Below, one piece after another: positions 1-64,000 of a DNA stretch of 64,000 bases (position 1 is its first letter; each line of letters begins with the position of its first letter). The notes beneath the pieces were generated by a model. It saw only the letters and a list, made by a program, of their open reading frames with translations. It did not search any database and was not told the origin of the DNA. The stretch lies in assembly GCF_028389875.1 (NCBI RefSeq), contig NC_084671.1:28825083-28889082 (forward strand), written 5' to 3'. Position numbers and translations under genes: made by a program. The DNA is from Rhea pennata (lineage: Eukaryota > Chordata > Aves > Rheiformes > Rheidae).

Positions 1-119
1 AATTCTTCTCTCTGAGTGGTGGATAATGCTCTGGGCCTCTGGTGCCTCAGGCCTCATGCAAGCTTTAGACTTCTTTTCTGAAAACAGGGAAGCAAAAATG
101 GTGGTGACCTTTGTGGGTG

Positions 120-1391
120 CAACAAATCCCAAAGCAGGAGTCTTGTAAATAGTCAGCATGGATTCACCAAGGGGAAATTCTGCTTAACCAATCTGATCGC
201 CTTCTAGGATGGAATGACTGGCTGGGTAGGGGAGGGGAGAGCAGTGGACGTTGTCTACCTTGACTTCAGCAAGGCTTTTGACGCTGTCTCCCATAACATC
301 CTCCTAGAGAAGCTCAGGAAGTGTGGGATAGATGAGTGGACAGTGAGGTGGGTTGAGAACTAGCTGAAAGGCAGAGCTCAGAGGGTTGTCATCAGTGGCG
401 TGGAGTCTAGTTGGAGGCCTGTGGCTAGTGGAGTCCTCCAGGGCTCAGAACTGGCTCCCATCTTGTTCAGCTTCATCAATGACCTGGACGAAGGGACAGA
501 GTGCCTCCTCAGCAAGTTTGCTGATGGTGCCAGGCTGGGAGGAGTGGCTGAGACACCGGAGGGCTGTGCTGCCGTTCAGAGAGACATGGACAGGCTGGAG
601 AGCTGGGCGGAGAGGAACCTCCTGAGGTTCCACAAGGGCAAGTGCAGAGTCCTGCACCTAGGGAGAAATAACCCCAGGCACCAGGACAAGCTGGGGGCTG
701 AGCTGCTGGAGAGCAGCTGTGCAGAGAAGGACCTGGGAGTGCTGGTGGATGACAAGTTGACCCTGAGGCAGCAATGTGCCCCTGTGGCCAGGAAGGCCAA
801 TGGTCTCCTGAGGTGCATTAGGAAGAGTGTGGCCAGCAGGTCAAGGGAGGTGATCCTGCCCCTCTCCTCAGCCCTGGGGAGGCCTCATCTCAAGTACTAC
901 ATCCAGTTCTGGGCTCCCCAGGACAAGAGAGACATGGAGCTACTGCAAAGTCCAGCATAGGGCTATGAAGGTGGTCAGAGGGCTGGAGCACCTGCCCTAT
1001 GAGGAACGGCTGCGAGAGCTGAGACTGTTTAGCCTGGGGAAGAGACGACTGAGGGGGGATCTTATCAATGTGTCTAAGTACGTGAAGGGAGGGTGTCAAG
1101 GGGGCAGGGACAAACAGTTGCCCCATATGACAGGACAAGAGGCAATGGGCAAAAACTGCACCACAGGAAGTTCCACTTGAATATAAGGAAAAACTTCTTT
1201 CCTGTGAGATGGACGGAGCACTGGAGCAGGTTGCCCAGAGAGGTTGTGGAGTCTCTTTCTCTGGAGATATTCAAAACTCGCCTGGACATGATCATGTGCA
1301 ATGTGCTCTAGGTGACCGTGCTTGAGCAGGGAGGTTGGACTAGCTGATCTCCAGAGGTCCCTTCCAACCTCAACCATTCTGTGATTCTGTG
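120..1391 (+). mobile_element. CR1 LINE, 3' part of ORF2 plus 3' UTR, inactive
   Basis: A truncated chicken-repeat-1 non-LTR retrotransposon. From about 247 it reads VDVVYLDFSKAFDAVSHNIL, the reverse-transcriptase block with the FSKAFD motif. Further on come [21 protein letters not shown] and [12 protein letters not shown], all typical of the C-terminal CR1 polymerase. A TAG interrupts the frame at about 362, and the frame shifts near 950, after MELLQ. The copy ends in the CR1 3' hairpin region and two ATTCTGTG-type terminal repeats at about 1375-1391. Its 5' end is cut at about position 120, as usual for CR1. It cannot encode a working polymerase. Confidence 0.93.
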
Positions 1392-4300
1392 AACTTGAAG
1401 CATAGAGATATAGTAGGAGATGCTATTCACTTTGTTTTCTCTCTTCATTGTATCACTTCTTGTTTACTCTCTGAGGTTCTTGTTAGTTTCCAAATTGTTC
1501 CCTGATGAAATTCAGTGCCCTTAATTTTTCCTTTTTTTGGTTTTACCCTATTTATGTTGAGTCCTAGCAACAGCTGCTAGACAGAATTTGGCTTGCTCAC
1601 TGATGCAGACAGCACCAGTGGGCCTTTCCCCTGCAGACTTTCCTCTAGATGATGTAGAGATAGGAGTTTTTCTAAGGCATTGTTAGGCTGCTTTGAGTAT
1701 GTAATAATTTAAAATAACTAGTTTGTAGCAAAAGAAAAGAGGGCCTCACACGGTGCATTTTTGCTTCTAGTTCACAGCGGTAGGGTAAAAAGCAGTCATG
1801 CATTTCTTCTGACAGAAAGCTTCACCATACCAGAAGCGCTGAAAAGCGGTATGGCTGTCAAAGTGCAAAAGGGAATCTGCCAAACACCTTCGTTACTGTT
1901 CAGGCACCGAAAGGAAATCAGTTCATGCCTGAAAAAAATACACGCAAAGACTCTCTCAGAAGACAATCTGCTATCCCAGTCCAAAGACAACATCCCTACA
2001 ACCATAGCAGGCATCAAGGCAAAAAACGGAGTCCCATTCCAAAAAACTAGCATTTCGGTGTCTTCTGTGTGCGCAACCACACCTGGAAACCTTCAGACAT
2101 TCCCCAGATGCAGTAACAGCAACTGATGTTGAATGGAGAGCTCTTCTCCACACTTAAAGAGGCAGAAATACGGAGGCCAAAAATAAAGGGCTATGAGGCA
2201 CCCTGGGGACATCAGGTGCTGTGCAGTGCAAGAGTTAAGAGACTGTTCTAGTTTTCTGTCTGCTTTGCATCTAGATTACAATGTCACGACACTATCAAGT
2301 CTTGTAAAAAATCATTCTGTGTATACAAAAATGCTTAACTTTCCACTTCAATGACTAGGCTTCAGCAATGTCAAAAATAATTCATGAGTTGGGGGGCTGG
2401 AGGGGACCAGCTTCCATGAACTGTTAAAGTGGCTTGCTGTAACCAGCTTCCATTAGCAAAAAAAATGAGGAGAAACCTACCATTATGATGACAGAAAACC
2501 ACAGTTATTTGAAAAAAAGCATAGTAGCAAGGAAAATCGAGCTTTCTAAGGTTTCAGCATAGCAACAGCAGTGTTTGGGAGCAGAAAGCACACAGCGTAA
2601 GAGTTTAAGAATTTCCTGTAAAACGGTTAACCAAAATGGGCAGTTGACATTAATGAGGAGTTTCAGTTATTTATTTGCCTTCATTAGCTCTGTGAAACAA
2701 GGCAGTATCCCAGCCTGCTTCAAACAAACAAACAAACCTTCTTAAAATATTACTACCGGGTAAGGCATCTGTAGTAATAAATATCCATGCTAATGCAACC
2801 CGGCTCAGCACCCTTTACACTACAGAACTGTGGTCACAAACCTTTTCAGCCACAAAGTCACCTTTTAAGTATGAGGTACCAAAATTTTAATTTTAATTAC
2901 GAGGTACCGTTTTAAAATTAAAGCTCTATTAATAGCACAACTGTAAAATCATATTTTTTGTGTATAACACAATTGTAAAAGAACTGCGGAATTTGGTTTC
3001 AATCTGCGTTCTTTTCACTTAAGATATGGTTTCTGAATGGAGATTGAAGCCTCGGGTGTCTCAGAAGTTGGTCAAGCTAAAAACCAGTTACAATAAAAAC
3101 ATTCCCTTCAAGGCTTGTAACTTTTATAAATTAGTTTCAGTCTGAAAGAGAACTCAATCTGCTGAAATATCAGACTTAGACAAATAACGTAGAAAGGATT
3201 GGATTTCAGCATGTAGAAGAGAGAGTGCAGTTACTGTTCATTATCTCCAGGGTATGTTATGTCTATTATAAAGATAAATGACAACAATTACTTTAAAGAT
3301 CTGTTAAAAAGCAAAAAGATATAAACTCATATACCAGCTCACAAAATAACTGAGACTTCAAGCTCAGTCTTATCTATTAAAAGATAACTTGCTAGCATCT
3401 GGAGATTCTCTGTAAAACTGTACATTATTTGCATGAATACTGTGTTATGTCCATATACTAAATTATTGAAGCTTTTAAAAAATCTCCATAGTACCTGCTG
3501 GCCTTGGCCCTGCCCAAGCCCTATATTTGCTCAACAAATGTAATGCGAAAGGCCCAATTTAATGGCCCTTTGCAGCTCTACCTCAATAAGTCTAAACTGG
3601 ATAGCAAGGCTGAAAATGTGTGTGCGTGGGGAGGAATGACCTGCAAAATTATATCTCAACTCCCAGTTATTCACGAAACCTTCCTCACTCCTGTGAGCAT
3701 TTATTTATAACACATCAACACTATGGGTGATTCTCAACGCTATCACACAAGCTGGACCAGTTCTTTGGAGGCTCAGGAGACAAGCACCTGGAGAACCGTC
3801 CTGCCTAAAGCTGCATGCTTCTGCAGTGCTGGGTGAAAGGAGGACTGGAGCTCCGTGGAGCAGCACTGCGGATCTCAGGAGGGCTCCCTCGGAGAGAAAA
3901 CGGTCATGGTAGCCCTGAGCTTTGGGAACGCTAAGTGCAGAGTGGCATCTTTGCTCTCAGAAATCAGGATGCATCGATGTATCTACACCTGTTCATAAGA
4001 GCACCAGTCTATTTGGAGAGTATGCACAGGCTACGTTCTGTCAAAAAGGCCTCCACTAGTACCAGGGCTTTAGTAAAGACCACCTAGCTATACAAAAAAA
4101 CAAAAGGGAAGAGTATGCACTGACAGTATACTGACCTGTAACTAACTGAAAATCCTTCTAGTGGGATGGTTGAATGCCAGCATGGAGGTGCGCACCTTGG
4201 GGAAGATCAGACTGCAAACTTCTTGCTAAATAACAATATTATCCCAGCTTTACTATCATCAATACTTTCTACTGGAGTTTGTGATTAAAGATGTTCAAAA

Positions 4301-7300
4301 CCTTCTTAAAACCTAGTTAAGTGCACATCACCAATTGCACAATAATAGGGAAACGGGGCTTGGGATCAAGAAGACAAACCCATTTGCAAAAAGAAATGAA
4401 CCAAGATGAATTAAGAACGAGCAAGTTTGTACTCATTGGCACAGCTCCAAAAAGTACCCAGAGACACAGTGAAGACATGACAAAAAATGCCATGAGCCAG
4501 TGACCTTCTTGTCTGAGGATCCTGACAAGAGGTAAGATGGTCAGACCCTGGATGGTGAGAGCAGAAAAGCAGGAGAAAATAGGGTGGCTGCTTCTTCAAG
4601 GTTACACTGAAAACTCTGGATTTCATTGTGGCCATTGACTCCTGAGGAATGCAGTTTGAATGACAGCACCTTCCTCGCACCAAAATGGAAAGTCTCGGAT
4701 TCTTCTCAAATACTGAAGAGACGACAAACCTGGCTGCTCTCTCTGCAAGCAATCAAGGCAAGGCAAGCCTGCAGAAGAATGGTTGCTGTTAGGTGGACTT
4801 CTCCGTCTTACCAGGAGAAACGCGGTGCTCTAAGGATTGTAAGTTTGTCGAATTCTATGTCTACGGGGGCAAAGTCTTGTAATTTGTTACCCATATCTGA
4901 AAAGTAGTCAAAGAGTATCAGCCACTCCTCCCACCTTGGTATCATCAGGAAGCTCTCTCCCTTCATTCAGGTCAACAAGACTGGCACCAGTACTGAGCCC
5001 TGGGGAACTCCACTAGCCACAGGCCTCCAACTGGACTCTGCACTGCTGATAACAACCTTCTGAGCTCTGCCTTTCAGCCGGTTCTCAGTCCACCTCACTG
5101 TGCACTCGTGTTAGTTAGCGTGTGGTCAGCTGGTGAATAAAGTGGCAGCCCACAGAACTGCCCAAAGTTAATGACAAAAGATGCTTTAAAGTTGTTAATA
5201 CAGGCTATGAAAAATGATACATGTCCAGAGCCTTGCTCTTTATGTTTTTGCATGTTTTCACATTCTCTGAGTGTTTAAGGAACAAAAAATCTGCAACAAT
5301 ATTTTTGAGAGTGGGGAAAAAATACTCAAGTGAGGATCACGGCACAAGATGTAACTTGAGAGCAGACAGGGTCTCCTCCAGAGTCCTCAAGAATATATTT
5401 CACAATTTGCATCATTTGAGAATAACTCCTTAAACAACTGTTTTAAACATGCCTAAGCAGGTTGGTGTGGAAGGGAAAGATGGTGGCACTTAGAGTTAAG
5501 GTGAGAGGAGCAGCATGAACAGGGCATGAGTTTGCAGCGGTTGCCCTGCAGCAGCTCCCAGCAGCAGCCATGCATCTGTTCGCCGTGGTCTGCTCTCGTT
5601 GCAGGCTATAGTTTATTCCACAGTTTAGCTTTCCTCTGCCTTTGGAAACTAGTCAGCCCTTTACGCCTTTGGCCATTACTGTGTGCCACGGTAAATTGAG
5701 CTGAGCCCAGAAGGAGGAGTACGCAAAACCATGTTGCGCGAAAGGCTGTCTTGTCTCTCTTAGCAGTTCTTCTTGCGTTATATAAGATAGCGACGAAGTT
5801 ACAGTTAAGCTACTATGTGTTACTCAATTGGCTTGTAAATAGATCTGTTGCAGAAGACGGTAAGAAGTGCTGCGGGAAGGAAAGATAAGGGAACGATGGC
5901 ATCTCAGGCCTTGGGAAAGGTTAGGAACGTGGTGGGGCGTCCTCCGAGGCTCTTGCAGGAGGATGCCTCCTGGAGGGTCCACAGAGTTCTGAAGGTTTGT
6001 GAGTCAGATGAACAACCCAAGACAAATTAAAAAATATATATATATCTGAAGCAAAGATTACGAAAGGCTCTCTGTAACATCACGTATGTATGTGTGCATT
6101 AAAATATACATGATGGCTACGAAGTGCAAAGAGGCAAGGATGTCACAGTATGTTCCTTGGTACCGCTAGAGAAGGGGCTGATGTGTGGGTATAGAGCAAC
6201 CAGCATAAAATAAGGGAGGCCAGACAGTAACATGAAATAAATGGCTTTTTGGGATACGCACTTCCATAGGTTCTGTGTAGCTAAGAGGGATTTTATAGAT
6301 ACGTTACTGAGCGGCCAGGAGAATGCTTGCCCATGCACGATGTTAGCATGCAAGAAGCTGAAGTGCTTCAGAAACGCTGCGAATCTCTCTGCTGATGGTG
6401 CTGGAGGGCATTTCGAAGCGTTTCATGCTGCAGGGCTCCCCAAACCCGGCAGGTTTGCTAGCTCTTCTCTCCCCTCTTCTGGACCGTTACTGAGAAAGGA
6501 GTTGCAGTCGCGTGACCGCGGTTCCCTGGGGCGGGATTGACCTTTCGTGATTTCTTTTCCCAGCAGCACTAATTAAACTGAGTTTACTTGATACAACAAC
6601 TAATATAAAAGAGATTTTTTTTTTAACTTGATACATATACGAAAAAGGGGAAATAACTTCCAAATCTGTATTACCCTCAAGAGGAATGGAGCTGGAGAGT
6701 GCCACGTTTTCACATGACTTAAACTGGTGTAGTGACACTTATTTTCACCAGGTGAGGATTTGGTATAAAACCAAGGCACAGCATGGTGAGTTAAGGCGAC
6801 AAAGCAGCAGCTTAGTTTGTAGTGCAATCAATTTTTTAATACTGCTTTTTTTAAAAACAAGGTACATCTTTTAGCTAACTCTTTTTTTGTTGTTGTTGTT
6901 GCAACTACAGAAAACCCATTTTTGCTCTTCCCTTCCTTTGTGCTTTGATATCCATTCTGCCCTTTCCTTTTTCCTTTTTTTTTTAAATAGCAACCTGCTG
7001 TTTGGAAGAAGACGACTCCAAAGACAGTTGGATACAGTGACTCTTTCAGGGGGTTTTTTTGACACTGGAAAATGGAATTTGCAAACCAGAAATTTTTCCT
7101 GTTTCAAGCTATACTGTTCATAGAGTGGTTTTTGGCTCTGTTCTGCTTATAAACGCTTACGACTCTGTCAGATCTATGCTGTCAGGTACCTGCTCTACCT
7201 AGAGCTACAGTGCATGTGTGTATTCCGATGGGAAGGTAGGTCTGTAGGAAAAGGCCTGGGATCCACCATTTGGTCCTCAACCTCGGCCTTCGTGTTGATG

Positions 7301-7558
7301 GAGGAGTGGGTCGCTCTCAGGACCGTGGAGCAACCATGCAGCCAACAGCTGATGTGATTATTTCTTAATGATCTTGGAATATAAGCAATATTTTATGGCA
7401 AATTCAGTGTTTGAGAACACAGTGTTGAACTGTTAGTATTCAAGTGTTCCATTTGCTCGCACCAAGAAAAAACCCATACGAGATTTGAGCTTGTGCTCAA
7501 ATAATAAATAGAGCACTTCAGTATATTAATACTTATTCATTACTTTGTTTTCTTTCAG
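1392..7558. other. Presumed FARP2 intron, no exon recognised
   Basis: AT-rich sequence between the CR1 copy and the first recognised FARP2 exon. Apart from the minus-strand CR1 fragment at 4920-5105 and short simple repeats (a CAAA run near 2725, AT-rich runs near 6035), I see no exon with both a splice site and protein-like content. An open stretch at about 1764-2125 ends in a stop codon with no donor site. FARP2 exons for the FERM domain and for the linker before the DH domain must lie upstream of the window, or the linker exon is too diverged for me to recognise. Confidence 0.6.
4920..5105 (-). mobile_element. CR1 LINE fragment, internal ORF2 piece
   Basis: Read on the minus strand, this matches the polymerase segment present at about 335-560 in the first CR1 copy: the region of GTGAGGTGG, then GGCAGAGCTCAGA, TTGGAGGCCTGTGGCTAGTG and CCAGGGCTCAG, ending with GGTGGGAGGAGTGGC. 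About 40 bases around the FINDLDEG-coding part are missing, an internal deletion. Neither end of the element is preserved. Confidence 0.85.
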
Positions 7559-7648
7559 CGCTGTCCAACCGACAAGGCATACTTCATAGCAAAGGAGATT
7601 CTTGCTACGGAACGGACCTATTTGAAGGACCTGGAAGTTATTACAGTG
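7559..7648 (+). CDS. FARP2: FARP2 exon a: start of DH domain
   Basis: An acceptor TTTCTTTCAG precedes 90 nt encoding RCPTDKAYFIAKEILATERT and then YLKDLEVITV; the donor is GTAAGG. This is the first conserved helix (CR1 region) of the DH domain, whose glutamate (in KEIL) is part of the GTPase-contacting surface in DH proteins. Both ends are phase 0. Confidence 0.95.
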
Positions 7649-10600
7649 GTAAGGGATTAAAAATGTCTTTAATGTTTTCCTTTTTCTTACTAGATTTTTA
7701 ATCATCAATTTGGGAAAACTTGGAATTCCTTCCAGGTGACAGAAGAAAGCCCTATGAGAAAGGATAACCGTTGAACCACGGAGATATTACCTTGCTTGTC
7801 ACGTAGGTCCTTGTGGGAGAGCAGATACCCTCTCTGGACTTTTACAATTAGTTCCGCTGCCTACATCTTACATAGTTTGGGAGTTTTAGGCAAACTTTAT
7901 CTGAAGGTATAAGAGATTACAACTGTAAAGAGTACTGAGAATCCATGCAGAGGGGATTTTGTTTATTTTATTTTATTTTTCAGATGGGGAGGAGACTAGC
8001 AAGTCTTTATTTGAATGTTGGCTCGAGTTTCCAAATCTTTTTTCTTTAAGAGCTATTTGTTTGCATTTCTCAAAGTTTCAATACTATGGCCCTTGTGTTT
8101 TTATAAATTCCTGTATGTATTTCATCAAAGAGAAAAGTATGCCATGCATCTTCAATTGAGATATTTTGCAAGAGTTCAGTGAGTACCGTCTCACTGAAAT
8201 TCTTCCAACAAACTTCCCAGAACTTTTCATAAGTGGCAGTGGAACATTTGGGACCTCAGATTGTTTTTGGTATGTTCACATCCCTATGAGAAAGCCAGGA
8301 ACTGGAAGTAATAATAATAATTTAAAAAAATGTAGTATGTAAAACACACAAAATGTCTCCAGCTATTAAATAGCTTGTACAATACCGCGAGTTTTATGAA
8401 AGAGAGTTGTGTATGTTTTGAAATAAAAACAGTCGTATTGCATCAGTTGTGGGAATGTTCTAGTTGTTCAGTAATTCACTGTAATTTAGAGCAGTTACGA
8501 AACATCTCATCACTGCATTAAGAAACCTGCTTATGCCTGGAGCCAATAATAAGCCTCATATTTGCAGTGTTTGGCAAGGAAAGAAATGACATCTTCTTCA
8601 ACAGTTTCTTCTTCCTGCTGTTCCCCCATGCACACTCGCTTTCTCCTCCCCCATGTCTGCAGGAGCAGAAATTATAGGCTAGCTCTAAGTTTCTCACGTT
8701 AAAAACCGGTCCTGATTTATGGTGTTTCTTGCAGTGGTTTCGCAGTGCTGTCATCAAGGAGAATGCTATGCCAGAGGGTCTGATGACGTTACTCTTCTCT
8801 AACATAGACCCAATCTATGAGTTTCATCGAGGTTTTCTGAAAGAGATTGAGCAAAGGCTATCGCTGTGGTAAGCAGTAATAGCGAGGTGCTTAAATGGAA
8901 CCAAGGAAAAAATATTTTAATAAATGAAGGTTTTTAAAAAGTGACCAGATAATTCTTGTAAAGCCCCTTTTTCAAACACCGCCTTTTCTATAATATCCTG
9001 CATTCATGTGAATTGTATGTATGCCAAGCCACTTTTTTTCCGTAATATTATCTGATGTTGTTCCTGTAGCCTCAGAAAGCAGAAGGGACACAGGGTCAAA
9101 AAGATAACGTACAGTCTATGGGATACCTTGCCAGTTAATGAATCTCCAGGTGAAAACCTAGAGAACGCTTTTTTCTGTAAATAAGATTGGAGTTGTTTGG
9201 TATTTCTCATTTCAGAAAACTATTTTGGTCTTGTAACCCTTGTATTACTTTCTTCTGATGTGAGACTGTAAATGCCATTCAAAAGGAGATCTTTTACTCC
9301 TCTTACAGTGATGTTAATATATTGATATATTTGTTTTTGTTCTCTTCCTTTTTACATCGGTGAACCAAATTATTTACTGTATACCTGACTGATCTGCCTC
9401 ACTTTGCAAAGCTTTCTGTTCTAGAGAGGACAGGCTAGATGGTTATATAAGATTAAAGCAACTTGGATCTGGAGTAAGGGAAGTGGAAAACTAGAGTAAA
9501 TGAAAAATTATTAAAAATAAATTCATAGATTCAGATGTGACATGTATTCACAAGTCTAAAAGGTTAATTGCCAAAACAGCCTTGCATACCAATTGATTTC
9601 TATTCTTGTCTCGGTTTAAGTGTGTCTTTCATTTTTGTTATTTTGTGCAGCTTCCATATTTACTGTACCAAGTGTTCAAGCCAAACAGTGAAGTGGGAAT
9701 GTCAGGCAGAGAAAGATGGATAGAGGAAGGATTGATCATAGCACTGTTTCCCTTAATTTTACCAAAATAGTCCCCTCAGATACGCAGATACCTGGGAAGC
9801 CTTATTCCCCAAATACTATGGGATTTTGAGGAAGGAAATTGGGATTTCTTGATCTCTCATGTGGTGCACCTTCTTATTTCACCTTTTTGTATAAATTTCA
9901 GGGAAGGAAAAACCAATGCTCACGTGAAGGGAGATTATCAACGAATTGGAGATGTCATGCTCAGGAACATGCGTACTCTGAAGGTAGTTCAAAGATTGGA
10001 ATAATGGAATTTCAGAGTTTTTTTTTTTTCTGTTCTCAAGTATGGTAGTTTGTGTTTCAGTATTTTCACTTGGCTTGAAGTGACTTATGAAAAATTATTG
10101 TTCATTAAGCAATTTAAAAATGAAACAATATTTGCAACAAGGTTTCTTCTGAAATGAAGTCACTTTTATTTGGCATAGAATATCTTTGTGGGACAGTTAC
10201 ACTTGGGTTGCAGTGACGGAATAATTATCCCACTATAGTCAATAGTTTAAAGACAAATATAAGAGCACAGATGTGGAAATTTAGAAAATTTGCTGTAACT
10301 TCTATTCAGACCATGAACTTTCGCTGCTTTTGGCATTCCAATGATGCAGAGTGCAACGTGCCAACCTTTGGTAGCTGTCTGCCACTTTCTTTAATGGCTA
10401 AATCTAGGTAAGACAACCCTCGCAGCTTGCTTCTGCCTGTTGCAGCTTTAGAAGAGTCAGTAATCAACAAAAATGGTTTTACAGTGGGAAAGTATTAATC
10501 AGTGGTACCACTAGCTGCAAACATAGGCACAACTACGATAAGTAGTAAACAGAGAACGACCGGGCAAATATCTTTCTTTTTTACTGCTAGTTTTTAATGA

Positions 10601-13600
10601 AGCAGTTAAAACATGTGATGATGTTCGCATTATTTTTTGCCAGCATTTATGATGTATATGTAGTCGTGGATTATGTAATCAGGGTTAAAGACAAGTAGAG
10701 AGGGGAGTAGATGTTTTTGCACGTTTACTATGAAATCTATTAAAGACTGTTTTGCTTTGATACTAGTAATTTTTTATATATAATTCAACAGGAGTTTACC
10801 AGTTACTTGCAGAGGCATGATGAGGTCCTGACGGAACTGGAGAAAGCAACTAAACGCCTAAAGAAACTGGAAGTGGTTTATAAGGAGTTTGAACTGCAAA
10901 AAGTTTGCTATCTGCCACTCAACACGTTTCTACTCAAACCCATCCAGAGACTGATGCATTACAAGCTCATCTTGGGGAGGCTTTGCAAGCACTACACAGC
11001 AGAGCACCGGGACTATGCAGATTGCCGGAGTGAGTGAGCTCCAGCATATATATATATTTTTTATATATGCCAGGCAGAAACCCATTCCCGTGTATATACA
11101 AACATCTGCACGTTCTCATGCTGTGGGAGATAGCAAGTGTTGCATCTACAAATTGAATGTGAACTCTTTTTCTCCATTCGGAGTTTTATTTCTGTGTACA
11201 GTTCATCTCACTTGACTCTTGCAGTGCACTATGTGAAATACACAGGAGCTTTGATTTAGATTGCTGAAAAAGCATCTGCTAAATGAATGCTTTAATTTTG
11301 ACATCCTGAAAAAAAAAGAAAGAAAAAAGGAAAATACCTAAATGGAATACCTAGCAGAAAATTGGCAGGAGTAAATGCAGCTTAATTTCAAAGTGGCAGC
11401 TTAATTCAAAAAAATGTTTAGGTTATGTTTTAAAATTAGGGGTTTTTTTTTGTTTTTTTTGTTTTTTGTTTTTTTTTTTTTTTTTTTTTTTTTTTTTGAT
11501 TTTCAGTACCAGGTTTTGCCGTGCTCTGATGCAGGGCTCCCAAGCTTTCTACGGTGGATAGAAAGTGACCTTAACTACTAGTTTGAAAAATGCAAAAGAT
11601 GACTTTCATGTGTGGTGTTCTGGTTGCACAGAGTAATTATTTTTGTGGCATTCCACAAAGTGTTTTTCTCCCCTTTAAGGCTGATACGTCTTGGTCTTTC
11701 AGCTCAAGCTCAGAAGTTATTTCTTTTTTTGTCCCCTTTGTAACGGGGAAAATGTAATACTTTTTTGGGAACTCGTGGTCATTCATATGTATAAATGTGT
11801 CGGAAAGGATTGTAGTGTCATAAGCCTGCATAAGAAGTACTATTAATATATAATCAATTTTTGGCAGAAATTATTGTTCCTAACTTCTGAATTGAGTTTT
11901 GACTATGTAGTAATAACTTTTTTAGATGTGCAAAATGTAAGTTAACAAGTAAACTCTGGAAACACAGAAAACTTTAGACTCCATGTTGCCCCTATACTCT
12001 ATAAAATTCATTTCAAGAAAAAACCTGTTATAAATCCGATTATTATTGCAGATTGAATTTTCCAGTGATAAAATTTGTACGCTCTAGTCTGATCTTGGTG
12101 GTGGTGTTTTGCTTTCAGATGCGCTGAAGGAGGTCACAGAAATGACGTCTCAGCTACAACACAGCCTGATCCGCTTGGAGAACTTCCAGAAGCTGACAGA
12201 GCTACAGCACGACTTAATTGGTGTAGATAATCTCACAGCACCTGGTAGGGTAAGTAACTTTGCTTAATTTTTAGAGCCTTTATTGTTTGTTTACTTGTTT
12301 GTTTTTATTACCAAGCAAGTGCATTTCACAACCTTTCTCTTTTTCCCCTCCCTTTTATGGAATGATGTAAAAGCTTTGTATGATAATTGTCTTTATAGTT
12401 GGTCACACTTACCTTTGATGATGTTCTTGTAGGGAACTATATCAAAAATCACACTGCTTAGACTCTGGGTACAGTTTCCTGTTTCCAGTACAGCAAATAC
12501 TGGACATACCGGGATACTTTGCTCTGTGTTTAGGTGGGAAGCAGCACATCGTATATTTAATAGGAAGTCTACTACCAGGTCTGTTTATGTTTTTCTGTTG
12601 TGATTTCTTCTTGTGAACTGAGATCGCATGGAGGACTGAAGGAAAGGCGTAGATTTGTGCTTAACAAAATCATTAGTGATCGTTGCTGGGCATCAGTCAA
12701 CACCTATATTTACTCTCGGTTGAAATGAAGCATCAAAATTCTCCATGTTTGGGAAAGATTGAGCTTTGTCTAACTACTGCTTTTTCTCTACAGGAATTTA
12801 TCCGGGAAGGGTGCTTGTACAAGCTTACTAAAAAAGGTTTACAGCAGCGGATGTTCTTTCTGGTGGGTGCTGCTTCTGGTTTTCGTAAACCTAAGATGTT
12901 CAAGATAAAGCTGTCACGAAACTGTTTTCATGTTGAGATTTTCCTATATGCAGTGGGGAAGTGGGGGGACTATGATAAAGCAGTGCATTCAGGTTGTTTC
13001 TTTAATGGCACAAACTATTAACAGAATTTTTGAAGTTAATTGCCTCTAATGTATACAAACATGACTACTTTTAAGGAAGCAGGGCAAACAGATGGAAGGC
13101 TGGTGCTTTTTCATGCCACTATAGTGCTTTTCAAACAACAGATTTGAAAAAAAAAATGTTAAGAAATACTTCACATTAACTGGAGTAGTCTGGAGAAGAT
13201 TGATTTTATTCTTCCTCTGTTTTTCAGTTCTCAGATATGTTACTGTACACAAGCAAAGGTGTTACAGGGACAAACCAATTCAAAATTCATGGACATCTTC
13301 CTCTGCATGGCATGCTGGTAAGTGCTTTCAAACTGCATTGCTGCGTTAAAGAAGTGACTTTGCTCTAAGGCAGGTCAAGGCATTCCTTCTGGGCTGCGAT
13401 GAAGTAGCAACCTGCTCCGGAGCCAGTCATAGCAGCCTTGCTGTCACTGTGGCCTGTGGTGCTGCTGGTCACGGACTGGACCTTCAGTATGTCTTAGCCT
13501 ATGTGCTAAACACAGAGTTGTCTGCAGGTGATAAGCTTGTTTCTTCCCTCTCTTTAGCGAAACAGCTGTAACTCACCTGTTTGCCAAGTCATTTTTCCAT

Positions 13601-16600
13601 TGCTGTGAAAGGCTGATGTGGGAATATGGATTTGTCCTGCCATTTTTTTCCCCCTGCACCTAGGCATCAAATCAACCCCCCTGCATCCCCACCTGCATGT
13701 TCTAATGGAACTGTTCTTTCTGTGTTTGATTTGCAGCTAATAGTGCTCGACCCCCCGGTAAGTAATAAGCTGAATCCTGCTCAGAATCCTCCTTTTTTGG
13801 TCCTGTTGGATGTGGTGCTGTGCAGCTGCAGATGTGGCATTAGAAGCACACAATATAGATTCTCCTGTAGAGCCAAAATAGATTTGAATTAGGTGGTATT
13901 TTTAAAAGAGTAGCTGTTTTGCACTTACTGCAACTGTGTTGTTGTCATCTTGTGACCAAAATTTCTAGCCAGCCTGAGTGGAGAGTTTTGAGTATTTATC
14001 AGTCACTGGGCAGTGATGAGAACCACCCCCCCTCTTTTTTTTTCCTGCAGGTGGAGGAGAGTGAGAATGAATGGGCTGTCCCACACTGCTTCACAATCTA
14101 TTCAGCACAAAAAACCATAGTAGTGGCAGCAAGGTAATGTATATTTTTCCTCAGTTGCACATAGGTTAATAGGTGTCTCCTCCAAATTAATTCAAGTTTA
14201 ATTACATAGTGCAGAGCCAGAGTGGTGTTTCACGTGTCCTCTGGAAAGGACAACTTTAAAACAAATATATGGTGAAAACAATTCCTTTACCAATATTGTT
14301 TTTAAAAGAAGGAGTAGTTTCAACAATCAAACAGTAAATTATTAAATTGGCAATAGCATTGCCATTATATTGTTTCCTAGTTGTCTGAGCTGCTGGTGAC
14401 ATCCTCAAAGCAACTGCTAAAAAGCAGGAAACAAACTGAAATCTAAATATACAAATATTTCAGAGAACCAAAAGGACTTAAAATCCAGAATATACAAATT
14501 GATTTAAGGAGGGGAGAGTTCCTGGATAGATCTCAAGAAGGAAGCTGTGAGATAAGAGAAAAATTAAAGGTTAGCTTGGAGAGCAAACCGGTTTCTTTTC
14601 AGCATAACTTTTCCCTTGGCATTGAGTTGAGGGTGAGGAGTTTTCTCTTCTTGCCTGGACCATCCAGGCAATAGCAGCTAGAGCAGCTCATGAAGAAGCA
14701 GAGGGAAAGGACAAGAGCAGCACTGCACCCGAGGGGAGGAAGAGGAGAGTTTGGAGCATCTCGGCTGGGTCCTTAGGGTACTGCAGCCTGGGACCTGAGC
14801 CTTGCGATGTGCTGGGGCTGCCTCTCGGAGGAGAGCTCGCTCTGACTCCTCTGCACACCACAGGGCAGCAGCACAGGGAGCACCCGCTCCCCCCTCTCCC
14901 CCCCCCCGACAAACATAACGAAGGTGTCTGGTGGTCAGAGGCTTCATGGGGAGCTCCAGGGCTCGTGGGAAGATGCAGCAAAGCCAAGCAGGCAGGAACA
15001 GCTTTTCCCAGCCCTCAACATGCAGCTTGTATGAGATGGATCCAGCTTACACGAGAAAATCCAGACTAAATGCTCCCAGGCCCCCACTGGCATTTCTACC
15101 TCGAAGACAACAGTTCTGCAAGGAGGAGCCTGGGCCTTTGGCTCTTTCTCCCTGCCGCAGGTAGCTGCTTTCTGAGCTGAGAGTAGAGTTCAGTAGCAAG
15201 GAGCATGGGGCTACTTAGCTCTGTGTCCGGGTGCCAGGACACGGCAGTCCCTGAAAATGCCAAACCACCCTGGCACTAAAATGCTCTCTCTGCAGTAACT
15301 TAGGCCTTTGTGGTTTTTGGACAGATGGTAAAAAATGTGGGCAAATAGCGATTGATACCACATTTAGAGATGTGATTTGCAAAACCAAGCTTTGCTTGTA
15401 GGCAGTAATTATCCCGCTGTAATTTGTTTGTTTTTTTTTTTGTTTGTTTTTGTTTTCTCTCTAAATGGTTACAGTGCAACGCATAAGGTAACACACAAAT
15501 TTTGCAAGGGTTAATTCCGCTGGTAATCAGACAGGTTGCTTTGGTTAGCCTGGTACAAATCCATCTGAGGAAGGTGTAATTCCATTTTGGTACGTCGATG
15601 TATCGATCCCAATGGTCTTTCCGCTAACCCGACAAACCCGTGCTGGATGTGCAAAGTGATTGACTAAGCCTGCGCTGCTTTTTAGCTGCGTGTACTCAGC
15701 TAACTACTATAAGCATTTGGATTTCAGGGTAACACTTCGGTGCTGTCCTTGTTGCCTCTGTATTGCAAACGTAATAAGGATGTCTACACCCAGTCTCTCA
15801 GGATTAGCTTTAGGAGTTTTTGAACATCTGCAGTTCCTTTAAAAAGCAGTTGGCGTTGCATTTGTTGGGAGTGCAGAAGTGGAGCAATAAATCTCAACTT
15901 TTAATTTTGTAGGGATTTTTACTAGCTAATAGCTCCCATTCTTGAAAAATAACTATTATTGACTATTTACCAACCAGGTAGATAGTGGCATAGCAGCCAT
16001 TATTTTTTGTATGCTCACATATTTAGCAAGCAAAGCTTTCTTTTTTTCCCTTCCATTTTTTAATTCCAGTCTGATGCTTGAAAATGTCACATATTTTAAG
16101 GTCAACCATTTTTTAGGCAACCGTGAGCCAAGAAGTGTCTGAAATGGTCTTAAATTTGGAAAAGTAAATGTATTTCTTTTCACCATGTCGTAACTTGGAA
16201 ATAGTTCAAAGAGTTTTTTCCTTTGACTTCTTACCCTCCCTACCTATCAGAAAACAAAACAAAACAAAACAGTCATTGCTGGGCTTAGGCCGTGCTTGGA
16301 ATATGCAGTCTAAATGGAAAACTTTCAGAAATTGATGAGCTACAGAAAAAAGGTGGTTACAAAACAAAGCTTCCCCATGGAACTGGTCGACCAGGTGCTC
16401 TGGATAAGCATATATAACACTTTGAACAAAAACTGGGAGTGTAGCAGGAAGAAAAAAAAGAAATGCCAAGGCCACGTTCAATTCTTGAAGGAAAAGGTTT
16501 GCGCTGTTGCACTCCAATGAATAAAGATGCCAATACTCGAGGAATAAACGTCTTTCCGTGTAAACGTGGCATCAGCCGCGCAACCTGTGATTGGGCTGAA

Positions 16601-19600
16601 AGAACTCTTGTGTTTTACTTGCTTGAGATGAAGGATAAATAATACATCGCCTGTAGAAAACACGCTGTCTTTCAAGTTGTCTTTCATCCTCCAAAGTGTC
16701 CTTTCCAGTGTGGTCATAACCAAACATCTCCAAAGTGCTCATAGAAATATTTTTTTGAGAGTGGAAGGGTGATTTCTTGTTTGAAGTAGCTGTGAAGCCC
16801 TCTGAGTGAAGAACAGCTGCCTGTATGAAGAGCAGTGAGGATCTAGACAGGGTAGTTGCTCTTTTGAGGAAGATAGGGAGATCCTCCCTGCTCTGTCTTT
16901 GCTGCCTAGTCATTCTCTTCCTTATTCAGCCCAAGTTTTAAAACAGTTATTTTAAACTCGTCTCAAGTGGCTTGAAAACAGCGGTGAAGGCTATATGAAT
17001 TCAGTTTCCCATCAGGAAAGCTGCTAATCATGTTTTTGAGGATTTTCTCCCTTTTTTTTTTTTTTTTTAATGGAAAGGGACGGCTTTTGATATTGGCCAG
17101 GGAGTTTTGCCTTCCTTTAGGAATCCCGTTGGGCAGTCGCCATTCACGCTGTTTCGTCTTGCAGTACCCGCCTGGAGATGGGGAAGTGGATGGAAGACCT
17201 AAACATGGCAATCGAAATGGCCAAGAAATCTACTGAGAAGTCGGACATGCTTCTGGAAAACTCCGTGTGCAGTCGTTCCAACAGTAAGTAGTATTTTCTG
17301 CCTTCTTGGACAGTCTGAGGTGACATGTCCTTTGCTTTTTTTCTCTTGGAAATGTGATGACATAAATGGTGTATTTGATCATTTTTACAGTAATGGAGAG
17401 CTCTTCTCCTGTTTTATTTGGAATAAATATGCTTGTCTTCCCAGACTGGTGTTCCTGGTAGCTTTAAACACAGCAGAGATACTCCAGCTGCAGAACTGTT
17501 AATTTTATCGGGTCCTTATTTAACTCTTATCTACTCTTTTCTCCATTTAATGATGTAATATGTATTATTGTCCAGAAAAATTGTCCTTGCAGGTCAGAAA
17601 GTTCTTCTGTGGCCCAGCATTTTTGCGCCTGTCTTTGATGTTGTTACAGATGTGATGAAACACACAGTATTTTCTTCTTAGAGCACTTTTTCCCAGTCCT
17701 CACTAAGAAGAGACTCTCCTGTCAGACCCTTCCTTAGAGTGGGTGCTGTAAAATGCTCTCCTACTTTTAAGATTACTTTTTTTCCCCTTAATTTTATGCA
17801 ATCCTGAGTCAGCTGCCCCAAGCAGAGTTGAGTAGCGAAAGCCAAAATGATCTGCTCAGAATGGCTTTTAAACACCGTGTAGCAAATTCAAATTGACTTA
17901 TTTTAAAACTGGGTCGTAGCAGAAGAAAAACAGTTATTCTGAGGAATTCCTGCTTTTCTTGCTGTCTTTGTATTGCACAATTTTCTTAAACAGCTGCTGA
18001 ATTCTCCTCCCCCAGGATCCTCTGATGAGGTCTCTCTAGAACAGGAGTCCGAAGATGACATACACTCTTCTCGTAGCTCCTTGGACAGGCAGAGCCACCA
18101 CCGTGCCAACACAACCATGCACGTGTGCTGGTACCGCAACACGAGCGTCTCCATGACTGACCACAGTGTGGCTGTTGAGGTACCCGCAGGGCGCAGCTCT
18201 CACGTCTCTCTCTGTCCGTCTTGGCTCGCTCAGCCCCTGGTCGTCCTCCACCACGTGTTTTCGTGTTGCCTTCAAAGCATTTCTGTGGCCGTGAGAGAGC
18301 GCAAGCGATGAAAGGCTCGCTGCATGTCTGCCCATCTTTGTGCACGTCTGTGCGTCTGCGTACACCAGCAGGCTCTGCTGTCCCTGCAGCGGCGCTCTGT
18401 CCAGCAAATACTCTGAAAAAGGGAGATTTAAAAGCAACTCCAGGATATCCCTAGGACTGAATTGCTCATTGAGTTTCATAGGCCTTGCTTGTGGATGATA
18501 AATTTGTGTTACCTACCGATGGTACTTTACTTTAGGGACTGACTTGGACATACTGTGGTCCCATATGTGTGTTGGTTAGTCAGGACACCCTCCTGGAGGC
18601 TGTCATCCTCGCAAGGCTTCCGCTAGTGGAGATGTACCAGAAATATCTCGAAGAGAAAAAGGAGCTTGCTAAGTGGAGAAACACCGGTAGTTCAGGATGC
18701 TGCATCTGTGTGTTTGTACCTTCCTAACTTCCTTGCCCTGCTTTTTGGTTTAATGGTAGGAGTTAAAAGTTGGGCACTGAAGCTTCTGTGTTTTCCGGCT
18801 GTTTATAGCATTAATTAGCTCGCTGATGGAAATTTTGTAGACCTGTTACATTTGAGTTAAGGTGCAGGACTTGTACGTTTTAGCCAGCTAAGGGAGTCGT
18901 TTCTGGGAGACAGCCTTCCTTCCCACGACGATAGACCTGTGAAAGGCACCGTTTCACTGTTTTATACCCAGATAATGAGACCTGCCTGCTGCAGGCTCTG
19001 GGATTAAATGTGTGAGTTCTTGCAGCATCCTCTTGCCTTGATCTGTTTCGTGTTCTAATATCATCATTTTTTTCCACAATCCATTTTCCTTTAACAGATA
19101 CTTCCCTTGCGTCGCTTTTCTTATCCTAACGTCCTGTTTTTCTCTTTCTCTCCCTCTTTTCTCTGCTCAGTTTTCTGCTCTCTTGCTGTTTCTCCAGAGC
19201 TTCCTCCTCGCTATTTGCTGGGCCAGGCCCAACGGCCCAACACAATCACCCATGTTTGCTGGTACCGGAATCAGAGCCTATCCCTGTCCGATTACCTGTG
19301 CATGATTCAGGTAAAAAAAACCTCTCAAATTCTGCACTGGTGGGAGGAGCCACGGGATTGCAGACAAAATTTGCTGCTGCTTGCTCCGTATTTGCATAGT
19401 GTATGTCGTACTAGCGTAAGGATGCCTGATCCATCCAGCAGCAGAGTCGTAACGTTTCCTCGATAGAGGAGTTCCTCCGCTTTCTGCTTCCCCAGACCAT
19501 CCTTCGTGTTATTCTGCTGTTTATTCTGTCCTTTTCTTTATTTCTAAAATCCGCTTGCCATCATCCCACGCCGTAGGTTTCCTTATCCCGCTGCACCGAT

Positions 19601-22600
19601 GTTCGGTGGCTCCGACTCCAGCATGCCGATGTTTAAGCTGCGCGGCGCTTTCCTGCAGCCTGCTTTGCTTCGCGTAGCTGCCGCGTTCTTGTCTGTCGCT
19701 CTGGCCTCCGTTACCAGTCTTCGTCTCCTCTTCTGCTTTTGTTTTCTCAGCACATAAAAAAAGGGTAAATGCAGGGATGACATGCCTTTGTGGCTGTTAC
19801 TTTTCCAAGCATGTTTTCCTGCCTGTAGGCTGCAGAGGACAGTGGTAGCTGGACTGGTGCATCAGTGCAGCGCTCTCCTTTGCCGCGCCTGGCACGACTC
19901 TGAGATGCAGCGAACAGTTCGATGCAGAGTAGCTTTATATTTGTGGAGGAAAAATGCTAGGTGGTGTGCAAAGGGAAGATAGCTGTTTTGCGGAATTAGC
20001 GACTCAAAGTCATTCTGTCGCCACAGGAAATATCCAAGAGGCCTTTCACAACGCGGGAACAAGAGCTGTTGTATGGGAGCAGCAGTGTCAGGGAGCCTCA
20101 GGCTTTTTATTCACAGTAGCTGTGGATAAAAAAAAAGTCTTTTTTCTTAAGGACCAAGCGATCCGTGATTTCACATCACTTTTCTTTTCGTTCCCTCCTA
20201 GAATCAGCTTTCAGGGTACTTGCTGAGGAAGTTCAAGAACAGTAACGGCTGGCAGAAGCTGTGGGTCGTCTTCACCAACTTCTGCTTGTTCTTCTACAAA
20301 ACGCACCAGGTAAGCAAACGTAACTGAGAAGCTGCAAGAGCTGAGTTGAAAATGTTGGATGGGAACTGGAATCGTTTGCTTTCAGCCATAGGGCACCGCT
20401 CAGTGGTATTTAAAGGAGAGTAACAAAGAGGAAAGTAGGTAGCAAGTAGTGAAGCTAGTCTTTGGAAGGCTTTTCTTACGGAATTTAATCAGGATATCCA
20501 GTTCTGTTGATGGTGCTGACCTCGGTGTGAGGGCAGGATGCCTCGTAACGTGGTCACTAACGGAGGGCAAGGACGCGTTCACCAGTCACTGTTCTTTTCT
20601 CCACCTGTACCGTACTGCTCTCACCTCTTGGGTTCACCGCAGTTAACGGTTAAACAGGCGCCAGGAATTTCTCTGCCTGTGGTGTAGTCAGTGCCTGCTT
20701 TTATAATGAGCTTTGCGGCAGTGCAGCCTGTGCCTTTTCTTTTTATTACCCCAATAAACTGTGTTTATTTTATTTGGTCACCTTGCCTGGAGGGTACGTT
20801 TCTTCTGGGGGGGGGGTCGCTTTTGCTTTTACGCTGAATCCGCGCCTGAAGTTTCCGAGAGACGGTGGGGAGGGGGAAGAGGAGAATGCAGGAGACAGTG
20901 AAGGGCAGGGGAATAGAGGCGAGTAATTTCATTAAAACACTGAAAGCAGTTGAGGAAATTTTGTTATAATCTATCACAGGCCTCACAAGAGATGAAAAGG
21001 CAGCTCCTCCTCCCATTCTCTCCTAAACACTAAGACTTCCTTAAGTTTTCAGTCCAAAAGAGCAGACACACGTTTGGGCTTGCTGTCTGGAGCTACGTGG
21101 CAGGGGGTGCCTTGCGCTAAGACCTGTGCTGTCGGGCTGTTCCAGGACGATTATCCTTTGGCTAGTCTCCCGCTCCTCGGCTATGCGGTAAGCTCCCCCA
21201 TGGAGGCAGACGGCATTCAGAAGGATTACGTCTTCAAGCTGCAGTTCAAGTCCCACGTGTATTTCTTCAGGGCTGAGAGCAAATACACCTTTGAGAGGTA
21301 ATTTTATGTCGTAATGTAATTTTTTGTCTGTCTCAGAATACAACGTTCTGTTAGCTTGTTAGCTGAAAATGTAGAGTTATGATATTTAGAGCTCCTGACC
21401 GTAATCCAAGTGACCTTCCAGAACACCTAGCATGTTCCCAGTGAAAAAGTTCCTTCATATCCATAAAGTTTGATAATCCCTCCTCTATCAGACCCTTCCT
21501 CCTTGCGGGGAAAAAGATGGTGATTACAGCTAGAGCTGTAGGCTCTGCATCGTCTCCGGAGTCCGGGAGTCCCTTGGAGCTGGGGAGTGGCATGGATGGA
21601 AGGGCTGCGAGATGCTCAATTCTGCTAGCTCCAGGAAGTCAGATTTCTAGGTTTTTGAGAGCTTTGTTAAGAATACCCCCCCTTTTCCCCTTGACTTCCA
21701 AAGAAACAGGAGTTATAGCTCAGGCCAGAGAGCAAGGAGTACAGCGCTGTTTTTCAGTCTGATGCTTTCTCTCATCATTTTTGGCAGGTGCTTCCAAATA
21801 TGGTCCAAAGTGGATCAGTTTAAAATACACAAAGTACAAAACTTTATTCTTACAAACCCTATGTAAAACCTAAAAACATTTTATTTTCTTCAGAAAGCAA
21901 GATCTCTTAAGTCAGTGTAATTTAGCAGTATTCTTATGTAATGGATATTGTCTTCTGCATTGCTTTCTGCCTTGCAGCATGCTATTGGGCTTTTGTTTTT
22001 GGCATGTTTTGTTACTGAGAAGTCACCATGTACTTCTCCATTCCTTGGAAGAGCATCACACATTTGTGAGCTGTATGTATGTATCAACTACCTGAAATAG
22101 CTCTTTAATCCACCGGCTTCATATAGTAATTTCAAGGAAAAAAATCTCTAATTCACAATTGGTGGTTGTCTGGCTTTTTTCATTGTCGCTATGTTTTCTT
22201 CCATATTAACAAGAATTGAGAATCTGTTACATGTTATTGTAAGAAAAGCAGTCCAGATGACTTAAGAGGACAGGCCAGCAACATTTTCCTAAGGTAAAAC
22301 TGAACCAGAGAGTTTCTGCACAGTTACAAGAGATTACAGCGTGCTCTGATAAAAGCTGACTGGAGCTCAGAGCACTGTAGATCATTCCTTGGACAGGCAA
22401 CCTTGTTCTTTAGTGTATTTATCACATCTTAAGCTAGGTTTAGCACAGTCAAAAATCAGTCTGTAAGAGCAGGAACTATAATTTTGTACAATTCTTGGAT
22501 TGTCCCTTAAAAAAGAAAAAATAAGGATTTGCTAGTATACCTCCCATTCCAGTGCTGGCTCTTTTCTTGAGAGCCATAACTTGGATCTTCCCTGACATTT

Positions 22601-23258
22601 GGTTTAACAAAGGATCCTGTTTCATTTATTATGTCTTGGCCTTTCCAGCTCTTAGGAACACAGTTGAGGAAGCTGAAACCATCAGATGTCCAGAACATGA
22701 TGGAACTGATGAGACACTTCAGCTGGATGTAGGAAACATCTGATGTCTGAAACATTTTCAGTTGGCAGTCTTCCATGCTGGCTGTAGTCAGTTGAAGTGG
22801 GAGAACCAACTCGCAACCTGTTCACAAGTTGCCCTAACTATTAAGGAAATAAGATGGAAATGTTGATAAAAAAGAGCATCTGTTAGAGCCCTGAGACTTC
22901 TCCTGATGCAATATGATGTAGGTGCTCTAATTGCCCCAGTTGTCTTCCTCAGTTATTTTTATTTTATTTATTTTTTTTACCTATTCATTTGAAGAATTAA
23001 CTTACTTTCCTAAAGGAATTTTAAAAGAGAGGTATAAAATATGTTTTGTGAGGTCTGGTCAAAGTAATGCAATTCATAACCAAAGCACAGGATTATGGCG
23101 TGCAGCTTGAGGAACCGGTGAGTGAGAGGTTGAGCATCCTAATGTCTTGTTACTACTTTCTTACTAGGTGGATGGAGGTGATCAAGAGAGCCACCAACTC
23201 TCCAGCAAGATCAAACCTGCTGCTTCCAAAGGATGAGAAGGATAATCACACAGACTGA
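7559..23258 (+). CDS. FARP2: FARP2, C-terminal half (DH-PH-PH), 13 exons, 5' partial
   Basis: FERM, ARH/RhoGEF and pleckstrin-domain protein 2 is a membrane-associated exchange factor for Rac1/Cdc42. It acts in semaphorin-plexin signalling, integrin and podosome control, and epithelial polarity. Thirteen exons joined in phase (90, 134, 82, 238, 131, 69, 90, 83, 119, 164, 108, 152 and 91 nt; 1551 nt in all) give 516 residues plus stop, close to the length of this half in human FARP2. The DH domain covers window residues 1 to about 200, with YFIAKEILATERTYLKDLEV at the start and the conserved helix LLKPIQRLMHYKLIL at about 149-163. PH1 runs from about 228 to 325, a linker with HVCWYRN to about 400, and PH2 from about 403 to 499. 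All introns are GT-AG. FARP1 is the close paralogue; CPTDKAYFIA and the STK25 neighbour favour FARP2. The FERM half is outside the window. Confidence 0.95.
8735..8868 (+). CDS. FARP2: FARP2 exon b: DH domain
   Basis: An acceptor CTTGCAG and a donor GTAAGC flank 134 nt encoding WFRSAVIKENAMPEGLMTLL followed by FSNIDPIYEFHRGFLKEIEQ. These are typical DH helices of the FARP family. The exon starts in phase 0 and ends after two bases of a TGG codon. Confidence 0.95.
9902..9983 (+). CDS. FARP2: FARP2 exon c: DH domain
   Basis: 82 nt that complete the split tryptophan codon and encode WEGKTNAHVKGDYQRIGDVM then LRNMRTLK. The acceptor is ATTTCAG and the donor GTAGTT, a weak but usable site. It ends in phase 0. 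Confidence 0.93.
10792..11029 (+). CDS. FARP2: FARP2 exon d: DH core, catalytic helix
   Basis: The longest FARP2 exon here, 238 nt. It encodes EFTSYLQRHDEVLTELEKAT, then FELQKVCYLPLNTFLLKPIQ and RLMHYKLILGRL. The LLKPIQRL-type helix is the most conserved DH segment (CR3) and lines the Rho-GTPase contact face. The acceptor is TTCAACAG and the donor GTGAGT. It ends after one base of an Asn codon. Confidence 0.96.
11443..11497 (+). repeat. Poly-T tract with scattered G
   Basis: About 55 bases made almost only of T, with three isolated G, the last run being about 28 T. It lies in the FARP2 intron between exons d and e. It may be a degraded poly-A tail of a minus-strand insertion, but no retrocopy body is visible beside it. 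Confidence 0.9.
12119..12249 (+). CDS. FARP2: FARP2 exon e: end of DH domain
   Basis: 131 nt encoding NALKEVTEMTSQLQHSLIRL then ENFQKLTELQHDLIGVDNLT, the last DH helix and the linker into PH1. The acceptor TGCTTTCAG and donor GTAAGT are strong. It ends in phase 0 after AGG. Confidence 0.95.
12794..12862 (+). CDS. FARP2: FARP2 exon f: start of PH1
   Basis: 69 nt (23 codons) encoding EFIREGCLYKLTKKGLQQRM and FFL. The pattern G-x-L-x-K-L then RMFFLF is the first two strands of a pleckstrin-homology fold. The acceptor is TCTCTACAG and the donor GTGGGT. Phase 0 at both ends. Confidence 0.95.
13228..13317 (+). CDS. FARP2: FARP2 exon g: PH1 strands
   Basis: 90 nt encoding FSDMLLYTSKGVTGTNQFKI and HGHLPLHGML. 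It continues the PH1 beta sheet directly from RMFFL. The acceptor is TTTTTCAG and the donor GTAAGT. Phase 0 at both ends, so a multiple-of-three insertion at its downstream junction keeps the reading frame. Confidence 0.95.
13737..13757 (+). CDS. FARP2: Candidate 21-nt alternative FARP2 microexon in PH1
   Basis: A well-formed acceptor (GTGTTTGATTTGCAG) and a consensus donor (GTAAGT) enclose exactly 21 nt, read in the FARP2 frame as LIVLDPP. Both flanking exons are phase 0 at this intron, so inclusion adds seven residues between GML and VEESENEW within PH1, with no frameshift or stop. A TGC sits immediately before the acceptor AG, a feature of SRRM4-dependent neural microexons in vertebrates. 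The standard FARP2 protein as I know it lacks these residues, so this would be an optional exon. That it is spliced at all is an inference. Confidence 0.45.
14051..14133 (+). CDS. FARP2: FARP2 exon h: PH1
   Basis: 83 nt encoding VEESENEWAVPHCFTIYSAQ then KTIVVAA. The EEESE-EW-VPHCF block is characteristic of FARP1/FARP2 PH1. The acceptor lies after a long T tract (TTTCCTGCAG); the donor is GTAATG. It ends after two bases of a serine codon. Confidence 0.95.
14134..17164 (+). other. FARP2 intron of 3.0 kb
   Basis: The longest intron in this part of FARP2. It holds T-rich simple sequence at about 15424-15456 and 17050-17068 and no recognisable exon or named repeat. The stretch around 14690-14990 is richer in G+C than its surroundings but shows no protein-like reading frame bounded by splice sites. 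Confidence 0.7.
17165..17283 (+). CDS. FARP2: FARP2 exon i: C-terminal helix of PH1
   Basis: 119 nt encoding STRLEMGKWMEDLNMAIEMA then KKSTEKSDMLLENSVCSRSN. The E-x-x-KWMEDL-x-x-AI helix with its invariant tryptophan closes the PH1 fold. The acceptor is CGTCTTGCAG and the donor GTAAGT. It ends after one base of a codon, so the next exon must supply two bases. Both 18016 and the duplicate exon at 19198 do that. Confidence 0.95.
18016..18179 (+). CDS. FARP2: FARP2 exon j: PH1-PH2 linker, standard copy
   Basis: 164 nt encoding RSSDEVSLEQESEDDIHSSR, SSLDRQSHHRANTTMHVCWY and RNTSVSMTDHSVAVE. This matches the acidic, serine-rich linker of FARP proteins, ending in the HVCWYRNTSVS block just before PH2. 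The acceptor CTCCCCCAG is good; the donor GTACCC is rather weak, which would suit regulated use. It starts in phase 1 and ends in phase 0. Confidence 0.93.
18584..18686 (+). CDS. Candidate extra FARP2 linker exon (unproven)
   Basis: After GGTTAGTCAG, an open frame reads DTLLEAVILARLPLVEMYQK then YLEEKKELAKWRNT, a charged, helix-like sequence with ordinary coding composition. Starting in phase 0 after the exon ending at 18179 and ending in phase 1 at a GTAGTT site, it joins the exon at 19198 in frame as well. It would therefore fit as a 34-residue cassette between the two linker exons. The donor is poor. The frame is also open upstream to an alternative acceptor at 18535. I do not recall this sequence in FARP2, and a chance open frame of this size is possible. 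Confidence 0.35.
19198..19310 (+). CDS. FARP2: Duplicate FARP2 linker exon, probably alternative
   Basis: 113 nt encoding ELPPRYLLGQAQRPNTITHV (first residue shared with the upstream exon) then CWYRNQSLSLSDYLCMIQ, followed by GTAAAA. Its last 26 residues align without gaps to the end of the standard exon at 18016-18179, with 13 identities including NT, HVCWYRN and the S-x-S spacing. Both exons start in phase 1 and end in phase 0, and both could join the exons at 17283 and 20202. This is the signature of a tandem exon duplication used in a mutually exclusive way. A second in-phase acceptor lies 27 nt upstream (exon start 19171). Expression is not shown. Confidence 0.6.
20202..20309 (+). CDS. 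FARP2: FARP2 exon k: start of PH2
   Basis: 108 nt encoding NQLSGYLLRKFKNSNGWQKL then WVVFTNFCLFFYKTHQ. The G-YL-RKFK then W-KLWVVF-N-CLFFYK pattern is the first strands of the second PH domain. The acceptor is CCTCCTAG and the donor GTAAGC. Phase 0 at both ends. Confidence 0.96.
21146..21297 (+). CDS. FARP2: FARP2 exon l: PH2
   Basis: 152 nt encoding DDYPLASLPLLGYAVSSPME, ADGIQKDYVFKLQFKSHVYF and FRAESKYTFER. This is the body of PH2, nearly identical to other vertebrate FARP2. The acceptor is TGTTCCAG and the donor GTAATT. It ends after two bases of an arginine codon. Confidence 0.96.
21298..23167 (+). other. Last FARP2 intron
   Basis: A 1.9-kb intron with AT-rich unique sequence. No repeat family or additional exon recognised. 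It ends in the acceptor TTTCTTACTAG. Confidence 0.75.
23168..23258 (+). CDS. FARP2: FARP2 last coding exon and stop
   Basis: 91 coding nt encoding RWMEVIKRATNSPARSNLLL then PKDEKDNHTD and a TGA at 23256-23258. WMEVI is the terminal PH2 helix with the invariant tryptophan. The tail after it is short and diverges from the human C terminus. Confidence 0.93.
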
Positions 23259-24300
23259 AGGGGGGCAGAGCTGGATCTCTGCTATAAACCTAGGTAAAAG
23301 AGGTGGGTGGAAGCAGGAGTCCATGGAGCGGATAAAGCAAAGAACCAGGATGCTCATTTCCACCTTGTATGGAAAGTGAGAATGAGGGAGTTACGGACTG
23401 GGATCACATCCGCTCTGAATGGTACGGAAGAGGGTCAAGTCTGCTCCAGTTGAACCTACTTAGAGGGAGCCTAACAACTGCAGAACTCCGGTGTGCACAC
23501 ATTGTGGAAGGTATTTTGTTCCAGTTGTACCATTTCTGTACCGTAATACCCTTGCCTGCCCTGAAGGCAATGACACCTCTTTTTACGTTGTGACTGGGTG
23601 GTCAGCATAGATGAGAGAAAAACAGCGGTTGTCAGTGCTGTGTTTTCGCTCACAGCTGCCGGTGTCAGGCTTGCTGGCTCCCAGAAGTTCCCTTCCCCTG
23701 ATGCTCGGCATGGCTGGCTATACAACTGCTGTCTTACTCGCTGCTGTTAACGTCAACCTGCTGGCACAATCTTTAGACTAATGGGGTCCACAGATATATT
23801 AGCTTAAACACAGTTAATTTTGAACAGAAACTGCAGCTCTCCTAGAACGATTCTGCTCTTTGGAAACTATCATGGCAACAATTTTCCACGGGAAGTAGGA
23901 AGACTGAACCTCTAAGCTGCTGAGGTGTCAGTATTGAGGGTTGGTCCAGCTAGGGTGCATGGTTTTTCCTTAGAACTCTGCTGTGTTGCATGCTGAGAAG
24001 GTCAACTGCTATTCTCATACTACAGCTCTGATGTCTCTTCATCCTGTAACAGGTATTACTTAAGGCATGGGATGGCAAACACTCTGTCTGCCCTTTTGCG
24101 GGTGATGTTTTCAAGGCATTTAAGCAATATAGGAGGACAAGCTCCTCTGAAACTCCCTGTTGCTTGTGCTTCTGCGTCACTTAAAGACTTCTGAAAATCC
24201 CTATTCTTACGTTTAAATATGGAGTGGGTCCATCTTTCATTTCACGTGAAGGTGTAAAAGTCACTGGATTCTAGATGGAGCGGTAGTGTCTGTGGACTCT

Positions 24301-24306
24301 ATTAAA
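24301..24306 (+). terminator. Candidate FARP2 poly(A) signal ATTAAA
   Basis: ATTAAA about 1.04 kb after the FARP2 stop, followed 25-45 bases later by a GT/T-rich element (TGCTTGCTGTTTGTTCTG). That is a usual layout for cleavage and polyadenylation. An AATAAA lies further on at 25335-25340 and may serve a longer 3' UTR. The choice cannot be settled from sequence alone. Confidence 0.4.
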
Positions 24307-25334
24307 TCTCTGTACCAAATCTGAAGTGCTTGCTGTTTGTTCTGTTTTTGTAAAACTGTCATATCTGGTTGCCCCCGCAGAGGGAAAGAAATAAGCTAAA
24401 CGCCACAAAATGCTGTTGGACATGGTTTCGATGGGCTCTAGGGACTCTGTTGATACTTTAGATAGGAAATTATTTGTGTATTAGAAGAAGGAACAATGAA
24501 CTTGTGTAGTGAAAGAAAAATGGAAGTGTTGCGTGTTGCGAGGATGGAAGAATGCCGAGATCCTTGTGGAAAATGGGAAGTAGAGAGATGAGTATGTGCA
24601 GTCTCCCAGGCTATTTGAGGTTGTGGTCTAAAATACATGCTGAATGAGAAAGGATGAGGCTTGCAGGTAGAGGACTCCAGAGACTTCCAGACCATTCACC
24701 TGTCATTTGCTTCATAGAGAAGAAGAGTGACTGCAGATCCAGTCTTCGCTACCACTGTCAATGGTCATTGTCTAGTGTAAGTTAAATGTACTTAATTTAT
24801 TAGTGGGTTTTTTTTTTAAATTAACTGTTGTAGGTGCGTGAATGTGAATTGACTAGGTATGTTATAACCTAGCTGAATATGACTGTTGAAAGTAAATAGC
24901 TTCTTGGTATGAAACACTCTCAGCCTCTTATTCCTGGGCACATCATCCCCATCAGTTTGGGTGTTCATGGGAAGGCAGATGGTATTTTCGCAGGAGTGTT
25001 GCATTTCCTCAGAACTGGGAGAGGTTTCACACTCCTAATTAATGGGTGTTTCAGTCCAGCTGCTTCCCTAGATGATACGGACTGCTGCTTTGTCATGGCA
25101 ACATCCCAAAGTCTTTTCACAGGAGTGTTTTCCTCTTTAATGAGAACTCTCTCATGCCGTTGCAGCCCTTTGCTGCTGTCCTGCAAGGAAGCCGAGTGGA
25201 AGAAGAGCAGGGTCTCTGTCAGCAGTTGGGTTTCTGACCAAATCTCCACCATCAACCATTGGCTGCATTGACTTAAATCCTAGCTCTAGGAAGCCCTGCT
25301 GCTGGAAGACACTTTTATAGCACTCACTTTATTC

Positions 25335-25340
25335 AATAAA
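25335..25340 (+). terminator. Candidate distal FARP2 poly(A) signal AATAAA
   Basis: A canonical AATAAA about 2.08 kb after the FARP2 stop, followed by T-rich sequence. It is the first canonical hexamer I find on this strand past the stop codon. Confidence 0.35.
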
Positions 25341-25489
25341 GTAATTTTCCAAGGTTATCATTCTAATTTCACCTAGCATCAGCTATGATTCACCTGCAGC
25401 AGAGACACACCAAGCCAGAGTGATGTGGAAGAGGAGGCAGACTACACATTTACTGAATTGTGAGTGTCACAAAACTGGAGGGAGGAAGC

Positions 25490-25690
25490 GGTTCAAGGGT
25501 AGGCTGCTAGGCTAGAGGACCCGACTGACAGAACGTCCTGAAATTCAGCAAGGCTAAAGGCCAAGTCCTGCATCTGGGACTACACAACCCCTTGCAACAA
25601 GGTACACTAGGACCTGCGTGGCTGGGTAGCAGGCCTTGTAGAAAGAGGCAGAGTCCTGAAAAACAAGCTGTGCATGTCAAAAGGTAGTAT
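25490..25690 (+). mobile_element. Old, diverged CR1 LINE fragment
   Basis: Eroded match to the C-terminal polymerase region of CR1: AATTCAGCAAGGCTAAAGGC, then CAAGTCCTGCATCTGGGA and ACAACCCCTTGCAACAAGG. These are equivalent to the [10 protein letters not shown] part of the copy at position 640 onwards but much more diverged. It belongs to an older subfamily. The edges are uncertain. Confidence 0.5.
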
Positions 25691-27571
25691 CTTAGACTGG
25701 TATGTACGCTATGAAAACTAGAACTGGCCACCTGCTAGCAGAGACAAGGATAGAAATGCTGGAGAAATGTGCACTTGTGAGAGCACAGAGCACTAGGGAA
25801 TGCCTGGAGTGAAATAACCTGTAGTTGTGCCCAATATTTCTTTTTAGCTAGCTGATGGGAGTTCACACTCTTAAAATCAGGCAGACTTCATTTGAGCTAC
25901 ACCTGTACATCAGCTGTCAATCACAGTAGGATTGATGAGCGGGCTGTGCTGCAAGGTTCAAACCGTGACGTGTACCCAGTGCTCCTGGAGAGCGAAGTAA
26001 CTATAAGCGAACCTCACCCAAAGCAAGCAGAGTGGAGGCATTTCTTTTGTACAGTCCTTTGCCTCACTTGTTTTTCCATCTGGGGTGATGGAGAACAGCA
26101 GCACTAGCTTATAACGCAAGGAAACAGAAGAAACAGCTAGAGAAACGATCACCACGGTGGAGGAAGCACCCTGAAGGTGGGAGAACCTGACTGGTAAGTA
26201 TTCCACAGACTATTTGAACATCTACACTGTATTTATCCTCCCGTCACCTCTGTTTAGCAGCCTAATACTGTTGTGACTCCTGTTACAGGAGAGAGGCAGT
26301 GAGCAGAGTCTTCCCATATTTTTAGGTAGCTGAGTAGTGGATGATCTTTTAGTTTGAACGGCTTAAGCGTTTAACCTCCAGCTTGGTATTTCCTATCTTG
26401 AAGCTTTGCAAGCTGTCTACAGTGGCTTTGAGACAGGAACCTCTGGTGCGGACCAAAAGCCAAGAACAACAGAAGGCAGCAAAAATTCTCTCTCAGGTGC
26501 AGAAAAAAAAATAAGCTCAAATGTGCATGTGTTTAAGATGCAGGAACACGGGCTATAAGCCAGAGGCTTCAGTACTGCTGGCAAAACTGCCTACCTCTCA
26601 CCCCGGCAGGCTTTCAAGCTGATGAAGATTTCAGTGGTGTATCAGTTCTTCTATGATATCCCACATTAGCAAGTCAGGGGTTTTACTTTGTCAGAACTTC
26701 GCAGGATCATGGTCCATCTTCGCTACCATCCCTAGCAATTACCTTAACAAAAGCACTGGGAAAGAGCAGAGTACAAGCGCTCCCTAACCATCTGTTTCTT
26801 GCTACCAGAACCCAAACTAAGGGAGAGATGGATGCATACTCGACAGCACTTTGCTTAATATACTTGTTACGTTTTAAAAAGCTGTATTTCCTGATTAGCA
26901 CTAGCAGTTTTCCCTGCTTGAGGCAACTGTCTTCCGCTCAGCACAACGGAGGTCTTCAGTACTTTAGGATCCAGAACGTTTTTGCTTTAGTTGCCACTGA
27001 GTGGGTCACGGCACTGGAGCTGTTGTGGTGAAGGCTGCGTTAGGAGTAACTAACTCCCTTTCCCATCCCCCAGGTACAGCAGTGTTCAGGACTCCCATTA
27101 CATCAGGTAACTCACCTCCCTCTTTTGTAATGGCCCCATCCGCTCAGCTTTGCCTCTATTCCAGTGTCAGCAACATGCACTTAAATAAGGTGCCCGGCGC
27201 CTCTTGTACTGCCTCCGGGGTGCACGGGCAACGCTGCTGACGTGCAGCGGCGCCAACTCCTTTGCAAAGGTTTCGAGAGGCTGCCGGGTCAGGGAGCATT
27301 AATGAAGCACTGGAGCTGCCGTTTTATAAAGCAGATTTTCGGCTGTGCTGCCGGGCTCTGTGTGCTCGCCTCCTGGCTTGTCCTCAAAGCGCTGCCTTAA
27401 TCTGAGCCGACTCCATTTGGGCTCCAGCTGCGTAGATGATGGGCTGCGGCCACTGTTTTCTCTCAACAGTACGTCGGGCAGAAGTGAGTGTGAGCGCATG
27501 TCGTTTAAAAAATACATACATATCCAAAAAGGTTCATTCAAAAGTACATTTGTCAAATCTCTGTCCCCTTC

Positions 27572-27602
27572 TTTTTTTTTTTTTTTTTTTGGGGGGGGGG
27601 GG
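27572..27602 (+). repeat. T19 directly joined to G12
   Basis: Nineteen T followed without interruption by twelve G. The junction of two unlike homopolymers is unusual. The G run is prone to assembly and replication errors, so the exact lengths should not be trusted. Confidence 0.9.
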
Positions 27603-27843
27603 ATCTCCAAGGAAAAGCAGCTGACAAACTACTGCACAGCTTGATCTGGGAACTAACTAATTTTCATTTTTTATAGTCCTTGGCTAGGCAGAACACATCA
27701 TACACGAGATTTTAAACACACAGACTTAGAACAGAATCTCCTAGCTGTCTGTCCTCTACCAGAGGTGAAGGCAGAGGTATCCACTTGTCAGTGGTCAAGA
27801 TGCAACTTAAGTCTAAATATTGCAGATCTTTAAAAAGGAATCT

Positions 27844-27846
<3 letters not shown>

Positions 27847-27877
<31 letters not shown>
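27847..27877 (+). repeat. A31 homopolymer
   Basis: A run of about 31 A. No retrocopy body or target-site duplication is evident next to it. Confidence 0.9.
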
Positions 27878-27878
<1 letters not shown>

Positions 27879-28238
27879 GCTATTAAACCTAACTGTACCT
27901 TTGGCAGACAGCGCAAGCCTAGCTCAACTCCAGCACGTTTCACCGTAAAGGATTAAGGTGACGCACCTTTCACTGGACGCCCTCCTCGCACGGGAGGACG
28001 ACCGCGGCTCAGTCTCGCGCTCCCAGTGGACTCAGCCGCCCCCCTCCCTCGCGGCACAGTTCTTTCAAGCAGTCAAAAAAATATATATATGTATAAATGG
28101 CTGCCTCGTATCATTCCTTCCACTTTGGGGTTGGCCTCAGCGGCGTCCTGCATAGCACAGAGGTGTTTTCTTTTCAGCTTGAGCACATGGCAGTTCCCTC
28201 GCAATAACGAGTTACGCGACCCTCCTTGGATTTGTTAC

Positions 28239-28244
28239 TTTATT
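28239..28244 (-). terminator. Candidate STK25 poly(A) signal AATAAA
   Basis: On the minus strand AATAAA lies about 2.2 kb after the STK25 stop codon. It is the first canonical hexamer I noticed in that direction. An ATTAAA at 29516-29521, followed by a long A run on the minus strand, is a nearer but less normal candidate. Low certainty. Confidence 0.3.
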
Positions 28245-30429
28245 GAAAGTGGCAGTTCCCTTTCAATGTTTTTAAAACCTAAAACCGTTGTTGCTTTGCG
28301 TACTGAAGGAAGGCTGTGGGGATCGTTTCCTTTAAGAACGTTACTCGTCACGCTGCAGTGCATGTGAAGGAGAATACAAGGTACCTTATTGACACAATTT
28401 GCTACCGTCATGAACAACAACTTTTTAAAAAGCAGCAGGAACCTTTCGGCCGCCTTCCTGCTAGACCGCAGCCTCTGCCTTCCGCCTCGGTAAGTAAAAG
28501 TGTCCTACCTACATGCTAACTAACTCCTTCTCCTGAGCGGGGAGGCTTGGGGGGGAAAAGAAAAAGGGAGGGTTGTGCTGTTTTTTCACAAATACAGGCT
28601 CTGCCGGCTCGCGCGCTACCCCCGGAAACGCCACCGGCCAGCTCGAGCCGGCACGGCAGCCCCTGCTCTCCGCCAGCCCGGCGGCTCTGCGCCAGCCCGT
28701 ACTCGCCCGTCACGGAGGCAGGGCGAAAGGTGGACGTAAGCTAAAGTGAACGTAGTACACCGGGGTGGGCGGAAACACGTGCTGCCTCTGAGCCCTACGC
28801 TTGCAACCTGCGGGCCCGAATCAAAGTACCCCAAGAAAAAAAGAAAAAAGGTCAAACCTTGTTCACTAAGAGTGGCCTATTAAAAGAAAAGAAAGAAAAT
28901 GCTGAACAGCTATCGCTTGTGTTCTCAGCGGCTTTCGGGTGAGCCACATCATTCACAAACACCCAGACAGGAGCTTCCGGGTGTCTAAAAAAGTCTTGCT
29001 GACTTAATGGTGGTATCTTTACGGTTAGAGAGTTCTCTAAGCAACTCACTGTCAGAAGTTACGATCCTACATCTGGTTTTCTAGACCTTTAAAGTATAGA
29101 TTTAAGATCTGTACATTAACCTGAATTAAAGACTTGCTCGAGAAACTAGTACTCTACAGAAAGCAAAGCTAGCTGGGACGGCTCCACTGGAATGCCTTAA
29201 GCAGGCAATACATCAGTAGATGCTTTAATCTCTCTGCTAGCAAGCTACAACACACCTTGTCAACTGGAGCAAAGCCCTGGCTTCACTGAGTTCCGCTCCC
29301 AAACTGAAAGAGTCAGTATGGGAAAGCCAAGATGAAGGGGATGAGAGCCCAGTGTGGTTTTGCTACCCAAAGCGCACCACCACTGCTGTTTGCCATCTAT
29401 TTTGTATGCTTCAGAAAACCTCTATGAAATGTAGACTTGCCTTCTGAAGATGAAGCCCCATCAGTGCCTTTGGTTATCTTATTCCCTACCCCTGTCTTTT
29501 TTTTTTTTTTTTTTTTTTAATCCTTCTGTAGCACTGGGGCAAACACAGTGGGATGGCTACTCAGTTTAGAGACTAGGGCTGCCAAAAGCCACATATCTGG
29601 CCACTCGAGCTGCAGAAAGCAACCAGGAAAGGACCCTTATCTGCTCCCCAGCCCTTTCAGACCAGAACACAACCACTTGGCCTTGCCTGTCTACACTGAC
29701 CCAAGGCAAGCTTTGCTGTAGCCTGAATTAGATGAACCATGGCCTGATACAAAATGATGTCCCAGAGCCAAAAAAAGGAAGTGTAGTCAGCAAACCCATC
29801 CTCCTGTGAAATGACAAGCTAGGAGAGACCAGCAGCAAGCTACACGTTTTAGCTTAACTGCTGCTGTAGTTGAAAGCTTTTCTTTACTAGTGTGTGAAGG
29901 AGTTGAAACAATCCTCTCAAACAATTAGAGCGCTGCTCCAACTCTCCCAGAGGCTGTAGTGCACGGAGAGCTTGCAGCCCTACCCCACTTGCACGTTACT
30001 GCTCAGAAACACTTCTTTGGAAATGGCAGAAGGCTAAACCCATCAGACTTGCCTTTGTAACATATCTGAGTGGAAGAGACTCTCCCTCTTCTCCAGCAGC
30101 CAGGCATTTACCTATAATAAGCTGTGAATCAAACCAAGCCAAAATGGATACATCCTTAGGGAAACAATTAAAAACTGCATTGAGTACATTGTAAAAACAA
30201 TTAGACCGCCCATCTTGGGCTCTGCAAAAGGTCTAAATTGTACTTGCATTGCAAACCCCACCCTGGGTTATCATGGAAACACGTGTATATGAAGGCTCTG
30301 AAATGTCCTGGAGTCCGTAACACAATGTTACATCCAACAGCAGATGGTGGTCTGGGTTCTAATGTAGTTCTTATGAAGCCGGAAAAAAATCCTTCTCCCC
30401 CCTCAAAACAGCAGCAGGGAATGTACATG

Positions 30430-47150
<16,721 letters not shown>

Positions 47151-47819
47151 GCCTACAGGATGGCCAGACATCCGCTTCTGCGAAATCAGGGAGCCTGGGT
47201 TGCCGTAGCACAGCGGGAAGGCAGTGCTTTCTCATCCACTGGTCAGCTGCGACAAGCAAGAACACAACAGCTGTAACTCGAGGTTCCCAGCATCTGCCTT
47301 ATTCCCCCCAGAAACTGCCTTCATCTACTTCTCCTCAGCCCGCAGTTTTCCTCGCACTCCGTCGACCCGTTCAAAGTGTGCCAGCCCCTCCTCGCATCAG
47401 CAAACCCCACCTCACGGTTTTTCTCCAGGTGGGACTTCCAGACGGACCAAGGAACCTCGCTTTAACGACAGACGCTGTCACAGCCTCAAGCCCTCTCTTC
47501 CCTGCTGTTACCCAACCACAGCTCCCAGGCCATCTCCCCAGCAGAGTCCGCCTGACCGCCCCGCTGTTACCCCTTCCCTCCTCAGGCCCCCCGGTAATCC
47601 TCTCAACACCTGCCTCTCTGAGGGTACCCCAGTACATCCATTTGCCAAGACGAGCTCCTCAGCACGCCTTCTCTCCACCTCAGGGTGCCCCACCCCCCCT
47701 CTTCATCCTGAAGCACCCCCCCAGGGCAGTAACCCCTGCCACAGGGCAGCCCTCTGTCCCAGCCACCCAAGCACCCCGACGCAGCCCAGCCCCGCACGGC
47801 GCCCTGGGCCACCCAACGC

Positions 47820-48330
47820 AGCCCCCCTCGGGGGACTGCCACCCCAGTGGCCCCAGCAGGGCATCCCCAGCCGCCTCGGGGGACCCCCACCCCAGTGACT
47901 CCAGCACAGCACTACCCCAAGAGAGCCCCCTCGGAGACCTCCAGCCCAACAAGCCCCCTTGACAACCCCCACCCCAGTGGCCCCAGCACGGCATCCCCAG
48001 CCCCCTCGAGGGACCCCCACCCCAGTGGACCCAGCATGGCACCTCCAAATCAACACATTCCCCTCGGGGCCCCCCACCCCAGTGCAGTGGCCCCAGCACG
48101 GCACCACCCCAAGTGAGCCCCCTCGGGGACCTCCAGCCCCACAAGCCCCCTCGAGGACCCCCACCCCAAGGTCTTCAGCACGGCACCCCCGCGCTCCGGT
48201 CCCCTCGGGGAGCCCCACCCCAGGGTCCCCAGCACGGCACCCCGTGCCCCGGCCCCCTCGGGGACCCCCACCCCAGGGTCCCCAGCACGGCACCCCCGCG
48301 CCCCGGCCCCCTCGGGGACCCACACCGCAG
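47820..48330. repeat. Degenerate GC-rich minisatellite, about 54-bp unit
   Basis: About eleven imperfect copies anchored on CCCTCGGGGACCCCCACCCC and CCCCAGCACGGCA. Successive anchors are spaced 48-59 bp, with several 28-30-bp half units. The last three intervals are 53-54 bp. The top strand is strongly C-rich, so the STK25-sense strand is G-rich with many GGG runs. Long open frames across it on both strands come from composition and repeat, not from a gene. Confidence 0.85.
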
Positions 48331-48609
48331 TGTTCCCATCGCTCCCCCGAGCGCGGCCCCCTCACAGCCCCCCGCCCCGGCGCGGCCCCAGGCCCCCGCC
48401 GCACCTACCCGGGCAGCCCACCGCCCCTACGGCCAACGGCCCCCGCGCGGCGCGCGCCCCCGCCGCCGCGGCGCCATGCCGCGGGGCTGCCCTGGGACAC
48501 GGAGCTCGGCAGCGGGAGCACCGGGGGAAGGGAGGGGAGAGCAGGGCAGAGCCGGGCGCAGGAGCGCGGCACGGCGGGGCAGGCGAGGGCGGGGAGGCGG
48601 CCGTGCAGC

Positions 48610-48631
48610 GCTGCCTCCTGGGAGGCGTAGT
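48610..48631 (-). promoter_or_regulatory. ZNF143/STAF-like site 1
   Basis: On the minus strand ACTACGCCTCCCAGGAGGC fits the ZNF143 (STAF, SBS) pattern ACTACAnnTCCCAGnATGC, followed by a GCGC-type end. Confidence 0.65.
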
Positions 48632-48671
48632 TCTCGCGCGGCCGCCCGCCGGCCCCGAGGCCCCGCCCTGG

Positions 48672-48695
48672 ACTACACGTCCCGGCAGGCCACGG
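48672..48695 (+). promoter_or_regulatory. ZNF143/STAF-like site 2
   Basis: ACTACACGTCCCGGCAGGC followed by CACGG; it fits the pattern ACTACAnnTCCCrGnAkGC. It is the best of the four sites over the ACTACA half. Confidence 0.7.
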
Positions 48696-48737
48696 GCGGG
48701 GGTGCGGCGGCAGGGGGGAGGAGAGCGAGGGCGTGAG

Positions 48738-48762
48738 CGCGAGGCCTTCTGGGAGAGAGAGT
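48738..48762 (-). promoter_or_regulatory. ZNF143/STAF-like site 3
   Basis: On the minus strand ACTCTCTCTCCCAGAAGGC followed by CTCGCG. The TCCCAGAAGGC half and the terminal GCG match well; the ACTACA half is weaker. Confidence 0.6.
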
Positions 48763-48803
48763 CCTGCGGTGGGGCGGACACGGGCCCGCGCGCAGGGCCG
48801 GGG

Positions 48804-48829
48804 ACTACCGATCCCGGTGGCCCCCGCGG
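48804..48829 (+). promoter_or_regulatory. ZNF143/STAF-like site 4
   Basis: ACTACCGATCCCGGTGGCC followed by CCCGCGG. It matches ACTAC and TCCCrG with a one-base relaxed end. Confidence 0.55.
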
Positions 48830-48960
48830 CGAGGTGGGCGGGGCTTCCGGCGGCGCCGGGGCAGGCGCGGGCGGGGTTGGGGGGGAGAGGGGGGTGCAGC
48901 GTCCCCGCTGCCTGTGTGAGGAGCGGCGCCGCGGCCGGGGCAGGCGCGGGGTGGGGGGAT

Positions 48961-51900
48961 GAAAAGAGATTTTTTCACTCAACAGCGCTCTCCTTATTTT
49001 ATTTTATTTTATTTCACATTTAATATCAGGGGCTGATTAACCTCCTGCCTGAAGAAACCCAGCTCTGTTCAGGCTTTCGGCCTTGTCATCCTCACAGCGG
49101 GGATGCTCGTCATCAGCGCCGCTTTCCTGACAAGTCCGAAGGGAGCGCAGTTGAAATTCAGATTAAATTCTAAGAAACCAGAAGGAAGGGAGGAATACTT
49201 CCTAAGGAAGCAAAGCAGCCTGTCAGGCTGCTGTCACCCTTTCCGTTGCCAGTCACCTTTAAAACTGGCCCTGAAGTTTTTTCCCTTATGGGGCACAGAT
49301 TTCTACCCCTGTCACGGCTGCCCACGCACACAGCTTTTTTCAGAGGTTATTTCTTCTGAGGGTTAATTTGTGCTGTTTTGTAAGAAACCATAGGAAGGAA
49401 TACACGGAGGAGTCAAAGCTTTCTTTGATCTGAAATACCTAAAAGAAAGAAAATCAAATGAAGGAAAATGTGGTTCTGCTCTGGTTCTGCTGTGGCAAGG
49501 ATAAGAGGGGAGAAACTTTCTGCACATGTTTTTGCACGCACATACACACACACATGCACATCACCCATGTGGTAGGGTAAGCTACGAGTCCCCAAGTGTG
49601 TGACTCAGGTGGTGGTTCACCCCGATGGCCTGGTTCTTTCTCTTACCTCATGGAGACTCGTGAATTTATCTATACAATTTCATTCTTGGCAAGGTGGCAA
49701 ACGCCTCACAGAAATATTTATTATGTTAAAGAAGTACGGCAAGTCTGAACAGAGCCATAAAACTCTCACTAACATCACCCAGGGACCTTAGGCTAGCTCA
49801 GTGTTGTCCAGTACAGGAGCATGGTAATAGTGACACTGAAGTGCAGGGAGGAGCAGCAAGTAACTTGATTTGTAGGCCTGATTAGAGTAAATTTTTAATG
49901 AGGGTACACTTGAGTGCCTATCTTAAACTGCAAAAGCTGGCCAGCAGTTTTCGAGCAGGACCGCAAGCATGTTCAGGTGTAGGTTGGTGTAACTGGACTT
50001 CCCATTTGGGACCAGTGGTATACTTAGATGAGCAGGATAGCTGGAGTGAGAACAGGGGTCCAGTTGCCATCTAGAAAAAGCCATTTTACAGGTCGATAGC
50101 TAATCAGTCTGCTTTCAACAAGCCCCGTAGGGAGAGAGATCACTGCTTCATTGCGAGACAGTTATTTCTGCAACTTTCTTGTATGAGGACGAGACTGTTA
50201 ATGTACTCAACACCACACAGCAGCAAAGTGCTGTCTGGGGAAGCAGGCTTCTTTAACTTCTCTGCGGCCATCAGTGGCATATTTGTGTCCATCACCACCT
50301 CCATTTGGTTTTAAGCAATGTATCAGCTGGAGCAGAAGTAAAATAAACATTTCCTCTTCCATTAATTTCCTGCTTTTTAGTTAATGCAGTATTCCTGGGA
50401 ACCTTGCTCATATATTTTTTAACATTTGCAATGGTGATTACAGAACAATCATACTGTGAGTTATATATATAGTGTTGCTTTAGCACCCAAAGAGCTATTG
50501 GTGCTTAAAGGGACTCTGGGATAACACTATGGTTTTTTTTCCTCCTCCAGCAGCCTTGCCAGTGCAAAAGTGAGCAGGCAGCTCCTTCTGGCTTCATCAC
50601 AGGTAGTATGGAGGATTACCTTGCTCCCAAAGCAGTAAGTCATGAAAGTAATGTTTGTCCTCTGTGTGTTGTATGACCATGCATGCTTGGTTGCCGTGGG
50701 AAATAAGGCTAAAAAGTGGAGGCTTCTGTTTGTGGTGTTGAGTTTTCTTCTCACTGCAGAGAGGAAATAACTTCTAAAGATTATTATTTTTTAAAGGGAA
50801 AGGCAGATCTTGTTAGCTTTTTTTTTTTCTTTCCTTTTCTGCACTCCTAAAAGCAGAAGGGTACATATGGTGGAATAAAGAGAAACTAGATTAAAAGCTG
50901 AAGGGTCAGTACAGTGAGTGTTTTCTCTTCCAGACACATTTCCTTATTTCAGAATGACACTTGAAGCTTTTAGCTATAGATCAGCTTCTGCCCAAAGCAG
51001 GGTTTCAAAGGATAACATTTTGCCCAATTCAGAGCCGTGAGATTGACACCTGAATGCATGCATCTTGGTCATGATGCTCATTTGTTTCTAGTATATGCTT
51101 CAGTTTTTCTCCATCTTAGGCTACTGGTGCTACCTAAGGGTAGGTAGGAGAACTTAACTACCCTGTACAAAGTGCTCATTAAATTGTTTAACATACTCTC
51201 TATTAAAAGAAATGCACGCACTAACAGAGAAACCTTGAATGAGGACACTCTACTGTGTTTATGTGAAGTTCAGAGACAAGTGTAAACAGTAGCTACAAAA
51301 AGCTTTTTGACTGATGGGTTCTTAAATGTTCTATTAAGGCAACACAGTTTTTATTTTTCAGTAGGAGGTATCAGACTGGATCACAAGGGGTCCTATAGCC
51401 TGCTGTCCTGATGCTCTGTGCCCTTCACCGGGTGCTTCTGAGAACAAGAAACTTCAGTGAGACATCTCAAAGAGACAGGCACAGTACCCTGCTTAAAGGT
51501 AAAAATGCTGTAGTTGCATTAATATATCTCTGCCTGTTGCATAGCTACTTGGGTCAGGTGGAGAGGGGGTTAAAAGAAATAAGTGTAATGAGACATCTTA
51601 AAGAGGGTCAACCTGGAAGTTGAATCAACTGACAAAAGCAAAGCATGTTGGTGAGGAAACTCTCTGCAGTCGTGCCTTGATTTGGAATTAGGTTGTGGCC
51701 AAACCAAATTGTGCAGAAAGGACCTCAGGAACTAATGCCCTACAGCTTAACTACTTCAGCTTATGAAAGTCTTTCTAGAAAGTGTCTGTTGGTGGCTGGT
51801 TCAAGCATCAATAGTTTTATTTTTTGATATGAATTACTCAAAACCCCCAGAGATGACCCACCCGGATTTAACTCAGTACTTCTTGAGAAAGCTGTTGAAA

Positions 51901-54834
51901 TACAGATGTCCGAGGTACAGTGCAGGTAGCCCTCAAATACCTGAGCAGAGTGGTACAGCATGGCTGCTTGTGAGATGTGCTCGCTCCCCGAGGAAGGGTG
52001 GTTGCTAGTCTGAGATAGACAAGCCTGGCGCTGTTATCCAAGTCCTGGGGCTAGCTCAGCCTGCACTAACTCTGGCTTTTCCACACTGTTTTTCCATTAA
52101 CAGACTGAACACGGATGCAGTGGGCCTGGAGAGACGTTCAAGTCTCCTTTGCCAGACAAACTACTGTCTGGGAGGTTTTTATGGTTCTCTGGGATAGTAG
52201 ATGGGTTTTGGAAGCACATCCAGCTTGCTTTTTGTTGCTGCCACCAGGTGGCAACAGTGTATTGCAGCCCCATCCTGCTCGCAAGAAAGCAGCAAATAGA
52301 AGCTCTCCTTCTCTGCCAAAATGTGGTTACTCTGTTGCTGTTATTTAAAATATTTTCTTTTCTGTTCGAGTCACTGGGTCTGCCTCCCTCAGCCCTTCAT
52401 GCTAAGGTGTGGAGCAGCGATCAAACCGGCAACTGAGTACCCTGCGCTATTCCGCTTCATAGCGCCCAAGTCTCTTCCTGCTCGCACAGGAGAACGGCGT
52501 GGCTGCGTGGGGAGCAGGGGAAGGCAGCGGTCAGTGGTTAGATCACTAGTCTGTGTCTCTGAGGTTTCTTGCTCTACCCAATTTGCTGTGTGGCCCAGGC
52601 CAAGTCTGGCTCAGTTTCCTGTGTCTATGCTGGGGACAATAATAGCAGAGAGTGAAGGGTGTTTCACCGCAGATGACAGTGACAGTGCACACAGATGGAA
52701 ACAGCTGCTAAGTGACAGGATTGCATGGTTAGATTGGGCTGGTTATCTTGGCTCATTCTGTACTGCTCTGTCTTCTCTCTGTAGATAAAGCTCTGCTGTT
52801 GGTATCTCTGATCTGTAAAAGGGCAGCAGGTTTGGCTGTTGCCTTCCCTGCTTGTGACTTGGTGAGTTCCTTGAACTGATGCCTATCTTCTACTTTCTTT
52901 CAGCCTGCAACAAGCTCTGTCTGAAGCTCCATGAGCAACTAGTGTCTTTAGCCTTCTCAAAGATGAAGATATTTCATTGATAGGACATGCAGGGGAGCAT
53001 GTAATTTGAAGTGATGTGACCCCGGTTTCATTGACTATAGTGCAAGGGAGAACCTCACTGCAAGCAACAGCTGGGCTCCAGCTCTCTGTACTCTTGTTCA
53101 AAGGGATGTTTTTGTGGGGAAGGAAAAAGGAGGGGACATAGCTAGCATGAGCAATGTAAGCTGTGGCATGGCCTTATCCCCTCAGCCTTATGCTAGGCAT
53201 ATGGAACATCACTTGCAGCAGCAGCTTAGGTACCGTGAGCCTGGAGAGCCCCCAATGCCACTAGTATTTTCCAGTCATATACACACATGTGGAACACAGC
53301 AGTTAGCCTTGAAGGGAGTACTAGCTGTTAGTAGGCTTCCTGAAGGTAGAGTTACTTAGCAGGATAGCATGGGTTAAAACCTTACTATAAAAAGTACAAC
53401 AGAATAACTCTCTGAATGCTGCAGTGTTCAGGCAGAGCAGCTATTTCTAGCTCCATTAGCATGCTGAGAAGCTGAAGTTGTTTTTTGCATTGTACTTCTG
53501 GAAATTAGTGATGCGGAAAAGTACTATCATTGCATTACTCAGTTAAGCAGTAAAACCACAGAAGAGCATGAAAGTTTCTTGCCAGGAAGATAAAACCTTT
53601 TGAGCTTCTCATCCTCCCAGTGTATGTTCTTGTTTCCAGACCAAAGTGAAGCTTTCAAGCTTTAGGAAAGACTGTCCTTGCACAAAGGCAAGCAAGAGTT
53701 GGACTTCACCAGCAGTTTTCTTCCTCACCATCATTTATGGTTTGTATCTGAACTTGGCCCCTGAGTTTCTGTATAGTAGATGCTGGTCAAGCTCATGGTG
53801 AAAACAATCTGCCTAAACATGCAGACTGAGTAGACAATTTAAAATGGGGATGTTCACCCCTCATCATCTTTTTCTTTGATGAAGGTATTTAACAGCAACA
53901 GTAAGTGTCCTACCTGAATTCAGCAAAAGACTGTAGTAGCAGATTGAAATTCAGGGCTTTTAAATCTGAAGCTTGCTTTTTGCTCCTTTCTTTGATGTGA
54001 GGCCTCAGGGCTGATTATGCCTGTTGATGGCTGGGGTGCACCTGCCCAAACCAAGACTAAAGTGACTGCTTTGTTTTGGCAGAAATGGGTTGTTCCAGGC
54101 CTTAAGCATTGCTCCTTGTAGGAGATGAAAGGAGGAATTCAAAGAGGAACCTGTGCCCTTAGAAGATAGGTGAAACTAAGCTACTACTAAAGAAACGCAC
54201 TTGCTCCTAGGATAGCCCTTCTTGAAATCTCTGCTCACAGGGTGATTGCAGCAGGCCGTTAAAGCTGAAATGCTCTCATTCCTGCTTGCAGACTGTATCA
54301 CTGCAAATCTTGCAATACTGACCGCCTGAAGTTTTCTGTCCCTGCTGATGTCATGAATCTGAAGGCTATCTTGACTGTGCAGCGAAGAAAAGGCTCTTTA
54401 TCACAAATGTGCTGGCAAAGTGGATAGCTGGTGTAACACCTGCAGCTGTGGAGCTAAGGCTCTTTCGCTGGGCATCTGCTGTCAGTGCCTGAGTCCTGAC
54501 TACTCACACTAACTAATCCTTTAATTAAACTAGAGTCCTTCCAAGCCAAGAGCGTGGAGTAGTTGCTCCTCCAAACCATGCTTCTCTTCCTGTATAGTGG
54601 TAGAAGCCAGTCTAAGCTCATGAAGCAGAATCCCAGGCTCTTGCAGACTTCTGTTCTCTGCTGAGGCAGGACTGGACATGGCTAATGTCATTTTGGAGAC
54701 TTTGTCTTTCCAGCTAGTCTCCTTTGACTGCTCTGGAAGTGGTATGGAGCTGGGTGGGTTATTCTAGAATGGATGCCTGCTTAAATAGGCTTCTGAGTGA
54801 ATGATGGGAGTGAATGACAAAGTTGAGATATATT
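48961..54834. other. Gene-free region beyond the STK25 promoter
   Basis: About 5.9 kb with no recognisable exon on either strand. In human the next gene here is BOK, but none of its BH-domain blocks is seen. The start (49000-49020) has a TTTTA simple repeat. The MIR-like SINE at 52523-52650 is the only named element. Confidence 0.6.
52523..52650 (+). mobile_element. MIR-like ancient SINE
   Basis: Follows the MIR consensus in order: GTCAGTGGTTAGATCACTAG (tRNA-like head, A-box side), then TTTGCTGTGTGGCCCAGGCC and TGGCTCAGTTTCC (conserved core), then GGGGACAATAATAGC. The match to the core CTGTGTGACCTTGGGCAAG and CTCAGTTTCC is clear, with some small deletions. The copy is in the + orientation. 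Confidence 0.75.
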
Positions 54835-54982
54835 AGATAGAATCATAGAATTGGTAAAGTTGGAAGGGACCTCTGGAGATCATCTAGTCCAACCCTCAAG
54901 CAAGTGGCCCATACAGGGATCGAACCCGTGACCTTGGCATTACTAGCACCACACTCTAACCAACTGAGCTAAACCTAACCCC
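54835..54982 (-). mobile_element. tRNA-Ile-derived SINE with CR1 tail
   Basis: Read on the minus strand the element starts with a tRNA-Ile-like head (54982 down to 54905): TAGCTCAGTTGGTTAGAG (A box), GGTGCTAGTAATGCCAAGG and GGTTCGATCCCTGTATGGGC (B box). The CR1 3' end follows at once (TTGGACTAGATGATCTCCAG, AGGTCCCTTCCAA) and stops at a CTATGATTCTA terminal repeat. This is the architecture of the SINE called TguSINE1 in zebra finch, mobilised by CR1. The anticodon arm is altered, so it is not a working tRNA gene. No clear target-site duplication was found. Confidence 0.85.
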
Positions 54983-57900
54983 AAATTCATAGATGAAAAG
55001 CCTCTTCTTTTTGGAAGCAAAGCAGCTTTGAATATGTTTTGCCTGTCTGCACAGGCCAGTCTGCTGCCTTTCTCACCCATGTCCAAACCAGGAACAGAGT
55101 GCTCAGCAATAATTCTCCTAAAACCATAATATATTTGTATCTGCTTAAGTTGTCTTCACAAAGATGCCCACAGTCAAACTGACATCCTAACTCTTCTGAG
55201 ATGCTTTTGACTGCTTCTGAGTTCAAGCTTTCCTCTCCGAAGCTTCCACTAAGTCTTTCTGAAATTTTTACTATCAAAGCTGACTTGCCTTGAGAACAGC
55301 TCCAATGCCTAAGAGCCAATTGGAGACTCCCTGGAGAGGAAAATCCTTCTCATTTGTGTGTTGAGAGCCACAGTTTCTCCAGTGGAATAACTCATTCTAG
55401 TGCTTATCCCAATGTCCAAGTTCAACATGCAGGGTGTTGTGGAGAATAACCTTTCCCTCCTCAAGGGACTTGATAGCTGTTCCTCCTCTTGCCAACAGTG
55501 AATCTTTTTTCTTGGCATGTTTTTCGTGCCACCAAACTAAAATGTAACACTGAATAAAACCTATCCCTAGGACATATATACTCCTGAGAACAGAACTCCT
55601 ATGCTGTATCTCCAAGATCCCTTGTAAAGGGGAAAACTAACAACCTATGTTTTATTAAGCAGTCTCCTGTCTGCTCAGTGCATCTTGCTGTTTAAAAATA
55701 TGCTTGGAAATATGTGAGTGAACTGACTGAGAACATAGTTGCTTGAATTAGGATTTTGAAAAGATTTTGCTGTCCTCTTGGAAAACAAGAATGTGCAAAA
55801 TTACCTGCTCATTTATGTCTCTTTCTTAAGAGAGGCTTAATGCTAGCATCAAACTTCTGTTTTTCGGTAAATACTTCCTTGGCCTCTGCTAACTGGACCA
55901 AAGCTATCATTAACTGCTCTGTTTTATCACATGAATTTCTGCAAGGTTGAGGGATAACTTGTTTAAATTATGTGAGACTTAATCAGTCTCTCAAACTGCA
56001 GTGGCCTGTTCTGCTGGCTTCCTCTAGAACTGGAGTTCTCCTTAAATCCCAAAGACTGTATTTCTCCTGGCAAAATGTTTGTATATATGTTAGCGCCAGC
56101 AACAAATTTTGTACTGTACTGGTTTCTCTCAAGAGAATGTGGGCTATGGTTGCCAGGAAATGAGAAATCAGATCTTGAATGTAAATACATTTTGGAAGAA
56201 GCAAAAGAAACAGGGCATAGGCCTTGTGCAGGCTTGTGTGAAGTTGATTTTGCCCTGCTATCTCAATAGCATCATTATCTAACTTTTCTCTTAAATCAAG
56301 AAGCCGTCTCTGTTAAATGACTCATTTCATACACTCACTATACTCTGCAACTTCTGTTGAAGGGATACCTCTGTCCCTTAAACTACAAATGCTCAGTGGG
56401 AAGCCTACAACACTATGTTGTCAGTCTGTCTTGCTTATGGAGGCCCACCGGAGGAAATGTGCTTAACTGCTCCAGATGTCTTGGTTGCGGTGGTAAGTCA
56501 TGGCAGCTGGTAGCACTCACAGCCTGGGAGGGTTTCTCATGTTGCTTGCTCCTCTGATGCAGCTGCTATTAAATGTGTGATACGATCAGGTATGTGGTTT
56601 TTCTTCCCCCCCCTCCCCTCCCATCTTTACCATATGGACTAATGTTAAGCAACACTGACTCGCTCTGTTAGAACAGTAAATCATTCACTCAAAATCGTTG
56701 TGGCATCTTGCATGTGAAACTCTGTGCACTTCAGCTGAGACTAGTCACTTGCATGAGGCAGATACCTGTCTTCCGCGGAACTGTAACTTTACGTATTTCT
56801 GCTTCATTTACTGAAAACGTTTCCCCTAGTTCTAGTTTCACTTATCAGCCTCCTACTTGCTGCGGAGTGACTTCAAATTTAAGCTGACTTGAACGTTGCT
56901 GGTGTCTGCCCCACACGAGCTATGGGACTCTGTACTCTTATTGCCAGTTCACTTGTACTTTCCCTACCTGAAATTTCTGGAATTTAGACAGTAAACTTTT
57001 AGTGCAAGTTTCTGTATTCAGAAGAACTTCAGTTAGACTGTTAGCATAACTAAGTAAATCTTTTAAGTCCTTTCTCTGCTCTAAAACAAAAGTATTAAAG
57101 TTGTGAACATCTGTTGAAATTCTAAAGTGATGTAAAGCACAATGCAATGATATGTGAGTGTTAGGGTAGGTGTCTTGGCAAAATACAAGGAACCAGCATT
57201 GCTTGTGCTGAGGTTGTCCTTCAGGTTTTCTTGTGAAGAGGGACTCTCCTTGTCCTATATGTATTAGATTTATTTTTCCTTTCTTTTCTTGTTTTTTACC
57301 TCCTCTCTGTCTCCTCCTAATCAAATTACAAATTGAACTAGCTTAAGAAAGTTTTAAAAAGAAGCTTTAAGAAAAACTTCTCTGAACTTCATCCTCAGAA
57401 AAGGCTTTTGCTCTTAAAAAGCTGCTTATTCATTTTAACAGTTGACACGCTTCAGTAGCTAGAGAGAATACTTGTGCTGAATGAAACTTGTTCTATTTTT
57501 TTTTTTTTTTTGTAACAGGTGTTTTTCTGTATTCTAAAAAAATTTCTTCAACTTCATTTCTGGTAGTTTTGTTTAACACAAAAAGACATTGTTTTTATTT
57601 ATCTTCAACTGCATCTGGATCAATGTTTGAACGTGGTGCACTAGCAACATGAGAGTACAAATAACCTACGTGGTTGAAAATGACATTTTTAACATCCTGA
57701 ACACATACTCAGATTTTTAATTTGTGTAAGCTGTAGAATTACTTAAATGCACTATTATTCGTTTATAGCCAGGATAGAAAATGTAGCATTGAGCTGTGCT
57801 CAGCTGCAAATAAACATTTTTTAAAGCCTGCCCGTCACTGAGACTCACCCTCTCTTCGAAACAAATAGAAACCAGATTAAAATCAGTGACCTCAAACAAA

Positions 57901-59607
57901 GTTTCCTGCTTGCTGATTTTCAAATATGATTAAAATTGACTTGAATCACTTTGACTTAAATGGCTGCACTCTGATCATCGTTGGCAATGGCTTTTAACAT
58001 CTGGCTAGATGGTTGTTGTCATGCCAACAGCATGCCAGAATCAGATAACTGCAGGAGGCCAGCAAGCTGAGGAAAGAGCAGAGCACTAAGAGCTTCCTGG
58101 CTCTTGTTGAAGGGAAGGTGCAAGACCTACAGCTGGTCTTCCCCGAAAGCCTGAAAAGGAAATTCAGTGGGGCTGCAGGGCCCAGAAGAGGGTGAAGGAG
58201 ATGGTGGATATCTTCAGAAATACGCTAAAGCTTTCCTTCTTCCCTGAGTGGAAATGGCGTATACAAAACTTCATCCCAAACACTGAGAGTAGCTGCTGCT
58301 CTCAGCTGCTTTTCAAAGTCAGGGAAACACTCTAGTCCAAAGGGTTGCAACTCTGAGGAGTAAGGAAGATGATTGAATTCAAAGTCAAGGAGCCAAGAAA
58401 TATAACTTAACCTTGCTTTGCACACTTATTTGATCAAGCTCATGTTTCTGCCCAGAAGGAAGAAATTGCTTTTGTCCTGGCTATTGTATGTGCCTGGTTC
58501 AGGTATTTCAGTGTCAGGTAACAAAAAATTGCTTTTTTTTTTTCCTTTTAATTACAATGTCCTTCATCATAATTCCTGAAAATTGTCATCTTAAAGGTGC
58601 TGGGAAGCATGCTGAGCAATTGCAGCTCTTGTGAAAGGATTTGTTGATGACCTTCTGTCAGCATTTTTTTGCCTTGTGCAGTGGACTAGGAAGATCCAAA
58701 TCACTACAGTTATGTTTCTATAGGCAGAAACAAAACTTGGGCTATGCTTTCATGAACCTTTATCTTGATAGTAGCAAAGCTGAAATGGTTCCCTTCTGCA
58801 TGTAGGTACTATGGTTATACTAACACAACTACTGCTACAGCTATATTGTAGATGGAAGATTTATCTCATCCAGATGAAAAATAACGAGTTAGTTCCCTGA
58901 ACCAGTTCTCCCTGCCAACACATACAAAATTGTAGCAGTGCAACTAGGAGGACCATCTGGAGGTGGGAATGAGCATCTGGAGGTGAAGGTTGCTTTAACT
59001 GACCCGACTACTTCAAGAAACATGGTTTTGCTGTCCCTCTGAGTAAGAGGGTGGCATCTTGCTAGCAAAAAGCAGTCTTGAAGACAACATTTGGCTACAT
59101 GGAGTCCCACAAAATCTGCGTGCGTCTGATTCATAGAAATGCTTTTCTGGTGTTCAGGATGAACTGTGAGTCTTAATAGCGACATGGCATCATCAGCCAC
59201 ATATGATGTAATCATGTGCTTGGATTCTGATCTGCGCGGAGCAGAGAGAGCACCTAGCCTCCTTATGCGAAAACTTGAAAAGGCAGCTTTTTTAAAAGCA
59301 TAGGTACTGCCGTGCCCAGCACTAGATACTACGCCTGAAGAACCTAAGCCCTTTGGAAAATCATTAAGCCCTACTTAATTAAAAGTAGGGTTACACCTGG
59401 ATATGTAAAGTTTGAGTCTTAAGTTATTTGGGGCATGTTTAGGACCTGAAGAGGTGTCCAGGGCAAGACTCCTGCCTTGTGGTTGTCAGATCCACCAATT
59501 CATTTGTATGGGACATGACTCTGTTCTAATGAGTGGATCGAAGCAGTAGCTAAATGTGGCAGAGCTCATAAATGCTGCTAAGCATTTATGATTAATTAAT
59601 TAATTCA
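54983..59607. other. Gene-free AT-rich region
   Basis: No exon, RNA gene or named repeat recognised. A minus-strand open frame of 128 codons at 56938-57324 has no known domain, no splice sites and no conserved start, so it is not called. A small hairpin (CATAAATGC with its complement six bases later) lies just before the CR1 tail, at about 59568-59591. Confidence 0.6.
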
Positions 59608-59610
59608 ACA

Positions 59611-59826
59611 GCCTGAATATGAGGAGGAATTTCTTTACTGTGAGAGTCACAGAGCACTGGAACAGGTTGCCCAGAGAGGTTGTGGAGTCTCCTTCTCTGG
59701 AGATATTCAAGGCCCACCTGGATGCAACCCTGTCTAACATGCTCTAGGTGACCCTGCTTGAGCAGGGAGGCTGGACTAGATGATCTCCAGAGGTCCCTTC
59801 CAACCTTACCCATTCTGTGATTCTGT
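59611..59826 (+). mobile_element. CR1 LINE 3' end
   Basis: 5'-truncated CR1: CCTGAATATGAGGAGGAATT, then CTGGAACAGGTTGCCCAGAG, GTGGAGTCTCCTTCTCTGGA, and the 3' terminal GACTAGATGATCTCCAGAGG, CCTTCCAACC and an ATTCTGTG repeat. It is closer to the CR1 consensus than the copy at position 120, hence a younger insertion. Confidence 0.93.
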
Positions 59827-62800
59827 AAGCCAGGGCCGAAGTGCCTGCACCAGCTTGAGGCTCTTGAGATTTCAGGACTGTTACAAATAGAAGCACCTGT
59901 CTGTCTCCATCTGTCTGGTAGGTATGTACTTAAATCGGAGTGTGAACTGATTCCTGAATCTTGTAGGTGACCAAACACTAGAATAAGGCAAAGGTACATC
60001 ACCTGTTTCTGTGGCTTAGGGCCTGAAAAGGAAGAAGGCTCTTTGCTGTCTTGGGGATAGTGACTGCATAAGCTTTTCTGCCTTTTCTATTTTAGTGCTG
60101 CAGTATATAAATATTTTCTTTGTATTTTGAAAAGAAGCTATGGCTGTTGAACAGCTTAAAACTTATTTCTTCTGCGTGTCAGCCTTATTCCTGGCTTGTG
60201 AGATGATCTGTTCAGTAAAATGTGTAATTTTAAAGAAAGCTAGAGGATAGGATAATAACCAAAACAGCTATATCTCTTTGGTTACATTCCTAAGTTGATA
60301 AGGCAGGCTCATCAAAGTTCTGGATTTAGTTATGAGCTACTGTTTTATAAAACACACTTGCTGGCAGGGTGCCTGAGGAACAACAGTTAGTCATCTTTTT
60401 CTTGGGAATTGCTTCTAGAGTAAGATTCGGGAATACAGATGGAAATGTTCTACTATTGTACTCGTAGTGCTGCTCATTAATATTAAATTCCTGCTACAAT
60501 TTCCCCTTCAGAGTGTTTGCACGTCAGTTCTGGAGTTCATAGCATCTGCCTTTGTCAAAACACATGTAGTAACAAGGAGACTGTGTCTATAGACAGTGGT
60601 AGTGAACATGGCAGTTGGTTAAGAGAGGAAAATGTTGGGTGTTAGTGATAACCTGTGTCAGAAACTTGTATTCATAAACTTGTCTTAGGGAATAGATTGG
60701 TTACTAAACTTGATGCATTTAAATCATTAGATCTGTGTCCTCGTGAAGGAGTGCCATCTAAAGGTAAGTTCACTGTTGGCTCAGGCTCTTTGATTTGGCA
60801 TATGACACCTGACACCACAAAATCCTCTTCCAGGACAGGTGCTCCAAGGTGATCTCATCATACAAGTAATTTAAATAACTATTTCGATTTCAAACGGATT
60901 TGAATTGAGCACTTCAGGATTGAGAGGAGCGTTCAAAGAAACTCAGTGTTTTGCTTGGGTCCCGTTAAGCTGCTGCTTCCGTGTATTGTTTTCCTGTTGT
61001 CACGAGCTTAATCTTTCTGTTTAAGAATAAGTGTTTCTTCTAACCTCCTTGTTCCTCCCTGTATGGCTTTGCAACCTAAAGCCTGACATGCGTTTTTGAT
61101 GATAATTGGTAACTTCAGACATGCAGAATTGAACGATTGCTGCAAAAATTAAGCAGGAAGAGGCAGTGCGGGTAGACAGTGTGCTAAAACTGTCTTGGTA
61201 ATCAACGAGTGTTGGGATGATGCTGAAGAAAGTTTGGGGATGGTTAAATAGAGGGCTTTGGTCTGATTACAATGCCAGTGTTTTGCTTATCTTATCTCTA
61301 GATGGCTTTTGTAGCAAGCAGGGAGTAGTTGGGTTGTCCCAGATTGTCCAGCTATTAACTGTGCATCTCTTCTGGGTCTCTCTGTTTCTCTGAGTCCTTA
61401 TTCTGCATGGACCTATGTAATGTTTCTGCTGAAATTGTTGCATGTCGGTGTGAAACAGCTGGGATCAGCACTGGGAGGTGAAACAAAACAATATGTCGTT
61501 GTATCAGATAGAAATCAGCCTTTATGAACACAAGACTGGAAATGAACTCCCGAGTCACTCAAAGTTATTCTCGTGCTATTGCAAGGAACTCTGTCAGGCA
61601 GCCCCTTTATAAGCTTAGTATGCTTAAAATTAGCTAGCTATTTCACCTCTACTGTAACATTTTAAAGGCCCTTCCAGAGCTTTTAATTCTCTGATAGTTA
61701 AACTCTTTAATATCAAGTCTAAACGTGTTTGTGGACAGCTTATGCTGTTTCTTGCCTTCCCACTGATGCAGTTTCTCCATGGTTTGCTTCCTGTTGATGT
61801 ATTTATAAAACATATATAGTCATATCTCTGTGCTGCCTTGGCTTTACTAAATAAATGTGCCAAGTTCTTCTCATCATCTCATGTCAAATAGGCAGGAACT
61901 GTGGTGTAGATCCTGTTGTTCCAGCCAGAACATTGTCAGGAGAATAGTAGCTACACTGGCAGCAGTGTTTTGGGGCTATATAAGCTCTTTCTGCACTGTT
62001 TCCTGATACTGCCTTGCCACAAGGTTTTTTCCAGTGTGGATAAAGCCTCTAAATGCTGTAGCCTCAAAATGATGTAGCCTAAACAACCTACGAAAAAAAA
62101 AGAACTCATTATACTGCTAGCTCCTTGGACTGTAACACCCTGTTCTTCTGTGGTCAGCTAAACACTATGTACTGTGGTTTCATCTACTGCACTTTTGGTG
62201 GTATCTCTTAGCGCAAAGATAAATAATAGAAGTAGACTACCATGCCCTGTTTTTTGATACAGAGTCTGACTTGTTATGCATAGCCTTCAAGTTTTTAGTT
62301 TTTGTATATTTGACACATGCTGCATGGTAGAAGTTGAGGGGGGTGCCGGATGCCGTGACAGTCGGGTATGGAACGTGTGGGATGTGTTTGGCACCCAGGG
62401 AGAACTGGAAGGCACAGTGGCGCTAACACATTTTGACTGAATTCTGGCAAAAACTATCATTAGTTAAGCAATGCTGATATTTAAGCATGCATCTTTGTTT
62501 CTGGCTACTGTTTCAAACCATCAGCTGCCGCAGGAAGCTAAGCCATATTTTTAATGATTTTGCAGCTGTCAGAATTATGAAGGCAAAAGCATGACTTTCC
62601 AAGAGACCGTAGGCTACATTTGTGCAAAAAAGAGTAGATTAGGGATGGCTAAGTAGCACAGAATCTCTGGAGTCTTGATTTCAGCCTCCAAGGGATGGAT
62701 GTCTGTCTTAGTGACTATATTTAAGTCTGAGGAAGGCTAGTGGATAACAACAGATTTCTGAGAGAATTGTTGAGCAAATACTTCTGGTGCTGAAGATGCA

Positions 62801-64000
62801 CCATCAGCTCCATTGCCAACTTAACATGATTACGTCAAGCTGCTGAGACTTCTGCTGGCTACATGTGTGTCTAACCCTTCTCCTTTCCAAGAAGAAGCTA
62901 TCATAGAATGAGGATGTGCATCTGAAGGGAGACCATACTTTACTGAAGCCCCCTCCCCAAAAGAGAAAAGCACCCCTTGAGTAATCCAGTGAATCCAGTT
63001 CTTTTTATTCCTCAGTTTTGAGACCAGCAGTGATTGTGTTTGCTTTTTTTTTTTTGGTACTCAGCGCCTTGGAGAGGTGCACTTGCCTCAGTCTTTTCTC
63101 AAAGGTAACAAGGGATGGTGATGGTAACAGTTGCTTTTGACCTGCTTTTGTAAAGGCTGTATTTTGAACAAGCCATGTGCCCAGTTAGTTATCTACAATT
63201 CCTTGTTTTGGGGGAACAACTCATGGTTGGGGGTGGCGGAATCTTTTTTTCTGCAGGAAGCTTCTGTTTCTAAAACTTCTTTTGTTTCAAATCAGAACCA
63301 AAAAACCCAGCATTTCTTCTTCTTGATACAAACAGAAACAAAGCTTGGAGTTGTGGTGTTGATACGATAGTGCTGCAACAATAAGCTGATGTTGAAATTC
63401 ATTTCTAAATACATTGGAACTAATTGCAATTTTTTACTTAAACTTTATTTAAAATCTTTTTAAACACATTGAAATGAAATGGGCATGTTCCTGCAAAATA
63501 CTTTGGTTTGGACAAAATGTTTTCTATCATCAAACTGGCTTCAATTTTTCAACTGGACTACTCATAGTTTTGGGGAATCTAAGAGCTGCCATCAGCAGCA
63601 CATCTTGCTTTAGCCCTGCATTGTAGCTCTCTTTGTTAATCAACTCTGTCATTTAGGATTGAATTTTAGGGCTGGCCCACCACTGAAATGTCAAATCCAC
63701 CCATTCAAGTGCAGCAGTTCCCCGGTGTGGCTACAGCTACAGTACTGTACAGTACTGTAGCAGTGTGGCTACAGTGTGACTGGCCAACATCGGCTCTGCA
63801 AGAGCTGTCCAGAGCTTCCATCCTACTCAGAAGTTAACGCCTTCTCTTCTTATTTCAGTGCTGCGTTCAAAGCTTTCTCTTATGTTGAGTAACTCCTCTT
63901 ACCCTCACCCCAAAGGGAACACCTTGAACGAAGTCCTTGCAAAGACCCAACACAACTGCAGAGAGCCTCCTTAAGAAAGAAGAAAGGGGAGGAGAAAGCG
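59827..64000. other. Gene-free region to the window end
   Basis: About 4.2 kb of AT-rich sequence. The only structure I can name is a perfect 26-bp palindrome at 63736-63761. No exon with protein-like content and splice sites was found on either strand. Confidence 0.6.
63736..63761. repeat. Perfect 26-bp palindrome
   Basis: GCTACAGTACTGT followed directly by its exact reverse complement ACAGTACTGTAGC. It is built from the short unit CAGTACTGTA, and a further GGCTACAGTGTG copy follows at 63767. It may have grown from a simple repeat. Confidence 0.95.

What the first reader, a model, noticed from the sequence alone, without database searches (positions are those of the whole stretch)
18016..19310. 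Tandem duplicate of the FARP2 linker exon, fitting mutually exclusive splicing
Seen: the exon at 19198-19310 ends in 26 residues that align without gaps to the end of the standard exon 18016-18179, with 13 identities including HVCWYRN. Both start in phase 1 and end in phase 0, and both have usable splice sites. Known: this block sits just before PH2, and the FARP PH domains fold over the DH domain to inhibit it. Inference: the choice between a long acidic linker (54 codons) and a short one (37 codons) would change the PH1-PH2 spacing and perhaps autoinhibition. I do not recall a description of this in FARP2.
Basis: partly seen in the sequence, partly recalled or inferred. Interest (0 to 1): 0.8.

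Follow-up and report, generated by a model that had tools for sequence, protein, structure and literature searches.

The report
Ancient alternative exon pair in FARP2
A bird gene for a cell-shape switch protein (FARP2) carries two related neighbouring exons, of which a messenger can sensibly use only one; the second one looks real, is shared from sharks to birds and has a counterpart in the sister gene FARP1, but we found no paper that describes it.

Summary
Window 18016-18179 is the usual FARP2 PH1-PH2 linker exon; a homologous exon lies 1 kb downstream. Its main start is 19171, not 19198 (two in-frame acceptors, 27 nt apart; both forms are annotated in other birds). They match over 26 residues (13 identical), far beyond chance. 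Equal phases mean that both or neither gives a premature stop. NCBI's Rhea pennata FARP2 isoform X2 (P0034) equals our model with the second exon over all 508 residues compared. The exon is in 142 of 143 proteins fetched, from sharks to birds; no mammal was listed. FARP1 in the same genome has the same pair, order and length classes, so the duplication probably predates the FARP1/FARP2 split. It is a new, very old member of a known kind: alternatively used, probably mutually exclusive tandem exons. Effects on GEF autoinhibition and PTB-type control are inferences. 17 of 142 models hold both exons, so exclusivity may not be strict. No junction reads were available.

The parts
17165..17283 (+). 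FARP2 exon e9 (end of PH1 and start of linker), ends in phase 1
   Evidence: tblastn and splice model; match to 4gzu
18016..18179 (+). usual linker exon e10, 164 nt: acidic, serine-rich part plus HVCWYRN block; weakest donor of the 13 scored (GAG|GTACCC)
19171..19310 (+). alternative linker exon e10b, long form, 140 nt (IFCSLAVSPELPPRYLLGQAQRPNTITHVCWYRNQSLSLSDYLCMIQ)
   Evidence: P0034 identical over 508 residues; same kind of form in fish and sharks
   Evidence: annotated form in falcons, duck, lizards, turtles; acceptor score
19100..19170 (+). AG-free, pyrimidine-rich tract before e10b with branch-point-like CTAAC at 19126-19130 and CU repeats (PTB-like; function inferred)
19098..19310 (+). 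possible in-frame extension of e10b from an AG at 19096-19097 that would allow joint inclusion with e10
   Evidence: frame open from 19095, acceptor score 8.6; similar extended forms in pigeon and fish models
20202..20309 (+). exon e11, first part of PH2, accepts either linker exon in phase 0
13737..13757 (+). 21-nt microexon LIVLDPP inside PH1, a second probable alternative element of the same gene
   Evidence: motif in 53 of 143 FARP2 proteins

Best explanation
FARP2 has a pair of tandem homologous exons, e10 (18016-18179) and e10b (19171-19310), used alternatively to build the linker just before PH2. Shown: homology, matching phases, premature stops if both or neither is used with the common acceptors, an annotated rhea isoform identical to the e10b model, conservation from sharks to birds, and a homologous pair in FARP1. 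Inferred: choice is kept one-at-a-time mainly by frame and mRNA decay; e10b has good splice sites but a PTB-type pyrimidine tract and so is probably silenced in most cells and used where PTBP1 is low (nerve, retina, muscle); e10 has a weak donor. Inferred: the swap keeps the conserved HVCWYRN core but replaces the acidic, serine-rich stretch (SSDEVSLEQESEDD) with SPELPPRYLLGQ, which changes how firmly PH1 and PH2 hold the DH domain shut or what can release it.
For: Chance excluded. P0034 identical over 508 residues, and its contig length equals that of the window's contig. Alt exon in 142 of 143 fetched proteins, from sharks to birds; 125 of the 142 hold it without e10. P0052: a 1055-residue FARP2 protein with the alt exon and without e10 on a 4013-base contig, which can hardly be unspliced DNA. 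Both or none gives a stop. FARP1 pair in the same order and with matching length classes; quartet grouping std|alt in 9998 of 10000 resamplings. Acceptor tract and weak e10 donor. FARP1 and FARP2 DH-PH-PH crystals are autoinhibited, with PH2 among the elements that block the GTPase site (PMC6041286, passages read).
Against: No junction reads or tissue data could be examined; annotation models alone do not prove transcription. 17 of 142 alt-containing models hold both exons, 7 of them with NCBI 'isoform X' names. GEF tuning and PTB control are untested; in FARP1 the alt acceptor scores lower than the usual one (8.8 against 11.5) and has only one CU repeat. The PPxY motif is missing in 12 of 142, so it is not the universal function of the exon. 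Both structure predictions failed in the linker.
Confidence: 0.7

Rival explanations
1. The exons are alternative but not exclusive: e10b is a cassette with several acceptors (19098, 19171, 19198), and joint inclusion through the upstream in-frame acceptor makes a third, longer linker.
For: 17 of 142 alt-containing models hold both exons, most of them joined by a stretch that looks like translated intron end; in the window the frame is open from 19095 and an acceptor at 19098 has the right phase.
Against: 10 of the 17 carry no NCBI 'isoform X' name (names); 125 of 142 hold the alt exon without e10; joint inclusion through the two common acceptors breaks the frame.
Confidence: 0.2
2. e10b mainly serves to lower FARP2 output: including it after e10 or skipping both makes decay-prone messages, and the e10b protein itself matters little.
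For: Both-included and both-skipped messages carry early stops.
Against: The e10b protein is highly conserved (30-32 of 37-39 residues shared between rhea and three sharks, 34-35 of 39 with the ray-finned fish compared) and keeps phases that make a full protein; a decay-only exon needs no such constraint.
Confidence: 0.07
3. e10b is a chance match or a decayed copy of e10 without use.
For: No reads could be examined here.
Against: 0 of 5000 shuffles, conservation in 142 proteins, counterpart in FARP1.
Confidence: 0.01

Closest known systems
Tandem duplicated, mutually exclusive exons of vertebrates ('The landscape of human mutually exclusive splicing', PMC5740500; 'Origins and Evolution of Human Tandem Duplicated Exon Substitution Events', PMC9741552)
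   Same: Two adjacent homologous exons with matching phases and lengths not divisible by three, so that both or none breaks the frame; PMC5740500 reports such lengths in 60% of its clusters (passage).
   Different: Neither main text holds the word FARP (passage searches; supplements not seen); both catalogues are of human genes, and we saw no mammalian copy. Homology covers only the last 26 residues, the first part differs in kind and length, and the alt exon has two acceptors.
FARP2 'isoform X' models in NCBI
   Same: The alt exon, long or short form, is already in FARP2 isoform models of many vertebrates, including Rhea pennata X2 (P0034).
   Different: Automatic annotation; no paper found in our searches. 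Whether FARP1 models carry its alt exon was not settled.
PTBP1-repressed neuronal, muscle and photoreceptor exons (ASCOT, PMC6952364)
   Same: CU-rich tract before the exon; [quoted passage not shown]
   Different: Binding and tissue use not shown; the Farp2 exon checked by that paper's primers lies between e7 and e9, not here.

Membership tests
mutually exclusive tandem exons | adjacent exons homologous to each other | tested here: met
mutually exclusive tandem exons | same start and end phases, so either fits the same neighbours | tested here: met
   FARP1 pair also 3n+2 in length
mutually exclusive tandem exons | both or neither gives a non-functional frame, or is otherwise prevented | tested here: inconclusive
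   stop in both cases with the two common acceptors, but an in-frame acceptor at 19098 exists and 17 of 142 models hold both
mutually exclusive tandem exons | messages with each exon alone | tested here: inconclusive
   gene models with e10b alone: 125 of 142, with P0034 and the contig-borne P0052 among them; e10 alone: P0137 and 4gzu. Models and one transcript-like contig, not reads
mutually exclusive tandem exons | junction reads from each exon past the other, none between them | not testable with these tools
   no RNA-seq reads available
FARP2 (FERM, RhoGEF and PH protein) | DH-PH1-PH2 with closest match to FARP2 rather than FARP1 | tested here: met
PTB-repressed exon | extended pyrimidine tract with CU repeats | tested here: met
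   FARP2: 78% pyrimidine over 120 nt against 46-62%, 3 CU repeats against 0-1, AG-free 71 nt (next longest 65). FARP1: 70%, one CU repeat, AG-free 94 nt
PTB-repressed exon | inclusion rises when PTBP1 falls | not testable with these tools
   needs RNA data
WW-binding (PPxY) switch | PPxY conserved in the alt exon | tested here: not met
   130 of 142; the rows without it include the five shark proteins, six turtle rows and one flatfish

The most novel reading that the evidence does not exclude
The exon pair arose before the two rounds of vertebrate genome doubling, is kept in both FARP1 and FARP2, and sets two levels of autoinhibition of a Rac/Cdc42 exchange factor in sharks, fish, reptiles and birds; mammals lost the FARP2 alternative, so work in mouse and human has seen only one setting.
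Probability: 0.35. Interest if true: 0.7.

Novelty: new member of a known kind. Interest (0 to 1): 0.52.

Why it matters
FARP1 and FARP2 sit autoinhibited in crystals, and how they are released is open (PMC6041286, passage, even mentions the pseudo-GEF possibility). A conserved exon that swaps the linker next to PH2, and that the solved mouse FARP2 chain does not carry, gives a direct, cheap test of what holds the switch shut. It also adds an apparently very old tandem exon pair, kept in two paralogues, to the known ones.

Tried and rejected
Structure prediction of the alt isoform (P0035, 50 sequences, mean pLDDT 42) and of the usual isoform (P0137, 51 sequences, mean pLDDT 59, residues 388-502 with the linker below 50): both too poor, so no fold search was run. 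WW-motif (PPxY) as the exon's purpose: rejected as universal (130 of 142). RBFOX GCATG sites: four in 2.9 kb, about what one in 1024 gives, not used. The bacterial promoter and terminator scan has no bearing. The ASCOT Farp2 exon was considered as the same event and rejected: its primers read VTGASH (e7) and STRLEK (e9). A microexon in the FARP1 e7-e8 intron: none found with the patterns tried. Steric exclusion by a short intron: judged unlikely, 991 nt lie between the exons. Absence in mammals is not proven: no row with a mammal's name is among the 120 listed in each of three searches (of 511, 202 and 554 hits; names are cut short and two rows are unnamed). In one search, whose query carried the mouse flank, the usual rodent-like isoform P0137 was listed at 94 bits, so a rodent isoform with the alt exon should have ranked above it. 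FARP1 models with the alt exon were likewise not listed, but rows below 114 bits were not shown, so the FARP1 alt exon is known here only from DNA of one genome. A search of the solved structures with the alt form found only the two FARP chains.

Full report
WHAT IS THERE. The stretch belongs to FARP2. tblastn with a recalled human FARP2 sequence as guide places the DH, PH1 and PH2 exons in order at about 7.5 to 23.2 kb on the + strand and also hits the second linker exon on its own (E 6.8e-5); exact exons were set by splice sites. The spliced linker region matches mouse FARP2 (4gzu) better than mouse FARP1 (4h6y). Exon e9 (17165-17283) ends in phase 1; exon e10 (18016-18179, 164 nt) runs from phase 1 to phase 0; exon e11 (20202-20309) opens PH2.

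THE SECOND EXON. Between e10 and e11 lies a second exon. Its last 26 residues align with the end of e10 without gaps, 13 of 26 identical. The score (83) is reached by 0 of 5000 shuffles, and the best of 2782 other open pieces in the window scores 40. Six of the 13 identical residues are written with a different synonymous codon, as expected if the protein is what was kept. The other, at 19171, gives the form N-IFCSLAVSPELPPRYLLGQ; forms of this kind are the ones in the fish and shark rows and also occur in birds. The short form N-KLPPRYLLGQ is a separate isoform in falcons, duck and swift and is also seen in lizards and turtles.

IT IS ANNOTATED AND OLD. P0034, NCBI's FARP2 isoform X2 of Rhea pennata, is identical to the window model with the 19171 exon over all 508 residues compared. 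Its contig length (30,823,342) equals that of the contig on which the window lies, so the window is very probably lesser rhea. Three protein searches gave 511, 202 and 554 hits with 120 rows listed each, together 143 proteins; 142 carry the alt-exon motif and one (P0137) is a usual isoform. They come from birds, squamates, turtles, axolotl, ray-finned fish including sturgeon and paddlefish, and sharks (Stegostoma, Chiloscyllium, Mustelus, Heptranchias). The queries held the alt exon, so this is not a census of FARP2. Over 37-39 aligned residues the rhea exon shares 30-32 with three sharks and 34-35 of 39 with the ray-finned fish compared. P0052, from an unnamed source, is a 1055-residue protein with the alt exon and without e10 on a contig of only 4013 bases; for a gene spread over many kilobases this can hardly be anything but spliced RNA. 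No row named as a mammal was listed; this suggests loss in mammals but does not prove it.

FARP1 HAS THE SAME PAIR. Searching the window's own genome with the alt exon gave, besides FARP2, two weak places about 1.4 kb apart on another chromosome (E 0.02 and 0.08 genome-wide; three further rows at E 0.5 to 1.9 were taken as noise). The fetched DNA is FARP1: e9, then a usual exon (164 nt, C1:160210733-160210896, minus strand), then an alternative exon (137 nt, C1:160209253-160209389), then e11. Within these 7 kb the alternative exon has E 8e-8. Both FARP1 exons have lengths of 3n+2, as in FARP2. In the 26 shared residues the two alt exons agree at 14, the two usual exons at 20, FARP1 alt and usual at 9, FARP2 alt and usual at 13, and the cross pairs at 12 and 10. 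All four informative columns group alt with alt, and 9998 of 10000 column resamplings of an identity quartet agree (2 ties); 26 columns and four sequences are a small basis. The duplication therefore most likely came before the FARP1/FARP2 split, which I date to the vertebrate genome doublings from general knowledge, not from a call. The FARP1 exons were printed with a first residue E; with the true last base of e9 (A) it is K; this does not touch the 26 residues compared.

HOW IT PROBABLY WORKS. Using e10 and e10b together, with either common acceptor, ends in a stop inside e10b; using neither ends about 14 codons into e11. Frame thus favours one exon at a time. This is not watertight: an AG at 19096-19097 would open e10b in the right frame for joint use, and 17 of 142 models hold both exons: 13 fish, 3 birds and a snake, 7 of them with NCBI 'isoform X' names. 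By a simple weight matrix built from recalled frequencies, e10 has the weakest donor of the 13 scored (2.9 bits; 576th of 3374 GTs) and an acceptor ranked 120 of 5012 AGs, while e10b's acceptors rank 15 and 9 and its donor 59. The 19171 acceptor has the longest AG-free stretch of all acceptors scored (71 nt; the next has 65), 78% pyrimidine over 120 nt against 46-62% elsewhere, and three CU repeats against none or one. That is the look of an exon silenced by PTBP1. In FARP1 the alt exon also has a long AG-free stretch (94 nt) and 70% pyrimidine against 50% at the usual exon, but only one CU repeat, and its acceptor scores lower than the usual one (8.8 against 11.5); its donor is again the better one (6.1 against 4.6). 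I infer default use of e10 and e10b use in cells with little PTBP1, such as neurons, photoreceptors or muscle; nothing here shows it.

WHAT THE SWAP WOULD DO. Crystals of FARP1 and FARP2 DH-PH-PH show PH2 and other elements blocking the GTPase site (PMC6041286, passages read; the original paper, doi 10.1016/j.str.2013.01.001, is not held; that its inter-domain linkers are well structured is recalled). The FARP2 exons of both kinds and the mouse FARP1 exon share R-N---HVCW-RN---S--D (22 sequences) directly before PH2; the rhea FARP1 alt exon, not among those 22, keeps less of it (VCWYR but not HVCW or RN). So this piece is probably structural. The swap exchanges the acidic, serine-rich first part for a neutral, proline-bearing one and shortens the linker by 8 residues (17 with the second acceptor). 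I infer altered strength or triggering of autoinhibition. The LPPxY motif could bind WW domains but is missing in 12 of 142.

KNOWN OR NEW. Paper searches with FARP2 and mutually exclusive, FARP1/FARP2 with alternative splicing and exon, mutually exclusive and tandem exons in vertebrates, FARP2 structure, FARP2 with microexon and PTBP1, splice variants and exon duplication listed no title or abstract start on this exon pair. I read search listings only, apart from passages of PMC6952364, PMC6995393, PMC9741552, PMC5740500 and PMC6041286; several listings showed only the top rows of many hits, and the library holds only open-licence papers. So the exon is in automatic annotation but, as far as these searches go, undescribed. 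In kind it is an ordinary tandem-exon alternative; what stands out is its age, its retention in two paralogues and its likely absence from mammals.

Noticed in passing
window 13737-13757 (+): A 21-nt microexon (LIVLDPP) with TTGCAG and GTAAGT flanks sits inside PH1 between e7 and e8; the motif is in 53 of 143 fetched FARP2 proteins. It is probably the mouse Farp2 exon whose RT-PCR primers are listed for novel exon validation in PMC6952364. Not found in the FARP1 e7-e8 intron with the patterns tried.
   Followed up: partly
window 208-957 (+): Open frames resembling a CR1-type LINE reverse transcriptase (LDFSKAFDAVSHNILLEKL), judged by eye and memory only.
   Followed up: no
G000 C1:160209253-160209389 (-), locus L009: Alternative linker exon of FARP1, apparently a counterpart of the FARP2 one; whether any database annotates it was not settled.
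   Followed up: partly
proteins P0018, P0020, P0026, P0027, P0028, P0031, P0032: Fish FARP2 isoform models that hold both linker exons, joined through a stretch that looks like translated pyrimidine tract; either real joint inclusion or a prediction habit.
   Followed up: no
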